Shown in pieces: positions 1-64,000 of a DNA stretch of 64,000 bases. A program made the position numbers and the translations under genes. The stretch comes from Solirubrobacterales bacterium. GTDB taxonomy: Bacteria > Actinomycetota > Thermoleophilia > Solirubrobacterales > Solirubrobacteraceae. The stretch is taken from NCBI GenBank assembly GCA_025963965.1, contig JAOPZS010000136.1:1-64000 (forward strand), in the 5' to 3' direction. How positions within the stretch are numbered: position 1 is the first letter of the stretch; every line of letters begins with the position of its first letter. A model generated the notes under the pieces. It was not told the DNA's origin. It saw nothing but the letters and a program-made list of their open reading frames with translations, and did no database searches.

Positions 1-429
1 CTCGTCCACAACGCAAAGCCCGTCCCGCTGACGGATCAGGTCCGCGTGGACAAAGAGGAGATCTACGACATCCTCGACCAGATGCGCGCCACGATCCCCG
101 AGGAGATCAAGCAGGCCCGCTGGATCGTCAAGGAGCGCCAGGAGATGCTGGCCGAGGCCAAGCGCGAGTCCGAGCGGATCATCAAGGAAGCGCGCGAGAA
201 GCAGAACCAGCTGATCGGTGACGAAGAGGTCACCAAGCAGGCCGAGCGCGCCGCCGAGGACATCATCGAGGACGCCCGGGCCCGCGAGCGCGAGATCCGC
301 CTCGGCGCCGAGGACTACGCCGACGAGATCCTCAACACGCTCGAGGTCAACCTCTCGAAGTTCATCGCCGCGGTGCAGCGCGGGCGCGAGCGATTGCAGG
401 GCAAGGACGAACCGGCCGAAGTCGGTTAG
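1..429 (+). CDS. SepIVA-like coiled-coil protein, 5' end outside window
   Basis: The frame is open from base 1, so the true start lies upstream; the GTG at 46 is internal. The visible 142 residues are almost entirely charged helix with no membrane segment, which fits a cytoplasmic coiled coil. The C-terminal block LEVNLSKFIAAVQRGRERL is typical of an actinobacterial family often labelled 'ATP synthase F0 subunit B', although no ATP synthase gene is nearby. Composition and position (upstream of yceD and rnc, as for mycobacterial Rv2927c/SepIVA) suggest a DivIVA-like septation factor. That role is inferred from context and general resemblance. Confidence 0.7.
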   Translation, partial: LVHNAKPVPLTDQVRVDKEEIYDILDQMRATIPEEIKQARWIVKERQEMLAEAKRESERIIKEAREKQNQLIGDEEVTKQAERAAEDIIEDARAREREIRLGAEDYADEILNTLEVNLSKFIAAVQRGRERLQGKDEPAEVG

Positions 430-609
430 GACCCCGCGACGCGGCGCGACGCTGCGTCCTCGCTCGCTCACGTGCCGCTCGTCGATCAGGTGTGATCGAC
501 CGATCGGCCGGCACGCCTCGCTTCCTGCGCCACGCCTCGCTTGCCCGGCGACGCCCTGACGCATCGCGCTTGGCTCGGGCGCTGGCGATTGCGCGCGGTT
601 TCGTTTGGG

Positions 610-615
610 TAGGGT
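610..615 (+). promoter_or_regulatory. -10 hexamer TAGGGT, leaderless geometry for the acyl-CoA ligase
   Basis: TAGGGT lies 7 bases before the GTG at 623, so transcription would begin at the start codon. This favours 623 over the in-frame TTG at 605, which lies upstream of the hexamer. No clear -35 is seen. Confidence 0.5.
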
Positions 616-622
616 CCGGCGG

Positions 623-2227
623 GTGGACGCGCAGGAGGTCAGGCACAAGCTGCTGGTCGCGCGTGCGCTGCTCGGGACGGGGATCGTGCAGCCGGAACGC
701 CTCGACAAGGCGCTGCGAGCGGCTGTCGCGCTGCGACGCTGGGGTCCGAGCTCGCCGGCGGCCTACCTCGGCGGCACGGCTCGCTTCCCCGACCGGACGG
801 CGATCGTCGACGACCGCGGCGCGGTCAGCTTTCGTGAGGTCAACGCTCGTACGAACGCGCTGGCGAACTCCTTGCGCGAGGCCGGCGTCGGCGAAGGCGA
901 CGACGTCGCGATCATGTGTCGCAACCATCGCGGCTTCGTCGAGGCGACGGTCGCCTGCGCGAAGCTCGGCGCCGGCGCGCTGTATCTGAACACGGCGTTC
1001 GCCGCGCCGCAGATCGCCGACGTGCTGCGACGCGAAGACCCGCTCGCGGTGATCTACGACGAGGAGTTCGCCGACCTCGTCGGCGAGGGCGCGCAGGGGC
1101 GCAAACGCTACGTCGTCGCAGCCGACGGCCGGGCGGCCTCCGGCGAGCCGACGCTCGAGCAGCTGATCGCCACCGGCGCGGGCAGCGAGCCTCCTCCGCC
1201 GGCCGAGAAAGGACGCGTGGTGATCCTCACGTCGGGCACCACCGGCACGCCGAAGGGTGCGGCGCGACGGCAACCCGACACGCTCGAGCCGGCGGCCGCG
1301 CTGTTCTCGAAGATCCCGCTGAAGGCGCGCGCCACGACGATGATCGCCGCGCCGATGTTCCACTCGTGGGGCTACGCGCACTTCACGCTCGGACTCGCTC
1401 TCTCCTCGACGCTCGTGCTGCGCAGCCACTTCGACCCCGAGGAGACGCTGCGGGCGGTGTCCCAGCACCGCGCCAGCGCTCTCGCCGTCGTGCCGGTGAT
1501 GCTGCAGCGGATTCTCGAGCTCGACGAGCAGACGCTCGCCCGCTACGACACGAGCTGCCTACGCGTGATCGCCGTCAGCGGCTCGGCGCTTCCGGGTGAG
1601 CTCGCGACACGCGCGATGGACGTGTTCGGCGACGTGCTCTACAACCTGTATGGCTCGACAGAGGTCGCCTGGGCGACGATCGCCACGCCGAGCGATCTGC
1701 GCGCCGCGCCCGGCACGGCCGGTCGGCCGCCGATCGGGACGGTCGTCAAGTTGCTCGATGCCGATGGCCGCGAGGTGCGTGCGGGTGAGGGCGGGCGGAT
1801 CTTCGTCGCCAACGAGATGATGTTCGACGGCTACACCGGCGGCGGCGGCAAGGAGATCGTCGACGGGCTGATGAGCACCGGCGACGTCGGCCATTTCGAC
1901 GGCGACGGCCGCCTGTTCGTCGACGGGCGCGACGACGAAATGATCGTCAGCGGCGGTGAGAACGTGTTCCCGCGCGAGGTCGAGGACCTGCTCGCCGACC
2001 ACGCCGCGATACACGAGGTCGCCGTCGTCGGCGCACCCGACGAGCAGTGGGGCCAGCGCCTGCGCGCGTTCGTCGTCCTGCGCGAGGGCGGGCAGCTGAG
2101 CGAGGACGACGTGCGGGAGTACGTCAAGCAGAACCTCGCGCGCTACAAGGCCCCGCGCGACGTCGTCTTCCTCGAGCGCCTGCCGCGCAACGCGACCGGC
2201 AAGGTGCTCAAGCGCGAGCTGGCCTAG
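623..2227 (+). CDS. AMP-dependent acyl-CoA synthetase/ligase
   Basis: Member of the ANL adenylating superfamily (534 residues), expected to activate a carboxylate, probably a fatty acid, with ATP and CoA. Visible motifs are the P-loop TSGTTGTPKG near residue 203, the A5-like YGSTEVAWATI, the STGDVGHFDGDGRLFVDGRDD hinge region and the C-terminal PRNATGKVLKREL with the catalytic lysine. GTG 623 is chosen because a -10 hexamer sits 7 bases upstream; TTG 605 would add six residues. It sits between the SepIVA-like gene and yceD, next to plsX-acpP, so a link to lipid supply is plausible. The substrate cannot be read from sequence. Confidence 0.88.
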   Translation: MDAQEVRHKLLVARALLGTGIVQPERLDKALRAAVALRRWGPSSPAAYLGGTARFPDRTAIVDDRGAVSFREVNARTNALANSLREAGVGEGDDVAIMCRNHRGFVEATVACAKLGAGALYLNTAFAAPQIADVLRREDPLAVIYDEEFADLVGEGAQGRKRYVVAADGRAASGEPTLEQLIATGAGSEPPPPAEKGRVVILTSGTTGTPKGAARRQPDTLEPAAALFSKIPLKARATTMIAAPMFHSWGYAHFTLGLALSSTLVLRSHFDPEETLRAVSQHRASALAVVPVMLQRILELDEQTLARYDTSCLRVIAVSGSALPGELATRAMDVFGDVLYNLYGSTEVAWATIATPSDLRAAPGTAGRPPIGTVVKLLDADGREVRAGEGGRIFVANEMMFDGYTGGGGKEIVDGLMSTGDVGHFDGDGRLFVDGRDDEMIVSGGENVFPREVEDLLADHAAIHEVAVVGAPDEQWGQRLRAFVVLREGGQLSEDDVREYVKQNLARYKAPRDVVFLERLPRNATGKVLKRELA

Positions 2228-2288
2228 CCCGGGGCGCGAGGACCCGGCGTCGGGACGGCGGACCCCCGCGCCGGTCCTGCAGAGGCGC

Positions 2289-2311
2289 CCGGTGCCCCGC
2301 TCGGGGACCGG
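2289..2311 (+). terminator. Hairpin after the acyl-CoA ligase
   Basis: CCGGT-(G)-CCCC pairs with GGGG-ACCGG around a 4-base loop, with one bulged G. It lies 60 bases after the ligase stop and just before the yceD promoter. There is no T-run, as is common in very GC-rich actinobacteria. Confidence 0.4.
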
Positions 2312-2330
2312 CCCGGCGCCTGCCCGGCGC

Positions 2331-2336
2331 TAGCCT
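2331..2336 (+). promoter_or_regulatory. -10 hexamer TAGCCT, leaderless geometry for yceD
   Basis: TAGCCT is 7 bases before the ATG at 2344, with no Shine-Dalgarno between them. Confidence 0.45.
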
Positions 2337-2343
2337 GAATCGC

Positions 2344-2862
2344 ATGGCTCCGATCGCCCCCGATCTCGATCTCGACGCGCTGCGGCTGACCCCCGGTGAG
2401 GGCCGGCGGCTTGCGCTCGAGGTGCCGGCCGAAGGCCTCACGCTGGGCGGCGAGCGCTACGACGCGAGCCCCTCGAATGTGCCCGTCAAGCTCGAAGTCT
2501 CGCGGATGTCGGGCGGCGGCTACGCGCTGCACCTGCGCTTCACGGCATCGCTGGCGGGACCATGCATGCGCTGCCTGCAGCCGGCCGCGCCTGTCGTCGA
2601 GGTCGATGCGCGCGAGGTCGACCGGCCGGGCGAAGGCGAGGAGCTCCAGAGCCCGTACGTTCGCGAGGAGCGCCTCGACGTCGCGGCGTGGGTGCGCGAC
2701 GCGATCGCTCTCTCCGGACCGGCCAAGGTGCTCTGCCGGGAGGACTGCGCAGGCCTCTGCCCGGTCTGCGCGGCCGATCTCAACGAGGCGGGGCCCGATC
2801 ACAGTCATGAGACGGCGCCGGACCCCCGCTGGAGCAAGCTGCGCGAGCTGAAGCTCGACTAG
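2344..2862 (+). CDS. yceD: YceD/DUF177 family protein (23S rRNA accumulation factor)
   Basis: A 172-residue DUF177 protein. The family is required for normal 23S rRNA/large-subunit accumulation in other bacteria and is usually encoded directly before rpmF, as here. The C-terminus has the metal-binding type cysteine pattern CREDC-x4-CPVC (around residues 130-140) and an earlier CMRC. The ATG at 2344 follows a leaderless-type -10. rpmF follows after about 50 bases with its own promoter-like hexamer. Confidence 0.85.
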   Translation: MAPIAPDLDLDALRLTPGEGRRLALEVPAEGLTLGGERYDASPSNVPVKLEVSRMSGGGYALHLRFTASLAGPCMRCLQPAAPVVEVDAREVDRPGEGEELQSPYVREERLDVAAWVRDAIALSGPAKVLCREDCAGLCPVCAADLNEAGPDHSHETAPDPRWSKLRELKLD

Positions 2863-2898
2863 CCGGCTGCGCGGGGCGGGCGGCGGGTCCGGCCTTGC

Positions 2899-2904
2899 TA
2901 CCCT
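2899..2904 (+). promoter_or_regulatory. -10 hexamer TACCCT upstream of rpmF
   Basis: TACCCT lies 10 bases before the rpmF ATG, predicting a 5' leader of only about 3 bases. No Shine-Dalgarno is present. Confidence 0.4.
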
Positions 2905-2914
2905 TCTGGCCGCG

Positions 2915-3124
2915 ATGGCCGTCCCCAAGAAAAAGCAGTCTCACAGCCGCACCGCCAAGCGCCGGGCGCAGCACAAGATCTCGACGCCCGGGCTGAACAC
3001 GTGCCCTCAGTGCCACAGCCCGCGCCGGCCCCACCGGGTCTGCCCAGTCTGCGGCACCTACGCGGGCCGCGAGATCGTCGCGCCCGCAGCACCGGGGCAC
3101 GACCACGATCACGACCACGACTAG
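2915..3124 (+). CDS. rpmF: 50S ribosomal protein L32 with His-Asp tail
   Basis: A 69-residue L32. It starts with the classic MAVPKKKQSHSRT segment and has a four-cysteine zinc ribbon (CPQC and CPVC), so it is the zinc-dependent form. After the normal fold the protein ends in four His-Asp pairs, (HD)4, directly before the stop. This potential metal-binding tail is not part of the standard L32 core. It lies between yceD and plsX, the usual bacterial arrangement. Confidence 0.95.
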   Translation: MAVPKKKQSHSRTAKRRAQHKISTPGLNTCPQCHSPRRPHRVCPVCGTYAGREIVAPAAPGHDHDHDHD

Positions 3125-3152
3125 CCGCCCTCCGACAGCGTCAGGCCCCGTC

Positions 3153-4181
3153 GTGGCGGTCGACGCCAACGGCGCGGATCTGGGACCCGCCGAGGTCGCA
3201 GCCGGCGCGGCGATCGCCGCCGAGCAAGGTGCCCGCGTGATCCTCTTCGGGCCCGCCGCCGAGCTGGGCGATCCACCGTCCGGCGTCGAGATCGTCGACG
3301 CGCCCGTGTCTATCGCCAAGGCCGAGGACCCTGTCAGCGCCGCCCGGTCGACGCCGACGGCCTCGATCGTGATGGCCGCACGCGCGGTCGCCGAGGGCCG
3401 TGCCGATGCGCTCGTGTGTGCGGGAGGGACAGGCGCCGCGCTCGCCGCCGGCACGTTCAACATCAAGCGCGACCGCGGCATCTACCGGCCGGCGCTCGCC
3501 CTGCCGCTGCCCGTGCCGGGGCATCCGGTGACGCTTCTGGACGTGGGCGCGAGCGCCGAGGCGCGGCGGGAGCACCTCGTGCAGTTCGCCTTCATGGGCG
3601 CCGCGCTCGCCCGCATCGTGCTCGGCGTGCCGAGGCCGCGAGTCGGGCTGCTGTCCAACGGCGAGGAGGCCGCCCGCGGCGGCCCGCTGGTCGTCGAGAC
3701 CGGGATCGAGCTGCGCGAGCGTGCCGCCGCCGGCGCCGACGGGTTCGAGTTCGTCGGCAACATCGAGGGAGGCGATCTCGTCAACGGCCGCGCCGACGTC
3801 GTCGTCACCGACGGCCTCACCGGCAACATCACGCTGAAGGTGCTCGAGGGCACCTCGCAGGCGATACTCGGGGCGATCCGCGACGTCGCGGCCTCCTCGA
3901 AGCGGGGGAAGGTCGGGGGGCTGCTGCTGAAAGGCTCACTCGGCGGGCTGCGCGCCGAAATCGATCCGGAGACAGCCGGCGGCGCGTATCTGCTCGGACT
4001 GCGCAGACTCGGCGTCGTGCCGCACGGGCGGTTCAGCCGCCGCGGCTTCGCCCAGGCGATCCTGCGGGCGCGTCTGGGAGCCAGCGCTGACATCGTCGGG
4101 CAGACCCATGCAGCGCTTGCCGCGGCGGGCGCGCTGAGGCGCTCGCCTGCGTCCGCGCCGGACGCTAGGTTGCGCCGATGA
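3153..4181 (+). CDS. plsX: Phosphate acyltransferase PlsX
   Basis: A 342-residue PlsX, which converts acyl-ACP to acyl-phosphate for phospholipid synthesis. The usual AVDAMGGD N-terminal motif appears as AVDANGADLGP directly at the GTG start, so the N-terminus is short. Family blocks are LLDVGASAE, LLSNGEEA, NIEGGDLVNGRADVVVTDGLTGN and the C-terminal HGRFSRRGFAQAI. Its TGA overlaps the acpP ATG (ATGA), which implies translational coupling with the acyl carrier protein that delivers its substrate. Confidence 0.93.
   Translation: MAVDANGADLGPAEVAAGAAIAAEQGARVILFGPAAELGDPPSGVEIVDAPVSIAKAEDPVSAARSTPTASIVMAARAVAEGRADALVCAGGTGAALAAGTFNIKRDRGIYRPALALPLPVPGHPVTLLDVGASAEARREHLVQFAFMGAALARIVLGVPRPRVGLLSNGEEAARGGPLVVETGIELRERAAAGADGFEFVGNIEGGDLVNGRADVVVTDGLTGNITLKVLEGTSQAILGAIRDVAASSKRGKVGGLLLKGSLGGLRAEIDPETAGGAYLLGLRRLGVVPHGRFSRRGFAQAILRARLGASADIVGQTHAALAAAGALRRSPASAPDARLRR
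4166..4171 (+). promoter_or_regulatory. -10 hexamer TAGGTT, possible internal leaderless promoter for acpP
   Basis: TAGGTT, within the 3' end of plsX, lies 6 bases before the acpP ATG. It could add acpP transcription beyond that of the operon. Confidence 0.35.
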
Positions 4182-4450
4182 GCTCTCTGACCCGCGAGCA
4201 GGTCCTTGCGCTGATCCGCGAGCACCTCGCCGACGAGCTCGACCTCGACCCGGCGGTGATCAGCGAGACGACCCGCTTCAAGGAGGATCTCGAGGCGGAC
4301 TCGCTCGATCTGTACACGCTCGTCCAGGAGCTCGAGGACACCTACCGGGTGGCGATGTCCGACGAGCAGGCGGCAGAGATCCTGACGGTCGGAGCGGCCG
4401 TCGAGTTCGTGCTCGCCAATGACCCCACGGGCGATGCCGAGCACGCGTAG
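4178..4450 (+). CDS. acpP: Acyl carrier protein
   Basis: A 90-residue acidic four-helix ACP with the phosphopantetheine attachment serine in EADSLDLYTLV (near residue 42; the commoner motif is DSLD). It overlaps plsX by 4 bases and is followed 14 bases later by rnc. It carries growing acyl chains in fatty acid synthesis. The C-terminus is slightly longer than in E. coli AcpP. Confidence 0.92.
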   Translation: MSSLTREQVLALIREHLADELDLDPAVISETTRFKEDLEADSLDLYTLVQELEDTYRVAMSDEQAAEILTVGAAVEFVLANDPTGDAEHA

Positions 4451-4464
4451 CGACGAGGACGACG

Positions 4465-5136
4465 ATGCTGCTGGCCGAACTCCTGGACGAGCTGCCGGAG
4501 GATCTGGCGCGCCAGGTGTTCACGCACGCCTCGTGGAGCGAGCGGCGGGGCGACTCCTACACGCGCCTCGCGTTCCTCGGCGACAGCGTGCTCGCGCTCG
4601 CCGTGACGGCCTACCTGTACCCGCGCCTGGAGGCCGAGCGGTTCGGGGCGGGGCGTCTGACGAAGATCCGCGCCCAGGCCGTATCGGGGGTCTCCTGCCG
4701 GGCGGTCGCCGAGCGGCTGGCGCTGCCGGACCGGCTGCGCGCCGCGGCGCCACCGGGGGTGCGGGAGAGCGCGGCGGCGCTGATCGGAACCGAGCGCGTG
4801 CTGGCATCGGTGATCGAGGCGGTGATCGGCGCGTGCTACCTGCACAGCGGCTACGAGCGCACGGCGGAGGCGGTCGTCGAGGCGTTCGCGCCGGAGATCG
4901 AGGATGCGCTCAGCAATCCGGTCGACTTCAAGTCGGCCCTGCAGGAGCTGCTCGCCAGGCGCGGCGCGGAGGTCGGCTACGAGGTGAGCAGCGAGGAGGG
5001 TCCGCCGCACGAGCGCGTCTACTCGGTCGTTGCGCTGGTCGACGGCGAGGAGCTCGGCAGCGGTCGGGGACGCAGCAAGAAGCACGCCGAGCAGGAGGCC
5101 GCGCGAATGGCCGTCGAGCGGCTCTCCGGCGAATGA
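4465..5136 (+). CDS. rnc: Ribonuclease III homologue with degenerate catalytic site
   Basis: A 223-residue protein with an RNase III domain (about 1-145) followed by a double-stranded-RNA-binding domain (about 150-220, DFKSALQELL ... GRSKKHAEQEAARMAV). The signature usually read as ERLEFLGD is TRLAFLGDSVL, and the second acidic cluster usually read ADTVEALIG is ASVIEAVIG. Relative to E. coli numbering this gives E38 to T, E41 to A and D114 to S, with D45 and E117 kept. The position between acpP and smc is the normal one for rnc. The fold is clear; full catalytic activity is doubtful. Confidence 0.88.
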   Translation: MLLAELLDELPEDLARQVFTHASWSERRGDSYTRLAFLGDSVLALAVTAYLYPRLEAERFGAGRLTKIRAQAVSGVSCRAVAERLALPDRLRAAAPPGVRESAAALIGTERVLASVIEAVIGACYLHSGYERTAEAVVEAFAPEIEDALSNPVDFKSALQELLARRGAEVGYEVSSEEGPPHERVYSVVALVDGEELGSGRGRSKKHAEQEAARMAVERLSGE

Positions 5137-5155
5137 GCCCGAAGGTGGTGCCCCG

Positions 5156-8100
5156 GTGCGGCTGAAGTCGCTGACGCTGAACGGATTCAAGTCGTTCCCC
5201 GACCGTACGCGCCTGGAGTTCGGCCCCGGTGTGAGCGTCGTGGTCGGCCCGAACGGCTCGGGAAAGTCGAACGTCACCGACGCGGTCCTGTGGGCGATGG
5301 GCGAGCAGTCGCCGCTGGCCGTGCGCGGTCAGTCGATGCAGGACGTGATCTTCGGCGGCGGCCGGGGCGTGCAGGCGCGCAGCGCCGCCGAGGTCGAGAT
5401 CGTGCTCGACAACTCCGACGGGACCGTCGAGCTGCCGCTCAGCGAGATCTCGATCGTGCGCCGCCTGGAGCGTGGAGGCGAGGGCGGCTACCGCCTCAAC
5501 GGCGCCCGCTGCCGGCTCAGCGACGTGCTCGAGGTGCTCTCCGACACGGGGCTCGGCAAGGAGACCCATTCGGTCATCTCGCAGGGGCGAGTCGAGGCGA
5601 TCGTGACGTCCAAGGCGCGCGACCGCCGCCTGCTGATCGAGGAGGCGGCCGGGCTCGGCAAGCACCGCAAGCGCCGGCGCCGCGCGCAGCTGAAGCTCGA
5701 ACGAACACAGGAGAACCTCGACCGGGCGCTGGACATCGAGCGAGAGGCCCGTACGCGGCTGCGGCCGCTGAAGCGACAGGCCGAAGCGGCCGAGCTGCAC
5801 GAGCGCCTCGAGCGCCAGATCCTCGAAGCTCGCTGGGAGCTGCTGCGCGACGTGCTGCGCGCGCGCCGCATCGAGCTTCATGGCGCGCAGGAGCTCGTCG
5901 CCAGCGCGCGTGCCGAGCGCACCGCGATCGAGACATCGCTCGAGCAGGTCGTGGCCCGGCGGGGCGAGGCCGAGCGGGCGCTGGCAGAGCGCGCGCAGCG
6001 ACACGACGCGTTGTCCGGCCGTCGCTACGAGGCGCGCTCGGCGCGCGACCGACTGGCGCTGCGGGCCGAGCAGGTCGGTGCGGACGCCGAGCGGCTGGCG
6101 CGACGCATCGAGCGTGTCGAGGCCGAGCTCACGGAGCTCGCGAGCGGTGCGGATCAGGACGAGGCGCCGGCCCAGGACGGAGACGGCGGGCGGCTCGCCG
6201 AGCTTGAGGCCGAGCTGGCGGAGATCGAGGCGCGGCGCTCGGAGGAGCTCGAGCAGGAGCTGCTCGAGCTCGAGCGCCAGCTCGTCAGCCAGCGCGAGGC
6301 GCTGCAGGGCGCCGAGGCGAACGCCGGAGCGGCCCGCGCCGCGCGCGACCGCGCCGATCAGGCCGCCGAGCAGGCCCGCGGGATGCTCGCCGTCGCCGAG
6401 CGCGACACGCACCGCGCTCGCGGTGAGGCGGCGCGAGTGGGCGCCGAGCTTGCCGCGGCCAACCAGTTTCTGCGCAGCCATCCGGGGGTCAGCGGCGACG
6501 GCCCGCGCCCGCTCAGCTCCGAGCTGCGGGTGGCCGACGGCTATGAGCTGGCCCTGGCGGCTGCGCTCGGGGGGCGTCTCGACGCTTCGCTCGTCGAGGA
6601 CGTGCCGGGCGCCGAGGCGCTGCTCGACCGGGCCGGCCCGGAGGGCGGCAGCGCGCTGCTCGCAGCTCCCGCCGGTGCCCCGGCCGCGCAGAGTGCCCCC
6701 GCCCAGCCGTCCGCGCCGGGTGCACGGCGGCTGACGGAGCTGTTGAGCGGGCCGCCCGAGGTGCTCGCGCTGGCCAACCGCCTGCTCGCCGATGCCTGGG
6801 TCGTCGAGCGTCTCGAGGACCTTCCCTCCGACTTCGCTGGGATCGCCGCGACCAAGCGCGGGCGCGTCTGGTTCGCTCGCTCCGGCGAGGTCCGCCAGCT
6901 GAGCGAGGGCGGCACCGAGCTGCTGCTGGCCCGACGCAACGAACGCGAGCGGCTCGTCTCCGAGGTCGAGCGCGTCGCGCAGGCCGAGCTGGTCGCGAAG
7001 ACCGCCGGTGAGCAGGCGCTCGAGGGCGTACGGGAGGCCGAAGCAGCGCGCAGCGCCGCCGAGGATGCGCTGCGCGTCGCCGAGCGCTCGGTCACGGAGG
7101 CTGGCGAGGCGGTGCGCTCCTCCGGGTGGCTGATAGAGCGGCGCCGCTCAGCTCCCGCCGAGGGCCCGCTGGCCGTCCGCAAGGCGGAGATCGAGGGCGA
7201 GCTGGCGGCCGAGCGCCGGCAGGCCGCGCAGCTCGCGGCGCAACGTCAGGCGCGGCTGACGCGTCAGGCGCGGCTGCGAGCGCAGCGCGAGGCCGATCTC
7301 GCCGCGGCGCCGCTGGCCGAGCGGCTGTTGGCGGCGATCTCGGTTGCCGCCGAGGCGCTCGCTGCGCGTCTTCAGACGCTCGAGGCCGAGCTCGCCCAGG
7401 ATCGTCGCGCCGGCGAGGAGATGGCCGGGAGGCTGCGCGAGTGCGCAGCCGAGGAGGCCGGCATCCAGGCGGCGCTCCGCGCAGCCGGCGAGGCGGTCAC
7501 CGAGGCCGAGGTGGCAGCGCAGCGGCTGCGCGACCAGGCCGCTGAGGCCGAGCTCGAGAGCGCCGCGGTGGCCGAGCGCCTGGGCCTTCCGGCCGCCGGC
7601 GAGGGGGCCGGCGCCGACGAGGAAGAGAGGCCGCGTGAGGCCGACGCGCAGGGAGCACCCGCGACAGGGCAGGCCTCTGCGCCGATCGAGCCGCTGGAGC
7701 CCGAGCGCCGGCGCGAGCTCGAGGAGCGCGTGCAGCGGCTTGCACGCCGGCGCGAGCAGCTCGGCCCGGTCAATCCGCTGGCCCAGGACGAGTACGCCGA
7801 GGCGGTCGAGCACGTCGAGGAGCTCGAGGCGCAGCGCTCGGACCTCGAGACGGCGCTGCGAGAGTTGCGGACGCTGATCAAGGAGACCGACCGGCAGATC
7901 GAGGAGACCTTCGAGCAGACCTTCCAGGCTGCGGCTCGCAACTTCGAAGAGCTCGTGGGAGACGTCTTCCCGGGTGGCACAGGACGCTTGCGCCTGGTCG
8001 AGGACGAGCAGACCCAGCGGCCGGTGCTCGGCGGCCAGTCGTTGCCGGCCGGCGCCGAGGAGGACCAGGACGCGGCGATCGAGGCGGAGGCGGAGGCGGA

Positions 8101-8506
8101 GGCGCGCGAGGAGGACCCGGCGGAGGAGCAGCTGCCGGGCGTCGAGATCGAGATCACGCCGGCGGGCAAGTCGAGCAAGCGGCTGACGCTGCTCTCCGGC
8201 GGTGAGAAGTCGATGACGGCGCTGGCATTCCTGTTCGCGGTGTTCCTCGCCAGGCCGTGCCCGTTCTACATCCTCGATGAGGTCGAGGCGGCGCTGGACG
8301 ACCTCAACCTCGACCGTTTCCTGGCGCTGCTGCGCCGCTACGCAGGGCGTGCGCAGTTCATCGTGATCACCCACCAGAAGCGCACGATGGAGGCTGCGGA
8401 CTGGCTGTTCGGCGTCTCGATGGGAGGCGACGGAGTCTCGAAGGTGCTCTCGCGGCAGCTGCCCGGCGAGGAGCCACAGGACGCGCCCGTCGCGGCGCTC
8501 GCCTGA
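5156..8506 (+). CDS. smc: Chromosome segregation protein SMC
   Basis: A 1116-residue SMC ATPase, which folds chromosomes with ScpA/ScpB. Walker A GPNGSGKSN begins at residue 31. Long coiled-coil arms rich in E/A/R flank a hinge near residues 450-490 (SSELRVADGYELALAAALGG). The C-terminal head has LLSGGEKSMTALAFLF near 1013 and Walker B YILDEVEAALDD. The GTG at 5156 gives the canonical MRLKSLTLNGFKSF start, 20 bases after rnc. The head carries an acidic insert between LRLVEDE and GVEIEITP, partly encoded by four GAGGCG repeats (8081-8104). Confidence 0.95.
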   Translation: MRLKSLTLNGFKSFPDRTRLEFGPGVSVVVGPNGSGKSNVTDAVLWAMGEQSPLAVRGQSMQDVIFGGGRGVQARSAAEVEIVLDNSDGTVELPLSEISIVRRLERGGEGGYRLNGARCRLSDVLEVLSDTGLGKETHSVISQGRVEAIVTSKARDRRLLIEEAAGLGKHRKRRRRAQLKLERTQENLDRALDIEREARTRLRPLKRQAEAAELHERLERQILEARWELLRDVLRARRIELHGAQELVASARAERTAIETSLEQVVARRGEAERALAERAQRHDALSGRRYEARSARDRLALRAEQVGADAERLARRIERVEAELTELASGADQDEAPAQDGDGGRLAELEAELAEIEARRSEELEQELLELERQLVSQREALQGAEANAGAARAARDRADQAAEQARGMLAVAERDTHRARGEAARVGAELAAANQFLRSHPGVSGDGPRPLSSELRVADGYELALAAALGGRLDASLVEDVPGAEALLDRAGPEGGSALLAAPAGAPAAQSAPAQPSAPGARRLTELLSGPPEVLALANRLLADAWVVERLEDLPSDFAGIAATKRGRVWFARSGEVRQLSEGGTELLLARRNERERLVSEVERVAQAELVAKTAGEQALEGVREAEAARSAAEDALRVAERSVTEAGEAVRSSGWLIERRRSAPAEGPLAVRKAEIEGELAAERRQAAQLAAQRQARLTRQARLRAQREADLAAAPLAERLLAAISVAAEALAARLQTLEAELAQDRRAGEEMAGRLRECAAEEAGIQAALRAAGEAVTEAEVAAQRLRDQAAEAELESAAVAERLGLPAAGEGAGADEEERPREADAQGAPATGQASAPIEPLEPERRRELEERVQRLARRREQLGPVNPLAQDEYAEAVEHVEELEAQRSDLETALRELRTLIKETDRQIEETFEQTFQAAARNFEELVGDVFPGGTGRLRLVEDEQTQRPVLGGQSLPAGAEEDQDAAIEAEAEAEAREEDPAEEQLPGVEIEITPAGKSSKRLTLLSGGEKSMTALAFLFAVFLARPCPFYILDEVEAALDDLNLDRFLALLRRYAGRAQFIVITHQKRTMEAADWLFGVSMGGDGVSKVLSRQLPGEEPQDAPVAALA

Positions 8507-8553
8507 GCGCAGCGGCGACGCCCGCCCCGGCGAAGCCCTATCATCGCGCCGCC

Positions 8554-9543
8554 GTGGCGCGCGAGTGGAACGAGCTGTTCATCACCGGCGAGGGCCGAGA
8601 GGCCGCGGCCGAGCAGGCCCCCGAGCAGCGGCGCGGCCTGTTCCGCCGGCTGCGCGAGTCGATGGGCAAGACGCGCCAGGCGCTCGGGTCGGAGATCCAG
8701 GCGACGCTGTTCACGACGCTCGAGGCCGAGACCTGGGAACGGCTCGAGGAGGCGCTGATCATGGCCGACGTCGGCGCCGCCACGACCGCGTCCGTCGTCG
8801 GGACGCTCGAGGCCGAGGCGGCAGCCGGCTCGCTGGAGGGCGGCGAGCAGCTCTCAGAGCGGCTGATCGCGCTGCTCGCCGAGACGGCCGGCGGGGGCGA
8901 GTGGCGGATCGACGTGCGCGCCAGGCCGACGGTGATAATGGCCGTCGGCGTAAACGGCACAGGGAAGACGACGACGGTCGGCAAGCTCGCGTGGCATCTG
9001 CGCGAGGAGCTCGGCGCCACCGTGCTGCTGGGCGCCGCCGACACGTTCAGGGCAGCCGCGACCGAGCAGCTCGAAGGGTGGGCGGAGCGTGCCGGCGTAG
9101 AGATCGTGACGGGACCGGAGGGATCGGACCCGGGAGCGGTCGCCTTCGAGGCGATCGCGCAGGCTCGCGCGCGCGGCATCGACGTGGTGATCATCGACAC
9201 GGCCGGGCGTCTGCACACGCAGGACGACCTGATGGAGGAGCTCGCCAAGGTGCGTCGCGTGATCGCCCGGCAGCTCGAGGGGGCTCCGCACGAGACGCTG
9301 CTGACGCTCGACGCCACGACCGGGCAGAACGGCTTGCGCCAGGCGCACCTGTTCGCCGAGACGGCCGGCGTCACCGGCGTCGTGCTGACGAAGCTCGACG
9401 GCACCGCCCGGGGCGGGATCGCGCTGGCGATCTCGCGCGAGCTCGGGCTGCCGGTGAAGCTGATCGGGATCGGCGAGTCGGTCGAGGATCTGCGCCCATT
9501 CGACCCCGATGAATTCGCGCGCGCGCTGATCGCAGAGAGCTAG
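8554..9543 (+). CDS. ftsY: Signal recognition particle receptor FtsY
   Basis: A 329-residue SRP receptor GTPase. It has an N domain, then G1 GVNGTGKTTT near residue 131, the DTFRAAA motif, G3 DTAGRLHTQ and G4 TKLDGTARGG. The acidic A domain of E. coli FtsY is almost absent, as in many actinobacteria. GTG start; TATCAT lies 9 bases upstream. It works with Ffh, encoded at 11020, to target ribosomes to the membrane. Confidence 0.95.
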   Translation: MAREWNELFITGEGREAAAEQAPEQRRGLFRRLRESMGKTRQALGSEIQATLFTTLEAETWERLEEALIMADVGAATTASVVGTLEAEAAAGSLEGGEQLSERLIALLAETAGGGEWRIDVRARPTVIMAVGVNGTGKTTTVGKLAWHLREELGATVLLGAADTFRAAATEQLEGWAERAGVEIVTGPEGSDPGAVAFEAIAQARARGIDVVIIDTAGRLHTQDDLMEELAKVRRVIARQLEGAPHETLLTLDATTGQNGLRQAHLFAETAGVTGVVLTKLDGTARGGIALAISRELGLPVKLIGIGESVEDLRPFDPDEFARALIAES

Positions 9544-9546
9544 TCT
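9541..9546 (+). promoter_or_regulatory. -10 hexamer TAGTCT, leaderless geometry for the NfeD-like gene
   Basis: The hexamer includes the ftsY stop codon TAG and ends 6 bases before the ATG at 9553. Confidence 0.4.
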
Positions 9547-9552
9547 GAGCGT

Positions 9553-9981
9553 ATGTGGATCCTGTGGTTGATAGCGGCAGGCGTGCTCGGCGTGGGGGAG
9601 ATGCATCAGGGCGGCTTCTACCTGCTGCCGTTCGCCGTCGGCGCGGCGGTCGCCGCGGCGGTCAGCCTGCTCGGTGTCGGCGCACTGCTAAGCGCCGTGC
9701 TGTTCGTCGCCACCTCGGTTGTCGTGGTGGGCGCGCTGCGGCCCGTTGCGCGGCGCCACAGGCGGCTGCCGCCTGCGATCCGGACCGGCGCGGCGGCGCT
9801 GGTCGGCCGACGCGCGATGGTGCTCGAGCGGATCGCCAACGACGAGGGCGTCGGCTGCGTGCGGATCGAGGGCGGAGAGGTGTGGACGGCGCGCAGCTAC
9901 TCCGAGGACGACGTAATCGAGGCGGGCCAGCGGGTCGAGGTCGTCGAGATCCGCGGCGCCACGGCGCTCGTGATGCCCTGA
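9553..9981 (+). CDS. NfeD-like membrane protein
   Basis: A 142-residue protein with two or three hydrophobic helices in residues 1-65 and a C-terminal OB-fold-like domain (GRRAMVLERIANDEGVGCVRIEGGEVWTARS ... VEVVEIRGATALV), the short NfeD type. Such proteins are almost always encoded next to an SPFH/band-7 protein, as here (the next gene starts 51 bases on), and are thought to act with it in membrane microdomains. Confidence 0.85.
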   Translation: MWILWLIAAGVLGVGEMHQGGFYLLPFAVGAAVAAAVSLLGVGALLSAVLFVATSVVVVGALRPVARRHRRLPPAIRTGAAALVGRRAMVLERIANDEGVGCVRIEGGEVWTARSYSEDDVIEAGQRVEVVEIRGATALVMP

Positions 9982-10032
9982 TGCGCACGGGTACGCTGTG
10001 AGCGGAACAGTTCGAAAAAGGGGAGGTGGGCG

Positions 10033-10974
10033 ATGGCAGCGTTGATCGTGATCGCAGTGATCGTCGTGTTCGCACTGGTGGTGGCGGCGCGCTCGATCCG
10101 CGTGATCCCGCAGGCGCGGGCCGGCGTCGTCGAGCGCCTCGGCCGCTACAGCCGCACGCTCGAGCCGGGGCTGACGATCGTCACCCCGTTCATCGACAGG
10201 GTGCGGCCGCTGGTGGACCTGCGCGAGCAGGTCGTCAACTTCAGCCCCCAGTCGGTGATCACCGAAGACAACGTCGTGGTCGGGATCGAGACGGTCCTGT
10301 ACTTCACGATCACCGACCCGCGATCGGCCACGTACGAAATCGCCAGCCCGTTGCAGGCGATAGAGCAGCTGACCGTCACGACCCTCAGGAACGTGATCGG
10401 AGGGCTCACGCTCGAGGCGACGCTGACCGCGCGAGAGAACGTCAACACTGAGCTGCGCGTCGTGCTCGACGAGGCGACAGGCAAGTGGGGCATCCGCATC
10501 AACCGCGTCGAGATCAAGTCGGTCGACCCGCCGCAGGACATCCGCGCGGCGATGGAGAAGCAGATGCGCGCCGAGCGCGACCGCCGCGCGGCGATCCTCA
10601 CCGCAGAAGGCGAGAAGCAGGCGCAGATCCTGACCGCAGAAGGCGAGAAGCAGGCGGCCGTGCTGACGGCCGAGGGCCAGAAGGAAGCGGCGATCCTCCG
10701 CTCCGAAGGCGAAGCGAAGGCGATCGACACCGTCTTCACGGCGATCCACGAGGGCCGCCCCGACCACGAGCTGCTGAGCTACGAATACCTAAAGATGCTG
10801 CCGGCGCTGGCCGAAGGCGACGCCAACAAGGTGTTCGTGATCCCGTCCGAGTTCGCCAAGGCATTCGACGGCATCGGTGCGGCGTTGCGAGGGGCTCCGA
10901 AGAAAGAAGACGACGGACCGGCGGCGCTGCAACCCCCACCGGCGCCTTCCGGCGGCGGACCGCGGGGCAGCTAG
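10033..10974 (+). CDS. SPFH/band-7 (stomatin-like) membrane protein
   Basis: A 313-residue protein with one N-terminal membrane helix (about 4-22) followed by an SPFH domain (RVIPQARAGVVERLGRY ... ) and a helical tail. The tail (bases 10591-10722) has four 11-residue repeats of the pattern AILTAEGEKQA, a hendecad coiled coil typical of the family. It probably forms a large ring-like oligomer with the NfeD-like neighbour. A strong GGGGAGG Shine-Dalgarno at 10021 fixes the start, and TACGCT at 9992-9997 is a plausible -10. The C-terminus is Pro/Gly-rich. Confidence 0.9.
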   Translation: MAALIVIAVIVVFALVVAARSIRVIPQARAGVVERLGRYSRTLEPGLTIVTPFIDRVRPLVDLREQVVNFSPQSVITEDNVVVGIETVLYFTITDPRSATYEIASPLQAIEQLTVTTLRNVIGGLTLEATLTARENVNTELRVVLDEATGKWGIRINRVEIKSVDPPQDIRAAMEKQMRAERDRRAAILTAEGEKQAQILTAEGEKQAAVLTAEGQKEAAILRSEGEAKAIDTVFTAIHEGRPDHELLSYEYLKMLPALAEGDANKVFVIPSEFAKAFDGIGAALRGAPKKEDDGPAALQPPPAPSGGGPRGS

Positions 10975-11019
10975 GGGCAGCGACCGGCCCGGCCGCCTCG
11001 GGCTGCGAGAATCCCGAGC

Positions 11020-12345
11020 GTGTTCGATTCGCTCTCAGAGAAACTGCAGGCCACGCTCGGGGACGTTCGCCAGCGTGGCAGCCTGACCGAGCAGGACGTC
11101 GACGCGGCGATGCGCGAGATCCGCCTTGCGCTGCTCGAGGCGGACGTCAACTTCAAGGTCGTCCGCGAGTTCACCTCGCACCTGAAGGAGCGCTGCCTCG
11201 AAGCAGAGGTCGTCGGCAAGCTCAACCCTGGGCAGCAGGTCGTGAAGATCGTCGGCGAGGAGCTGACTGAGCTGATGGGCGGAGCCTCCGCCGGACTGAG
11301 CTTCTCACCGCGGCCGCCCACCGTGGTGCTGATGGCCGGCCTGCAGGGCTCCGGCAAGACGACGGCGACGGCGAAGCTGGCTCGCTGGCTGCGCGAGGAG
11401 CACTCCTCCTCGGTGGCCGTCGCGGCGTGCGACGTCTATCGCCCGGCGGCGGTCGAGCAGCTCGTGAAGGTCGGCGCGCAGGCCGGCGCGACCGTGTACG
11501 AGCAGGGCACCGACCGCGATCCGGTCGAGATCGCCAAGTGGGCGCTCGAGCGGGCGCGCGAGGACGGCAAGGACGTCCTGATCGTCGACACGAGCGGGCG
11601 GCTGCACGTCGATGAGGAGCTGATGGACGAGCTCGTGCGGATCCGCGACGCGGTCAAACCGACCGACATCCTGCTGGTCGTCGACGCGATGACCGGCCAG
11701 GACGCCGTCAACGTCGCGCAGAGCTTCGCCGAGGCGGTCCAGTTCGACGGCGTCGTGATGAGCAAGCTCGACGGCGACGCCCGCGGCGGCGCGGCGCTGT
11801 CGGTCAAAGCCGTCACGGGCAAGCCGATCCTGTTCGCCTCCACCGGCGAGAAGCTCGACCAGTTCGAGCGCTTCCACCCAGACCGCATGGCGCAGCGGAT
11901 CCTCGGCATGGGCGACGTGATGAGCCTGATCGAGAAGGCCGAGCGGGAGTTCGACGAGGCCGACGCGGCGGCGATGGAACGCAAGCTCCGCAAGAACGAC
12001 TTCGGCCTCGACGACTTCCTCGACCAGCTCCGCATGGTCCGCAAAATGGGCCCGCTGAGCTCGGTCCTCGGCATGATCCCGGGCCTCGCGGGCCATCAGC
12101 TCTCGAACATGAAGGTCGACGAACGGGAGCTGGACCGGATCCAGGCGATCGTGCTCTCGATGACCCTCGCCGAGCGGCGGCGTCCGGAGATCATCAACGG
12201 CTCGCGGCGCCTGCGGATCGCACGCGGATCGGGCACGAACGTCCAGCAGGTGAACCGCCTGATCAAGCAGTTCGGCCAGATGCGCAAGGTGATGCGTCAG
12301 GTGGGCCGCGGCAAGATGCCGGACATCGGCGCACTGATGAGGTAG
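11020..12345 (+). CDS. ffh: Signal recognition particle protein Ffh
   Basis: A 441-residue SRP54. It has an N domain (FDSLSEKLQATLGDVRQRG), G1 GLQGSGKTT near residue 107, DVYRPAA, DTSGRLHVD and SKLDGDARGG, then a methionine-containing M domain (GPLSSVLGMIPGL and the RNA-binding IARGSGTNVQQVNRLIKQF). It binds signal sequences and 4.5S RNA. GTG start. The family usually reads DTAGR at G3; here it is DTSGR. Confidence 0.95.
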   Translation: MFDSLSEKLQATLGDVRQRGSLTEQDVDAAMREIRLALLEADVNFKVVREFTSHLKERCLEAEVVGKLNPGQQVVKIVGEELTELMGGASAGLSFSPRPPTVVLMAGLQGSGKTTATAKLARWLREEHSSSVAVAACDVYRPAAVEQLVKVGAQAGATVYEQGTDRDPVEIAKWALERAREDGKDVLIVDTSGRLHVDEELMDELVRIRDAVKPTDILLVVDAMTGQDAVNVAQSFAEAVQFDGVVMSKLDGDARGGAALSVKAVTGKPILFASTGEKLDQFERFHPDRMAQRILGMGDVMSLIEKAEREFDEADAAAMERKLRKNDFGLDDFLDQLRMVRKMGPLSSVLGMIPGLAGHQLSNMKVDERELDRIQAIVLSMTLAERRRPEIINGSRRLRIARGSGTNVQQVNRLIKQFGQMRKVMRQVGRGKMPDIGALMR

Positions 12346-12358
12346 CTCCGGCCGCGGT

Positions 12359-12395
12359 GTTCCGGTTCGCGGTGCTGCGCACGGCGAACCGGAAC
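12359..12395 (+). terminator. Perfect 12-bp hairpin after ffh
   Basis: GTTCCGGTTCGC (12359-12370) pairs perfectly with GCGAACCGGAAC (12384-12395) around a 13-base loop, 13 bases after the ffh stop. There is no T-run. It most likely ends the ffh transcript before rpsP. Confidence 0.55.
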
Positions 12396-12534
12396 GCCGC
12401 GACCTCCGCTCGCCGCTGCGGCGGGCGTTGTTGCGCTCCCAGGGCTCCGGAGACTGCAATCGGGCGGAGACCCTCTAAGCTCTCCAGCCGGGGCCCGTGC
12501 GGCCCGAGAACTTGTACGCAGCAGAGAGGAAACC

Positions 12535-12789
12535 GTGGCAGTCAGGTTGAGGCTCACGCGAGTGGGCGGCAAGAAGGACCCGATGTGGCGCGTCGTCGTC
12601 GCCGATCAGCGCTCGCCGCGAGACGGCCGCGTGATCGAGACGATCGGCCACTACAACGCGCAGACCGACCCGTCGACGATCGTGATCGACGAGGAGCGGG
12701 CACGCAGCTGGCTCGCGCGCGGTGCGCAGCCGTCGGGCACGGTCCGCAAGCTGCTGCGCATCCAGGGCATCGAGACGCCGACCGGGTAG
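12535..12789 (+). CDS. rpsP: 30S ribosomal protein S16
   Basis: An 84-residue S16 (VRLRLTRVGGKKDPMWRVVVAD, then GRVIETIGHYNAQ). GTG start preceded by AGAGAGGA as Shine-Dalgarno. It heads the conserved rpsP-khpA-rimM-trmD-rplS ribosome-assembly cluster; the 190 bases upstream contain the ffh hairpin and probably the operon promoter. Confidence 0.97.
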   Translation: MAVRLRLTRVGGKKDPMWRVVVADQRSPRDGRVIETIGHYNAQTDPSTIVIDEERARSWLARGAQPSGTVRKLLRIQGIETPTG

Positions 12790-12811
12790 CTGCCGGCTCG
12801 GAGCGGGCGAG

Positions 12812-13060
12812 ATGCCAACCGAGAATCCGAAGCGGCTCCTGGAGTACCTGGCGGAAGGTCTCGTCGAGGATCCTGAGGCTGTGACCGTCGAGCAGTTCGA
12901 GGAGGACGACGGCACGGTCGTGCTCGAGCTCGGCGTCGGCGCCGACGACTACGGCCGAGTGATCGGCCGCGGTGGACGCACGGCCCATGCGCTTCGCACC
13001 GTCGTCAAAGCGGCGGCGGCCGGCGAGGACCGTCACGTGCTGGTCGACATCGTCGATTGA
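12812..13060 (+). CDS. khpA: KH-domain RNA-binding protein KhpA
   Basis: An 82-residue single KH domain with the GxxG loop (IGRGGRTAHALRTVV) and C-terminal DRHVLVDIVD. The ATG at 12812 gives the family's usual N-terminus (PTENPKRLLEYLAEGLVEDPEAV). KhpA proteins are broad RNA chaperones. The stop overlaps the rimM TTG start. Confidence 0.92.
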   Translation: MPTENPKRLLEYLAEGLVEDPEAVTVEQFEEDDGTVVLELGVGADDYGRVIGRGGRTAHALRTVVKAAAAGEDRHVLVDIVD

Positions 13061-13587
13061 GCGCCGGCGGCCGGGAGCGTCCTCCCCAGCAGTCCGCGGC
13101 GCTGTCGGCGGGGCGCGTCGGGCGTGCTCACGGTCTCGACGGCAGCTTCTACGTGACCCGCGCGAAACCGCGGTTGCTGAGCGAGGGGGGGATCGTCGAG
13201 GTCGGCGGAAAGGCGCTTTCGATCGTGCGCCGGGCCGGCACCGACCAGCACCCGATCCTGCGCCTGGAGGGCATCGCCGGGCGCGAGGGCGCCGAGCAGC
13301 TGCGGGGGCTCGAGCTCACCGTCGACGCCGGCGCCGCCCCGGCCCTGGGTGAGGGCGAATGGTGGGCACACGAACTCGAGGGTTGTGAGGTGCGAGACGG
13401 AGAGCGGCTGATCGGCACGGTCACGAGGTTGATCGAGCTGCCCTCCTGCGAGGCGCTCGAGGTGCGTGCGGCCACGGGCGGCGAGACGCTGCTCGTGCCG
13501 ATGGTCCGCGACGCGATCAGGTCGGTCGAGCCGGAGCGCCGGCGCGTGGAGATCGACGCTTCGTTCCTGGGTCTGGAGGAGCGGTGA
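13057..13587 (+). CDS. rimM: 16S rRNA processing protein RimM
   Basis: A 176-residue RimM, an assembly factor for the 30S head that binds S19. It has the N-terminal SAGRVGRAHGLDG block, a central E-x-E-W-W-A linker and a C-terminal PRC-barrel (LLVPMVRDAIRSVEPERRRVEI). The TTG at 13057 overlaps the khpA stop (TTGA); no better start lies before the conserved AGRVGRAHG. Confidence 0.9.
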   Translation: MSAGGRERPPQQSAALSAGRVGRAHGLDGSFYVTRAKPRLLSEGGIVEVGGKALSIVRRAGTDQHPILRLEGIAGREGAEQLRGLELTVDAGAAPALGEGEWWAHELEGCEVRDGERLIGTVTRLIELPSCEALEVRAATGGETLLVPMVRDAIRSVEPERRRVEIDASFLGLEER

Positions 13588-14300
13588 AGATCGACATCTT
13601 CACGCTGTTCCCCGAGTGGTTCGGGTGGCTCTCCTCCCAGCGCCACGTCGCCAACGTGCTGGCGACGGGTTCGACGATCGAGTGCGTCGACTTCCGCCGC
13701 GACACGCCGCTGACGGCCGGGCAGGTCGACGACACTCCGTTCGGCGGCGGCGCCGGGATGGTGTTGCGGGTCGACGTGCTCGAGGCGTCGCTGCGGGCGC
13801 GCTACGGGGTCGATCCGGTGCAGCTGCGCGAGCGGCGACGAGTGGTGGCGCTGGCACCCGGCGGGCGCCTGCTCGACGAGCAGCTCGTCGGCGAGCTGGC
13901 GGCCGAGCCGGAGCTGACGCTGCTGTGCGGGCGCTACGAGGGCTTCGACGAGCGGATCCTCGAGCACTTCGCCTCCGACGTCGTCTCGATCGGCCGTTAC
14001 GTGCTCAGCGGCGGCGAGCTCGCGGCGATGGTGATCTGCGACGCGGTGCTGCGCAAGCTGCCCGGGGCGCTGGGCGACGAGCGCTCGGCCGCGGAGGAGT
14101 CCTTCAGCGATGCACTCGAGGGCAACCCGGAGTATCCGCACTACACGCGGCCGGCCGAGCACCGCGGCTGGCGGGTGCCGGAGGTGCTCCTCTCCGGCCA
14201 CCACGAGCGGATCGCGAGCTGGCGGCGCGAGCGTAGCCGCGAACGCGGGGCGAGCCCCCCGGGGCCGCGCGAGGGGGCCGATTCGGGTGACACCGGCTGA
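13584..14300 (+). CDS. trmD: tRNA (guanine-N1)-methyltransferase TrmD
   Basis: A 238-residue SPOUT methyltransferase making m1G37 in tRNA. Motifs are KIDIFTLFPEWF, DDTPFGGGAGMVL, LLCGRYEGFDERILEHFASDVVSIGRYVLSGGE (trefoil-knot SAM site) and NPEYPHYTRPAEHRGWRVPEVLLSGHH. The GTG start overlaps the rimM stop. The last ~25 residues are a charged, disordered tail. Confidence 0.96.
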   Translation: MKIDIFTLFPEWFGWLSSQRHVANVLATGSTIECVDFRRDTPLTAGQVDDTPFGGGAGMVLRVDVLEASLRARYGVDPVQLRERRRVVALAPGGRLLDEQLVGELAAEPELTLLCGRYEGFDERILEHFASDVVSIGRYVLSGGELAAMVICDAVLRKLPGALGDERSAAEESFSDALEGNPEYPHYTRPAEHRGWRVPEVLLSGHHERIASWRRERSRERGASPPGPREGADSGDTG

Positions 14301-14308
14301 GCCGTGTG

Positions 14309-14327
14309 CGGCGCCGTTGAGGCGCCG
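14309..14327 (+). terminator. 7-bp GC hairpin after trmD
   Basis: CGGCGCC and GGCGCCG flank a GTTGA loop, 8 bases after the trmD stop and just before the rplS promoter hexamer. Confidence 0.4.
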
Positions 14328-14332
14328 TCCGC

Positions 14333-14398
14333 TACCATTGCACTCCGCGCGGGCGGAGCCCCGGCCAATCCGGCAGAGCCACGCGCGTCCCTCCTGAA
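14333..14398 (+). promoter_or_regulatory. rplS promoter and short structured leader
   Basis: TACCAT (14333-14338) is a good -10, giving a leader of about 55 bases. The leader contains the hairpin CTCCGC-GCGG-GCGGAG (14343-14358). Instead of a Shine-Dalgarno it has CCCTCCTG just before the ATG, which resembles the anti-Shine-Dalgarno and could pair with the GGAG of the hairpin. Autogenous control by L19 is possible but unproven. Confidence 0.35.
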
Positions 14399-15082
14399 AT
14401 GAGCAGCGTCATCGCAACAATCGAGCGCGCCCAACTGCGCCGCGTACCGAGCTTCGCGCCCGGCGACCGGGTCAAGGTCCACTTCCAGGTGATCGAGGGC
14501 CAGCGTCGCCGCGTGCAGGTCTTCGAGGGCGTCGTAATCAAGCGCCAGGGTCACGGTGCGAGGGAGACGTTCACGGTTCGCAAGCAGTCCTTCGGCGTCG
14601 GCGTGGAGCGCATGTTCCCGCTGCACTCGCCGAAGATCGAGAGGATCGAGCTGGCCGCCCGCGGCGACGTGCGCCGGGCGAAGCTCTACTACCTGCGCGA
14701 CCGCGTCGGCAAGCGCGCGCGGGTCCGCGAGCGCCGCTACGCCGGTCCGGAGGAAGCGGTCCAGCCGGGTCTGCTGCACGAGCAGGAGGCGACCGACGCG
14801 GACGGGCTGACGGCGGACGAGGCCGTCGGCGAGGTCGCAGTGGAGGAGCAGGTCGAGGCCACGACCGAGCAGGCCGAGGCGCCGGCCCAGCCCCAGCAGG
14901 GCGGAGCGGCCGACGCGGCCGCTGAGGAGAGCGCACCCCGCGAGGGGGAGCAGGCAACGGAGAGCGGATCGGAGTCGGATGCGTCCGAGCCGTCGGCTGA
15001 GGCGGACGATCCCTCCCCCGATGCCGGCGACGTTGATGCGGGCACCCACCCGCCCGCAGCAGCCGGCGACCAGCCGGCGTGA
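14399..15082 (+). CDS. rplS: 50S ribosomal protein L19 with long acidic tail
   Basis: Residues 1-118 are a normal L19 ([53 protein letters not shown]). The protein continues to 227 residues with a Glu/Ala/Ser/Asp-rich, probably disordered extension of about 100 residues, roughly doubling the usual length. The frame is uninterrupted and the stop overlaps the lepB GTG start, so the extension is real in this sequence. Confidence 0.95.
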
Positions 15083-15726
15083 AATTCGGCCGCAACCGGT
15101 CGAAATCGACGATCAACTCGGTTGTCGAGTTGATCGTCATCGTCGCCGTCGCGCTCGGCCTGGCGCTGCTGATCCAGGCGCTCGTGATCAAGCCGTACAG
15201 GATCCCGAGCGGCTCGATGGAACCGACCCTGAAGATCGGCCAGCGGGTGCTGGTGAACCGCATCGGCATGGACTTCGGCAAACCCCACGTCGGCGAGATC
15301 GTCGTCTTCCACCCGCCCAAGGGAGCCGAGCAGCAGGAGTGTGGCCCGTCTCCGCACGTCGTCAAGCTGAACGGCGCCGCGTGCTCCACGCCGATTCCCA
15401 GCGAAGACTCCAGCACGAACTTCATCAAGCGGATCGTCGGCGCCCCGGGCGATGAAATCTACATCTCCGAAGGCCACGTCTTCCGCAAGGCGGGCGGCAA
15501 GGGCGGATTCGTCCGCGAGAAGGACTCCTACATCCGGGCCTGCGGCTCGAGCCAGGAGTGCAACTTCCCCACGGCGATCAAGATTCCGCCCGGGCACTGG
15601 TTCATGATGGGCGACAACCGTGGCGAATCCGACGACAGCAGGTTCTGGGGCCCAGTCCCCACCGGGTGGGTCATCGGCGGCGCTGTCTTCACCTATTGGC
15701 CTCCAGACCGGATCGGCTTCCTCTAG
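15079..15726 (+). CDS. lepB: Signal peptidase I
   Basis: A 215-residue type I signal peptidase. One N-terminal membrane helix (about 12-36) is followed by the catalytic serine box [20 protein letters not shown], the catalytic lysine in [13 protein letters not shown] and the C-terminal [17 protein letters not shown]. It cleaves exported preproteins on the outer face of the membrane. The GTG start overlaps the rplS stop, so the two are translationally coupled. Confidence 0.95.
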
Positions 15727-15742
15727 CGAGGCGCCGCCGGTC

Positions 15743-16468
15743 GTGAGCGATACGACGGCGGCGCCCACCAAGCCGGCGCGCTCGACCTCAAGCACGGCCC
15801 GCTCGCGCCGCCGGGCCCGGAGGCGCAGCAGCGGCAGGCGCCTGTTCGCCTTCGATCGCCGTCTCGGCGTCCGGCTCGTGGCCGGGGCCGACGAGGCCGG
15901 TCGCGGCTGCCTGGCCGGCCCACTGGTCGCGGCGGCCGTGCTGTTCGACTACGAGGCCCTGACGACGCGCGAGCTGCGGCTGCTCAGCGCCTTGAACGAC
16001 TCCAAGCAGCACACCCCCGAGGCGCGCGAGGCGCTCTACCCGCTGGTGATGCGCGCCGCCGCCCGCGTCGTCGTCGTCTCGCGGTGCGTGCGCGGAATCG
16101 ACGCCCGCGGCCTGCACAAGACGAATCTGGCGGCCCTGCGCGATGCCGCCCGAGGTGTGACGGACGGCGTGCACGGGGACGTGATCTGCCTGCTCGACGG
16201 CTTCTCCGTCGCCGACTTCGGGCGTCCCCAGCGGGCGATTGTGGACGGCGACGCGACGAGCGCGGCGATCGCGGCGGCGTCGATCGTCGCGAAGGTCACG
16301 CGCGACCGCTTCATGCACCACGCCGACGCCGAGCATCCCGGGTGGGAGTTCGCCGAGCACGTCGGCTACTCGACGCCGTCGCACCGCGAGGCGATCCAGC
16401 GCCAGGGCGTCTCGCCGCTGCACCGCATGTCGTTCCAGTCGCTGGCGTACCAGCAGCTCGCCCTCTAA
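15743..16468 (+). CDS. rnhB: Ribonuclease HII
   Basis: A 241-residue RNase HII. The catalytic acids are in GADEAGRGCLAGPLVAAAV (D, E), CLLDGF (D) and DGDATSAAIAAASIVAKVTRD (D). It removes ribonucleotides from DNA. GTG 15743, 17 bases after lepB, is the first in-frame start after that stop; the resulting N-terminus is a basic Ser/Arg/Thr-rich tail of about 45 residues before the catalytic domain. Confidence 0.94.
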   Translation: MSDTTAAPTKPARSTSSTARSRRRARRRSSGRRLFAFDRRLGVRLVAGADEAGRGCLAGPLVAAAVLFDYEALTTRELRLLSALNDSKQHTPEAREALYPLVMRAAARVVVVSRCVRGIDARGLHKTNLAALRDAARGVTDGVHGDVICLLDGFSVADFGRPQRAIVDGDATSAAIAAASIVAKVTRDRFMHHADAEHPGWEFAEHVGYSTPSHREAIQRQGVSPLHRMSFQSLAYQQLAL

Positions 16469-16481
16469 GGTCGCGGCGCCG

Positions 16482-16913
16482 TCACCAGGCGCCCTCGAGA
16501 TGCTCGAGCGCCAGCAGCTCCCCGCTGCGACCGAGCACGACGCCGATCGCGTCGAAGCGCAGCTCCTCGGCGCTCCGGCGCGTGCACGGCTGCCCGCGCA
16601 GCCAGTCGAGCGCCAGGCCCCGCAGGCGTCGCCGCTGGCGGGGGCCGAGCCGCTCGAGGACGCACGCCGCCGCCGTCGCGGGCGCCGCGGCGCCCGCGGT
16701 CCCCGGCGCGGCCAGGCGGAGCGGCCCGGTCGTCTTGACCTCGGCGAAGACGATCGTCGACCCGTCGGTGGCGATCAGGTCGATCTCGCCCGCAGCCGTG
16801 CGGAGGTTCCGGGCGAGGATCGCATAGCCGAGCCGGCGCAGATGCTGCTCGGCGAGCTCCTCGCCGCGGCGGCCGATGGCTTGTCCGCGCGGCTGCGGGG
16901 TGACGGCGGCCAT
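16482..16913 (-). CDS. yraN: YraN/UPF0102 endonuclease-like protein
   Basis: A 143-residue UPF0102 protein with GRRGEELAEQHLRRLGYAILARNLRTAAGEIDLIA and IVFAEVKT, matching the PD-(D/E)xK-like core (GEIDL, EVK). Function unknown; YraN is often next to rnhB, as here, although in this case convergent with a 13-base gap. ATG follows a leaderless-type hexamer on the minus strand. Confidence 0.9.
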   Translation of the reverse strand: MAAVTPQPRGQAIGRRGEELAEQHLRRLGYAILARNLRTAAGEIDLIATDGSTIVFAEVKTTGPLRLAAPGTAGAAAPATAAACVLERLGPRQRRRLRGLALDWLRGQPCTRRSAEELRFDAIGVVLGRSGELLALEHLEGAW

Positions 16914-16919
16914 CCCGCC

Positions 16920-16925
16920 ACGCTA
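16920..16925 (-). promoter_or_regulatory. -10 hexamer TAGCGT (minus strand), leaderless geometry for yraN
   Basis: The hexamer ends 6 bases before the yraN ATG. Further upstream is an inverted repeat TGACACG / CGTGTCA (16938-16944 and 16967-16973). Confidence 0.4.
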
Positions 16926-17079
16926 AGGCCGTGCCTGTGACACGTGGGCTTCATCTGCAAGCAATTCGTGTCAGCTCTATGCCACGACTGCAACATCTCG
17001 CGAGCAGCGGCTGAGGCAGCCCGCACCGGGCGGACGGGAAGCCATGCGCCCCGTCCACCCGGCCGGCTGTCACTTCGGA

Positions 17080-17355
17080 CTAGGCGGCAGCCGCCGCCCC
17101 GCGCGGCCGTGCCGAGTGGCTGCGCGCCCGGGCACGACGGGCGCGCGATCGCGCCGACTCCTGCTGGTCGAGCAGCGGCCGAGCGAGCCTGTCCAGCTCG
17201 GCCCGCTCGGCGTCGCGGATCGCCCATGAGAGCCGCTCGACCAGCTGCGAGGCGGCGTGGTCGCTCGCCAGGTGGACGGTCGACAGATGCTCGTCGAGCA
17301 GCACGGCAGGCTCGCCGCTCGGAGGGAGGTTGGTCGTGACGATCACTCGTGGCAT
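17080..17355 (-). CDS. Conserved hypothetical protein, 91 residues
   Basis: Not recognised. It begins PRVIVTTNLPPSGEPAVLLDE, continues with a helical part (SDHAASQLVERLSWAIRDAERAE) and ends in an Arg/Ala-rich tail. No membrane segment. A strong Shine-Dalgarno AAGGAG (17363-17368) lies 7 bases before the ATG. A structured leader of about 220 bases and a consensus-like promoter lie upstream, implying significant and possibly regulated expression. Confidence 0.7.
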   Translation of the reverse strand: MPRVIVTTNLPPSGEPAVLLDEHLSTVHLASDHAASQLVERLSWAIRDAERAELDRLARPLLDQQESARSRARRARARSHSARPRGAAAAA

Positions 17356-17612
17356 CGAAGAACTCCTTGTGCTGAAGATGGAGGCGCGCCGGCCGAGGGG
17401 GTAGCCGGCGCGCCTATGAGGACCTCCGGCGCAAACGGCCGCCGGAAGGGAGGAGCCTGAGGAGTCAGGCCTGCGAACATCGGTCGGCCGCGCCGACGTC
17501 CGACCGGACGGCCTGCGCCATCCGGATCGCCGGAGGGTGGTCCGACTGCCGGTTGTCGATGCCTTGACCAGACATTGCCCACTAAGCCTATCGGGTTTCA
17601 AGACATTGTCAA
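17356..17612 (-). promoter_or_regulatory. Promoter and structured 5' leader of the 91-residue gene
   Basis: On the minus strand TTGACA (17607-17612) and TAGGCT (17585-17590) are separated by 16 bases. The predicted transcript then runs about 220 bases to the start and contains several inverted repeats: 17481-17487/17500-17506, 17455-17460/17465-17470, 17425-17431/17440-17446 and a perfect 12-bp stem 17382-17393/17404-17415 (AGGCGCGCCGGC) immediately before the Shine-Dalgarno. It resembles a regulated leader; no known riboswitch class was recognised. Confidence 0.5.
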
Positions 17613-17636
17613 GGGGAATCTCGTCGCGGACTCGAA

Positions 17637-17642
17637 TACCCT
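17637..17642 (+). promoter_or_regulatory. -10 hexamer TACCCT, leaderless geometry for the thioesterase
   Basis: The hexamer ends 7 bases before GTG 17650 and supports that start rather than TTG 17575, which would overlap the divergent promoter. Confidence 0.45.
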
Positions 17643-17649
17643 GCCCGTC

Positions 17650-18117
17650 GTGCCGCAGCCGCCGATCGACGGGGAGGGTGATCCAGCCGGGGCCGAGCCC
17701 GTCAACGGCGCCTCGGCGCAGCCGCCGTCGGACGGGCCGCGCGCGCTCGACGGAGTCACGGCATTCATGGGGCTGCGGTGGGAGGACCCGGAGACGGTGC
17801 GGTTGCAGATCCGTCCGGAGCTGATCAACCGCGGCGGCCTGCTGTCCGGGGTGGCGACGTACGCGATGGTCGACTACTGCATGGGCTCGGCGCTGTGGGC
17901 CCAGACGAAATCGGAAGAGCGGATCGCGACGATCTCGATCTCGATCAACTACGTGCAGACGGCGACCGAGGGCGAGGTGATCTGTCGCAGCACGGTCGAT
18001 CGGCGCAACAGGCGCATCGCGGTGCTTCGCAGCGAGATCCACCACGAGGACGGACGGCTGCTGGTCACGGCGATCGGGTCCTACTCGATCTTTCCGCCTC
18101 GTCCATTCGCGGGCTGA
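17650..18117 (+). CDS. PaaI-type hotdog thioesterase
   Basis: A 155-residue hotdog-fold protein. A low-complexity N-terminal 35 residues precede the domain FMGLRWEDPETVRLQIRPE, LINRGGLLSGVATYAMVDYCMGSALW, ISISINYVQTATEGEVICRS and VLRSEIHHEDGRLLVTAIGSYS. The central helix pattern NRGGLLSGV-x-TYAMVD matches the PaaI/acyl-CoA thioesterase family. Substrate unknown. An in-frame ATG at 17767 is a shorter alternative start. Confidence 0.8.
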   Translation: MPQPPIDGEGDPAGAEPVNGASAQPPSDGPRALDGVTAFMGLRWEDPETVRLQIRPELINRGGLLSGVATYAMVDYCMGSALWAQTKSEERIATISISINYVQTATEGEVICRSTVDRRNRRIAVLRSEIHHEDGRLLVTAIGSYSIFPPRPFAG

Positions 18118-18144
18118 CCTCGCGGCGCGCCTAGGATGCGCGCG

Positions 18145-18969
18145 ATGAGCTCGAGGACGCCTGTAGCGCTCACGATCGCCGGCTCGGACTCGGGCGGTGG
18201 AGCCGGCATCCAGGCCGACCTCAAGGCGTTTGCCGTGCGCGGCGTGCACGGGACCAGCGCGATCACGGCGGTCACCGCGCAGAACACGCTCGGCGTCACG
18301 GCGATCCACGCCGTCCCGGCTGATGTGGTGCTCGCTCAGATCCGGGCGGTGACGCAGGACATCGGCGTCGACGCGGTCAAGGTCGGGATGCTCGGCGATC
18401 GCGAGACGACGCTCGTCGTCGCGGCGGCGCTCGAGGAGCTGGCGCCGGACGTGCCGGTGGTCGTCGACCCGGTGATCGTCGCCGAGTCCGGAGCCAGGCT
18501 GCTGCAGGCCGACGCGCTCGGCGCGCTCGTCGAGGAGATCCTGCCGCGGACGACCGTGCTGACCCCGAACTTGCCCGAGGCCAGGGCGCTGCTCGGCCGC
18601 GACGGGGACGACGGAGCCGACGACGAGGAGGCCGAGCTGCTCGTGCGGGAGCTCCTGGCGCTCGGCCCGAGGGCAGTGGTGTTGACGGGCGGTCACCGCG
18701 AGGCGGCGACGGACCTGCTGCTCGAGCGCGCCGCCGGGAAGCCGGTCGCGATCGCCGGGCCGCGGCATCCCGACGGCGCCGCCCACGGTTCGGGCTGCAC
18801 GCACGCTGCGGCACTGGCCGCCGGACTGGCGCTCGGAGAGAGCGTCGAGCAGGCGGCCCGCGTCGCGCGGCTGATCGCGGGCGAGGCCGTCGGGCGGGGA
18901 CTGCGCGAGCTCGGCGGCGGTGCCGGGCCGGTCGACGCGATCGGCCTGCGCGCCAGACGCGAAGGGTGA
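18145..18969 (+). CDS. thiD: Hydroxymethylpyrimidine/phosphomethylpyrimidine kinase
   Basis: A 274-residue ribokinase-fold kinase of thiamine biosynthesis that phosphorylates HMP and HMP-P. Motifs are TIAGSDSGGGAGIQADLKAF, VDAVKVGML, VVVDPVIVAESGARLL, LTPNLPEA and GSGCTHAAALAAGLA, the last with the catalytic-type cysteine and anion-hole region. ATG 18145 is chosen because TAGGAT (18132-18137) ends 7 bases upstream; ATG 18136 would add three residues. No other thi gene or TPP riboswitch is seen nearby. Confidence 0.92.
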   Translation: MSSRTPVALTIAGSDSGGGAGIQADLKAFAVRGVHGTSAITAVTAQNTLGVTAIHAVPADVVLAQIRAVTQDIGVDAVKVGMLGDRETTLVVAAALEELAPDVPVVVDPVIVAESGARLLQADALGALVEEILPRTTVLTPNLPEARALLGRDGDDGADDEEAELLVRELLALGPRAVVLTGGHREAATDLLLERAAGKPVAIAGPRHPDGAAHGSGCTHAAALAAGLALGESVEQAARVARLIAGEAVGRGLRELGGGAGPVDAIGLRARREG

Positions 18970-18991
18970 ACCGGGGACGAGGGCGGTTTGT

Positions 18992-18997
18992 CATAAT
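18992..18997 (+). promoter_or_regulatory. -10 hexamer CATAAT before the 87-residue hypothetical gene
   Basis: CATAAT ends 7 bases before GTG 19005 and is one of the closest matches to TATAAT in the window. Confidence 0.45.
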
Positions 18998-19004
18998 CGG
19001 CAGC

Positions 19005-19268
19005 GTGAGGCTCTTGCGGATGAAGCCCGGTCATGGCGAGATCGTGCTCGCCGAGGGCGATGTCGAGGTTCCCGAGCAGGAGCTGAAGCTGATCGAGGCG
19101 TTTCGCCACGAGCTCGACCAGGGCATGTGGGCTGCCGTCCCGACCGAGGTCCCGGGCGGCAAGCGCCAGGCGGAGCTCGTCAAGAGCTTCGCCGAGGTGC
19201 CCCGCGACGCGGAGCGGGTGATCTTCTTCCCGCGCGCTGCGGGGGGCGCCCCGGTCGCGAGCAGCTGA
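19005..19268 (+). CDS. Conserved hypothetical protein, 87 residues
   Basis: Not recognised. It starts VRLLRMKPGHGEIVLAEGDVEV, followed by a helix (EQELKLIEAFRHELDQGMWAAVP) and an end region (VPRDAERVIFFPRAAGG) that resembles a small alpha/beta fold. GTG 19005 fits leaderless spacing; GTG 18966, overlapping thiD, is the longer alternative. The next gene starts 6 bases later, so the two are probably co-transcribed. Confidence 0.65.
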   Translation: MRLLRMKPGHGEIVLAEGDVEVPEQELKLIEAFRHELDQGMWAAVPTEVPGGKRQAELVKSFAEVPRDAERVIFFPRAAGGAPVASS

Positions 19269-19274
19269 GCGACG

Positions 19275-20015
19275 ATGGGACTCGCGATCGGAACGGCCGC
19301 GGTGGTGCTGGTCGTTCTGCTCTGGGAGCTGAGCCGTCCGACCGCGATGCGCGCGCTGAGCGGCGTGCGGGAGGCCTGGAGACGCCGGGGGACGGTCAGC
19401 GGCGTGCGCTATGACCCGGGCCGGGAGCGCCGCGCCGAGCAGCGCGCCCGTGAGCTGCTGCGCTCGTGCGTGTCACAGCTGGAGTGGGAGATGTACCGCG
19501 ACCTGGGTCTGCTGCGGGTCCACGGGCCGGTCCGCACAACGGGCGCCACGAGCATCGATGCGCACACGGACCCCGACCGCAGCCCCGCTCAGCAGCGAAC
19601 GTCGCCGGCCGACCTGGCCGCGCGCGTCTCCGAGGCCCCCGCCGGCACCGGCTCGGGAGACGCCCCCCCGCAGTACGCGTACCTGATCTACCCGCACAAG
19701 CCGATCGTCGCCTACGTGCCCGCGACGGGAGAGCTGCTGAGCGAGTACTGCGTGGCATTCCCCGACGAGAGCCGCCCGTACGGCAGCGCGCGGCTGCCGG
19801 ACTCAGACGACGTGCTGGCGAAGTGGATGGCGCTGACGGGGGACGAGCGGCGGCTGATCGGCGAGGCGAACATGCACCTGCCCGGCCGCCAGGTGGACCC
19901 GGACCGAGTGCGCAGGGACCTCGCGCGGCTCGAGCGCTGGCAGCGCGAGCGTGAGCCGCGCGGGCGTCCGGCCGAGGCCGGCGACGCGCGGGGCGGTAAC
20001 GTGGCCGCCGCGTGA
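19275..20015 (+). CDS. Membrane-anchored hypothetical protein, 246 residues
   Basis: Not recognised. A single hydrophobic helix (about 2-19) is followed by an Arg-rich segment and a C-terminal region with [27 protein letters not shown] and a helical end ([33 protein letters not shown]). The central part (residues 80-130) is low-complexity. The last codons overlap the ilvD GTG start, so it is translationally linked to ilvD. Confidence 0.65.
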
Positions 20016-21703
20016 GCACCAACGTCAGCTTCGACATCAGGCACCGCAGCCGCTCCCTCACGGAGGGTCCCGAGCGCGCGGCTGCGCGCGCCTACCTGCA
20101 CGGAATCGGCTACAGCGCCGAGGACCTGGCCAAGCCGATCGTCGGCGTGGCGCACTCGTGGATCGAGACGATGCCGTGCAACTTCAACAACCGGGTGCTC
20201 GCGGCGAAGGTCAAGGAGGGCATCCGCGCCGCCGGCGGCACGCCGATGGAGCTCAACACGATCGCGATCTCCGACGGGATCACGATGGGCACGGCCGGGA
20301 TGCGCGCGTCGCTCGTCTCACGGGAGCTGATCGCGGACTCGATCGAGCTTGTCGCCAGCGCGCACCAGTTCGACGCGCTCGTGACGATCTCCGGCTGCGA
20401 CAAGACGATCCCGGGGACGGTGATGGCGCTCGCGCGCCTGAACATCCCCGGGCTGATGCTCTACGGCGGCTCGATCCGGCCGGGCCACTTCAAGGGCGTC
20501 GAGGTGACGATCCAGCAGGTCTTCGAGGCGGTCGGCCAGTTCGCGGCCGGCAAGATCACCGAGGATGAGCTGCACGAACTCGAGGAGGCGGCCTCGCCCG
20601 GGGCGGGCGCCTGCGGCGGGCAGTTCACGGCGAACACGATGGCGATGGCCTTCGAGGCACTCGGGATATCACCGGCGGGCTCCTCGATGGTGCCGGCCGA
20701 GGACGGGCGCAAGCTCGACGTCGCGAGGCAGTGCGGCGAACTGGTGATGGACGTGCTGAAACGGGGGCAGCGGCCCAGTGACGTGATCACCAAGCCGGGC
20801 CTGGCGAACGCGATCGCGGCGGTGGCGACGAGCGGCGGCTCGACCAACGCCGTGCTGCACCTGCTCGCCGTCGCACGGGAAATGGACGTTCCGCTGACGA
20901 TCGACGAGTTCGAGGAGGTCTCAGAGCGGACTCCGCTGCTGTGCGACCTGCAGCCGGGCGGACGGTATGTGGCGACGGAGCTCTACGAGGCGGGAGGCGT
21001 GCCGCTCGTCCTGGCGCGCCTGAAGGAGGCGGGGATCCTCAACGCCGACGCCGAGACGGTCACCGGTGCCACGATCGGCGAAGTCGCCGACGAGGGCCGG
21101 GAGACGGCCGGGCAGAAGGTCGTGAGGCCGCTGTCGGATCCGATCAAACCGACCGGCGGCTTCGCGATCCTCCGCGGCAACGTCGCGCCGGATGGGTGCG
21201 TCGTGAAGCTCTCGGGCCACGAGCGCCGCCAACACACCGGCCCCGCGCGCGTGTTCGACGGGGAGGAGGACGCGATGGCAGCGGTGCTCGCCGGCAAGAT
21301 CGAGGCGGGCGACGTGGTCGTGATCCGCGGCGAGGGACCGGCGGGGGGCCCAGGGATGCGCGAGATGCTCGCCGTCACCGCGGCGATCGTCGGCGAGGGC
21401 CTGAGCGAGGAGGTCGCGCTGATCACCGACGGGCGCTTCTCGGGCGCGACGCGCGGCTTCATGGTCGCCCACGTCGCGCCGGAGGCCGTGCACGGGGGCC
21501 CGATCGCGGCTCTGCGGACCGGCGACGAGCTGACGATCGACGTCGACGCGGGGCGCCTCGATGTGGCCCTGAGCGACGCCGAGATCGCCGAGCGCGCCGG
21601 CAGCTACGAGCAGCCGCCGCGCGCCGATGAGCACGTCGACGTGGCGATCCAGAAGTACGCGAAGCTCGTCGGAAGCGCCGCGCAGGGCGCGGTCACCCGC
21701 TGA
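20012..21703 (+). CDS. ilvD: Dihydroxy-acid dehydratase
   Basis: A 563-residue IlvD, the penultimate enzyme of Ile/Val synthesis, which dehydrates 2,3-dihydroxy acids. Likely Fe-S ligands are C56 (MPCNFNN), C129 (SGCDKTIPG) and C201 ([15 protein letters not shown]). The C-terminal block [22 protein letters not shown] is characteristic. GTG start overlaps the upstream gene; TAACGT (19997-20002) is 9 bases upstream. Other ilv genes are not in the window. Confidence 0.96.
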
Positions 21704-21712
21704 GAGCGGCCG

Positions 21713-22645
21713 CTAGCCGCTGATGAAGTCGCGCAGCAGCGCGTTGAAGCTGGCGGGCTGCTCGAGCATCGCCATGTGCCCGGTGTCCTCGTAGATCACC
21801 TTGCGCGCGCCCGGGATCGCCTCGGCGAAGCGGGCCGCGTCGCGCACGGTGATCAAGCGGTCCCTGGTTCCCCACACGATGAGCGTCGGGCACTCGATCA
21901 GGGGCAGGCGCTCGCTCAGGTCGAACTCGAGGATCGCCTCCAGCGCCGAGAGGAAGCCGTCGGTGCCGGCCCCGCGCAGCTGCTCGGCGGCGAGCGGTCC
22001 GGGCAGGCGGCTGGGGTGGGCGACGACGCCCTTGAGGACCAGCTCGCGCATGCGCGGGCGTGTCGCGAGGTTGTCGGCATGCGAGGCCGTCCAGGCGGCA
22101 CCGAGCGCCAGCGCCTGCTCGAGGCGCCGCACGACGGGCATCGCGCCGGCTGTGAGGCGGTTGCGGTAGGTGGAGAGCCCGGCGGGTGAGATCAGCACGA
22201 GGCGCTCGGCGCGTGAGGGGAAGGACGCGGCGAGCTCGGCCGCGATCAGGCCGCCCATCGAGTTGCCGACGAGCGTCGCGCGGTCGAGTCCGAGCTGGGC
22301 GAGCAGCGCGTCGAGCAGCTGCGCGTAGCCGTGCATCGAGACTTCGCCGGCCTGTCCGGGGGAGTGCCCGAAACCGGGCAGGTCGAGGGCGATCACACGG
22401 TGGTCGCGGGCGAACACCGCCATCTGCTCGAGCCAGTTGGGCCAGCATCCGGAGAGGCCGTGTAGGAACACGAGCGGTGGCCCGGAGCCGAGCTGGATCG
22501 TGTTGACGGGACGTCCCTCGACGTTCTCCCAGCGCTGGTGGGTGCGCCAGTCGACCGACCGCCAATCCCCGTCCTCGGCGGCAGGGGCGACGGGCGGCCG
22601 CTCCTCCAGAGCGGCTGCGTCCGGCCCCTGCGAATCTCCGCCCAT
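21713..22645 (-). CDS. Alpha/beta hydrolase
   Basis: A 310-residue alpha/beta hydrolase. The oxyanion HG motif is in PLVFLHGLSGCW, the nucleophile elbow is GNSMGGLIA (serine), the acid is in LIVWGTRDRLI and the base in EDTGHMAMLE. The ATG at 22645 is preferred because TAGATT on the minus strand ends 7 bases upstream and conservation begins after it. The family spans esterases, epoxide hydrolases and haloperoxidases, so the substrate is unknown. Convergent with ilvD. Confidence 0.88.
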   Translation of the reverse strand: MGGDSQGPDAAALEERPPVAPAAEDGDWRSVDWRTHQRWENVEGRPVNTIQLGSGPPLVFLHGLSGCWPNWLEQMAVFARDHRVIALDLPGFGHSPGQAGEVSMHGYAQLLDALLAQLGLDRATLVGNSMGGLIAAELAASFPSRAERLVLISPAGLSTYRNRLTAGAMPVVRRLEQALALGAAWTASHADNLATRPRMRELVLKGVVAHPSRLPGPLAAEQLRGAGTDGFLSALEAILEFDLSERLPLIECPTLIVWGTRDRLITVRDAARFAEAIPGARKVIYEDTGHMAMLEQPASFNALLRDFISG

Positions 22646-22652
22646 CGCGTTG

Positions 22653-22675
22653 AATCTACCCGAGACGGGAATAAT
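22653..22675. promoter_or_regulatory. Divergent leaderless promoters for the hydrolase and Xer genes
   Basis: Minus strand: TAGATT (22653-22658), 7 bases before the hydrolase ATG. Plus strand: AATAAT (22670-22675), 6 bases before the recombinase GTG. The two start codons are only 36 bases apart. Confidence 0.5.
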
Positions 22676-22681
22676 GCAAAG

Positions 22682-23725
22682 GTGTCGACGATTGCCACGG
22701 ATGGCGCGGCGACGCCGGGCGCCCCGGCGGGCAGGCGCGCGGCGGCGCACGGCGAATCCCCCCTGCACATGTCAACAGCCCCCGCAAGCGGGCAGCCCGA
22801 GCCGCTGCCCGAGGCCTGGTCAGAGGCGCTTTCGCTGCTCGACTCAGACCTGCTGCGACGCGACGCGGCGCCGCGCACGCGCCGCGCGTACCGCATCGAC
22901 ACCGAGGGCTTCGCGCGCTGGGCTGCCGCCCTCGGGCTGGGGCCGGCCGAGCTGACGCCGCGCCACGTGCGCCGCTGGGTCGCCCAGCTGAGCGTCGACG
23001 GCTGCGCGCCGAGCACCTCTGCGCGGAAGCTGGCGGCGCTGCGGGCGCTGCTGGACAGCCAGCGGCGCCACGGCTCGATCGCTCAGAACCCGGCCGAGCT
23101 CGTCTCGACGCCCCGGCGCGGCAACCACCTGCCCAACGTGCTGAGTGCGAAGGAGGCCGGGCGACTGCTCGACGCGATCGGAGCGGCCGACCCGCTGGCG
23201 CTGCGCGACCGGGCGATGTTCGAGCTGGCCTACTCCTCGGGGCTGCGCGCCGAGGAGCTCGTCTCGCTCGAGCTTTCGGACATCGACCACGACGGCGAGC
23301 AGGTGCGCGTCGAGGGCAAGGGGCGAAAGACCCGGTTCGTGCCCGTCGGCGAGCCGGCGATGGCCGCCCTGCGCTCCTACCTGGAGCGAGGTCGCGAGGC
23401 GCTGCTGCAGGCGGGCGCGGCGCCGGTGCCGGCCGGCGCGAGCCAGGCGCAGGCGTTCTTTTTGAGCCGCAGCGGCAGGCGGTTGGGGACGAGCGACGTG
23501 CGCCGGCGGCTGCGCCTGTGGGCGCGACGGGCGGGAGCGGCCGGTGAGGCCACGCCTCATTCGCTGCGCCACAGCTTCGCGACCCATCTGCTCGACGGCG
23601 GGGCGGACCTGAGGGCGATCCAGGAGATGCTCGGGCACGCGAGCGTGTCGAGCACCCAGATTTACACTCGGGTAGAGTCCGCCAGGCTTCGAAGCGCCTA
23701 CGCGCGCAGTCACCCTCGGGCCTGA
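22682..23725 (+). CDS. Tyrosine recombinase of the XerC/XerD family
   Basis: A 347-residue tyrosine recombinase. The N-terminal SAM-like DNA-binding domain (about 45-130) is followed by the catalytic domain with Arg in YSSGLRAEELVSL, Lys in VEGKGRKTRFVPVG, H-x-x-R in TPHSLRHSFATHLL, His in LGHASVSST and the nucleophile Tyr in QIYTRV. Length and lack of nearby mobile genes favour a housekeeping chromosome-dimer resolvase over an integrase. GTG 22682 fits leaderless spacing; ATG 22769 is the shorter alternative. Confidence 0.9.
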   Translation: MSTIATDGAATPGAPAGRRAAAHGESPLHMSTAPASGQPEPLPEAWSEALSLLDSDLLRRDAAPRTRRAYRIDTEGFARWAAALGLGPAELTPRHVRRWVAQLSVDGCAPSTSARKLAALRALLDSQRRHGSIAQNPAELVSTPRRGNHLPNVLSAKEAGRLLDAIGAADPLALRDRAMFELAYSSGLRAEELVSLELSDIDHDGEQVRVEGKGRKTRFVPVGEPAMAALRSYLERGREALLQAGAAPVPAGASQAQAFFLSRSGRRLGTSDVRRRLRLWARRAGAAGEATPHSLRHSFATHLLDGGADLRAIQEMLGHASVSSTQIYTRVESARLRSAYARSHPRA

Positions 23726-23740
23726 ACAGGGGAGAAAGCC

Positions 23741-24526
23741 CTGGAGACGAACGTCAAACCGATCGAGCTGCGCGAACTCTGGCGGCGATATAAGGAGGAC
23801 GGGGACAAACGCGTACGCGAGCGGCTGGTCGTCGCCTACTCGCCGCTCGTCAAGTACGTGGCCGGCCGTACGGCGGCCGGTCTGCCGCCGCATGTCGAGG
23901 AGGCGGACCTGATCTCCTACGGCCTCGTCGGCCTGATCTCGGCGATCGAGCGCTTCGACCTGTCCCGCGACATCAAGTTCGAGACGTACGCGATCATGCG
24001 CATCAAGGGCGCGATCATCGACGAGCTGCGCTCGCTCGACTGGGTCCCGCGCAGCGTCCGTGCGCGTGCCCGTGAGGTCGAGCGCGCCAACTCGAAGCTC
24101 GAGCACCTGCTGCAGCGGGCGCCCACCGACCAGGAGATCGCCGACGAGATGGGGATCACGCTGGACGAACTGAACGACTCGCTGCTGGCGATCTCGCACT
24201 CGTCGATCGTCGCCCTGGACGAGCTGTGGAGCGTGTCCGACTCGAGCGGCGACCAGGTGTCGCTGATGGACACGATCGAGGACCCCAACGCGCCAGATCC
24301 CTCGCGCGCGCTCGACGTCGGCGATCTGAAGGATCGGATCGCTGACTCGATCGCCAAGCTGCCCGAGCGCGAGAAGCTCGTGATCGCGCTCTACTACTAC
24401 GAGAACCTGACACTGCGAGAGATCGGCGAGGTGCTCGGCGTGACCGAGTCGCGCGTCTCGCAGATGCACACCAAGGCCGTCCTGCGACTGCGCTCGCGGA
24501 TGCAGGAGGAGTCCTTCGACGACTAG
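23741..24526 (+). CDS. FliA/WhiG-type RNA polymerase sigma factor, apparent CTG start
   Basis: A sigma-70 group 3 factor. Conserved region 2 begins at ELWRRYKEDGDKRVRERLVV, continues with YSPLVKYVAGR and DLISYGLVGLISAIERFD; regions 3 and 4 follow (APTDQEIADEMGI; LPEREKLVIALYYYENLTLREIGEVLGVTESRVSQ). The first ATG/GTG/TTG in frame is GTG 23858, inside region 2. The only upstream possibilities are CTG 23741, with AGGGGAG 6 bases before it, or CTG 23768. CTG 23741 gives 261 residues, the family's normal length. No flagellar genes are nearby, so a WhiG-like role is as likely as FliA. Confidence 0.85.
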   Translation: METNVKPIELRELWRRYKEDGDKRVRERLVVAYSPLVKYVAGRTAAGLPPHVEEADLISYGLVGLISAIERFDLSRDIKFETYAIMRIKGAIIDELRSLDWVPRSVRARAREVERANSKLEHLLQRAPTDQEIADEMGITLDELNDSLLAISHSSIVALDELWSVSDSSGDQVSLMDTIEDPNAPDPSRALDVGDLKDRIADSIAKLPEREKLVIALYYYENLTLREIGEVLGVTESRVSQMHTKAVLRLRSRMQEESFDD

Positions 24527-24535
24527 GCGGCGCGC

Positions 24536-25468
24536 ATGGAGCTGAGGATCTTCGCCGAGCCACAGGAAGGGGCCAGCTACGAGCAGCAGCTGGCAATGGC
24601 CCGCGCAGCCGAGTCGCACGGGTTCGGCGCGTTCTTCCGCTCAGACCACCTGCTGCGGATCAAACCCGGGCCGGGGGAGCCGGGGCCGAGCGACTCATGG
24701 GTGACGCTCGGCGCGCTCGCGCGCGAGACGGACACGATCCGCCTCGGCACGATGGTCACATCGGCGACGTTCAGGCTGCCCGGGCTGCTCGCGGTGGCGG
24801 TGGCGCAGGTCGACGCGATGAGCGCAGGGCGGGTCGAGATCGGGCTGGGAACGGGCTGGTACGAGGCCGAGCACGTCGCCTACGGGATCCCGTTCCCGCC
24901 GCTGCGCGAGCGCTTCGACCGCCTCGAGGAGCAGCTGACGATCCTCACGGGCATGTGGGGCACGCCATCGGGTGAGAGCTACGAGTTCCACGGCCGGCAC
25001 TACTCGCTCGGTCCCGGGCCGGCGCTGCCGAAGCCGGCGCAGCGCCCGCATCCGCCGGTGATCGTCGGTGGCCTCGGCACACGCCGCACACCGGCGCTGG
25101 CGGCGCGCTTCGGTGCCGAGTTCAACGTCCCGTTCGCCGACGTCGAGACGGCGCGGGCGCGCTTCGAGGGAGTGCGCGAGGCCTGCAGAGCGGCGGGGCG
25201 CGACCCGGACGAGCTGGTGTACTCGCACGCCGTGACGGTCTGCTGCGCGGAGGACCCCGCCGAGCTCGAGCGCCGCGCGGGGCGGATCGGGCGCGACGTC
25301 GCGGACCTGCGGCGCTCGGGTGCCGCCGGGACGCCGTCTGAGGTCGCCGCCCGCCTCGAGGAATACCGCCAGGCGGGCGCCACGCGGTCCTATCTGCAGG
25401 TCATCGATCTCGACGATCTCGACCATGTCGCGCTGATCGCCTCCGAGGTGATGCCCCGCCTCGGCTAG
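24536..25468 (+). CDS. LLM-class F420- or FMN-dependent oxidoreductase (Rv1855c-like)
   Basis: A 310-residue luciferase-like TIM-barrel oxidoreductase. MELRIFAEPQEGASYEQQLA, FFRSDHLLRI, RLGTMVTSATFRLPGLLAVAVAQVDAMSAGRVEIGLG and WYEAEHVAYGIPFPPLRERF are the blocks of the actinobacterial Rv1855c subfamily, expected to use F420. Substrate unknown. It starts 10 bases after the sigma-factor stop, so the two are probably co-transcribed. Confidence 0.88.
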   Translation: MELRIFAEPQEGASYEQQLAMARAAESHGFGAFFRSDHLLRIKPGPGEPGPSDSWVTLGALARETDTIRLGTMVTSATFRLPGLLAVAVAQVDAMSAGRVEIGLGTGWYEAEHVAYGIPFPPLRERFDRLEEQLTILTGMWGTPSGESYEFHGRHYSLGPGPALPKPAQRPHPPVIVGGLGTRRTPALAARFGAEFNVPFADVETARARFEGVREACRAAGRDPDELVYSHAVTVCCAEDPAELERRAGRIGRDVADLRRSGAAGTPSEVAARLEEYRQAGATRSYLQVIDLDDLDHVALIASEVMPRLG

Positions 25469-25560
25469 CGCCAGGCACGCGGCCGCAGGTGCCCGAAACC
25501 TCATCTGGACCTGGCCGATCCTCGGCGGTATGGTGGCCACACCCGAGGAAGGAGATATTC

Positions 25561-27645
25561 ATGCACCCCGCAGCGGATCGTATTCGCAACGTCGCTCTCG
25601 TTGGTCATCGAGGGTCGGGGAAGACCTCGCTGCATGAGGCTCTCCTGTTCGAGGCGGGGGCGATCAATCGCCTCGGTTCGGTCCCCGACCAGAGCACGGC
25701 GTCGGACTCAGATCCGGACGAGCAGGCCCGTCAGATGTCGATCTCGGCGACGCTCAGCTCGCTGAGGTGGCAGGACCGCAAGATCAACCTCCTCGACACG
25801 CCCGGCGAGCCCAGCTTCGTGGCCGACGCGCTCGGTGCTCTGCGAGTGTGCGAGTCGGCGGTGTTCGTCGTCAACGCCGTGATGGGCGTCGAGGTCACGA
25901 CGACGCGCCTGTGGGCACGCGCCGCCGAGCTGGACATCGCGCGCATGCTGTTCGTGAACATGCTCGACCGCGAGCGCGCCGACTTCTTTCGCACGCTCGA
26001 GCAGCTCAAGCGCGCCTTCGGCCAGCACGTCGTGGCGACCGAGATCCCGATCGGCTCAGAGCACGAGATCGAAGGCGTGATCGACCTGGTCGACATGGCG
26101 GCGTTCCGTCAGGACTCAGCGCAGCGCTCAGGCTGGAGCGAGATCGAGATCCCCGAGAGCTCCGCGGCGCTCGCGCAGGAGTACCGCGAGAAGCTGATGG
26201 ACGAGGTCTGCGAAGTGTCCGATGCGCTGATGGAGCGCTACCTGGACGGTGGCGAGATCTCCCATGGGGAGATCGTCGACGCGCTCAAGGAGGGCACCAA
26301 CCACGGCAAGATCTTCCCGGTGGTTTGCGGCGTGGCCACGGCCAATCTCGGCACGACGCGCCTGCTCGACGCGATCGTCGAGGACCTCCCCTCGCCGGTC
26401 AAGCACGGCTCGCTGCAGGTGGGCGAGGTCGAGCTGACGGCCAGCGAGGACGAGCCGCTGTTCGCGTACGTCTTCAAGACGCGCGCCGACCCGTTCGCGG
26501 GGCGCATCAACCTGATGCGGATCTACCAGGGGGTCATGAGCGCGGACAGCCAGGCGCTCAACACGCGCGCGCACGTCAAGGAGCGGATCGGCCAGCTGCT
26601 CGTCTCATCGGGCAAGGACGTCGAGCACGTCGAGGAGTTCGGGCCGGGCGACCTCGGCGCCGTAGCGAAGCTCAAGGAGACGCGCGCCGGCGATTGGCTG
26701 GCGGCACGGGACGAGCCGATCGAGATGCCGCGACTGAAGCTGCCGGCGCCGGTCATGGCGTTCGCCGTCGAGCCACGCAGCCGTGGTGATGAGGAGAAGG
26801 TGCTCTCGTCGCTGCGCCGCCTGCAGGAGGAGGACCCGACGATCGACCTGCACCGCGACCAGCAGACGGGCGAGCAGATCGTTGCGGGTCTCTCGCAGGT
26901 GCACGTCGAAGTGATCGTCGACAGGCTGCGCGACCGCTTCGGCGTCGAGGTGACGCTGAAGCCGCCGCGAGTCCCCTACCGCGAGACGATCCGGGCGAGC
27001 GCGAGCGGGCACGGGCGCCACAAGAAGCAGTCAGGAGGGCGGGGCCAGTTCGGTGACTGCCAGATCGAGATCGAGCCGCTGACGCTCGACGGCGAGCAGC
27101 CGGACGGCTACGAGTTCGTCAACGCCATCAAGGGCGGCGTGATCCCCAGCTCGTTCATTCCGGCCGTCGAGAAGGGCGTGCGCGAAGCGATGGAAGCGGG
27201 CGTGCTGGCGGGATATCCCGTCCAGGGCGTGCGCGTGCGGCTGCACGACGGGGCGTTCCATTCGGTCGACTCGTCGGAGATCGCCTTCAAGCTGGCCGGC
27301 ATCCAGGCGATGAGGCAGGCCCTGGCCGACGCCTCGCCGGTCCTGCTCGAGCCGATCATGACGGTTACGCTGTCCGTTCCGGACGCGCATGTCGGGGACG
27401 TGATCGGCGACCTGAACAGCCGCCGCGGACGTCCGCAGGGGATGGAGCCGAACGGCGCGATGACCGAGATCAAGGCCGAGGTGCCGATGTCGGAGATGCT
27501 CGCCTACGCGCCGGATCTGCGCTCGATCACCCAGGGTCAGGGCGATTACACGTTGGAGTTCGTGCGCTACGAGGAAGTGCCCGGGCATCTCGCTCAGCGC
27601 GTCGTCGCCGAGTCGGGATCCGAGCGCGAGACCGCACACGCCTAG
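25561..27645 (+). CDS. Elongation factor G-like GTPase with altered G motifs
   Basis: A 694-residue EF-G homologue with all five EF-G domains in order, for example domain IV KKQSGGRGQFGDCQIEIEPL and C-terminal MSEMLAYAPDLRSITQGQGDYTLEF. G1 is GHRGSGKTS, but G3 is DTPGEPSF (the catalytic His of DTPGHVDF is Glu) and G4 is VNMLDR (Lys of NKMD is Met). This resembles the FusA2-type paralogues of actinobacteria rather than the main translocase. Strong Shine-Dalgarno (AGGAAGGAG) 7 bases before the ATG; TATGGT at 25529-25534 is a likely -10. Confidence 0.9.
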   Translation: MHPAADRIRNVALVGHRGSGKTSLHEALLFEAGAINRLGSVPDQSTASDSDPDEQARQMSISATLSSLRWQDRKINLLDTPGEPSFVADALGALRVCESAVFVVNAVMGVEVTTTRLWARAAELDIARMLFVNMLDRERADFFRTLEQLKRAFGQHVVATEIPIGSEHEIEGVIDLVDMAAFRQDSAQRSGWSEIEIPESSAALAQEYREKLMDEVCEVSDALMERYLDGGEISHGEIVDALKEGTNHGKIFPVVCGVATANLGTTRLLDAIVEDLPSPVKHGSLQVGEVELTASEDEPLFAYVFKTRADPFAGRINLMRIYQGVMSADSQALNTRAHVKERIGQLLVSSGKDVEHVEEFGPGDLGAVAKLKETRAGDWLAARDEPIEMPRLKLPAPVMAFAVEPRSRGDEEKVLSSLRRLQEEDPTIDLHRDQQTGEQIVAGLSQVHVEVIVDRLRDRFGVEVTLKPPRVPYRETIRASASGHGRHKKQSGGRGQFGDCQIEIEPLTLDGEQPDGYEFVNAIKGGVIPSSFIPAVEKGVREAMEAGVLAGYPVQGVRVRLHDGAFHSVDSSEIAFKLAGIQAMRQALADASPVLLEPIMTVTLSVPDAHVGDVIGDLNSRRGRPQGMEPNGAMTEIKAEVPMSEMLAYAPDLRSITQGQGDYTLEFVRYEEVPGHLAQRVVAESGSERETAHA

Positions 27646-27654
27646 GCGGCTCCG

Positions 27655-27699
27655 GGCCGTCTCCTGCACGCCGTGTGCCAGGGCGTGCAGGGGACGGCC
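27655..27699 (+). terminator. 18-bp hairpin after the EF-G-like gene
   Basis: GGCCGTCTCCTGCACGCC (27655-27672) pairs with 27682-27699 around a 9-base loop, with a single G-U pair. It starts 10 bases after the stop codon. No T-run follows. Confidence 0.65.
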
Positions 27700-27782
27700 A
27701 CTCCGCCGCACCGAACTGTCGCCAGTCCGCGCGGTCGGGGCACTGGCCGTGCCTGCGTTTGCGCCGGAGCGGGTGCGCCAGC

Positions 27783-27788
27783 TACCCT
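27783..27788 (+). promoter_or_regulatory. -10 hexamer TACCCT for the zinc-ribbon hypothetical gene
   Basis: TACCCT ends 8 bases before ATG 27797, leaderless-type spacing. Confidence 0.45.
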
Positions 27789-27796
27789 GACTGGCC

Positions 27797-28501
27797 ATGA
27801 CGACCCGCTCGATCGTGACGTCGCACCCCGATGTTGCCTGCGATGTCTGCGCCCGGCGCCTGCTGCGTGGCGAGCAACCGGACTACTTCATCGCCGACGG
27901 CCGCCGGCGCCTGGTGTGCGAGCTCTGCGCGCCGCGTGCCACCCACGAGGGCTGGCTGCGCGAGGCGGAGGCGGCCGCCGACGTGTCGCTGCCGCCGAGC
28001 CGCCCGCGGCGTGGACGCAGCCTGTTCGACCGCCTGATCCAGGTCGCAAAGCAGCCCACTGCCTCGCCCGAGCGCCCGCCGCGGGACCGCGGCGCACGGC
28101 GCGCGACGCCCTATGACCTGTTCGGCGGGTCCGTCGCAGCCGCCGAGCCGGACGGCGCTGATGAAGCCGCGGCCGAGCAGGAGCCGGCGATGCCGCCGAC
28201 GTACCTGGAGCTTGCGGTGGTCGCGTTCAATGCCAGCGAGTATCCCCGCCGCGTCGCTGGCGTGGCGCGTTCGCTGGGCGAGCCAGTCGTGAGCGTGCGT
28301 TCGGCTGAGCACCTCGAGAGCGTTGTGCGGATCGTGGTCGCGTGGGAGCTGAGCTGGTACCGCTACGAGGTCGATGTCGGCGAAGAGCCGATGGTCGCCG
28401 AGGCCGCCGGCCAGGGCACCGAGATATCCGAACTCGGGCGCGATGAGCGCGAGGGCAACGCGCTCGCCACGCCTGAGGGCGCGATCGTCCTCGCGCAATA
28501 G
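27797..28501 (+). CDS. Hypothetical protein with N-terminal zinc-ribbon-like cysteines
   Basis: 234 residues, not recognised. CDVC near residue 17 and CELC near 43 form a four-cysteine metal-binding knuckle. A basic, Pro/Arg-rich linker and an acidic Ala/Glu stretch follow, then a folded C-terminal domain (TYLELAVVAFNASEYPRRVAGVARSLGEPVVSVR ... VVRIVVAWELSWYRYEVDVGE). No membrane segment. It may bind nucleic acid or act as an adaptor; the sequence does not decide this. Confidence 0.7.
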   Translation: MTTRSIVTSHPDVACDVCARRLLRGEQPDYFIADGRRRLVCELCAPRATHEGWLREAEAAADVSLPPSRPRRGRSLFDRLIQVAKQPTASPERPPRDRGARRATPYDLFGGSVAAAEPDGADEAAAEQEPAMPPTYLELAVVAFNASEYPRRVAGVARSLGEPVVSVRSAEHLESVVRIVVAWELSWYRYEVDVGEEPMVAEAAGQGTEISELGRDEREGNALATPEGAIVLAQ

Positions 28502-28513
28502 GGGATTCGTCCC

Positions 28514-28541
28514 TTGCTTCTGGGGGCGCGACGAGTAAGAT
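28514..28541 (+). promoter_or_regulatory. Promoter TTGCTT-16-TAAGAT before the 77-residue gene
   Basis: TTGCTT (28514-28519) and TAAGAT (28536-28541) have 16-base spacing; the start codon is 10 bases further on. This is one of the few promoters here with a recognisable -35. Confidence 0.5.
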
Positions 28542-28551
28542 CGTTGCACTG

Positions 28552-28785
28552 ATGATCTACTGCGTCGTACCCAAGCCGCTTACCGACACGCTTTATCCGA
28601 AGCTCGTCGAGCACTACCGCGACGACCAGAACGTGACCGTGATCGTCGAGCGCCGCGAGTTCGACCGTCGCGCCCGCAGCGGCCGCAGCAGCGCATCTGC
28701 AGAGGGCTCTCAACGTCGTGTCGTGCGCGACCGCCGCCGTGCCCGCGTGGCCGGCGACACGCTGCCGCTCGCCAAGGCCCTCTAG
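28552..28785 (+). CDS. Small basic hypothetical protein, 77 residues
   Basis: Not recognised. The N-terminal half (IYCVVPKPLTDTLYPKLVEHYRDDQNVTVIVERREFDRR) reads as a small folded domain and the C-terminal half is Arg/Ser-rich. A good promoter and spacing support expression. It could be a nucleic-acid-binding protein given its charge, but no motif shows this. The RNase HI-like gene follows 29 bases later. Confidence 0.65.
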   Translation: MIYCVVPKPLTDTLYPKLVEHYRDDQNVTVIVERREFDRRARSGRSSASAEGSQRRVVRDRRRARVAGDTLPLAKAL

Positions 28786-28814
28786 CCCCCGCCGCTTCGC
28801 GGCCTGACGCCAGC

Positions 28815-29216
28815 GTGAAGGTGATCGTGCACGTCGATGGCGGCGCCCGCGGCAACCCCGGCCCGGCCGCGGCCGCAAGCGTGATCTCCTCGCCCGACGG
28901 CGAGACGCTCGCCGAGCACGCCGAGCTGCTTGGACGAGCGACCAACAACGTCGCCGAGTACCGCGCACTGCTGCTCGGCCTGGCCAAGGCCTCCGAGCTC
29001 GGCGCCGACGAGGTCGAGGTGATCGGCGACTCCGAGCTGATCGCCAAGCAGGTCCAGGGCCGCTACAAGGTCAAGCACGAGGCGATGAAGCCGCTCTACC
29101 TGGAGGCGATGAAGGCGCTGCGGGCTTTCCGGTCATGGTCGATCCGAACCGTCCCAAGGGCGCAGAACAAGAGGGCTGACGCCCTCGTCAACGAAGCGCT
29201 GGACAACGCGCGCTAG
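28815..29216 (+). CDS. RNase HI-family protein
   Basis: A 133-residue RNase HI fold with the DEDD carboxylates in VHVDGGARGNPGPAAAA (Asp), NNVAEYRALLLGL (Glu), VIGDSELIAKQVQG (Asp) and NKRADALVNEAL (Asp). This is the compact type found alone or fused to phosphatase domains in actinobacteria. It hydrolyses RNA in RNA-DNA hybrids, complementing RNase HII at 15743. GTG start; convergent with lytR across a repeat-rich intergenic region. Confidence 0.9.
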   Translation: MKVIVHVDGGARGNPGPAAAASVISSPDGETLAEHAELLGRATNNVAEYRALLLGLAKASELGADEVEVIGDSELIAKQVQGRYKVKHEAMKPLYLEAMKALRAFRSWSIRTVPRAQNKRADALVNEALDNAR

Positions 29217-29266
29217 CGCCCCCGGGCGGTCGCCTGACGCCGCGGCAGGTCGCTCCCCTGATCCCA

Positions 29267-29392
29267 CGTATAACCATGGCGCACGCCATCGAGCCCTGAG
29301 TTGCCGTACGCAACCGCGTATGACCATGGCGCACACCGTCGAGCCGGAGTTGCCGTACGCAACCGCGTATAACCATGGCGCACACCGTCGAG
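29267..29392. repeat. Three tandem ~50-bp palindromic repeats
   Basis: Copies begin at 29267, 29317 and 29366 (the third is cut after about 27 bases). Each full unit starts CGTATAACCATGGCGCAC, contains CCATGG, continues through a CGAGC segment and ends with GTTGCCGTACGCAAC, a near-palindrome centred on CGTACG. Copies differ at few positions. They lie between convergent genes and encode no convincing protein. Confidence 0.8.
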
Positions 29393-29434
29393 CGAGTCCC
29401 CGCTCCGGGGCCGCCCTCCTAATCGGTAAGCGCA

Positions 29435-29486
29435 GGTCGGGCCCTTTTGTCGACCGTGCGCGCACCGGCGACAAAAGGGCCCGACC
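29435..29486. terminator. 18-bp perfect hairpin between convergent genes
   Basis: GGTCGGGCCCTTTTGTCG (29435-29452) pairs perfectly with 29469-29486 around a 16-base loop that itself contains the palindrome GTGCGCGCAC. It lies 10 bases beyond the lytR stop and can act in both orientations. Confidence 0.7.
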
Positions 29487-29495
29487 GGAGCGTAG

Positions 29496-31070
29496 TTACT
29501 TCAGTTTCTGCGCAGATTTGGCGATCGCCAGCATCTGCGAGTTCGACAGATCCTCGAGCAGCGTGTTCGTGACCCAGTAGAGGGCTCCGCCGGACTTCCA
29601 GCCGAGCACGTGGATGTGAGACCCATCGTCGACCAGCAGGTAGGAGCGGCCGCCGATCGTCTGACGCCGGGCGTTGGCGAACAGCGGCGGGTTGGTCCAG
29701 TCGGAGCCCTGGAAGTCGTAGTAGCCGCCGAGCGTGTTCTGCCGGAACACGACGACGTAGGCGTGGCGCAGCTGGTTCTGCTGGTTTCGCAGGTAGTACG
29801 GACGGACCGTTTCCTGCGAGGAGACCGCCGTCTGCAGGGTGGGGTAGAGGACCTTCATCGGAACCTTCAGGGCTGCTTTGACGGCTTCGCTCTCGCCGGT
29901 CGTCGCGATCAGGCCGAGAGCGGCCGACGAGGCGGTCGAGCCCGACGAGCTGCCGTGACGCTTGGATGAGTGCCGCGGCGGTCCGGAGGAGCGCACCTTG
30001 ACCGTCTGACGGCCATGCAGGAAGTCGTTGAGAGTCGCTTTCTCGAGTTCCGGCGTGGACGTCACGAACGAGCCGCCGCCGAACTGGGCGTTCACGTTCG
30101 CTGTCCGGAATTTGACCTGCCGAAGCGGCTTGGTCTGCGAGAAGGCGATCAGCGTCGAGAGCAGTTTGAGGGTGTCGAAGGAGGCCTTGAAGTTCGTCTT
30201 GATCGCCTTGCCCACCGCTTTGGCGACCTGGTGCACCTTGCCCAGGACGTCTTCCGGTGAGACCTGCTCGCGCAGCGCGCGCATGAAGTCCTGCTGGCGG
30301 GCGACGCGCACGAAGTCGGAGTCGTAATGCCGGAAGCGCACGTATGAGAGCGCGCTGTTGTAGCAGAGCCTCTGGTAGCCGGGTTGCAGGTTGATCGACG
30401 AGAAGTTTTCGCCGAGCGCGCCGCCGCCGAGGTAGCGATGGTCGACGTTCACGTAGGCGCAGCCGAGGGTGTCGACGACTTTGATGAAGCCCGCGAAGTT
30501 GACGTCGATGATGCCGTTGAGATGTCCCTTCAGTTCAGGGAACACTTCGCGCTCGATCGTTTCCGCAGCCAGGACGGTTCCTCCGCCTTTCAGCTTGCTG
30601 CCGATCGTGTAGGCGGCGTTGATCTTTTCGTTGGTGTAGAGCTGGCCCTGCGGTGTGCGGATGTTGACCATCAGATCGCGCGGTATCGACATCACCGAGG
30701 TCTGTCCCTGTTCGGGGTCGAAGCGCACGAGCAGGATCGTGTCGCTGTGCGGGGTCGCGTTGCGTTCTTCTGAGTTTTTCGATCCCGACCGGCGGTCGGA
30801 GCCGAGCACGAGGAAGTTCTCCGGTTTGCCTTCGTAGCCCTTGGACAACAGGTTCGGCGGGATTTCCTTGATGCGGCTCAATTCAGGGAACACTTCTTTG
30901 GCGATTCCTTCGCCTTCCGTGAGCACGAACGTTGCGGTGGCCCCACCGCTGAGCGCGACGATCACCAGGCCTGCGAGCGCGAAGCGGAACCACATGCCGC
31001 GCCACAGCGCCGGCGGGCGTTCCTGGTCCATGGGGTGGGCTGGTGCGCTCATGCCGGTACGAGTGAGCAT
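29496..31070 (-). CDS. LytR-CpsA-Psr family cell-wall ligase with LytR_C domain
   Basis: A 524-residue protein. A short cytoplasmic N-terminus and one membrane helix (about 28-48) are followed by an LCP domain with FLVLGSDRRSG, HSDTILLVRFD, MSIPRDLMVNI and the arginine-rich YVRFRHYDSDFVRVARQQDF. A Ser-rich linker leads to a C-terminal LytR_C-like domain (VLYPTLQ ... HIHVLGWKSGGALYWVTNTL). LCP enzymes attach glycopolymers to peptidoglycan. The ATG at 31070 has a GGGGGG stretch just upstream; ATG 31052 is an alternative. By eye the gene is less GC-rich than its neighbours. Confidence 0.9.
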   Translation of the reverse strand: MLTRTGMSAPAHPMDQERPPALWRGMWFRFALAGLVIVALSGGATATFVLTEGEGIAKEVFPELSRIKEIPPNLLSKGYEGKPENFLVLGSDRRSGSKNSEERNATPHSDTILLVRFDPEQGQTSVMSIPRDLMVNIRTPQGQLYTNEKINAAYTIGSKLKGGGTVLAAETIEREVFPELKGHLNGIIDVNFAGFIKVVDTLGCAYVNVDHRYLGGGALGENFSSINLQPGYQRLCYNSALSYVRFRHYDSDFVRVARQQDFMRALREQVSPEDVLGKVHQVAKAVGKAIKTNFKASFDTLKLLSTLIAFSQTKPLRQVKFRTANVNAQFGGGSFVTSTPELEKATLNDFLHGRQTVKVRSSGPPRHSSKRHGSSSGSTASSAALGLIATTGESEAVKAALKVPMKVLYPTLQTAVSSQETVRPYYLRNQQNQLRHAYVVVFRQNTLGGYYDFQGSDWTNPPLFANARRQTIGGRSYLLVDDGSHIHVLGWKSGGALYWVTNTLLEDLSNSQMLAIAKSAQKLK

Positions 31071-31098
31071 CGCCCCCCGACGACGCTTTCCGCCCAGC

Positions 31099-31145
31099 AG
31101 ACTAGCGGCCGGTGCGGAGCACAGCGCCGGAACGGTGGCTAGGCT
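31099..31145. promoter_or_regulatory. Divergent promoters of lytR and ftsW/rodA
   Basis: Minus strand TAGTCT (31099-31104) lies 28 bases before the LCP start. Plus strand TAGGCT (31140-31145) lies 7 bases before GTG 31153 in leaderless geometry. Confidence 0.45.
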
Positions 31146-31152
31146 CGCTGTG

Positions 31153-32541
31153 GTGTTCAGCGCCCGTAACCGCGAGCTGCTGGGCCTGCTGCCGTCCGCT
31201 GTGCTCGTGACGGCCGGGTTCACGGCGATCTTCATCCAGTCCGAAAACAGCACGCCGAGGGCGTCGACCAACCTGACGCTCAACCATGCCTCGAGCGTCT
31301 CGCTGAGCTACGGGCTGCTGTTCCTGGCGCTGTGCCTGGCCGCGCACCTCGTGATCCGCTTCTCGCTGCCGAACGCCGACCCGTACCTGTTCCCGCTCGT
31401 CGCCGTGCTCTCCAGCGTCGGGATCGTGATGGTCTACAGGATCAACCCCACGCTCGCTCGTCAGCAGGCCCAATGGATGGTGATCGGGCTGATCCTGTTC
31501 GCCGCGACGATCTTCGCGCTGCGCAGGAACGGCGTCGGGATCCTCGAGCGATACCGGTACACGATCGCCGCGGTCGGAATCTTCGCGACCTTCCTGCCGC
31601 GGCTGCCAGGGATCGGCCAGCAGGTCAACGGCGCCTATCTGAACATTCACATCGGCAGCATCGCCTTCCAGCCAGCCGAGTTCGGCAAGGTCGCGATCGT
31701 GATCTTCCTCGCCAGCTACCTGCGCGACAACCGCCAGGTGCTGGTCACGGCCGGACGCCGCGTGCTCGGCTTGACGATCCCGCCGATGAAGCAGTTCGGG
31801 CCGATGCTGATCGTGTGGGGCGCGGCGATGGGGACGCTGCTGATAACCCGCGAGCTCGGTACGTCGCTGATGTTCTTCGGTGCCTTCCTGGCGCTGCTGT
31901 ACGTCGCCACGGGTCGCTTCTCGTTCCCGTTCCTCGGGCTCCTCCTGTTCGCGATCGGCGTCTGGTACGTCACGGGGCACGTGAGCCATGTCCAGGCCCG
32001 CGTGCAGGCGTGGGAACACCCGTTCAACGAAACGCTCTACAACCGCTCGGTCGGCGGCAGCTATCAGCTCGCCCAGTCGCTGTTCGCACAGGCCGACGGC
32101 GGCTTTCTGGGGACGGGCTTCGACCGCTCGCTGCTGCAGTACCCCGTCGAAATCGCCCCTCACCACATCGTGCACCGCTTCATCCTGCCCGTGCCGGAAA
32201 GCGACATGATCTACGCCGTGATCGTCAACGAGCTCGGGCTGCTCGGCGGCGCAGCGCTGCTGCTCGTGTTCCTGCTGCTCGTCGCGCGTGGCCTGAAGAC
32301 GGCTGTGCTCGCCCGCGACTCCTTCTCCAAGCTGCTCGCCACGGGCCTCTCGTTCATCATCGCCCTGCAGGTGTTCGTGATCGTCGGCGGCGTCACGCGT
32401 GTCATCCCGCTGACCGGCGTGACCCTGCCGTTCGTCGCCTACGGCGGCTCGTCGATCGTCATGAACTTCGTGCTCGTTGCGCTGCTGCTGGTCGTCTCCG
32501 ACCGCGCAAGACGCCCGCACCGCGCCGCCCCGCGCAGCTGA
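31153..32541 (+). CDS. FtsW/RodA/SpoVE (SEDS) family protein
   Basis: A 462-residue polytopic SEDS protein (about 10-12 membrane helices), a peptidoglycan glycan-chain polymerase. Family blocks are the long extracellular loop with NGAYLNIHIGSIAFQPAEFGKVA, GGFLGTGFDRSL, PESDMIYAVIVNELGLLGG and LTGVTLPFVAYGGSSIVMNF. GTG 31153 fits the leaderless rule; GTGs at 31135 and 31150 are alternatives. No penicillin-binding partner follows, so FtsW versus RodA cannot be settled here. It is divergent from the LCP enzyme, another wall enzyme. Confidence 0.92.
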   Translation: MFSARNRELLGLLPSAVLVTAGFTAIFIQSENSTPRASTNLTLNHASSVSLSYGLLFLALCLAAHLVIRFSLPNADPYLFPLVAVLSSVGIVMVYRINPTLARQQAQWMVIGLILFAATIFALRRNGVGILERYRYTIAAVGIFATFLPRLPGIGQQVNGAYLNIHIGSIAFQPAEFGKVAIVIFLASYLRDNRQVLVTAGRRVLGLTIPPMKQFGPMLIVWGAAMGTLLITRELGTSLMFFGAFLALLYVATGRFSFPFLGLLLFAIGVWYVTGHVSHVQARVQAWEHPFNETLYNRSVGGSYQLAQSLFAQADGGFLGTGFDRSLLQYPVEIAPHHIVHRFILPVPESDMIYAVIVNELGLLGGAALLLVFLLLVARGLKTAVLARDSFSKLLATGLSFIIALQVFVIVGGVTRVIPLTGVTLPFVAYGGSSIVMNFVLVALLLVVSDRARRPHRAAPRS

Positions 32542-32601
32542 GCGCAGGCCGTCTGTCGGCCGCAGGTGCGCCGTGGACGCCGTCGAACTCAACCGGCAGC
32601 C

Positions 32602-33519
32602 ATGCGAAGCTCGACCTCCACCGGCGACGTGCCGAGGATCTCGTTGCCGACCCCCGGGGGCCGGAACGCATACCGGGCGACCGTCCCGGGACGGGCGGGC
32701 ACCGAGGCAGGCTGGTCCTCGCGCTACTCGCCCGCGGGGCTGCACGGGCGGCCGTGGGTTGCGCGTCTGCGCCGCGCGCTCGAGCAGGAGAGCTTCGAGC
32801 TGCACTTCCAGCCGATCGTCTCGCTGCGCGATGGCCGCACCTCCCACTACGAGGCGCTGCTGAGACTCGCCGACGGGCCGGCCGGAGAGCTGACGCCGCC
32901 GGGCCTGTTCCTGCCGGCAGCCGAGCGCTATGGGCTGATCCGCGAGATCGACCGGATGGTGCTGGCGCGTGTCGCCAGGCTGCTCGGCCGCGACCCCTCG
33001 CTGGGGGAGACGACGATCGCGATGAACGTCTCCGCCCTGTCGGTCACCGACCCGGGAATGCTCGACTTCATCGCTGCGACGCTCGCGCGCCACGAGGTCG
33101 ACCCGCAGCGGCTCGCGATCGAGATCACCGAGACCGCCGCGATCTCCGACATGGACAGCGCCAAGGCGTTCTGCGCCGGCGTGCTGGAGCTCGGCTGCGC
33201 GCTCGCACTCGATGACTTCGGGGCCGGCTTCGGCTCCTTTCAGTACCTCAAGCAGCTTCCGTTCAGCCACCTGAAGATCGACGGCGACTTCATCCGCGAG
33301 CTGCCGACCTCGCGCACCGACCAGCTCGTCGTGCGGGCGCTCGCGAGGATCGTGCGCGGCATGGGCCGCGAGACGATCGCGGAGTTCGTGGGCGACGAGC
33401 CGACGATCGCGATGCTGCGCGCCTACGACGTCGATTACGCGCAGGGCTTCCAGCTCGGCGCACCGGGGCCGCTGCTGGGCGGACGTCCCGGCGCAGAGCG
33501 CCGGCGCAGCGTCGCCTAG
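32602..33519 (+). CDS. EAL-domain protein (c-di-GMP phosphodiesterase)
   Basis: A 305-residue cytoplasmic protein. A disordered N-terminus of about 55 residues precedes a complete EAL domain: YEALLRL, AMNVSALSV (Asn), AIEITETAA (Glu), LDDFGAGFGSFQYLKQLPFSHLKIDGDF (Asp-Asp and Lys) and IAEFVGDE (Glu). Metal- and substrate-binding residues appear intact, so hydrolysis of c-di-GMP is likely. The usual AEGVE motif reads AEFVGDE. ATG 32602 is chosen; GTG 32566 is upstream in frame. Its stop overlaps the convergent SDR stop. Confidence 0.88.
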   Translation: MRSSTSTGDVPRISLPTPGGRNAYRATVPGRAGTEAGWSSRYSPAGLHGRPWVARLRRALEQESFELHFQPIVSLRDGRTSHYEALLRLADGPAGELTPPGLFLPAAERYGLIREIDRMVLARVARLLGRDPSLGETTIAMNVSALSVTDPGMLDFIAATLARHEVDPQRLAIEITETAAISDMDSAKAFCAGVLELGCALALDDFGAGFGSFQYLKQLPFSHLKIDGDFIRELPTSRTDQLVVRALARIVRGMGRETIAEFVGDEPTIAMLRAYDVDYAQGFQLGAPGPLLGGRPGAERRRSVA

Positions 33520-34376
33520 TCCCCGGTCGGCTGCGGGAACTGCCTGCGCATCGCTGCGTCCCAGGCGCGGTCGCTCAGGACCTTGCGCATCGCGATCATC
33601 AGCTTCGCTGAGGGCGTGAGCGTCACCCGCGCCGGCGGCCTGCGCGCGTTGATCGCCCGCTCGATCGCCTTGGCCACCGTCTCGGGGCCGGCGCCGAGCC
33701 TGCGCATCGGCCCTTCGTAGGCGCCTTTCGTCAGCGCCCCGACCGTTGCATTGAACGCCGTGTACGGCCCCTCCTCGGCGACGCTCGAGACCGCCGCCAC
33801 CGTTCCCGCCGCCGCCTCGCCGAACTCTGTCGTGATCAGCCCCGGCTCGAGCAGCACGACCGCGATGCCGAACCCCGCCAGCTCGAAGCGCAGCGCATCG
33901 GAGAGCGCCTCCAGGGCGTACTTCGTCGCGTGGTAATGGCCGCCGCCCGGAAGCGTCAGCCGCCCGCCCATCGAGCCGATGTTGACGATCCGCCCCCAAC
34001 GCTGCGCGCGCATCTTCCTCAGCACGAGCTGCGTGAGGCGCACGACACCGAACACGTTCGTCTCGAACTGCCGTCGCACCGACTCCATCGGCACCGTCTC
34101 GATCGCCCCGCTCTGGCTGTAGCCGGCGTTGTTGATCAGCACGCCGACCGCGCCCTCGGCCTGCTCCACGGCCGACACGGCGGCGCTCATCGAAGCCTCG
34201 TCGGTGACGTCCAGAGCCAGCGTCCGCGCTCCCGCCTGCTCGAGATCGGCGATCGTCTCGGGGCGGCGCGCCGTCGCGTACACCTTCCACCCTGAGCCGA
34301 CCAGCCGCAGCGCCGTCGCGCGCCCGATGCCGGTCGAGCACCCGGTGATCAGCACGGCCTTGGAGGGCTCGGCCAT
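33516..34376 (-). CDS. Short-chain dehydrogenase/reductase
   Basis: A 286-residue classical SDR. The cofactor motif is LITGCSTGIGRATA, with NNAG (INNAGYSQSG), the catalytic Ser in NIGSMGG and Y-x-x-x-K in YHATKYALEAL. The Arg in ATARRPE suggests NADP(H). Substrate unknown. The ATG at 34376 has TATGCT 6 bases upstream. The CTAG at 33516-33519 provides stops for both this gene and the EAL gene. Confidence 0.9.
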   Translation of the reverse strand: MAEPSKAVLITGCSTGIGRATALRLVGSGWKVYATARRPETIADLEQAGARTLALDVTDEASMSAAVSAVEQAEGAVGVLINNAGYSQSGAIETVPMESVRRQFETNVFGVVRLTQLVLRKMRAQRWGRIVNIGSMGGRLTLPGGGHYHATKYALEALSDALRFELAGFGIAVVLLEPGLITTEFGEAAAGTVAAVSSVAEEGPYTAFNATVGALTKGAYEGPMRRLGAGPETVAKAIERAINARRPPARVTLTPSAKLMIAMRKVLSDRAWDAAMRRQFPQPTGD

Positions 34377-34382
34377 GGCGGC

Positions 34383-34413
34383 AGCATAAGGGGTGGCGCA
34401 GTGGAGGTAGGCT
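34383..34413. promoter_or_regulatory. Divergent leaderless promoters for the SDR and aldehyde dehydrogenase
   Basis: Minus TATGCT (34383-34388) and plus TAGGCT (34408-34413) each end 6 bases before their ATG. The two ATGs are 43 bases apart, so the divergent genes could be co-regulated. Confidence 0.5.
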
Positions 34414-34419
34414 CCAACG

Positions 34420-35922
34420 ATGACCACCATCTCCGCAGACTCCCTGCCCGACGCGCTCGGCGCTCCCGCGCGTGACTTCATCTCCCGCTCGCACCGGCTG
34501 CTGATCGGCGGCGAGCAACTCGAGGCTGCCGACGGACGCACCTTCTCGACGCTCGACCCGGCGAGCGGCCGGGAGATCGCAGAGGTCGCCCTCGGCGGGG
34601 CCGAGGACGTCGCCCGCGCCGTCGCGGCGGCGCGCGATGCGTTCGCGTCAGGGCCGTGGGGGTCGATGCCCGCGTCCGGCCGCGAGCGCCTGATGCACGG
34701 GCTCGCCGATGCGCTCGAGGCCCGCGCCGAGGAGTTCGCCCAGATCGAGTCGCTGGACAACGGCAAGCCGGTCGGCCTCGCACAGTACGTCGATGTGAAC
34801 GGGGCCGTTGGGCACCTGCGCTACTTCGCCGGCTGGCCGACCAAGATCGAGGGTGGCGTGCTGCCGGTCTCGGCGCCGAACATGCACGTCTACACGCGTC
34901 GCGAACCCGTCGGCGTGTGCGGGCAGATCATTCCGTGGAACTTCCCGCTGCTGATGGCCGCATGGAAGCTCGGACCGGCGCTAGCGGCCGGCTGCACTGT
35001 CGTCCTGAAGCCCGCCGAGCAGACTCCGCTCAGCGCCCTGCGACTCGGCGAGCTGGCGCTCGAGGTCGGCTTCCCACCCGGCGTGCTCAACGTCCTCACC
35101 GGGGACGGCGAGACCGGGGCGGCGCTCGTCGACCACCCGGACGTCGACAAGATCGCCTTCACGGGGTCGACGGCCGTCGGGCGCGAGATCGGCGCCAAGG
35201 CCGGCCGGGCGCTGAAGCGCGTGACGCTCGAGCTCGGTGGAAAGTCGCCGAACGTGATCCTGCCGGACGCCGACATCGAGGCCGCCGTCAAGGGCTCCTT
35301 CCAGGCGATCTACTTCAACTCCGGGCAGGCCTGCAATGCCGGCTCGCGCCTGTTCGTGCCGGCTGACCGCTACGACGAGGTGCTCTCGGCGCTGGCCGAG
35401 GCCGCCGCCGCCGCGCAGCTCGGAGCGGGCCTCGACGCGGGCACCCAGCTCGGCCCGCTCGTCTCCGCCGAGCAGCAGGAGCGCGTGCTCGGCTACATCG
35501 CCTCCGGCGTGGAGGAGGGGGCCGAGGTGCTCACCGGCGGTGAGGCGGCGCTCACCGACAGCGGTGGCTACTTCGTGGCACCGACCCTGTTCAGCACAAC
35601 CTCCGACGAGCTGCGCATCTCCCGGGAGGAGATCTTCGGACCGGTGCTCGTGGCCTCGCCCTACGACACCCTCGAGGAGGTCGCCGAGCGCGCCAACGCC
35701 GGCGAGTACGGCCTCGCCGCCGGCGTCTGGACGCGTGACGTCGGCAACGCGCACAAGCTCGCCGCGATGCTGCGGGCCGGGATGGTCTACATCAACACCT
35801 GGGGCGCCGTCGATCCGTCGGCGCCCTTCGGCGGCTTCAAGGCTTCCGGCATCGGCCGCGAGCACGGCCACGACGGCCTCGACGCCTACCTCGAGAGCAA
35901 GACGGTGTGGACCGCGCTGTGA
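34420..35922 (+). CDS. NAD(P)-dependent aldehyde dehydrogenase
   Basis: A 500-residue ALDH. PWNFPLLMAAWKLGPALAAGC (cofactor), FTGSTAVGREIG, LELGGKSPNVI (general base Glu) and FNSGQACNAGSRLFV (nucleophile Cys) are intact, with C-terminal PFGGFKASGIGREHG. It oxidises an aldehyde to the acid; the divergent SDR could supply the aldehyde from an alcohol, which is an inference from proximity. Confidence 0.94.
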   Translation: MTTISADSLPDALGAPARDFISRSHRLLIGGEQLEAADGRTFSTLDPASGREIAEVALGGAEDVARAVAAARDAFASGPWGSMPASGRERLMHGLADALEARAEEFAQIESLDNGKPVGLAQYVDVNGAVGHLRYFAGWPTKIEGGVLPVSAPNMHVYTRREPVGVCGQIIPWNFPLLMAAWKLGPALAAGCTVVLKPAEQTPLSALRLGELALEVGFPPGVLNVLTGDGETGAALVDHPDVDKIAFTGSTAVGREIGAKAGRALKRVTLELGGKSPNVILPDADIEAAVKGSFQAIYFNSGQACNAGSRLFVPADRYDEVLSALAEAAAAAQLGAGLDAGTQLGPLVSAEQQERVLGYIASGVEEGAEVLTGGEAALTDSGGYFVAPTLFSTTSDELRISREEIFGPVLVASPYDTLEEVAERANAGEYGLAAGVWTRDVGNAHKLAAMLRAGMVYINTWGAVDPSAPFGGFKASGIGREHGHDGLDAYLESKTVWTAL

Positions 35923-35935
35923 ACGTCGCCGTTTC

Positions 35936-37288
35936 GTGAGTGTCGCCGCCGCAGGCGAGCGCCTGCCGCTAGGAGTGTCCCGACGCTTGCGCTGGGCGCC
36001 GGCGCTCGCGTCGCTGTTCGGCCTGCTGGTGCTCGCGGCGACCGTCGAGGTGGTGATCGACGGCTCTGTCGGGCACTCCTCGCTGATCCCCAAACAGCCC
36101 GCGATCGCGGGCTGGATGTCGGGGATCGGCGAGCGCCTCGGCTTCCGCGTCTTCCTGATCGCGGTGCTCGTCTCCACGGCGGCCTACGTGGGGCTGCTCG
36201 CGCTCGCCTTCGCCAAGGGCGAACGCGCGATCTCGCGGCGCTGGCTGCTCGCGCTGATCGGTGTGCTGCATCTCGTGATCTTCCTCGGCCCGGTCCTGAT
36301 CTCGACGGACGTCTTCAGCTACATCGCCTACGCCCGCATGGGTGTCGAACACGGCGTCAACCCGTACCTGCACGGCCCCGCCTCGATCTCGACCGATCCG
36401 ATCTTCAAGTACGTCGGCCACGACTGGCGCAACGTCGCCTCGGCCTACGGGCCGCTCTACACGCTGATCTCCTATCCGCTGGCCCCGCTCGGCGTGTCCG
36501 GCGCGCTGTGGGCGATGAAGGTCGAGGCGATGCTGGCCAGTCTCGGCACGCTCGCGCTCGTCTGGCGCTGCGCGAAGGCACGCGGCCTTGACCCGATCCC
36601 GGCGGTCGTCGCCGTCGCGATCAACCCGCTGTACGTGATCTACGGCCTCGGCGGGGCGCACAACGACCTGATCATGATGCTCGCGATGATGGCTGCCGTC
36701 GCGCTGACGCTGACGCCGCGCGAGGGCGCCGGCGGCGAGCGCCGCGAAGCCGGCGCCGCCGCGATCATCGTCGCGGGGGCGCTCACCAAGGCGACGGTCG
36801 CGGCGCTGCTGCCGTTCCTGATCCTCTCCCGGCGGCGGCTCGCGCCGGTGCTCGGGGCGCTCGGCGCGCTCGTGGCCGGCGCGGCGATCGGCTACATCGC
36901 ATTCGGCCGCCACGGCGTCGACCTCGTCTCAGCGCTGAACCGTGACGCCAGCTTCGTCTCGACCGACAGCTTCGCCAACGAGATCGCGCACCTGTTCGGC
37001 AAGGCCGGCGTCTTTCCCGTCGACCACACGCTGCTGAAGGGGGCGCTCGTCCTGATCGTCCTGCACCTGCTGTGGCGCACCTGGCGCGGCTATGACTGGA
37101 TCTCGGCGTCCGGCTGGAGCCTGCTCGCGATCTCCGTGACGAGCACCTGGCTGCTCGCCTGGTACATCCTCTGGCCGCTTCCACTCGCCGTCGTCGCCCG
37201 TGACCGGCGACTGCTCGTCGCGACCCTCCTCGTGCAGGCGATGTTCGTCACCCATCAGATGACGCCCCTGATCGCGCCGGTCTCATGA
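35936..37288 (+). CDS. GT-C fold membrane glycosyltransferase (mannosyltransferase-like)
   Basis: A 450-residue polytopic protein with about 10-12 hydrophobic helices. STDVFSYIAYARMGVEHGVNPYL carries the acidic residue after the first helix typical of polyprenol-phosphate-sugar-dependent GT-C enzymes, and YGPLYTLISYPLAPLG and GGAHNDLIMMLAMM match actinobacterial mannosyltransferases of the MptB/PIG-M type. Sugar and acceptor are not determinable. GTG 35936, 14 bases after aldh, is the first start after that stop. The stop overlaps the next gene. Confidence 0.82.
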   Translation: MSVAAAGERLPLGVSRRLRWAPALASLFGLLVLAATVEVVIDGSVGHSSLIPKQPAIAGWMSGIGERLGFRVFLIAVLVSTAAYVGLLALAFAKGERAISRRWLLALIGVLHLVIFLGPVLISTDVFSYIAYARMGVEHGVNPYLHGPASISTDPIFKYVGHDWRNVASAYGPLYTLISYPLAPLGVSGALWAMKVEAMLASLGTLALVWRCAKARGLDPIPAVVAVAINPLYVIYGLGGAHNDLIMMLAMMAAVALTLTPREGAGGERREAGAAAIIVAGALTKATVAALLPFLILSRRRLAPVLGALGALVAGAAIGYIAFGRHGVDLVSALNRDASFVSTDSFANEIAHLFGKAGVFPVDHTLLKGALVLIVLHLLWRTWRGYDWISASGWSLLAISVTSTWLLAWYILWPLPLAVVARDRRLLVATLLVQAMFVTHQMTPLIAPVS

Positions 37289-37776
37289 GCGCACCGAGCA
37301 CACCCGACCCCGGCGGGGGCCCGTGGCGCAGGCTCCCCGAGCGGCTGCGGCCGCGCGAGCGCGAGCTGCCCGGCCGCGGCGAGCTGCGGATCGTCGAGGG
37401 GGCCGTGCTGGTGCTCGTCGCGCTGCTGCTGGCGGTCGCCACCGTCAACGACGTCGTCCGCCAGGCGGGCGTCAACCACCGCCTCGTGGCCGACCTGCGC
37501 ACCTGGCGGCACTACACCCACCACAACTACAAGAACGTGACCACCGATCAGCTGACCTTCGGCGCCGCCACCAAGCGAGACGTCGTGTGCGGCAACACGG
37601 TGCCCGGACCACCCAAACAGCGCACCCAGATCTGCCTCGCCGTCACCGGCCCGACACGCGCCGGGCTGCGCACCGTGTCAGGCGGGTGGTACCTGCCGGC
37701 GGGCACCGAATACGACAAGCGCGCCGTCCGCTACGGGTGCTTCGGCCAGGGGACGGTTGGACTATGTCGAAAATAA
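37285..37776 (+). CDS. Single-pass membrane hypothetical protein, 163 residues
   Basis: Not recognised. A Pro/Arg-rich cytoplasmic N-terminus, one membrane helix (about 38-58) and an extracytoplasmic domain of about 100 residues with three cysteines (VVCGN, ICLAVTG, YGCFG), two of which could form a disulphide. It sits between two GT-C glycosyltransferases with a 4-base overlap to the first, so it may be an accessory factor for cell-surface glycosylation. Confidence 0.65.
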   Translation: MSAPSTPDPGGGPWRRLPERLRPRERELPGRGELRIVEGAVLVLVALLLAVATVNDVVRQAGVNHRLVADLRTWRHYTHHNYKNVTTDQLTFGAATKRDVVCGNTVPGPPKQRTQICLAVTGPTRAGLRTVSGGWYLPAGTEYDKRAVRYGCFGQGTVGLCRK

Positions 37777-37784
37777 CCACGAAA

Positions 37785-37801
37785 CCTTCGATAATCGAAG
37801 G
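37785..37801. promoter_or_regulatory. Palindrome CCTTCGA-TAA-TCGAAGG between glycosyltransferase genes
   Basis: A perfect 7-bp inverted repeat around TAA in a short AT-richer island. It overlaps GATAAT, a -10-like hexamer, and lies 28 bases before the next ATG. It could be an operator or a small terminator. Confidence 0.35.
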
Positions 37802-37828
37802 CGCGCCGGCGATCCGGCCCAAGCGACA

Positions 37829-39382
37829 ATGAGCACCGCCACGGAAACACAGGCCGCGCCCCGCCCGGCCGCCCACAGCCGGGCCCTGCCGGAATGGTGG
37901 CCGCTGGCCGCGCTGGTGGTGCTCGCCGCCGCGCTGCGGCTGAGCACGCTCGGGCTGCAGAGCTTCTGGTTCGACGAGGCCTTCACGCCCGTGAACGTGC
38001 TGCACCCGAGCCTCTTCAAAACGCTGCACGCGATCACGCAGACCGAGAACAGCCCGCCGCTCTGGTACATCGTCGAGTGGGTCGACTACCGCATCCTGGG
38101 GACCGGCGAATGGGCGCTGCGGCTCCCCTCGGCGCTCGCCGGCATCGCGCTCGTGCCCGTCGCGTGGGCAATCGGCAAGGAGCTCGCCGGTCGGGCGGCC
38201 GCGATCGGCACGGCGGCGATCGTCGCGGTCAGCCCGATCTTCGTCTGGTACTCGCAGGAGGCTCGCGTCTACGGGCTGTACGCCTTCGTCTCCGGCGTGC
38301 TGATCCTCTGCTTCCTGCGCGTGCTGAGCGCGCCCGAGGACCGGCGCCGGATGATCGCCTTCGCCGCGGCCGGCGCGCTGGCCGTGCTGACGCACTACTT
38401 CACCGCCTTCCTGCTCGCCGGCATGGCCGCCTGGCTGCTGTGGGAGCCGCGGACGCGACGGCGATGCGTGCCGGCGCTCGCCGCGATCGGCGTCGTCGGC
38501 CTGGCGCTGATCCCGCTGATCTCCGCGCAGGGCGGGCGCAACACGAGCTGGATCGGCGAATGGCCGCTGCGTTCGCGGCTGGAATCGATTCCCCAGTACT
38601 TCCTGACCGGCTACAACGGGTCGCCGCTCGGCCATTCGATCGAGCTGCTCGTCGCGCTGCCGCTGCTGGGCGCGTGCGCGCTGGGCGTCCGGCGGCTGCT
38701 GGTGTCCCGCGACGGGGCGCCGCAGGCATCCTCGGCAGCCGAGGCGGCAACTGCCGAGCAGCGCTACCGGCGCGGCGCCGCGATCTCGCTGTGGCTCGCC
38801 GCCTGCGGCTTCGGCATCCCGATCCTGCTCGCCCTCGGCGGCTCGGACTACCTCGCCCCGCGCAACGTGCTCGGCGCGATGGTGCCGACAGCCGCGCTCG
38901 TCGCCGTGCTCGCGACATGGCCCCGCACGTGGCCGCTCGGGCCGGCCCTGCTGGCGCTCGGCGCCGCCGGGCTGCTGGCGATCACGATCGACATCGACCT
39001 CAGCCCGCGCCTGCAGCGCGGCGACTGGCGCGGCCTCGCTCGGACGATTCCGCCCGGCGGCTCCGAACGCGCGTACACGACCGTTCTGTTCGGCTCGGCC
39101 CCGCTCGAGCACTACATCCCGGGCCTGCGCAAGCTGCCCGCTCACCAGAGCGTCGTGGTCAGAGAAGTCCTCGAGACGGGCGAACTCCCTCTGCGCGAAG
39201 GCGCCGGCGCCCCGCCGCCCGGGTTCCACCTCGTCGAAATGCACCAACAACACGGGCTCGTCGCGTTCCGCTTCGTCGCCGCGTCACCTCACCGGCTGTC
39301 CGAGGAGCAGCTGCGGCGCTACGTCGTGGACGCCGCCGAACCGTGGGTGCTCGTCCCCGGAAACGCCCGAGCGTCGCGCTAG
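37829..39382 (+). CDS. Glycosyltransferase family 39-like membrane protein
   Basis: A 517-residue polytopic GT-C enzyme. The catalytic-type acidic motif FWFDEAFTPVNVL follows the first helix, then NSPPLWYIVEWVDYRILGTGEWALRLPSAL, which resembles the PMT/ArnT family, and a long series of helices. It transfers a sugar from a polyprenol phosphate to an unknown outer acceptor. ATG 37829 is chosen; TTG 37757 upstream would overlap the previous gene. Confidence 0.82.
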   Translation: MSTATETQAAPRPAAHSRALPEWWPLAALVVLAAALRLSTLGLQSFWFDEAFTPVNVLHPSLFKTLHAITQTENSPPLWYIVEWVDYRILGTGEWALRLPSALAGIALVPVAWAIGKELAGRAAAIGTAAIVAVSPIFVWYSQEARVYGLYAFVSGVLILCFLRVLSAPEDRRRMIAFAAAGALAVLTHYFTAFLLAGMAAWLLWEPRTRRRCVPALAAIGVVGLALIPLISAQGGRNTSWIGEWPLRSRLESIPQYFLTGYNGSPLGHSIELLVALPLLGACALGVRRLLVSRDGAPQASSAAEAATAEQRYRRGAAISLWLAACGFGIPILLALGGSDYLAPRNVLGAMVPTAALVAVLATWPRTWPLGPALLALGAAGLLAITIDIDLSPRLQRGDWRGLARTIPPGGSERAYTTVLFGSAPLEHYIPGLRKLPAHQSVVVREVLETGELPLREGAGAPPPGFHLVEMHQQHGLVAFRFVAASPHRLSEEQLRRYVVDAAEPWVLVPGNARASR

Positions 39383-39384
39383 GT

Positions 39385-39390
39385 TAGCTT
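39385..39390 (+). promoter_or_regulatory. -10 hexamer TAGCTT, leaderless promoter of the hopanoid operon
   Basis: TAGCTT ends 6 bases before the shc ATG; an overlapping TAGGTT (39380-39385) is 11 bases away. It is 3 bases after the upstream stop codon. Confidence 0.45.
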
Positions 39391-39396
39391 TCCAAC

Positions 39397-41379
39397 ATGG
39401 CGCAGTTGACCCGGGAGGCTCGCGGCGAGGCTCAATTGGCGCTCGAGGCGGGCCGCGAGTATCTGCTCTCGCTCCAGCACGAGGCCGGCTGGTGGCGCGG
39501 CGAGCTTCAAACGAATGTGACGATGGACGCCGAGGACATGCTCCTGCGGGAGTTCCTCGGCGTGCGCAGCGACGGCGAGACCGAGCGCAGCGCAGCCTGG
39601 ATCCGCTCGCAGCAGCGAGCCGACGGCACCTGGACGAACTTCCACGAGGGGCCAGGCGACCTCTCGACGACGGTGGAGGCCTACTGGGCCCTTCGGCTCG
39701 CCGGTGACGACCCGGCCGAGGAGCACATGCGGATCGCCGCCGAGTTCATCCGCGGGCAGGGAGGCCTCTCCTCGGCGCGTGTCTTCACGCACCTGTGGCT
39801 TGCGCTGTTCGGCCTGTGGTCCTGGGACCGCGTGCCGGCGCTGCCGACGGAGATCGTGCTGCTGCCGCCGCGCTTCCCGCTCAACGTCTACGACTTCGCC
39901 TGTTGGGCGCGCCAGACGATCGTCGCCGTTTCGCTGGTCAAAGCCCACCGCCCCGCGCGACGCCTTCCTTTCGGCCTGGACGAGCTGGAACCGCTGCCCG
40001 GCTCGGTGCCCGCGCCGGAGGCGGAGGGCACGTGGCGCGAGCAGTCCCGGCGGGCCGGCGTGCTGGGCGTCCTCGACCGGGCCCTGCGTGCCTACGAACG
40101 GCACCCGATCGGTCCGCTGCGCCGGCTCGCACGCGCACGCGCCGAGAGCTGGATCGTGCGTCGCCAGGAGGCCGACGGGTCGTGGGGCGGGATCCAGCCC
40201 CCCTGGGTCTACTCTCTGATCGCGCTGAGCCTCGAGGGGTATCCGCTCGATCACCCCGTGATGAGGCGCGGCCTCGAAGGGATCGAGGGCTTCATGGTCG
40301 AGGACCGCGACGACATGAACGGCGTCGGCGCACCTCCCGGCGCGAGCCGCCGCCTGGAAGCCTGCCAGTCACCCGTGTGGGACACGGCGCTCGCGATGAT
40401 CGCGCTCAGCGACGCCGGGCTGGGCGGCGAGCATCCGGCGATGATCCGCGCTGCCCGCTGGCTGCTCGCCGAGGAGGTGACCGTCCGCGGCGACTGGGCC
40501 GTGGCGCGCCCAGACCTCGCGCCGGGCGGGTGGGCGTTCGAGTTCGCCAACGCCAACTACCCGGACGTCGACGACACCGCCGAGGTCGTGCTCGCTCTGG
40601 AGCGTCTCGGCGGCGCGCTGCCGATCGCCGGCCTGCGCGACGCCCGCGCCCGAGCGCTCGACTGGACCGAGGGGATGCAGAGCGCCGACGGCGGCTGGGG
40701 CGCGTTCGACGCCGACAACACGCGCGCGGTCGTGCGCGAGCTGCCCTTCCTGGACTTCGGCGAGGTGATCGACGAGCCGAGCGCGGACGTCACCGCGCAC
40801 ACGATCGAGATGCTCGCCGCTGTCGGCCGCGCCGGGACGCCGGCCGTCCGCGCCGGCGTGCGCTGGCTGCTCGATCACCAGGAGGACGACGGGTCGTGGT
40901 TCGGACGCTGGGGGATCAACTACGTCTACGGAACAGGCGCCGCCGTGCCCGGGCTGATCGCGGCCGGAGAGGACCCGGCGAGCGAGCCGGTCCGCCGGGC
41001 CGTGCGCTGGCTCGAGACCCATCAGAACGAGGACGGCGGCTGGGGCGAGGACGCCCGCTCATACGATGACCCCAAATGGATCGGCCGCGGCCCGAGCACC
41101 GCCTCCCAGACGGCGTGGGCGCTGCTCGCCCTGCAGGCGGCCGGCGAGCAGAGCGAGGCGCTCGCACGCGGCATCGCCTGGCTCACCTCCACCCAACGCC
41201 CCGACGGCGGCTGGGACGAGCCGCAGTACACCGGCACCGGCTTTCCCTCCGACTACTACATCAACTACCACCTCTACAGGATCACCTTCCCGCTGATGGC
41301 CCTCAGCCGCTGCCTGACGGCCCACGGCGAGCTCGAACCGGAGGGCGTGGCCGGCGGACTGGCCGAGAGCCAGGGGTGA
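39397..41379 (+). CDS. shc: Squalene-hopene cyclase
   Basis: A 660-residue squalene-hopene cyclase, which cyclises squalene to hopene/hopanol. The protonating D-x-D-D motif is DVDD at 390-393 (NYPDVDDTAEVVLAL). Several QW repeats are visible (ADGGWGAFDADNT, EDDGSWFGRWGINYVYGTG, NEDGGWGEDARSY, PDGGWDEPQYTGTGFP). It is monotopic, at the inner face of the membrane. The stop overlaps hpnC (GTGA); first gene of a six-gene hopanoid operon. Confidence 0.96.
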   Translation: MAQLTREARGEAQLALEAGREYLLSLQHEAGWWRGELQTNVTMDAEDMLLREFLGVRSDGETERSAAWIRSQQRADGTWTNFHEGPGDLSTTVEAYWALRLAGDDPAEEHMRIAAEFIRGQGGLSSARVFTHLWLALFGLWSWDRVPALPTEIVLLPPRFPLNVYDFACWARQTIVAVSLVKAHRPARRLPFGLDELEPLPGSVPAPEAEGTWREQSRRAGVLGVLDRALRAYERHPIGPLRRLARARAESWIVRRQEADGSWGGIQPPWVYSLIALSLEGYPLDHPVMRRGLEGIEGFMVEDRDDMNGVGAPPGASRRLEACQSPVWDTALAMIALSDAGLGGEHPAMIRAARWLLAEEVTVRGDWAVARPDLAPGGWAFEFANANYPDVDDTAEVVLALERLGGALPIAGLRDARARALDWTEGMQSADGGWGAFDADNTRAVVRELPFLDFGEVIDEPSADVTAHTIEMLAAVGRAGTPAVRAGVRWLLDHQEDDGSWFGRWGINYVYGTGAAVPGLIAAGEDPASEPVRRAVRWLETHQNEDGGWGEDARSYDDPKWIGRGPSTASQTAWALLALQAAGEQSEALARGIAWLTSTQRPDGGWDEPQYTGTGFPSDYYINYHLYRITFPLMALSRCLTAHGELEPEGVAGGLAESQG

Positions 41380-42242
41380 CGCTGCTGGTCGAGCCGTCCT
41401 TCGCCGCGCCCACGGCCGAGGCCGTGATGGCGAGGGCTCAGACCGAGAACTTCCCGGTCGCCAGCAGGCTGCTCGGAGGCGCGCTGCGCGAGCACCTGCT
41501 CGCCGTGTACGGCTTTGCCAGGCTCGTCGACGAGCTCGGCGACTCCGCCCCCGGAGATCGCCTCGCGGCGCTCGACTGGCTGAGCGGCGAGCTCGACGCG
41601 GCGTTCGCGGGGGCGCCGTCGCATCCGCTGATGCTCCGCCTGCAGTCGACGATCCGCGAATGCCGGCTGACGCGCGGGCCGTTCGAGCGGCTGATCGAGG
41701 CCAACCGGCTCGACCAGCGCCGTGACCGCTATGAGACATGGAGCCAGCTGCGTGAGTACTGCGCGCTCTCGGCAGACCCCGTCGGTGAGATCGTGCTCGG
41801 CGTGTTCGGGCAGTCGAGCCCCGAGCGCATCGCGCTGTCCGATCGCATCTGCACGGCGCTGCAGCTCGCCGAGCACTGCCAGGACGTCGCCGAGGACCTG
41901 CGCCGCGGGCGTATCTACATCCCGGCCGAGGATCTCGCCCGCTTCGGCTGCGAGCCGGGCGAGCTGTCGGCAGCCCATGCCTCCGCACCGGTGCGCGCCG
42001 TGCTCGCCTTCGAGGTCGACCGCGCCCGTGGCCTGATCGCCGAGGGGCTGCCGCTGCTCGGAATGCTGCGCGGCCGCGCGAGGCTCGCCGTGGCGGCCTT
42101 CGCCGCCGGCGGCAGCGCCGCACTCGACGCGATCGAGCGCGCCGGCTACGACGTGCTCGCGGGGCCGCCCACGGCGGGCAACGCGAGACGGCTCGCGGCG
42201 CTGGCCGCCACGCTTCGCCGCCCCGAGGCGCGGCGCCCGTGA
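41376..42242 (+). CDS. hpnC: Squalene synthase HpnC
   Basis: A 288-residue squalene/phytoene synthase fold. HpnC converts presqualene diphosphate to hydroxysqualene in the HpnCDE route. The first Asp-rich motif is DELGD (VYGFARLVDELGDSA) and the second is EHCQDVAEDLRRGRIYIP. GTG start overlaps the shc stop, and its own stop overlaps hpnD. Confidence 0.9.
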   Translation: MTLLVEPSFAAPTAEAVMARAQTENFPVASRLLGGALREHLLAVYGFARLVDELGDSAPGDRLAALDWLSGELDAAFAGAPSHPLMLRLQSTIRECRLTRGPFERLIEANRLDQRRDRYETWSQLREYCALSADPVGEIVLGVFGQSSPERIALSDRICTALQLAEHCQDVAEDLRRGRIYIPAEDLARFGCEPGELSAAHASAPVRAVLAFEVDRARGLIAEGLPLLGMLRGRARLAVAAFAAGGSAALDAIERAGYDVLAGPPTAGNARRLAALAATLRRPEARRP

Positions 42243-43144
42243 GCGCCCCCGGCACGGTCGAGGAGGCCTACGCGCGCTGTGAAGCGATCACCCGCGAGCA
42301 GGCGGCCAATTTCTACTACGGGATCAGGCTGCTCTCCGGCGAGCGTCGCCGGGCGATGTGCGCCGTGTATGCCTTCGCCCGGCGCGCCGACGACATCGGC
42401 GACGGCGATCTGCCGACGGTCAGAAAGCTCGAGGAGCTGCGTGCCCAGGACGCCGTCCTCGCCGCGCTCGCGCAGGGATCGCCCGAGCCCGGCGATCCGG
42501 TCGCAACGGCCCTGGACGACGCGCGCCTGCGCTTTCCGTTGCCGCTCGAGGCGCTCGGCGAGCTGGTCGAGGGCGTGCGCATGGACGTCGAGGGAACGCG
42601 TTATGAGACCTTCGAGCAGCTCGTGCCCTACTGCCGGCGGGTCGCCGGCGCCGTCGGCAGGGTGTGCCTGGCGATCTTCGGCCTGCGCGAGCGATACCGC
42701 GGCGAGCTCGACCGCGCCTACGGGCTGGCCGACGACCTCGGCGTGGCGCTGCAGCTCACCAACATCCTGCGCGACGTCCGCGAGGACGCCGCCGGCGGGC
42801 GCATCTACCTGCCAGGCGAGGACCTGCGCCGCTTCGGGCTGCCCGACCGGCCCGCTGCGCTGCTCACGGCGCTTCCGCCCGCCGCCGCGGACGGCCCGGC
42901 GTTCGAGCAGCTCGTCGCCTTCGAGGCGGCCCGCGCGCGAGAGTGGTTCGCCCGTGGGATGGCTCTGACGCCGATGCTCGACCGTCGCAGCGCCGCGTGC
43001 GTGCTGGCGATGGCCGGCATCTACCGGCGGCTGCTGGAGCGGATCGATGCGGCGCCCGTGACGGCGCTGTCCGGGCGCATGTCGCTGCCCGCCCGCGAGA
43101 AGGCCTGGGTCGCCGCGCGCGGACTGCTCGGAGCGGGCGCGTGA
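42239..43144 (+). CDS. hpnD: Presqualene diphosphate synthase HpnD
   Basis: A 301-residue protein that condenses two farnesyl diphosphates to presqualene diphosphate. It has both intact Asp-rich motifs: RRADDIGDG and NILRDVREDAAGGRIYLP, plus YCRRVAGAVGRVCL. The GTG start and stop overlap hpnC and hpnE. The two aspartate motifs are more canonical than in HpnC, which supports the D assignment. Confidence 0.92.
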   Translation: MSAPGTVEEAYARCEAITREQAANFYYGIRLLSGERRRAMCAVYAFARRADDIGDGDLPTVRKLEELRAQDAVLAALAQGSPEPGDPVATALDDARLRFPLPLEALGELVEGVRMDVEGTRYETFEQLVPYCRRVAGAVGRVCLAIFGLRERYRGELDRAYGLADDLGVALQLTNILRDVREDAAGGRIYLPGEDLRRFGLPDRPAALLTALPPAAADGPAFEQLVAFEAARAREWFARGMALTPMLDRRSAACVLAMAGIYRRLLERIDAAPVTALSGRMSLPAREKAWVAARGLLGAGA

Positions 43145-44466
43145 GGCGCGTCGCCGTGATCGGCGGCGGGCTCGCAGGGATCTCGGCAGCGCTCGACTGC
43201 GCGGCGGCAGGCGCGCGGGTTACGCTCGTCGAGGTCCGGCGCCGGCTCGGCGGGGCGGCGTACTCCTTCGAGCGCGACGGGCTGCGCATGGACAACGGCC
43301 AGCACGTCTTCCTGCGCTGCTGCGAGGCCTACCGTGCGCTGCTTGAGCGTCTCGGCAGCTCCGACCTCGTCGCCGTGCAGGAGCGCCTCGACATCCCGGT
43401 GTTGAGCCCCGGGCACGCGCCGGCGCGGATCCGGCGCAACTCGCTGCATGCGCCCCTGCACCTCGCCGGCGCGCTCCTGCGCTATCCGCGCCTGCGGGCC
43501 TCCTCGCGCCTCGGCGCCGCCCGCGCTGCGCTGGCGCTGGCGCGGCTCGACCCGCAGGACCCGGCGCTCGAACGGAGCACCTTCGGCGAGTGGCTTGCCG
43601 CGCACGGCCAGGACGAGACGGCGGTCGCGGCGCTGTGGGACCTGATCGCGCTGCCGACGATGAACGTCCCCGCTGCCGACGCATCGCTGGCGCTCGCCGC
43701 ATTCGTGTTCCGCACGGGCCTGCTGTCGGGCGCCGCGTCCGGGGACATCGGCTTTCACGTCGCGACCCTGCAGGAGATCCTCGGCGACCCGGCGCGGCGC
43801 GCCCTCGAGCAGGAGGGCGTCGAGCTGCGCCTCGGCTGGCGCGCCGAGCGGCTGGAGCGCTGCGAGGACGGCTACGAGCTGAGCGGCCGCGCCGGGGGGG
43901 AGAGCGAATCGATCCACGCGGACGCGGCGATCGTCGCGCTCCCGCACGATCGCGCGGGGGCGCTGCTCGAGCCCCTGCTCGGCGCCAACGCGGGACGTCC
44001 CGGGCCGCTTCAGAGCTCGCCGATCGTGAACCTGCACATCGTCTATGACCGCGCTGTGCTCGACGAGCCGTTCGCCGCCGGCGTCGGGACCCCGGTGCAG
44101 TACCTGTTCGACCGCGGCGAGGCGGCCGGCGTTCCGGCCGGCTGTCAATATCTCGCCGTGTCGCTGTCCGGCGCCTCGGCGGAGATGGAGCTCAGCGTGG
44201 AGGAGCTGCGCGAGCGCTACCTCGCCGCGATGCGCGAGCTGCTGCCGCGAGCGCGCGAAGCGAACGTCGAGCGCTTCCAGGTGACCCGCGAACATGCCGC
44301 GACGTTTCGTGCCGCCCCTGGCGTCGCCGCGCTGCGCCCAGCCCAGCGCACGCCGCTGCCGGGCCTCGCGCTGGCCGGCGCCTGGACCGACACGGGCTGG
44401 CCGGCGACACTCGAGAGCGCCGTGCTCAGCGGCCATGCCGCCGCGCGCGTGGCGGTGGCGGCGTGA
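43141..44466 (+). CDS. hpnE: Hydroxysqualene dehydroxylase HpnE
   Basis: A 441-residue FAD-dependent amine-oxidase-fold protein. The dinucleotide motif VAVIGGGLAGISAALDCAAAG is at the N-terminus, followed by NGQHVFLRCCEAY and C-terminal LAGAWTDTGWPATLESAVLSG. HpnE reduces hydroxysqualene to squalene. GTG 43141 overlaps the hpnD stop. Together with HpnC and HpnD it provides squalene to Shc, so no eukaryote-type squalene synthase is needed. Confidence 0.93.
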   Translation: MRRVAVIGGGLAGISAALDCAAAGARVTLVEVRRRLGGAAYSFERDGLRMDNGQHVFLRCCEAYRALLERLGSSDLVAVQERLDIPVLSPGHAPARIRRNSLHAPLHLAGALLRYPRLRASSRLGAARAALALARLDPQDPALERSTFGEWLAAHGQDETAVAALWDLIALPTMNVPAADASLALAAFVFRTGLLSGAASGDIGFHVATLQEILGDPARRALEQEGVELRLGWRAERLERCEDGYELSGRAGGESESIHADAAIVALPHDRAGALLEPLLGANAGRPGPLQSSPIVNLHIVYDRAVLDEPFAAGVGTPVQYLFDRGEAAGVPAGCQYLAVSLSGASAEMELSVEELRERYLAAMRELLPRAREANVERFQVTREHAATFRAAPGVAALRPAQRTPLPGLALAGAWTDTGWPATLESAVLSGHAAARVAVAA

Positions 44467-45050
44467 GCGACCTGCTCGTCGCCGCGCCCCTGCGCGTCGA
44501 GGCGGCGCTGATCGCGTCCGCCGCGCGCGGCACGTTCGTGCAGAAGACCGGCATGGGGCCCGACAAGGCGCGCAGCGCCGCCCAGGAGCTCGGTGCCCGC
44601 GATGCCAGGGCGATGCTCGTGCTCGGCTTCTGCGGCGGCCTCGACGAGACCTCCGTGCCCGGCGAAGTGATCGTCGCCGAGGAGATCTACGCGGCGGCCG
44701 ACGAGAACCACCCGGAGCAGCCGATCCGCTGCGACCTCGCCTACCAGCTGCTCGGACGGCTGACGGGCCTCGGGCTGAAGGTGCGCGTCGGCAAGCTCGT
44801 CTGCGTCTCGCACCTGGCGCTCGGCGAGCGGCGCGCCGAGCTTCACGCCGGTGGCGCGATCGCCGTCGACATGGAGTCGGTGTGGCTGGCCGCGGGCGCA
44901 GGGGATCGCCCGTTCGGCGTCGTGCGGGTCGTGCTCGACAGCCCGAGCCACGAGTTGCTGCGTCCGCAGGCGCTCGGCGGGGCGCTGCGAGCGGCACTGG
45001 CGCTGCGCAAGGTGGCAGGCGCCCTTCACGACTGGGCCCCCGGCGACTAA
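44463..45050 (+). CDS. hpnG: HpnG-like nucleoside phosphorylase
   Basis: A 195-residue protein of the PNP/UDP phosphorylase fold, short for the family. TGMGPDKAR, LVLGFCGGLDETSVPGEVIVAEEI and AVDMESVWLAAGAG (the DMES/DMEA active-site motif) are visible. HpnG removes adenine from adenosylhopane to give ribosylhopane. GTG start overlaps hpnE. The function is assigned mainly from position between hpnE and hpnH. Confidence 0.85.
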   Translation: MSDLLVAAPLRVEAALIASAARGTFVQKTGMGPDKARSAAQELGARDARAMLVLGFCGGLDETSVPGEVIVAEEIYAAADENHPEQPIRCDLAYQLLGRLTGLGLKVRVGKLVCVSHLALGERRAELHAGGAIAVDMESVWLAAGAGDRPFGVVRVVLDSPSHELLRPQALGGALRAALALRKVAGALHDWAPGD

Positions 45051-45053
45051 GGT
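45048..45053 (+). promoter_or_regulatory. -10 hexamer TAAGGT, possible internal promoter for hpnH
   Basis: TAAGGT includes the hpnG stop codon and lies 9 bases before the hpnH ATG. Confidence 0.3.
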
Positions 45054-45062
45054 AGGGCGCGC

Positions 45063-46067
45063 ATGGGAGCCCGCTTCAAACAGAGCACGCGGATGGGCAT
45101 CTACCTCGCGCGCCAGCGGTTGGCCAAACGGGACAAGTTCCCGCTGATCGTCGAGCTCGAGCCGCTGTTCCAATGCAACCTCGCCTGCTCGGGCTGCGGC
45201 AAGATCCAGCATCCCGAGCACGAGCTGCGCCGGCGGATGCCCGTCGAGCAGGCGGTCGGCGCGATCGAGGAGTCGGGTGCTCCGATGGTCTCGATCGCCG
45301 GCGGCGAGCCGCTGATCCATCCGGAGATCCACGTGATCGCCGACGAGCTGGTCAAACGCAAGCGGTTCGTCTACCTCTGCACGAATGCGCTGCTGCTCGA
45401 GAAGAAGCTCGACAAATTCACGCCCAGCCCGTACTTCGCCTGGGCGGTGCACATGGACGGGCTGCGCGAGCGCCACGACGAATCGGTCGAGCGCGAGGGT
45501 GTCTTCGACAAGGCCGTCGCCGCGATCAAGGCTGCCAAGGCGGCCGGCTTCCGGGTCACGACCAACACGACCTTCTTCACGCACGACTCGGCCAAGACGA
45601 TCCGCGAGGTGCTCGACTTCCTCAACGACGACCTCGAAGTCGACCAGATGATGATCTCGCCGGCATACGCCTATGAGAAAGCGCCCGACCAGGAACACTT
45701 CCTGGGCGTGCAGCAGACACGCGAGCTCTTCACCGAGGCGTTCTCCGGTGGCCGGCGCAAGCGCTGGCGCCTGAACCACAGCCCGCTGTTCCTCGACTTC
45801 CTCGAAGGCAACGCCGAATTCGACTGCACCGCCTGGGGGATCCCGAGCTACTCGCTGTTCGGCTGGCAGCGGCCGTGCTACCTGATGTCCGACGGCTACA
45901 CCGAGACCTACAAAGAGTTGATCGAGACGACCGACTGGAGCGCCTACGGCCGCGGCAAGGATCCGCGCTGCGAAAACTGCATGGCGCACTGCGGCTATGA
46001 GCCCACCGCGGTGCTGCAGACGACCCACTCGCTGCGCCAGTCACTGCGCGCTCTCGTCGCCGGCTGA
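45063..46067 (+). CDS. hpnH: Adenosylhopane synthase HpnH (radical SAM)
   Basis: A 334-residue radical SAM protein with the cluster motif C-x3-C-x2-C in FQCNLACSGCGKIQ (C38, C42, C45) and family blocks VSIAGGEPLIHPEI, NTTFFTHDS and WGIPSYSLFGWQRPCYLM, and a C-terminal SPASM-like cysteine set (RCENCMAHCGYE). HpnH adds 5'-deoxyadenosine to diploptene, the first step of side-chain extension. The 3' end overlaps the convergent gene by 27 bases. Confidence 0.95.
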   Translation: MGARFKQSTRMGIYLARQRLAKRDKFPLIVELEPLFQCNLACSGCGKIQHPEHELRRRMPVEQAVGAIEESGAPMVSIAGGEPLIHPEIHVIADELVKRKRFVYLCTNALLLEKKLDKFTPSPYFAWAVHMDGLRERHDESVEREGVFDKAVAAIKAAKAAGFRVTTNTTFFTHDSAKTIREVLDFLNDDLEVDQMMISPAYAYEKAPDQEHFLGVQQTRELFTEAFSGGRRKRWRLNHSPLFLDFLEGNAEFDCTAWGIPSYSLFGWQRPCYLMSDGYTETYKELIETTDWSAYGRGKDPRCENCMAHCGYEPTAVLQTTHSLRQSLRALVAG

Positions 46068-47099
46068 GCCGGCTTCGCGGCGCAGTTCCCCCCACTTCAC
46101 CCCCTCCCTCAGCAGCGCCGGCACGCCGAGCGCCAGCGCTGTCACCACCTCGACGGCCTGCAGGATGATCCCGTACGCCAGGCCCTGACCCGCGCTGACC
46201 CCGTAAGCGGCCAGCACGACCAGGCAGGCGGCCTGGAAGACGCCGACGTTCGACGGCGTCGCCGGCAGGATCGCGCTGACGTTGACCGCCAGCAGGATCG
46301 CCGCCGCGGCCGCAAGGCCCGTCTCGTGCTGCAGGCCGAGCGCGAGCAGCACCGCGTAGCAGGCAAGCCACTGCAGCGCCCAGGCCACGAGCTGCATCGC
46401 CACCGCCGGCAGTCCGTAGCGGGGGTGGCGAAAGACGGCCAGACCGGTGCGCGCCAGGCGCAGCAGCCGCTCCACCGTCTCGGCCGCGACGCGTAGACGG
46501 CGCGAGGGCGAGCGCGCGCCGAGCGAGAGCAGGCGCGGGCCGGCCACGACCAGAGCACACACCGCGAGCGGCACGGCGATCGCGAGCACGACGCCGGTGA
46601 GGTTGCCGCGGGCCAGCGGCACGGCCGTGAACGTGACGACGGCCAGGATCGCCAGCGCCAGCAGGTTGATCAGTGTCTGAGAGAAGACCGTCCCGGCGAC
46701 GATCGCGAGCAGGCGCCTGCGCGAGCCGTCGAGCCGGCGGGCGAGCACGATCACGCGCGACGGCTCGCCGAGCCTGCCCGGGAACACCGCCGATGCCATT
46801 ACGCCGATCATCGTCGCCCGCGTCACGGGCGCCCAGTCGATCCGTGTGTCGGGCAGCGCCGCGCGCAGCACCTCGTACCAGGAGATCGAGCGGAACACGA
46901 GCGAGGCTGCCATCAGCGCGACGGCCAGCACGATCCAGCCGGGGTGGGCGGAGATCAGGGCATGTCCCACGCGGCTCAGGTCGAGCCGGGTCAGCGCGAA
47001 CGCGATCAGGCCGGCGGAGAGGAGCATCACCGCGGCGAAGCCGAGCCGGCGCCGGCCCCGGCCCGGGCGCGGCGAGGATCGGCGCTCCGGCTGTTCCAT
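46041..47099 (-). CDS. Flippase-like/lysylphosphatidylglycerol synthetase TM-family membrane protein
   Basis: A 352-residue protein with about 7-8 membrane helices of the UPF0104/LPG_synthase_TM family (FRSISWYEVLRAALPDTRIDW, MASAVFPGRLGEPSRVIVLARR, LPATPSNVGVFQAACLVVLAAYGVS). Members include lipid flippases and MprF-like membrane domains. Its position just beyond the hopanoid operon invites a role in moving a lipid, perhaps a hopanoid, but it is encoded convergently and need not be co-regulated. Confidence 0.8.
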   Translation of the reverse strand: MEQPERRSSPRPGRGRRRLGFAAVMLLSAGLIAFALTRLDLSRVGHALISAHPGWIVLAVALMAASLVFRSISWYEVLRAALPDTRIDWAPVTRATMIGVMASAVFPGRLGEPSRVIVLARRLDGSRRRLLAIVAGTVFSQTLINLLALAILAVVTFTAVPLARGNLTGVVLAIAVPLAVCALVVAGPRLLSLGARSPSRRLRVAAETVERLLRLARTGLAVFRHPRYGLPAVAMQLVAWALQWLACYAVLLALGLQHETGLAAAAAILLAVNVSAILPATPSNVGVFQAACLVVLAAYGVSAGQGLAYGIILQAVEVVTALALGVPALLREGVKWGELRREAGSAGDESAQ

Positions 47100-47203
47100 T
47101 CGCGGGGGTCTATCAGGTCGGCGGGCGCCGATTCTCGCCGCCGCGGCGCGAACGCGCCACGGAGCCGGGCGTCGCGGCGGTCGCTAACCTGCCAGGCGCA
47201 GCG

Positions 47204-47659
47204 ATGAGGCCCGCTCCCCAACGCGAGCCGGACATCGACCCGGGCACCGAGGGCGTCGCTCTCGCGGCGCCCGTAGACGGTCGAGAGCTCGGCGCGATCT
47301 TCGCCGGCGGCTTCCTGGGTGCACTCGCGCGGGCCGCGCTCTCCCAGGCGCTGGGCGTGGCGCCGCAGGGGTGGCCGTGGCCGACGTTCGCCGTCAACAT
47401 CGCCGCCGCCGGCCTGCTCGGCTACGTGATCGCGCGGCTCGGCGCCAGAGGCCGGGACACCCTCTACGCCCGCGCCTTCCTCGCGAGCGGCCTGTGCGCC
47501 GCGCTCGGCACGTTCTCGACGGTGATGCTCGAGCTGATCCATCTCGCCGAGCACGACCGCACCGCGCTCGCCTGCGCATACGCCGCGGCGAGCGTCGCCG
47601 GCGGCCTGGCGGCCGTCGTCGTCGGCATGCGGCTCGGAAAGCGCGGGGGAGAGGCGTGA
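47204..47659 (+). CDS. crcB: Fluoride channel CrcB/Fluc, first of pair
   Basis: A 151-residue protein with an N-terminal extension of about 28 residues and four membrane helices. GGFLGALARAALSQ, TFAVNIAAAGLLGYVIARL and LASGLCAALGTFSTVMLE are the Fluc GxxGAxxR, N and TFSTF-like motifs. It exports fluoride. TAACCT is 13 bases upstream. The stop overlaps the second crcB, and such adjacent pairs usually form antiparallel heterodimers. Confidence 0.9.
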   Translation: MRPAPQREPDIDPGTEGVALAAPVDGRELGAIFAGGFLGALARAALSQALGVAPQGWPWPTFAVNIAAAGLLGYVIARLGARGRDTLYARAFLASGLCAALGTFSTVMLELIHLAEHDRTALACAYAAASVAGGLAAVVVGMRLGKRGGEA

Positions 47660-48021
47660 GCTTCCTCGCGCTGTGGGCCGGTGTCGGGGCGATCGGCGGG
47701 GCGGCGTCGGTCACGCGCCATCTCGTTTACCGCGTGCTTTCGCGCGGACGCAGCTCGCGCTTCGCGTCGGCGACGCTGGCGGTCAACGTGAGCGGGTCGC
47801 TCGTGCTCGGCCTGCTTGTCGGCGCGGGTGTGCACGGTGATGCGTACCTGCTGGCAGGCACCGCCGCGATCGGCTCCTACACGACGTTCTCGACGTGGAT
47901 GCTCGACACCGAGAGACTGGCCGAGGCCGGACGCGCGGCGTGGGCCGTGCTCAACATCCTGGCGAGCTTCGCGCTCGGGATCGCCGCAGTCGAACTCGGC
48001 AGGACGATCGCCGGCGGCTGA
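47656..48021 (+). CDS. crcB: Fluoride channel CrcB/Fluc, second of pair
   Basis: A 121-residue four-helix Fluc protein: GVGAIGGAASVTRHLVYRVL, SATLAVNVSGSLVLGLL and GTAAIGSYTTFSTWMLDTE. GTG start overlaps the first crcB. The opposite charge placement at loops of the two copies would be expected for a dual-topology pair. No fluoride riboswitch was recognised upstream of the pair. Confidence 0.92.
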   Translation: MSFLALWAGVGAIGGAASVTRHLVYRVLSRGRSSRFASATLAVNVSGSLVLGLLVGAGVHGDAYLLAGTAAIGSYTTFSTWMLDTERLAEAGRAAWAVLNILASFALGIAAVELGRTIAGG

Positions 48022-48078
48022 TCGGCCCGCGTCGCCGGTCCGCGTCTCCGGCGCGATGCCGGCGCCCTGAGCGGCCGG

Positions 48079-48654
48079 CTAGGCGGGAAAGCGCGATGCC
48101 CACTGCTCGAGCGGAACGCGCAGGCCGTTGCAGAGGTAGGAGATCACGTGGTACCACCCGGCCGTCACGATCAGCTCGATGATCTGCTCGTCGCCGAAGC
48201 TCGAGCGCAGCTCCGAGAACAGCTGATCGGAGATCGAGCTGGTCTCGTGCAGCTCCTCGGCGAGCCGCATCACGGCTGCCTCGGCGGGGCTCCAGCAGCC
48301 GTCGGCCCCGCTGCCCCGGACGGTTGAGCGAAGCCGCTCCTCGTCGAGGCCCGCCGCCGCGGCGAAGGCGGCAGCGTGCACGCCCCACTCGTACTCGGCG
48401 CCCGTCAACGCGCACGTGCGGTCGATCATCACCTCGCGGAGATTCAGCGGCACGGAGGCGCGCGACCCGAGGATCCCGGCGCCGAGCGGCAGCATCCGGC
48501 CCATCAGCTCGGGATGGCGGGCGAGCGTGCGGAAGAGCGCCAACGGGTCGATGCCGCCGCCGGGGGGCATCCAGCGCTCGAGCTGCGCGGCGGTCTGCGT
48601 CTCGTAGGGCGGCTCGAGCGGCGCGATCCGGGGCGGTGCGGCGGCGGCGTTCAT
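48079..48654 (-). CDS. Carboxymuconolactone decarboxylase/AhpD-family protein
   Basis: A 191-residue CMD-fold protein. The conserved block VMIDRTCALTGAEYEWGVHAAAFAAAAGL has one cysteine where AhpD has CxxC, and the helical C-terminal region (ELIVTAGWYHVISYLCNGLRVPLE) matches the family. The role could be alkylhydroperoxidase-like or a decarboxylase. ATG 48654 has GGAG 4 bases upstream; ATG 48690 would add 12 residues. Divergent from an HxlR regulator that may control it. Confidence 0.83.
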   Translation of the reverse strand: MNAAAAPPRIAPLEPPYETQTAAQLERWMPPGGGIDPLALFRTLARHPELMGRMLPLGAGILGSRASVPLNLREVMIDRTCALTGAEYEWGVHAAAFAAAAGLDEERLRSTVRGSGADGCWSPAEAAVMRLAEELHETSSISDQLFSELRSSFGDEQIIELIVTAGWYHVISYLCNGLRVPLEQWASRFPA

Positions 48655-48669
48655 TAGACTCCGATCTTC

Positions 48670-48722
48670 GTGCTTCGATTTCCACAGCATCCGGGACCCT
48701 ACCGCTTCTGTTTACGAAGCAC
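48670..48722. promoter_or_regulatory. Inverted repeat GTGCTTCG-N37-CGAAGCAC in the divergent promoter region
   Basis: Perfect 8-bp arms at 48670-48677 and 48715-48722 between the CMD gene and the HxlR gene; a -10-like TAGGGT for the minus strand lies between them. The likely ligand is the adjacent HxlR protein. Confidence 0.4.
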
Positions 48723-48734
48723 CATGCCGACGCC

Positions 48735-49085
48735 GTGAGCGCGGGCGAGCCTGTGCCGGGCGCACCGGTCAGAGGGTCGGCCAGCGGCCGGCCGATCATG
48801 GCCCTGCTCGACCTCCTCGGACGGCGCTGGGCGCTGCGTGCGCTGTGGGAGCTGCGCGACGGCCCGCTGCAGTTCCGCGCCCTGCAGGCGCGCTGTGGCG
48901 GGATCTCCTCGAGCGTCCTCAACAACCGCCTCACCGAGCTGCGCGCCGCCGGCATCGTCGAACACGCACAGGGTGGCTACGCGCTCAGCGAGGAGGGCGG
49001 GCAGCTGCTTGGCGGGCTCGAGCCCCTGCAGGCGTGGTCGGAGCGGTGGGCCGGGCGCGCCGTCAGACCTCGAGCATCAGCGTGA
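48735..49085 (+). CDS. HxlR-family transcriptional regulator
   Basis: A 116-residue winged helix: LLGRRWALRALWELRDGPLQFRAL, ISSSVLNNRLTELRAAGIVEH, GYALSEEGGQLLGGLEPLQAWSERW. The usual N-terminal cysteine of redox-sensing HxlR proteins is not present. GTG 48735 is the first plausible start. It probably regulates the divergent CMD-family gene. Its 3' end overlaps dtd by 23 bases on the opposite strand. Confidence 0.85.
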   Translation: MSAGEPVPGAPVRGSASGRPIMALLDLLGRRWALRALWELRDGPLQFRALQARCGGISSSVLNNRLTELRAAGIVEHAQGGYALSEEGGQLLGGLEPLQAWSERWAGRAVRPRASA

Positions 49086-49479
49086 CCGGCCCGTCGTTGA
49101 CGAGCTCGACCGCCATCGCCGCCCCGAACACGCCCTTGCGTGCGCCGGCGCGCTCGCAGAAGCGCTCGTAGAGCGGCTCCGCCTGCGGGCCCGGAGCGGC
49201 CGCGACGAAGCTCGGGCGGTTGCCCTTGCGAGCGTCGCCGTAGAGCGTGAACTGGCTGACGCAGAGGATCTCGCGGTCGCCCAGCGGCGCGTTGATCGCC
49301 CCCTGCTCGTCGCGGAACACCCGGAGAGCCCTCACCTTCGCCGCAAGCCTGTCCGCCTGCTCCGGGCCGTCCTCGCGCGATACCCCGAGCAGCACCAGCA
49401 GGCCCGGCCCGATCTCGGCGATCAGCCGGTCCTCGACGCTGACGCTCGCCCGGCTGACCCTCTGAACGAGCGCGCGCAT
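49063..49479 (-). CDS. dtd: D-aminoacyl-tRNA deacylase
   Basis: A 138-residue DTD that hydrolyses D-aminoacyl-tRNAs (and glycyl-tRNAAla). MRALVQRVSRASVSV at the start, LCVSQFTLYGDARKGNRPSF (catalytic SQFTLYG) and the C-terminal NDGPVTLMLEV (cross-subunit GP motif, here GPVT) are intact. ATG 49479 gives the canonical N-terminus; the in-frame ATG at 49497 lies in the ArsR operator. Confidence 0.93.
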   Translation of the reverse strand: MRALVQRVSRASVSVEDRLIAEIGPGLLVLLGVSREDGPEQADRLAAKVRALRVFRDEQGAINAPLGDREILCVSQFTLYGDARKGNRPSFVAAAPGPQAEPLYERFCERAGARKGVFGAAMAVELVNDGPVTLMLEV

Positions 49480-49495
49480 CGCGGCTGAGTATGTC

Positions 49496-49519
49496 ATAGT
49501 TAAGTGGATGCTTAACTAT
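49496..49519. promoter_or_regulatory. 9-bp inverted repeat over the arsR start: probable operator
   Basis: ATAGTTAAG (49496-49504) and CTTAACTAT (49511-49519) are perfect arms around a 6-base centre that holds the arsR ATG. AT-rich palindromes like this are typical ArsR-family sites. Binding would block transcription or translation start of the arsR-SRPBCC-MFS operon. Confidence 0.65.
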
Positions 49520-49846
49520 TGTGATCCGGTCGACATGGTGTTCCACGCGCTCGGTGACCCGACGCGACGGCAGATAGTCGACCAGCTCAGTCACGGACCG
49601 GCCTCGGTCAGCGAGTTGGCGGCACCGCTGCCGATCTCGCTGCCTGCGGTGGTGCAGCACCTGCGGGTGCTGCACGAGTGCGGGCTGGTGGACTCGGAGA
49701 AGGTCGGGCGCGTGCGCACCTGTCGCGTCCGCCCGGCCACGATGCGCCGGGCCGAGGACTGGATCGCCCAGCGGCGCGACGAGTGGGAGCGCCGGCTGGA
49801 CAGGCTCGGCGAGTTCCTCGCCGAGGAAGACGACAAGAAAGGATGA
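49508..49846 (+). CDS. ArsR-family transcriptional regulator
   Basis: A 112-residue winged helix: VFHALGDPTRRQIVDQLSHGPASVSELAAPLPISLPAVVQHLRVLHECGLV. No metal-binding cysteine pair (the only cysteines are Cys5 and scattered ones), consistent with the subgroup paired with SRPBCC proteins that does not sense arsenic. Its start codon sits inside a perfect palindrome, so autoregulation is likely. Confidence 0.9.
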   Translation: MLNYCDPVDMVFHALGDPTRRQIVDQLSHGPASVSELAAPLPISLPAVVQHLRVLHECGLVDSEKVGRVRTCRVRPATMRRAEDWIAQRRDEWERRLDRLGEFLAEEDDKKG

Positions 49847-49850
49847 GCAG

Positions 49851-50300
49851 ATGAATGGACGTTCGACAGAACACGGGACGCTCGTGATCGAGCGCAGCTT
49901 CCCGACGCCGGCACCGCGGGTCTTTGCGGCCTGGACCTCGGTCGAGGCGAAGTCGAAGTGGTTCGGGCCGCGCACGCAGGAGGGCTTCGAGCTGGACTTC
50001 CAGATCGGAGGGCGCGAGCGTTTCGTCGCGGAGGGCCCGGACGGGGAACGCTACACCTACGTCGCGCTCTACCACGACATCGTGAAGGACGAGCGGATCG
50101 TCTACACCTATGAGATGTACCTCGGCGAGGAGCGCATCTCGGTGTCCGTGGCGACGGTCGAGCTCGCACCGGCAGGCGAGGGCACGCAGCTGACGCTGAC
50201 AGAGCAGGGCGTGTTCCTGGACGGCCACGACACGGCTGCCCAGCGCGAGCACGGCACGCGCGATCTGATCGAGCATCTCGCCGAGGCGGTGAGCGGATGA
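49851..50300 (+). CDS. SRPBCC/AHSA1-family protein
   Basis: A 149-residue START-like (AHSA1) protein: IERSFPTPAPRVFAAWTSVEAKSKWFGP, ELDFQIGGRERF, YTYVALYHDIVKDERIVYTYEMY and LTLTEQGVFLDG. AAGGATGAGCAG before the ATG, 4 bases after arsR. ArsR-AHSA1 pairs are widespread; the START cavity probably binds a hydrophobic ligand, possibly the inducer or cargo related to the MFS pump that follows. The function is an inference from family and context. Confidence 0.87.
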   Translation: MNGRSTEHGTLVIERSFPTPAPRVFAAWTSVEAKSKWFGPRTQEGFELDFQIGGRERFVAEGPDGERYTYVALYHDIVKDERIVYTYEMYLGEERISVSVATVELAPAGEGTQLTLTEQGVFLDGHDTAAQREHGTRDLIEHLAEAVSG

Positions 50301-51838
50301 GCGATGTGACAATGGCTGAGCCGACGCCGCCGCAGGCCACGTCAGCGCCTGCTTCCGGCGGGCAGGGCGCCCGGCGGGAGGGCGGCGACCCGCGATGGGC
50401 GGCGCTGTACGTGCTCTGCGCCGGGGTGCTGATGATCGTCCTCGACGTCACCGTCGTGAACGTCGCGCTGCCGTCGATCCAGGAACAGCTGCACTTCTCC
50501 AACGCGTCTCTGGCGTGGGTCGTCAACGCCTACCTGATCTCCTTCGGGGGGCTGCTGCTGCTCGCCGGGCGCCTCGGCGACCTCGTCGGGCGCCGGCGCG
50601 TGTTCCTGGCCGGCATCGCCGTGTTCACGTTCGCCTCGCTGCTGTGCGGCCTGGCCGGCAGCCAGGCGCTGCTGGTGATCGCGCGGTTCCTGCAGGGCAT
50701 CGGTGGCGCGATGACCTCCGCCGTCGTGCTGGGGATGATCGTGACGATGTTCTCGGAGGCGCGCGAGCAGGCCAAGGCGATCGGCGTCTATGCGTTCGTC
50801 GCCTCGGCCGGCGGCTCGGTCGGGCTGTTGGCCGGCGGCGTGATCACGCAGTCGATCGACTGGCATTGGATCTTCTTCATCAACGTGCCGCTCGGCGCAG
50901 CCACGGCGTGGCTGGTGCGGCGGATGCTGCCCGACGACGAGGGCATCGGCCTGGCGGCCGGCGCCGACGTGCCCGGTGGGGTGCTGATCACCGCCGCGCT
51001 GATGGTCGGCGTGTACGCGATCGTCGGTCCGGCGGCCTCGCACGGCTGGGGCGACACGCGGACTCTCGGCTTCGGCGCCGTCAGCCTGGCGCTGCTGGGG
51101 GCGTTCGTCGCCCGCGAGGCGGCGGCGTCGAACCCGCTCGTGCCGCTGCGCATCTTCCGCCTCAAGCAGGTCGTGGCGGCGAACGTCGTGCAGATCCTGT
51201 CCGTGGCGGGGATGTTCGGGATGTTCTTCCTCGGCGCCCTGTACCTGCGGCGGGTGCTGCACTACGACGCGCTCCAGATCGGCCTGTCGTTCCTGCCGGC
51301 CACGCTCGTGATGGGGACGCTGTCGATCCGCTACTCGGAGCGGATCGTGACGCGCTTCGGCCCGCGGGTCGCGCTGCTGACGGGGATGCCGCTGATAATG
51401 CTCGCCCTCGCGCTGTTCGCGCGCGCCGGGGTCGGCGGTAGCTACCTCGCAGACGTGCTGCCCTCGATGGCGCTGCTCGGCATCGGCGCGGGCGTCGCGT
51501 TCCCGGCGCTGATGGCCGTCGCGATGTCCGGCGCCACGCCGCAGGACGCGGGGCTGGCCTCGGGGCTGGTCAACACCACCGCGCAGGTAGGCGGCGCACT
51601 CGGCCTCGCGGTGCTGGCGACGCTGTCGGCTTCACGCACCAGCACGCTCAGTCATCGCGGCGTCGCCTCGGCGGCGGCGCTGACGGGTGGGTACCACCTC
51701 GCCTTCTGGATCGCGGCGGGGCTGGTCGGATGCGCGATCGCCGTCGTCCTTGCGACGCTGCCCCGGTCCGTCGCAAGGGCAGCGGGCCACGCGGCCCCCG
51801 GCGCTGAAGAGGCGCCGGGCCAGAGCGCGACAGGCTGA
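50297..51838 (+). CDS. DHA2-type MFS multidrug transporter
   Basis: A 513-residue 14-helix drug:H+ antiporter of the EmrB/QacA type. Motif D1 LDVTVVNVALPSIQ, motif A GRLGDLVGRRRVFL and motif C region (ASAGGSVGLLAGGVITQ) are visible, with IDWHWIFFINVPLGAA. ATG overlaps the SRPBCC stop (ATGA). A strong hairpin follows the stop. Together with ArsR and the SRPBCC protein it forms a likely inducible efflux operon; the substrate is unknown. Confidence 0.93.
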   Translation: MSDVTMAEPTPPQATSAPASGGQGARREGGDPRWAALYVLCAGVLMIVLDVTVVNVALPSIQEQLHFSNASLAWVVNAYLISFGGLLLLAGRLGDLVGRRRVFLAGIAVFTFASLLCGLAGSQALLVIARFLQGIGGAMTSAVVLGMIVTMFSEAREQAKAIGVYAFVASAGGSVGLLAGGVITQSIDWHWIFFINVPLGAATAWLVRRMLPDDEGIGLAAGADVPGGVLITAALMVGVYAIVGPAASHGWGDTRTLGFGAVSLALLGAFVAREAAASNPLVPLRIFRLKQVVAANVVQILSVAGMFGMFFLGALYLRRVLHYDALQIGLSFLPATLVMGTLSIRYSERIVTRFGPRVALLTGMPLIMLALALFARAGVGGSYLADVLPSMALLGIGAGVAFPALMAVAMSGATPQDAGLASGLVNTTAQVGGALGLAVLATLSASRTSTLSHRGVASAAALTGGYHLAFWIAAGLVGCAIAVVLATLPRSVARAAGHAAPGAEEAPGQSATG

Positions 51839-51841
51839 GCG

Positions 51842-51882
51842 GGCCCGTCGCCGCGCCGGCGCCCGCCCCGGCGCGGCGGGCC
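51842..51882 (+). terminator. 15-bp GC-rich hairpin after the MFS gene
   Basis: GGCCCG plus CCGCGCCGG (51842-51859, 3-base bulge) pairs with CCGGCGCGG plus CGGGCC (51868-51882) around an 8-base loop, 4 bases after the stop. Confidence 0.65.
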
Positions 51883-51942
51883 TGGGCGTCCGGCGTGGCG
51901 CCCAGCACTCACGCCGCCCGGTCGGACTGCCGACACTTCAGG

Positions 51943-54015
51943 ATGCGCCTGCTCGGGCGAGTGCGAAGCGTGATCGGACGGCTCAGCCTGACCAGGCAGG
52001 TCGCGCTGCTGAGCCTGCTGCCCATGATCGCCCTCGGCCTGATCCTCGGGCGGGTGCTGCAGACCCAGCTCGTCGATCGCACGCTGTCCGACGCGACCCG
52101 CTCGGCGCGGATCATCGCCCGCGTCGGCGTCCAGCCGGAGCTCAACCCGCGCAACCTCGCCACGGGGCTGTCCAAGACGGAGATCGCGACTCTCGACCGG
52201 ATCGTGACCCAGCCCGCGGTCGGGCGGGAACTGGCCCGCATCAAGGTCTGGAACGCGCACGACACCGTCGTCTACTCCGAGAGCCACGCGCTGATCGGCC
52301 GCAGGCTCCAGCCGAGTGACGATCTCGAGGCGGCGCTGTCCGGGCACCCTCTCGGCGCGCAGCTGGTCGACCCGCGCAAGCACAGCGAGACGGCCAGCGA
52401 GGTCGGACTCGGCGAACTGATCGAGGTGTACGTGCCGTTGCGCTTCAAGGCGGGCGGGGCGCCGGCCGGGGTGTTCGAGATCTACCTCAGCTACCGCCCG
52501 GTCGCGGCGGCGGTCGCCGGCGACAAGCGGACGATCGCGCTGCTGCTGGCGATCGGTCTCGCCCTACTGTGGGCGGTGCTCTACCGGATCGTCGGCAGGG
52601 CCTCGCGACGGCTGCGCCGCCAGGCCGCGGAGAACTACGAGCTTGCGCGTCACGACGGCCTGACGGGACTTCCGAACCGCACGCTGTTCAACGAAGAGGT
52701 CGCCCGCGCCGTCGGCCGCGCGCAGCGCCGTGGCGAGGCCGTGGCGGTTCTGCTGATCGACCTGGAGCGCTTCAGCGCGATCAACAACACGCTCGGCGAC
52801 GCCAGCGGCGACGAGGTGCTGCGGGAGGTCGCTCGGCGGCTGCAGGGCGGCGCCGACGGGGCCCTGGTCGCACGCGTCGGCGGGGATGAGTACGCGCTGC
52901 TCTGCCCGAACGTGGGGACGACCGACGCGGCGCTCGCGCTGGCCGGCCGGGTGCTGGCGGGTCTCGAGACGCCGCTGCTGCTCGAGGGCGTCGCACTCGA
53001 CGTCGAGGCGAGCGTCGGCCTGGCGGTCCTCGGCGAGCACGCCGACGACCCTGCCGTGCTGGTGCAGCGCGCCGACCTGGCGCTTGCCCGTGCGCGCTCG
53101 CATGGCAGTCCGGTGGAGGTCTACTCACCGGGGCTCGAGCGCTCCGACGCGCCTCGCCTGAAGCTGCTCGGCCAGGTTCGCTCAGCGCTAGCCGCCGGTG
53201 AGTTCGTGCTCCACTACCAGCCCAAGGTGGACCTCCAGGACCGGCGTATCACCGGCGTCGAGGCACTGGTGCGCTGGCAGCATCCGGAGCTGGGACTGCT
53301 GGCGCCCGACCGCTTCATCGAGCTGATCGAGCAGACCTCGCTGATCGGGCCGCTGGCGCTCGACGTGATCGATCAGGCGCTGCGCCAGATCGCCGCCTGG
53401 CGGCGCCGCGGGATCGTGCTCGAGGTCGCCGTCAACCTGTCCGCGCGGAACCTGGCCGACCCGGACCTGCCCGACCGGATCGCGCGCTTGCTGCTGACCC
53501 ACGACGTCGCCGCCGAGCAGCTCGTCGTCGAGATCACCGAGAGCGCCGCGATGGCCGACCCGGACCGCGGTGTACGCCTGCTGGAGGCGCTGCGCCGGAT
53601 GGGCGTCGGCGTTGCGATCGATGACTTCGGCACGGGCAACGCCTCGTTCGAGTACATCTCCGAGCTGCCCGCCACGGAGTTGAAGATCGACCGCAGCTTC
53701 GTCACGGAGATCGCCACGCGAGCACGCGACCGGGCGATCGTGCGCTCGACGATCGACCTCGCCCGGAACCTCGGCCTGACGGTCGTCGCCGAGGGCATCG
53801 AGAGCGAGGAGACGCTCGAGTGCCTCGCCGCGGAGGGCTGCCAGATGGGGCAGGGCTTCCTGTTCGCGCGCCCACTTCCGGCTGAGGAGCTGACGCCGCT
53901 GCTGGCGGCCGCCTTCGGCCTGGGCGGCGCCGAGCTGCGCTCGGGCAGCGGCGCCGTGTTCGGGCCGGGCGAAGCACGCAGCGTCGCCGGGCGCGCCGCG
54001 GCGCCGGCCCGCTAG
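51943..54015 (+). CDS. GGDEF-EAL protein with extracytoplasmic sensor
   Basis: A 690-residue c-di-GMP protein. TM1 (about 20-38), an extracytoplasmic sCACHE-like segment (about 40-190), TM2 (about 195-215), a GGDEF domain with RVGGDEYALL and an EAL domain with VEALVRW, AVNLSARNL, EITESA, DDFGTGNASFEYI, LKIDRSF and AEGIESEE. Both domains look intact (GGDEY is an accepted variant), so it may be bifunctional. ATG 51943 is chosen; GTG 51895 is upstream in frame. Confidence 0.92.
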   Translation: MRLLGRVRSVIGRLSLTRQVALLSLLPMIALGLILGRVLQTQLVDRTLSDATRSARIIARVGVQPELNPRNLATGLSKTEIATLDRIVTQPAVGRELARIKVWNAHDTVVYSESHALIGRRLQPSDDLEAALSGHPLGAQLVDPRKHSETASEVGLGELIEVYVPLRFKAGGAPAGVFEIYLSYRPVAAAVAGDKRTIALLLAIGLALLWAVLYRIVGRASRRLRRQAAENYELARHDGLTGLPNRTLFNEEVARAVGRAQRRGEAVAVLLIDLERFSAINNTLGDASGDEVLREVARRLQGGADGALVARVGGDEYALLCPNVGTTDAALALAGRVLAGLETPLLLEGVALDVEASVGLAVLGEHADDPAVLVQRADLALARARSHGSPVEVYSPGLERSDAPRLKLLGQVRSALAAGEFVLHYQPKVDLQDRRITGVEALVRWQHPELGLLAPDRFIELIEQTSLIGPLALDVIDQALRQIAAWRRRGIVLEVAVNLSARNLADPDLPDRIARLLLTHDVAAEQLVVEITESAAMADPDRGVRLLEALRRMGVGVAIDDFGTGNASFEYISELPATELKIDRSFVTEIATRARDRAIVRSTIDLARNLGLTVVAEGIESEETLECLAAEGCQMGQGFLFARPLPAEELTPLLAAAFGLGGAELRSGSGAVFGPGEARSVAGRAAAPAR

Positions 54016-54042
54016 CCGCGAGCCTTCATCCGCGCCTGAGCG

Positions 54043-55011
54043 TCAGGCGGCGGCCGCGAGGCTCGGGCTCGCGACCGAGCCGCGTCGCGAGCCGGCGGGC
54101 TCGATCACGCGGTGGGAGCCGTCGTCGAGAACCAGCACCCCGCCCCAGCGCAGCCAGCGCGAGCCGTCGGCCGGCCCGCTGAGCACGGCCGCCTTGGCGT
54201 GGATCTCGGCCAGCACGGCGCTCGGCGCCAGCGCTGTCGCCTGGACGACTCCGGTGAATGCGGGTCTGCCGGTCGCGGGATCGAGCAGGTGGTGGGCCGG
54301 AAGCCCGTCGGCGCCGAGCCAGGCGCGCCTTCCGATGCCGCTCGTCGCGACGCCGGTGCCGGCCAGCTCGAAGGTGTGCAGCACGCTTTGGTCGAACGGG
54401 CTCTGCACCTCGATCGGCCGCGCCAGGCCGGCCGCGCCACCGATCGACAGGTCCCCCCCGCAGTCGACGGCGAAGGTGTCGTGATCGGCAAGCTCCTCGG
54501 CGAGAAGGTCGGCGAACAGTCCCTTCGCGAGGCCGCCACTGTCGAGTTGCAGGCCCGGGGGACGCGTGACCGATGCACTCCGCGTGTCCGCTTCGAGCGC
54601 CTGCCAGCGCCGCTGTGGCGATCCCGACGCGGTACGGCGCCGGGGGGCGAGCGCGAGCGTCAGCTCGAGCGGCAGCCGCGGCGGGAGCTCCTCGCGGTAG
54701 CCGGCCTGCCGAATCTCCTCGAGCAGCGTTGCGTCGACGAGGCCGCCGGTCAGGTCCGCCGCGTAGCGCGCCGTCGCCGCGAAGTAGGCCATCAGCGGGC
54801 TGACCGGGATCCATTCGCGCTGATCGGCGTTCAACCGGCTGAGCTCGCTGCCCGGCTCGAAGCGTGAGAACTGCCCGTGCCACTCGAGCAGCCTGAGCCT
54901 GGCGCGCGCGGCGGCCTCGGCGGCCGAGCGCGCCGGCCCGTCTCCGGCGACGATCACGCCGCAGGTCCCGCCGAAGCAGGTGAACCGCTCGATCCTCTCA
55001 ACGCCGCTCAT
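54043..55011 (-). CDS. apbE: FAD:protein FMN transferase ApbE
   Basis: A 322-residue ApbE, which attaches FMN to Thr/Ser of extracytoplasmic redox proteins. SGGLAKGLFADLLAEEL, FAVDCGGDLSIGG, ATSGIGRRAW and HHLLDPATGRPA match family blocks, and AEIHAKAAVLSGP covers the metal-binding helix region. No lipoprotein signal is evident, so the enzyme may act in the cytoplasm or be exported in another way. The start overlaps the Ser-rich gene (ATGA); it is the last gene of a three-gene operon. Confidence 0.9.
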   Translation of the reverse strand: MSGVERIERFTCFGGTCGVIVAGDGPARSAAEAAARARLRLLEWHGQFSRFEPGSELSRLNADQREWIPVSPLMAYFAATARYAADLTGGLVDATLLEEIRQAGYREELPPRLPLELTLALAPRRRTASGSPQRRWQALEADTRSASVTRPPGLQLDSGGLAKGLFADLLAEELADHDTFAVDCGGDLSIGGAAGLARPIEVQSPFDQSVLHTFELAGTGVATSGIGRRAWLGADGLPAHHLLDPATGRPAFTGVVQATALAPSAVLAEIHAKAAVLSGPADGSRWLRWGGVLVLDDGSHRVIEPAGSRRGSVASPSLAAAA

Positions 55012-55460
55012 GAGTGCGACGTCGTGACGGCGGACGGGCTCGATTCGGCTTCGGCGGAGGACGACGATTCGCTGCTCGAGCTCGATTCGCTCGAGCTTTC
55101 CGGCGCCGCTTCACTCGAGCTGCTTTCGGCGCCGGCGGCTTCGGCGGCGGCCTTTTCGGTGGCGCTGCGTTTGGCCGATTCGGCGGATTTGGAGCCGGCG
55201 GAGCTCACCGCGGCAGTCGAGCTCTTTTTCGCGGCACTGTCGAGCGCCGGGTCGTGCCCGGAGGCGAGCTGGACGTAGACGCCGAGAAAGGCAGCAGCGA
55301 ACAGCGCGGCCGTGCTGCCCGCGACGGCCCGTCGGATCCGGTGCGCCCGGCGGCGCATCGCCTCGCGGCGCCCGCGCGCCACCGCGCGTGCCTGCAACTG
55401 CTCGGGCGAGAGCCCTCGTGAGCCTTCGATGCCGGGGGGCCGCGGGTCTGGCGTTTGCAT
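55008..55460 (-). CDS. Membrane-anchored Ser/Glu/Ala-rich protein
   Basis: 150 residues, not recognised. A basic cytoplasmic N-terminus (1-44), one membrane helix (about 45-67, VAGSTAALFAAAFLGVYVQL) and an extracytoplasmic tail (68-150) made mostly of Ser, Ala and Glu, ending SAVTTSHS. It lies between the ferric-reductase-like gene (2-base gap) and apbE (4-base overlap), where other bacteria often have an FMN-binding protein. No FMN_bind domain or clear ApbE target motif is present. Confidence 0.7.
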   Translation of the reverse strand: MQTPDPRPPGIEGSRGLSPEQLQARAVARGRREAMRRRAHRIRRAVAGSTAALFAAAFLGVYVQLASGHDPALDSAAKKSSTAAVSSAGSKSAESAKRSATEKAAAEAAGAESSSSEAAPESSSESSSSSESSSSAEAESSPSAVTTSHS

Positions 55461-55462
55461 GT

Positions 55463-56062
55463 TCACTCCGTTCTGGCAATGGCCTGCCCACGGGGCGCGG
55501 CCGGTTTGCGGGATGACGTGAGCCAGCGCGCGGCGAGCAGCGCCAGGGCCGGCAGGACCACGACCGCGGTCATCGCAAGGAACCACGCCTGGCCCGCGTC
55601 GGTGCCCTCGCCGAGGCTGTGGACGATGCCCAGGACCCAGGCCAGCGCTGCGAACCTGTGCAGGCGACGCCAGCGCTGCACGCCGATTTTCGTGCGGGCG
55701 TAATAGGACAGCCCGAGCAGCGCGAGCGCCCAGAAGGCGATGATCCCGGTGCTCGTCCAGAACGTCTTGTAGGAGCTGGCGAGCGGCAGCGCGACGTCGG
55801 TGACGCTCAGCTTGAGATAGCCGTCGCCGATCAGCGAGAGGCCGTGCACGGCGAGCGCTGCAAGCGTCGCAAGCGACAGCGCCTCGTGCATCACGCGCAG
55901 ATCCGTTCCGCGCTCCCTGCGCAGCCGCCCGCTCATCAGCAGGCCGACACACACGCTGATGCTCGAGAGGATCAGCGCGACGATCCCGGCAGCCCGGCTG
56001 GTCAACCAGAACAGGTGGGTACCGGTGGCCGTGGCCGGGAGCGCGATCGACGAGAGGCTCAT
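55463..56062 (-). CDS. Ferric reductase-like transmembrane protein
   Basis: A 199-residue protein with five or six membrane helices. Paired histidines sit in two helices (MHEALSLATLAALAVHGLSL and RLHRFAALAWVLGIVHSLGEG), as expected for b-type haem ligands in the ferric reductase/MsrQ/YedZ group. There is no FAD/NAD-binding domain, so electrons must come from elsewhere. First gene of the operon with the Ser-rich protein and ApbE. Confidence 0.85.
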   Translation of the reverse strand: MSLSSIALPATATGTHLFWLTSRAAGIVALILSSISVCVGLLMSGRLRRERGTDLRVMHEALSLATLAALAVHGLSLIGDGYLKLSVTDVALPLASSYKTFWTSTGIIAFWALALLGLSYYARTKIGVQRWRRLHRFAALAWVLGIVHSLGEGTDAGQAWFLAMTAVVVLPALALLAARWLTSSRKPAAPRGQAIARTE

Positions 56063-56124
56063 GAGAGGATCAAAGCGCCGCTCCCTGGGAGCGGGCTGAG
56101 CGCCCGCTGAGCGGTGGCCGAGGG

Positions 56125-56955
56125 TCAGAGATGGACGCCGAGCCGGGTCAGGTAGGACCGGACCGTGGCGCTCGAGATCGCGAAGCCGACGCCGCTGGAG
56201 CCCGCGGTGCCGGTGACCGACGCGGTCGCGGAGGCGATCTGCGAGTTGATCCCGATCACAGCTCCGGAGGCGTCGATCAGCGGGCCGCCGGAGTTGCCCG
56301 GATTGAGCGACGCGTCCGTCTGGATCACGTCGGTGATCGAGGCTCCGTTCGGCGCAGTGATCTCGCGGTGCAGCGCCGAGACGATGCCGGTCGTGAGCGT
56401 CCAGTTGAGGCCGAACGGGTTGCCGATCGCGTACGCCGCATCGCCGACCTGCGCGCTCGAGGAGCTCGCGAGCGTGAGCGGTGAGAGCGTGAGGCCGGCT
56501 GGGTCGATGCGCAGCACGGCGAGGTCGAGCGAGGGATTCTCGCCGACGACTGTGGCCTTGCGGGTGCGCCCTTCTTCACCGTCGAGGGAGACGGTGATGC
56601 TCTGCGCGCCCTGCACGACGTGGTCGTTGGTCACGATCAGACCGGAGCGGCTGACCACGATGCCGCTGCCGGAGTCCACGCGCGCGCCCGGCGATTCCCC
56701 GCCGGGGGACGCCTGGCCTTCGCCGCCCGTGGCGCGGATCGCGACGACGCCGTGCGCGTCGCTGCGGTAGACGCGGGTGCCCGCGGTCGCTTCGGTCATC
56801 TGCGTCTGGGACGCGTAGGAGCGCCCACCGGAGGCGCCGGCGACGACCGTGCGGCGCGTCGTGCTGGCGAACGGATGCGCGATCAGCAGGACCAGTGCCG
56901 CGAGCGCGCCGCCGAGGACTCCGGCGAGGATTGAACGGGCCAGCGGGCGGGGCAT
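56125..56955 (-). CDS. HtrA/DegP-type trypsin-like serine protease without PDZ domain
   Basis: A 276-residue S1C protease. One N-terminal membrane helix, then the catalytic His in IVTNDHVV, Asp in SLDLAVLRI and Ser in NPGNSGGPLID. The protein ends about 25 residues after the protease domain, so the usual C-terminal PDZ domain is absent. It is the third gene after a response regulator and kinase, an order resembling mprA-mprB-pepD, which suggests envelope-stress control. ATG 56955 is preferred over ATG 56988. Confidence 0.9.
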   Translation of the reverse strand: MPRPLARSILAGVLGGALAALVLLIAHPFASTTRRTVVAGASGGRSYASQTQMTEATAGTRVYRSDAHGVVAIRATGGEGQASPGGESPGARVDSGSGIVVSRSGLIVTNDHVVQGAQSITVSLDGEEGRTRKATVVGENPSLDLAVLRIDPAGLTLSPLTLASSSSAQVGDAAYAIGNPFGLNWTLTTGIVSALHREITAPNGASITDVIQTDASLNPGNSGGPLIDASGAVIGINSQIASATASVTGTAGSSGVGFAISSATVRSYLTRLGVHL

Positions 56956-57035
56956 CTGCGACCTCCGATCGGATGACGGTGCAGTCACTGTTCCGAGCGC
57001 GGCTGAACGATCGCTAACACGCGACTAAGCGACGG

Positions 57036-58532
57036 CTAAGAACTCGCAGCGGGATGCGCCGGTGACGTGCGGTCGGGGACCCGCTCGGAAGCTGAGACGG
57101 GCAGCACGACGAGGAACTCGGCACCCCCTCCCGGGGTCTCACCGGCCGAGATCCGCCCGTGGTGCGCAGCCACGATCCCCTGGACGATCGCGAGGCCGAG
57201 CCCTGCGCCGGCCTTGCCGCGCTCGCGGCCTCCCTCGCGGCGCCAGAAGCGCTCGAACAGGTGCTCGCGCGCTCCCGCCGGGATGCCTGGCCCGTGGTCG
57301 CGGACGGCGATCCGGATCTCCTCCGGCCCCGTGGTCACGACGACCTCGACGGGGGTGCCGGCAGGCGTGTGCACGATCGCGTTGCCGAGCAGGTTCGCCA
57401 GGACCTGGCGAAGCTGCAGCGCGTCGCCGCGGACGACAGCCTCGGCAGGGGCATCCAGCTCGATCGTGCGCTCCGGCGCTCGAGCACGGGCGTCCTGCAC
57501 CGCGTCGCGCGCGAGCTCGCCGAGGTCGACCGGCGCGCGGTCGCGGTCGGGCTCCTCGTCCAGGCGCGCCAGCGTCAGGAGGTCCTCGACGAGCACGCCC
57601 ATCCGTGCCGACTCTTCCTCGATGCGGCGCATCGCCGTCGCGGTGCCGGCGCCGTCGCGCGTCGCGCCCATCCTGAACAGCTCCGCGTAGCCGCGAATCG
57701 AGGCCAGCGGCGTGCGAAGCTCGTGGGAGGCGTCGGCGAGGAACTGGCGCAGGCGCTCTTCGCTGGCCGTTCGTGCGGCGAATGCCTGCTCGAGGCGCTC
57801 GAGCATCGCGTTCAGCGCGAGACCGAGGCGCCCTACCTCGGTCTTTGAGGTCGCAGGGCTGACGCGCCGCGAGAGGTCGCCGGCGGCGATCTGCCCGGCC
57901 GTGACCTCGATGCGACTCAGCGGCCGCAGGCCGAGCCGCACAACGAAGAAGGCGGACAGCCCCAGCGCGAGCAGAACGCCGCCGATCACGAGTGCCTCGA
58001 CGAGCAGCAGGCGGTGCAGCGTCGAGTCGACCTCGCTCAGCGGGACCGCTGCGATCGTGATGCCGCTGTCGTCCAGGTCACGCTGTGCGTACACGCGGTA
58101 GTGCAGTCCGCTGGAGCCCTGGGATCCAACGGTCACGAGCTTGTTCAGCGGAACGTTGGCCGGGATGCTCGGCGGCGCAGGCACCGTTTCGCTGGCGCTG
58201 TATTTGATCTGCTTGTGGCCGATCACGCGACCGGAGGCTTCGCGGCGCTGCCCGTAGGTGCCCGGCGGGAGATTGACCTGAGGGGCGTGCCCGCCCGGGC
58301 CGCCGCGAGGACCGAAGCCGCCATGCTCCGGCGAGGGGCCGGCGCCGGCGGGTTTCAGGCCCGCGCTGTCGAGCTGCTGGGAGAGCGCGTCGATCGCGGC
58401 GCGCACCTGCTGGTCGGCGCGCGACTGCAGGAACGAGCTCTGCTCGGCATACGTGACGGCGCCCAGCGCGACCATGCCGAGCGCTGCGAGCAACAGCACG
58501 CTCGCCAGAACGCGCGCGCGCAGCGATGTCAT
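57036..58532 (-). CDS. Sensor histidine kinase
   Basis: A 498-residue kinase. TM1 (about 10-30), an extracytoplasmic sensor (31-178) with a Gly/Pro/His-rich segment, TM2 (about 180-203), HAMP, then HisKA with the phosphorylated His in FLADASHELRTPLASIRGYAE and HATPase with NLLGNAIVHTP (N box), DHGPGIP (G1), LFERFWRRE (F box) and GAGLGLAIV (G2). Its ATG directly follows the response-regulator stop codon. The signal is unknown. Confidence 0.94.
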   Translation of the reverse strand: MTSLRARVLASVLLLAALGMVALGAVTYAEQSSFLQSRADQQVRAAIDALSQQLDSAGLKPAGAGPSPEHGGFGPRGGPGGHAPQVNLPPGTYGQRREASGRVIGHKQIKYSASETVPAPPSIPANVPLNKLVTVGSQGSSGLHYRVYAQRDLDDSGITIAAVPLSEVDSTLHRLLLVEALVIGGVLLALGLSAFFVVRLGLRPLSRIEVTAGQIAAGDLSRRVSPATSKTEVGRLGLALNAMLERLEQAFAARTASEERLRQFLADASHELRTPLASIRGYAELFRMGATRDGAGTATAMRRIEEESARMGVLVEDLLTLARLDEEPDRDRAPVDLGELARDAVQDARARAPERTIELDAPAEAVVRGDALQLRQVLANLLGNAIVHTPAGTPVEVVVTTGPEEIRIAVRDHGPGIPAGAREHLFERFWRREGGRERGKAGAGLGLAIVQGIVAAHHGRISAGETPGGGAEFLVVLPVSASERVPDRTSPAHPAASS

Positions 58533-59261
58533 CTAGTCGCGCGGCGCCTGCAGGCCGTAGCCGACACCGCGCACGGTCCTGATCAGCGAGGGCCCATGCG
58601 CGTCGAGCTTCTTGCGCAGGTAGCTGACGTAGGTCTCGAGCACGCGGCCATCGCCACCGAAGTCGTAGTCCCAGACGTGATCGAGCAGCTGAGCACGCGT
58701 CATCACGCGGCGCGGGTTGAGCATCAGGTAGCGCAGCAGCCGGAACTCCGTGGCGGTGAGCTCGATCCGCTCGCCGCCGCGGATCACCTCGTGGGACTCC
58801 TCGTCGAGCTCGAGGTCTGCGAACGTGAGCCGCCCCGACTCGGCGGCTGCCTGCCCGGTGCGGCGTAGGATCGTGCGGATGCGGGCGACGAGCTCCTCGA
58901 GGCTGAACGGCTTGGTCATGTAGTCGTCGCCGCCACCGCTGAGGCCACGGACCTTGTCCTCGGTCGAGTCGCGCGCGGTGAGGAAGATGATCGGCACGCC
59001 GGCGCGCTGCGCGCCGAGCCGCCCGGCGACCTCGAAGCCTTCGATGTCAGGGAGCATCACGTCGAGCACCATCAGGTGCGGTTTGAAGCGGGTGACCGCT
59101 GCGATCGCCTCCCGGCCGGAGGCGGCCGTGTCGACCTCGAAGCCCTGGAAGCGCAGCGCCATGGCGACGACCTCGACGATGTTCGGCTCGTCGTCGACGA
59201 CGAGGATGCGACTGCCCTCCGTGCCGTCGCGCGTTCCCGCGCTCTGCTCGGGCTCGTTCAC
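58533..59261 (-). CDS. OmpR-family response regulator
   Basis: A 242-residue regulator. The receiver domain has VVDDEPN (acidic pair), the phospho-acceptor Asp in LMVLDVMLPD, Thr in FLTARDS and Lys in MTKPFS; the winged-helix domain has LTATEFRLLRYLMLNPRRVMTRAQLLDHVW and ETYVSYLRKKLD. GTG 59261 is chosen because AGGAGG lies 6 bases upstream; ATG 59291 would add ten residues and has no such signal. Confidence 0.94.
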   Translation of the reverse strand: MNEPEQSAGTRDGTEGSRILVVDDEPNIVEVVAMALRFQGFEVDTAASGREAIAAVTRFKPHLMVLDVMLPDIEGFEVAGRLGAQRAGVPIIFLTARDSTEDKVRGLSGGGDDYMTKPFSLEELVARIRTILRRTGQAAAESGRLTFADLELDEESHEVIRGGERIELTATEFRLLRYLMLNPRRVMTRAQLLDHVWDYDFGGDGRVLETYVSYLRKKLDAHGPSLIRTVRGVGYGLQAPRD

Positions 59262-59380
59262 CGTGCTCCTCCTGGCTAGTGCTGTGCTCATACCGGCAGC
59301 ATGGACTTCGACGATGAGCGAAGCCTGTGGGAAAGCTTAGAGTCTGCTGGGAGGCCGACATCCGAGCTGACGCCGGCGGA

Positions 59381-59824
59381 TCACGGGGACTCGGCGCCGG
59401 GCACCGCGTAGACGCGCAACCCGTCCCGAATCCAGTCCGGGATCTCCAGCTTCCCGGGGGGCGCGCCGCCGGCGAGCGTGTGCGTCGAGACGCACACGTG
59501 CCGCAGCCGCATCGCGACCAGCAGCTCGTCCCCGCGCATCGCGTCGATCTCGGTCGTGATCGCGGTGCGACCCAGCCGCACGACCCGTGCCGTGAGCGCG
59601 AGCACGTCGTCGAAGCGGGCGGGGGCGCGAAAGTCGATCTCGGCGTGCGCGACGACGACGTCGACGCCGCGCTGCACCATCTCCTGCCACGGCCCGACGG
59701 CCTCGCGCCAGAGCTCGGTGAAGGCGACGTCGAAGTAGGCGAGGTAGTTGGCGTTGAAGACGATGCCCTGCGGGTCGCACTCGCCGTAGCGGACGCGAAG
59801 CCGATGGACGAACGGGGCGGGCAT
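59381..59824 (-). CDS. Acyl-CoA thioesterase (4-hydroxybenzoyl-CoA thioesterase type)
   Basis: A 147-residue hotdog-fold enzyme. RVRYGECDPQGIVFNANYLAYFDVAFTELW contains the catalytic Asp (here C-D-P-Q-G), with VVVAHAEIDFRAPARFDDVLAL following. It hydrolyses an acyl-CoA; the chain preference is unknown. It begins 11 bases after the GCS2 ligase stop on the same strand, so the pair is co-transcribed. Confidence 0.88.
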   Translation of the reverse strand: MPAPFVHRLRVRYGECDPQGIVFNANYLAYFDVAFTELWREAVGPWQEMVQRGVDVVVAHAEIDFRAPARFDDVLALTARVVRLGRTAITTEIDAMRGDELLVAMRLRHVCVSTHTLAGGAPPGKLEIPDWIRDGLRVYAVPGAESP

Positions 59825-59835
59825 CGCCGGGAAGC

Positions 59836-60948
59836 TCAGGCGGCCTGCGGCGCGGTTCGCTCGACGATCTCGCCCATCAGCTCGCGCAGGTCGCGGTTGG
59901 CCTCGAAGACCATCTGCTGACGAAGCGCTCCGTTGCCGGCCCGGAGCAGGTCCTCGAGCCCTTCGAGCTGATCGGCGCAGCGCAGCTCGAGCGCGTGCGG
60001 GCGCAGCTCCTCGAGCAGTTCCGCCGTCATCTCGCGCACGCCCCGGCGCTTTCCGCTCGTGTGGTCGAGCAGCTCGGCCTCGAGTCCGTGCCGGGCGGCG
60101 AGCCAGCGGTTCTCGTCGAGCACCTCCCATGGCGGGTCGACCATCTCCGCGCCCGCCTCGAACCCCTCGGTCAGGCGCTTGACGAGCGACAGTACGAGCG
60201 CGGCCAGTGCCAGCGTGTGCTCGACCCGCGTCTGCGAGTCCATCGCCCTGATCTCGATCGTGCCGAGTCGCGGGTGTGGGCGCACGTCGTACCAGAGGAA
60301 CGTGTAGTCGTCGATGATCCCGCCGTCCATCAGGAACTCGACGCGCGCCTCGAAGTCGGCCCAGCCGTCGAAGCGGGGCGGCAGGCCGACGCGCGGGAAG
60401 GCGCGGAAGATGGGGACGCGGCTGGACATCAGGCCGGTCGGCTCCCCGCGCCACAGCGGCGAGTTCGCGGCCAGGGCGATCAGCAGTGGCACGTACGGGC
60501 GCAGGTTGTTGGCGACGTGAACCGTCTCCTCGGCGCCGCCCATCCCGACGTGCACGTGCATCCCGAACACGACCTCCTGGCGGGCGACGAAGCCGAGCGA
60601 GCGGATCAGCCCGCGGTAGCGGTCGTCGCTGACCACCCGCTGCTCCTCCCAGCGTGCGAACGGATGCGTCCCGGAGGCCCCGATCCGCAGATCCGCAGCG
60701 GCCGCGCGATGCGCAGTCAGCGCCCGCAGCGCCGTCAGCTCGACGCCGGCATCGCCGACGGTCGCGCACGGCGACGTGGCGATCTCGAGCACCGACTCGA
60801 GCAGCTCCGGCTTGATCTGCCCGGCCGGCGGCTCCTCGCCGAGGATCTGATCGATCGCGCTCGCCAGGTCGAGCGACTCGGCGTCGAGGATCATCAGCTC
60901 CTCCTCGATCCCCACGGTGTAGCGGGGACCAACGAATCGATGGTCCAT
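59836..60948 (-). CDS. GCS2/YbdK-type carboxylate-amine ligase
   Basis: A 370-residue glutamate-cysteine ligase family 2 protein: YTVGIEEELMILDAESLDLA, ELLESVLEIATSPC, FGMHVHVGM, SSRVPIFRAFPRVGLPPRFDGW, FLWYDVRPHPRLGTIEIRAMDSQT. These are the family blocks of YbdK, which ligates glutamate and cysteine weakly in vitro; actinobacteria generally use mycothiol, so the substrate is uncertain. ATG 60948 has TAGTCT 7 bases upstream (minus strand). Confidence 0.9.
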   Translation of the reverse strand: MDHRFVGPRYTVGIEEELMILDAESLDLASAIDQILGEEPPAGQIKPELLESVLEIATSPCATVGDAGVELTALRALTAHRAAAADLRIGASGTHPFARWEEQRVVSDDRYRGLIRSLGFVARQEVVFGMHVHVGMGGAEETVHVANNLRPYVPLLIALAANSPLWRGEPTGLMSSRVPIFRAFPRVGLPPRFDGWADFEARVEFLMDGGIIDDYTFLWYDVRPHPRLGTIEIRAMDSQTRVEHTLALAALVLSLVKRLTEGFEAGAEMVDPPWEVLDENRWLAARHGLEAELLDHTSGKRRGVREMTAELLEELRPHALELRCADQLEGLEDLLRAGNGALRQQMVFEANRDLRELMGEIVERTAPQAA

Positions 60949-60955
60949 GCCGGCC

Positions 60956-61074
60956 AGACTATCCGCCGCGCCAGCGCCACTCCCGGCTGTGGCCGGCGTG
61001 CGGCGCGATGCCGCCGCGCGACCCGCTCGGCGTCCTGCGGCCGTCGGCGGGTGAGGTGGCTGCGAGGCTAGGAT
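60956..61074. promoter_or_regulatory. Divergent leaderless promoters for the GCS2 ligase and ftsH
   Basis: Minus TAGTCT (60956-60961) ends 7 bases before the GCS2 ATG. Plus TAGGAT (61069-61074) ends 6 bases before the ftsH GTG. Confidence 0.5.
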
Positions 61075-61080
61075 GAGCTG

Positions 61081-63099
61081 GTGGCAGACGAGCCCGACCG
61101 GCCGGGGGCGACGCGCAGCGACGCGCATCCGCCGATGCCGCGCGACAAGCGCGGCTGGCAGGTGGCGCCGGCGCCCGACGGGCGCGGGATGCCCGAGCAG
61201 CCTGGCCAGCGCCCGCCGCACCGCCGCCCCGGGTTCCTGTGGTTCGTACTGGCGCTGATCGCGCTGAACTGGATCTCGGTGCTCGCATTCCAGCCGTCGA
61301 CCGGCGAACAGCGCGTCACCGTGCCGTTCAGCCCGTTCTTCCTCGAACAGGTCAAAGCGGGCAACGTCCGCTCGATCTCGTCCAAGGGCGACACGGTCGA
61401 AGGCAACTTCAAAGCCAAGCTCCGCTACCCGCCGAGCTCCAAGACGGCGACGCCGACCAAGCGGTTCGCGACGCAGGTCCCGACCTTCTGGAACGGCAGC
61501 CAGCTGTCGGCGCTGCTGCAGGAAAAGGGGGTCGAAATCAACGCCAAGTCGACGAGCACGAGCCAGTCGCTGCTGGCGGAGCTGCTGCTCGGCTTCGGAC
61601 CGACGCTGCTGATCGTCGGGCTGTTCGTGCTGCTGGCGCGCCGAGCCGCCAAAGGCGCCGGCGGGATGGGCGCGCTCGGTGCGTTCGGGCGCTCGCAGGC
61701 CAGGCGCATCGATCCCGAGACGATCCGCGTCACGTTCGACGACGTCGCGGGGATCGACGAGGCGAAGGCGGAGCTGTCGGAGATCGTGGACTTCCTGAAG
61801 AACCCGGATCGCTACGGGCGCCTCGGCGGCCGCATGCCCCACGGCGTGCTGCTGTCGGGCGCGCCCGGCACCGGCAAGACGCTGCTCGCGAGGGCGGTCG
61901 CCGGCGAGGCGCACGCCGCCTTCTTCTCGATCTCCGCTGCGGAGTTCATCGAGGCGATCGTCGGCGTCGGCGCGTCGCGCGTGCGAGACCTGTTCGCGAA
62001 GGCCAAGGAGGCGGCGCCGAGCATCATCTTCATCGACGAGATCGACGCGATCGGCCGCTCCCGCCAGGGCTCGGCCGCGATCGGCGGCGCAAACGACGAG
62101 CGCGAGCAGACGCTCGACCAGATCCTCACCGAGCTCGACGGCTTCGAGTCCTCTGAGGCGGTCGTCGTGCTCGCCGCGACAAACCGTCCGGACATCCTCG
62201 ACCCGGCGCTGCTGCGGGCGGGCCGCTTCGACCGGCGCGTGGTCGTGCAGCCGCCGGACCGCAAAGGGCGCATGGAAATACTCAAGGTCCACACGCGCTC
62301 GATCCCGCTCGCCGAGGACGTCGATCTCGACCGGCTCGCCGCCAGCACGCCGGGGATGGTCGGCGCCGACCTCGCCAACCTCGCCAACGAGGCGGCCCTG
62401 CTGGCGGCGCGGCGGGGCCACGACAAGGTCGAGACGGCGGACTTCACCGACTCCCTCGAGAAGATCCTGCTCGGCTCCCCCCGTGGCATCCTGCTCTCGC
62501 CGGCCGACCGCGAGCGCACCGCCTACCACGAGTCCGGGCACGCGCTCGTCGGGATGCTCACGCCCGGTGCCGACCCGGTTCGCAAGGTGTCGATCATCCC
62601 CCGTGGAATGGCTCTCGGCGTGACGCTCGCGACTCCAGACAGCGATCGCGTCTCCTACAGCATCGAGGAGCTCGACGCGAAGATCCGCGTCGCGCTCGGC
62701 GGCCGCGTCGCAGAGGAGACCGTCTACGGCTCGATCACGACGGGCGCCGAGTCGGACATCCAGCAGCTCACGCAGATCGCGCGCCAGATGGTCGGCCGCT
62801 GGGGGATGAGCGAGGCGATCGGTCCCATCGCGGTGCTCCCATCCGACGGACAGGGGCCGCTGCTCCCCGGCGTCAGCGAGACCTCCCAGCGCACGCAGGA
62901 GCTGATCGACGAGGAGACGCAACGGCTCGTCGGGGAGGCCCACGCGGCCGTCGCGACGCTGCTCGGCGAGCACCGCGAGCAGCTCGAGAGCCTGGCGCAC
63001 GCGCTGCTGGCAGCAGAGACACTCGACGCCCCCGAGGCCTACGCGGCGGCCGGCGTTCCGCTTCGCCCCGCCGAGATCGCGACGCCCGCGCCGGTCTGA
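61081..63099 (+). CDS. ftsH: ATP-dependent zinc metalloprotease FtsH
   Basis: A 672-residue membrane AAA protease. A Pro/Arg-rich cytoplasmic N-terminus of about 50 residues, TM1 (about 53-70), extracytoplasmic region, TM2 (about 165-182), the AAA domain with Walker A GAPGTGKT (from G260) and [14 protein letters not shown] ([21 protein letters not shown]), then the protease site HESGH (H483, E484, H487). The pore motif, normally FVG, is AIVGVG. GTG 61081 fits a leaderless hexamer. Confidence 0.94.
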
Positions 63100-63170
63100 G
63101 CTCAACCGGCGGCCCGCCGTCCGGTATCGTCGGCGTGGGGAATTTCAGACGCGACAGGGAGGGTCTGCAG

Positions 63171-64000
63171 ATGTTCGACTACGTGATCGTCGGTGCAGGA
63201 TCGGCAGGCTGCGTGCTCGCCGCGCGGCTCAGCGAAGATCCCGACGTCAAGGTGCTGCTGCTCGAGTCCGGGCCCCCTGACGTCAAGGAGAACATCCACG
63301 TACCGCTCGGCTACCTGCAGCTGGGAGCCACGGATGTCGACTGGGACTACCACTCGGCACCGGAGGCTCACTGCGAGGGACGCCGCATCACCCTGCCGCG
63401 CGGGCGCGTGCTCGGCGGTTCCTCCTCGATCAACGCGATGGTCTACATCCGGGGGAACTCACGGGACTACGACGAATGGGGCGTCCCGGGGTGGGCCTGG
63501 GCAGACCTGCTCCCCTACTTCATCAAGGCCGAGGACAACGAGCGGGGCGCCTCGGAGTTTCACGGCGCAGGAGGCCCTCTGCCGGTCAGCGAAAGCCGCT
63601 CGCGCAATCGCATCGCGGCGGCCTTCGTCGATGCCGGCGAGCAGGCCGGCCTGCCGCGCAACCCTGACTTCAACGGACCGGAGCAGGACGGCGTCGGCGT
63701 CTACCAGGTGACGCAGCGGGGCGGCATGCGCGCCAGCGCGGCGGTCGCGTACCTGCACCCTGCGATGGAGCGCGAGAACCTCACGGTGATGCCGTACATG
63801 CACGTGGAACGGCTGATCTTCGACGGCAGGCGCGCGACCGGCGTCGCCGCGTCGCGGCTCGGCGAGGTTCAGGAGTTCACGGCCGAGCGCGAGGTGATCC
63901 TGTGCGGCGGTGCCTACAACTCGCCTCAGCTGCTGATGCTCTCGGGCGTCGGGCCTGCCGAGCACCTCGCGATGCGCGAAATCGAGCTGCTGCTCGACCA
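63171..64000 (+). CDS. GMC-family oxidoreductase, 3' end outside window
   Basis: The first 276 codons are present. The FAD-binding motif DYVIVGAGSAGCVLAARLSED is at the N-terminus, followed by GMC signature 1 (GRVLGGSSSINAMVYIRGN) and signature 2 (GAYNSPQLLMLSGVGP). Members include choline dehydrogenase and alcohol oxidases; the active-site His lies beyond the window, so the substrate cannot be judged. AGGGAGGG 7 bases before the ATG is a strong Shine-Dalgarno; TATCGT (63125-63130) is a possible -10. Confidence 0.93.
   Translation, partial: MFDYVIVGAGSAGCVLAARLSEDPDVKVLLLESGPPDVKENIHVPLGYLQLGATDVDWDYHSAPEAHCEGRRITLPRGRVLGGSSSINAMVYIRGNSRDYDEWGVPGWAWADLLPYFIKAEDNERGASEFHGAGGPLPVSESRSRNRIAAAFVDAGEQAGLPRNPDFNGPEQDGVGVYQVTQRGGMRASAAVAYLHPAMERENLTVMPYMHVERLIFDGRRATGVAASRLGEVQEFTAEREVILCGGAYNSPQLLMLSGVGPAEHLAMREIELLLD

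What the first reader, a model, noticed from the sequence alone, without database searches (positions are those of the whole stretch)
4465..5136. RNase III lacking key catalytic carboxylates
The signature helix reads TRLAFLGD instead of ERLEFLGD, and the second acidic cluster reads ASVIEAVIG instead of ADTVEALIG. By alignment to E. coli, E38, E41 and D114 are lost, while D45 and E117 remain; the dsRNA-binding domain looks normal. Two of the four metal ligands are gone, so this may be a dsRNA-binding protein without cleavage, or an enzyme with an altered metal site.
Basis: partly seen in the sequence, partly recalled or inferred. Interest (0 to 1): 0.65.

Follow-up and report, generated by a model that had tools for sequence, protein, structure and literature searches.

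The report
RNase III with a rewired active site
One whole bacterial order carries, as its only RNase III, an enzyme that has lost a normally universal metal-binding glutamate but gained a basic residue exactly where Dicer and other eukaryotic RNase IIIs have a catalytic lysine, so it probably still cuts RNA, with a reworked chemistry.

Summary
The window's only RNase III (223 aa, between acpP and smc) has Ala for E41, Ser for D114, Thr for E38 and, unreported, Ala for E65; D45 and E117 remain. In 100 distinct sequences of its order (Solirubrobacterales) E41 is Ala in 100, while D45 and E117 are kept in 100. E41 is kept in 105/105 sampled outside the order; the tree needs one change. With E41 loss came a gain: E. 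coli position 110 (Ser/Ala in most bacteria) is Arg/Lys/His in 97/100. This is four residues before D114, exactly where eukaryotic RNase III (KpDcr1 K217, Rnt1 K313, Dicer K1806) has a catalytic lysine contacting the attacking water or scissile phosphate. The three exceptions all carry Glu at 114. The nuclease domain is under strong purifying selection, and long 16S and 23S processing stems persist in these genomes. A dead dsRNA-binder is therefore unlikely. Best reading: an active RNase III keeping the leaving-group metal (D45+E117), with a basic residue doing part of the job of the metal once held by E41. Shown: sequence, phylogeny, substrates. Inferred: activity and chemistry. A new variant of a known enzyme, directly testable.

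The parts
4465..5136 (+). rnc, single-copy RNase III, 223 aa (nuclease domain about residues 1-150, dsRBD 156-220)
   Evidence: AlphaFold model pLDDT 93.5, best PDB match E. coli RNase III 7r97 Z 20.0
4561..4563 (+). T33 = E. coli E38 (RNA-surface residue; variable in the order)
   Evidence: E 57, G 15, A 10, T 8, S 5, other 5 of 100
4570..4572 (+). A36 = E. coli E41 (Mg-A ligand) replaced by Ala, invariant in the order
   Evidence: A 100/100; E in 105/105 outside the order
4582..4584 (+). D40 = E. coli D45, Mg-B ligand, retained
   Evidence: D 100/100
4648..4650 (+). A62 = E. coli E65, RNA-surface acid, lost across the order
   Evidence: A 77, I 13, P 7, E 1 of 100
4675..4677 (+). Q71 = E. 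coli T74, order-specific Gln
   Evidence: Q 93/100; 5% in sister families, 2% elsewhere
4795..4797 (+). R111 = E. coli S110, new basic residue at the position of the eukaryotic catalytic Lys
   Evidence: R 93, K 3, H 1, S 3; aligns with Drosha RIIIDb Lys and RIIIDa His; PMC5357909, PMC13334501
4807..4809 (+). S115 = E. coli D114, lost
   Evidence: S 76, E 24
4816..4818 (+). E118 = E. coli E117, essential ligand shared by both metals, retained
   Evidence: E 100/100
4930..5124 (+). dsRNA-binding domain (PF00035), intact
4178..4450 (+). acyl carrier protein gene upstream (context plsX-acpP-rnc-smc-ftsY)
   Evidence: gene named from the sequence
5157..8506 (+). smc downstream
   Evidence: gene named from the sequence

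Best explanation
This is the vertically inherited, single-copy RNase III of the order, still a working dsRNA endonuclease, with a rewired active site. D45 and E117 are kept, so the metal that holds the leaving 3'-OH (Mg-B) is kept. The Mg-A site on the attacking-water side lost its side-chain ligand E41 (now Ala) and the second-shell acid D114 (now Ser). In exchange a basic residue, nearly always Arg, sits at E. coli position 110, one helical turn before 114, and is proposed to hold the scissile phosphate or orient the attacking water, as the lysine at that position does in Dicer, Rnt1 and Dcr1. E65 loss, and E38 loss in part of the order, should tighten RNA binding. Expected substrates: the long stems around 16S and 23S precursors. 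Shown: sequence changes, single origin, constraint, substrates present. Inferred: activity, role of Arg110, metal number.
For: A41 100/100, D45 100/100, E117 100/100, basic residue at 110 97/100, and the 3 exceptions all have Glu114. Outside the order: E41 105/105, basic at 110 in 5/105. One change of E41 on a tree built without the trait columns; order monophyletic, SH-aLRT 99. Position 110 = D114-4, the same spacing as Eh K112/D116 and human Dicer K1806/D1810; K217 of KpDcr1 bonds the attacking water, K313 of Rnt1 the product phosphate, and lysine mutation lowers cleavage (PMC5357909; PMC13334501); R111 aligns with Drosha Lys/His. Mg-B uses D45+E117, Mg-A E41+E117, D114 no direct bond (PMC9291653). 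E. coli E41A and D114A keep weak activity in excess Mg, E117A/K/Q none, D45A low (PMC8708148). Nuclease omega 0.05-0.22, below the dsRBD in 8 of 10 pairs, as in intact enzymes. 16S stem 27+ bp in 9/9 order operons, with compensatory changes. No other RNase III domain. Model matches E. coli RNase III, Z 20.0.
Against: No activity has been measured. Single E41A or D114A in E. coli is already weak at normal Mg, and the double change has not been tested to my knowledge. Arg110 could be for RNA binding only. The gain of Arg and loss of E41 happened on one branch, so their link rests on one event (plus one partial reversal: Ser110 with Glu114 in one genus). In the second clade Glu occupies 114 together with Arg110. 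No coordinates of the model could be measured, so the Arg-phosphate distance is inferred from sequence spacing and homologues. RNase J and RNase E/G are present and could take over rRNA processing.
Confidence: 0.55

Rival explanations
1. An active, weaker but otherwise ordinary two-metal RNase III: Mg-A is held by E117, water and phosphate alone, and Arg110 only helps RNA binding.
For: E117 bridges both metals and D114 is not a direct ligand (PMC9291653). E41A and D114A E. coli enzymes are rescued by excess Mg (PMC8708148). Most sister families already live without D114.
Against: The near-fixed Arg/Lys at exactly the eukaryotic catalytic-lysine position, arising on the same branch as E41 loss, would be a coincidence.
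Confidence: 0.22
2. A catalytically dead dsRNA-binding protein acting as RNA chaperone or regulator, like E117 mutants that bind without cutting, or like mitoribosomal mL44 and the KREPB proteins.
For: E41, D114 and E65 are lost; single losses already cut activity strongly. Non-catalytic RNase III domains are known elsewhere (PMC9508840), and mL44 is among the fold matches.
Against: The two most critical residues, D45 and E117, are invariant in 100/100. The nuclease domain is under strong constraint, in 8 of 10 pairs stronger than the dsRBD, the reverse of what a pure binder predicts. No backup RNase III exists while its classical substrates persist.
Confidence: 0.15
3. An active enzyme tuned to another metal (for example Mn2+) because the site is carboxylate-poor.
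For: Mn2+ rescues crippled RNase III active sites (E. coli and C. jejuni D45A and E117D equivalents, PMC3839596).
Against: Nothing in the sequence points to a particular metal; fewer carboxylates do not by themselves favour Mn2+.
Confidence: 0.08

Closest known systems
Bacterial class I RNase III (E. coli Rnc, Aquifex aeolicus RNase III, M. tuberculosis RNase III)
   Same: Fold, domain order, signature helix, D45, E117, G44, F42 and dsRBD; vertical descent
   Different: E41 is Ala, D114 Ser or Glu, E65 lost, E100 loop lost, basic residue at 110; scores below the TIGR02191 cut-off (154.9 against 166.25)
Eukaryotic RNase III (Dicer, Drosha, Rnt1, Kluyveromyces Dcr1, Entamoeba RNase III)
   Same: Basic residue four positions before the D114 equivalent, on the active-site helix
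   Different: Those keep all four carboxylates as a rule, use Lys (His in Drosha RIIIDa) and also a conserved Asn; here Arg is used and E41 is gone; convergence, not descent
Engineered 'bacterial Dicer' E. coli E38A/E65A/Q165A (EcEEQ)
   Same: The window protein has T, A and A at those three positions
   Different: EcEEQ keeps E41 and D114; Ala at 165 is common in Actinomycetota; E38 is kept in 57/100 of the order
Non-catalytic RNase III-like proteins (mL44, trypanosome KREPB6/7/8)
   Same: Degenerate signature motif
   Different: Those act as partners or ribosomal proteins and lack key catalytic residues; here D45 and E117 are invariant and the protein is the genome's only RNase III

Membership tests
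Bacterial RNase III (class I) | RNase III nuclease domain followed by a dsRNA-binding domain | tested here: met
   PF14622 8e-22, PF00636 7e-16, PF00035 3e-16; fold Z 20.0 to 7r97
Bacterial RNase III (class I) | Descent from the same gene | tested here: met
   Tree: order nested with sister families of the class, apart from the rest of the phylum
Bacterial RNase III (class I) | NCBIfam equivalog cut-off (TIGR02191, 166.25 bits) | tested here: not met
   154.9 bits for the window protein
Bacterial RNase III (class I) | Four active-site carboxylates E41, D45, D114, E117 | tested here: not met
   Only D45 and E117
Bacterial RNase III (class I) | Divalent-metal-dependent cleavage of dsRNA with 2-nt 3' overhangs | not testable with these tools
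   Needs purified protein
Bacterial RNase III (class I) | Processing stems around 16S and 23S rRNA in the same genomes | tested here: met
   16S 9/9 order operons, scores 21.8-27.9 against shuffle maxima of 15.8 or less; 23S 8/9, one of them marginal, the ninth seen. The window's own assembly holds no 16S gene
Eukaryotic-type RNase III active site | Basic residue four before the D114 equivalent | tested here: met
   R/K/H in 97/100, aligned with Drosha Lys/His
Eukaryotic-type RNase III active site | All four carboxylates retained | tested here: not met
   E41 is Ala in 100/100
Eukaryotic-type RNase III active site | Conserved catalytic Asn | tested here: inconclusive
   The Asn could not be placed without coordinates; no order-specific Asn was found, but an order-specific Gln lies at E. 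coli 74
Non-catalytic RNase III-like protein | Loss of D45 and/or E117 equivalents | tested here: not met
   Both invariant

The most novel reading that the evidence does not exclude
A naturally evolved RNase III in which an arginine has replaced one of the two catalytic metal ions, giving one-metal-plus-Arg cleavage of dsRNA, and which reached the eukaryotic catalytic-lysine position by convergence.
Probability: 0.3. Interest if true: 0.8.

Novelty: new variant of a known kind. Interest (0 to 1): 0.62.

Why it matters
RNase III is the textbook two-metal dsRNA nuclease, and its E41 is treated as universal. A whole order that fixed Ala there, while fixing a basic residue at the position of the eukaryotic catalytic lysine, offers a natural experiment on what each metal and the lysine do, a question open in the Dicer literature (PMC13334501 calls the exact role of such lysines unknown). 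It can be tested by a few point mutants in E. coli RNase III. It also warns that clean motif rules may mislabel a conserved gene as inactive or miss it.

Tried and rejected
Second rnc or Mini-III in the genome: none (the assembly is about 90% complete). Sequencing error: rejected by recurrence. Compensating acidic residue: in the nuclease domain only D45 and E117 are invariant acids; other frequent acids (window 30, 110, 131) are not invariant, so no replacement carboxylate was found apart from Glu at 114 in 24/100. Horizontal transfer: rejected by the tree. A first duplex calculation without limits was too permissive for GC-rich RNA and was replaced by ungapped stems with shuffles. A pattern search for RLAF.GD in 246 genomes of the phylum hit only the seven of this order. 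Literature searches for Thermoleophilia or Solirubrobacter with RNase III found nothing; most subscription papers are not held.

Full report
Observation. Pfam finds the nuclease domain and an intact dsRBD. NCBIfam's RNase III equivalog model matches nearly end to end but below its cut-off, 154.9 against 166.25 bits. Alignment to E. coli gives E38->T33, E41->A36, D114->S115, with D45=D40 and E117=E118 kept.

Is it one odd gene? No. The assembly holds a single RNase III domain. RNase III was found in 139 of 151 genomes of the order, and sequences were read from loci of that search, from named genomes (Solirubrobacteraceae, Thermoleophilaceae, Patulibacter, Conexibacter) and from further regions. 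In 100 distinct sequences, position 41 is Ala in 100, D45 and E117 are kept in 100, position 65 is Ala/Ile/Pro in 97, position 114 is Ser in 76 and Glu in 24. Outside the order E41 is Glu in 105 of 105 (21 of the same class, 84 others).

History. On a tree built with the six trait columns masked, the order is one clade (SH-aLRT 99), the class is one clade (100), and position 41 needs one change. Most sister families of the class have already lost D114 (Ala, Asn, Gly; one family keeps Asp) and the E100 loop but keep E41 and E65; the rest of the phylum is mostly canonical. So erosion came in two steps: D114 and the loop first, then E41 and E65 at the base of the order. The branching among the sister families is not well resolved.

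What was gained. A scan for residues fixed in the order but rare elsewhere gave, besides A41, a basic residue at E. coli position 110 (S or A in most bacteria) and Gln at 74. Position 110 is R 93, K 3, H 1 and S 3 of 100; all three Ser cases carry Glu at 114, so every member has either a basic residue at 110 or an acid at 114 (the three Ser cases are one genus, so one event). Basic residues at 110 occur in 5 of 105 outside. Position 110 lies four before 114 and seven before 117, one face of the same helix (helix 110-128 in the AlphaFold model, pLDDT 93.5).

Why that position matters. Eukaryotic RNase IIIs carry a catalytic lysine four residues before the D114 equivalent: Entamoeba K112 with D116, human Dicer K1806 with D1810. 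In KpDcr1 K217 bonds the attacking water; in Rnt1 K313 bonds the product 5' phosphate; mutation lowers cleavage; it is described as not conserved in bacterial enzymes (PMC5357909). QM/MM work gives K1806 a role in stabilising charge on the substrate (PMC13334501). In the alignment the window's R111 stands against the Lys of Drosha RIIIDb and the His of RIIIDa.

Which ligands are really gone. In the E. coli post-cleavage complex Mg-A is held by E41 and E117, Mg-B (leaving group) by D45 and E117, and D114 touches no metal (PMC9291653). E38 and E65 are RNA-surface acids whose removal strengthens RNA binding (same paper). E. coli E41A and D114A retain weak activity in excess Mg; D45A is low; E117A/K/Q are dead (PMC8708148). 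The residues invariant here are the two that matter most.

Is it still a nuclease? Three indirect tests. (a) Selection: pairwise omega in the order is 0.05-0.22 for the nuclease domain and 0.09-0.45 for the dsRBD, the nuclease lower in 8 of 10 pairs, as in intact enzymes; a pure RNA binder should show the reverse. (b) Substrates: in all nine order operons read, a 16S leader-spacer stem of 27 or more bp scores 21.8-27.9 against shuffle maxima of 15.8 or less; 23S stems score above shuffles in eight (one only marginally), and the ninth, whose 23S end was misplaced in that script, shows the stem. Four positions of the 16S stem change on both sides with pairing kept. The window's own assembly holds no 16S gene, so this rests on relatives. 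(c) No other RNase III is available, although RNase J and RNase E/G are present and could in principle process rRNA.

Mechanism proposed. Mg-B stays on D45+E117 and holds the leaving 3'-OH. On the attacking side, E41 is gone; Arg110 holds the scissile phosphate or orients the water. Whether Mg-A is absent or merely weaker is not known. I put about 0.85 on 'still cuts dsRNA' and about 0.55 on the full reading with Arg110 in the active site.

Membership. It is an RNase III by descent, fold and domain order. It fails the sequence definition (four carboxylates, equivalog cut-off). It probably works like one; this was not measured.

Limits. No coordinates of the model could be read, so no distances were measured. 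Uniqueness outside Actinomycetota rests on about 65 sequences. Arg gain and E41 loss share one branch, so their link cannot be tested by repeated origins.

Noticed in passing
L195:2705-6439 (genome G051; contig length equals Conexibacter sp. S30A1 NZ_CP097127.1): The 23S rRNA gene is about 740 nt longer than in the other operons and holds an ORF (4822-5370) with a LAGLIDADG-like motif GWVIGFVDGEGCFSI: probably an intron or insert with a homing endonuclease.
   Followed up: partly
L152-L171 (sister families of the class): D114 and the GxGE loop with E100 are lost in most sister families that keep E41, so these acids are dispensable more widely than the mutant literature suggests.
   Followed up: partly
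L192-L201, 16S leaders and spacers: A shared element TTTGAAAACTCAACAG (16S) and CTTGAAAACTGCACAG (23S) forms the processing stems, most with the same G-G mismatch beside the AAAA/TTTT run; it may be a fixed RNase III recognition or cleavage mark in this class.
   Followed up: no
L064, L202, L203: One genus has Ser at 110 together with Glu at 114, an apparent partial reversal of the active-site swap.
   Followed up: partly
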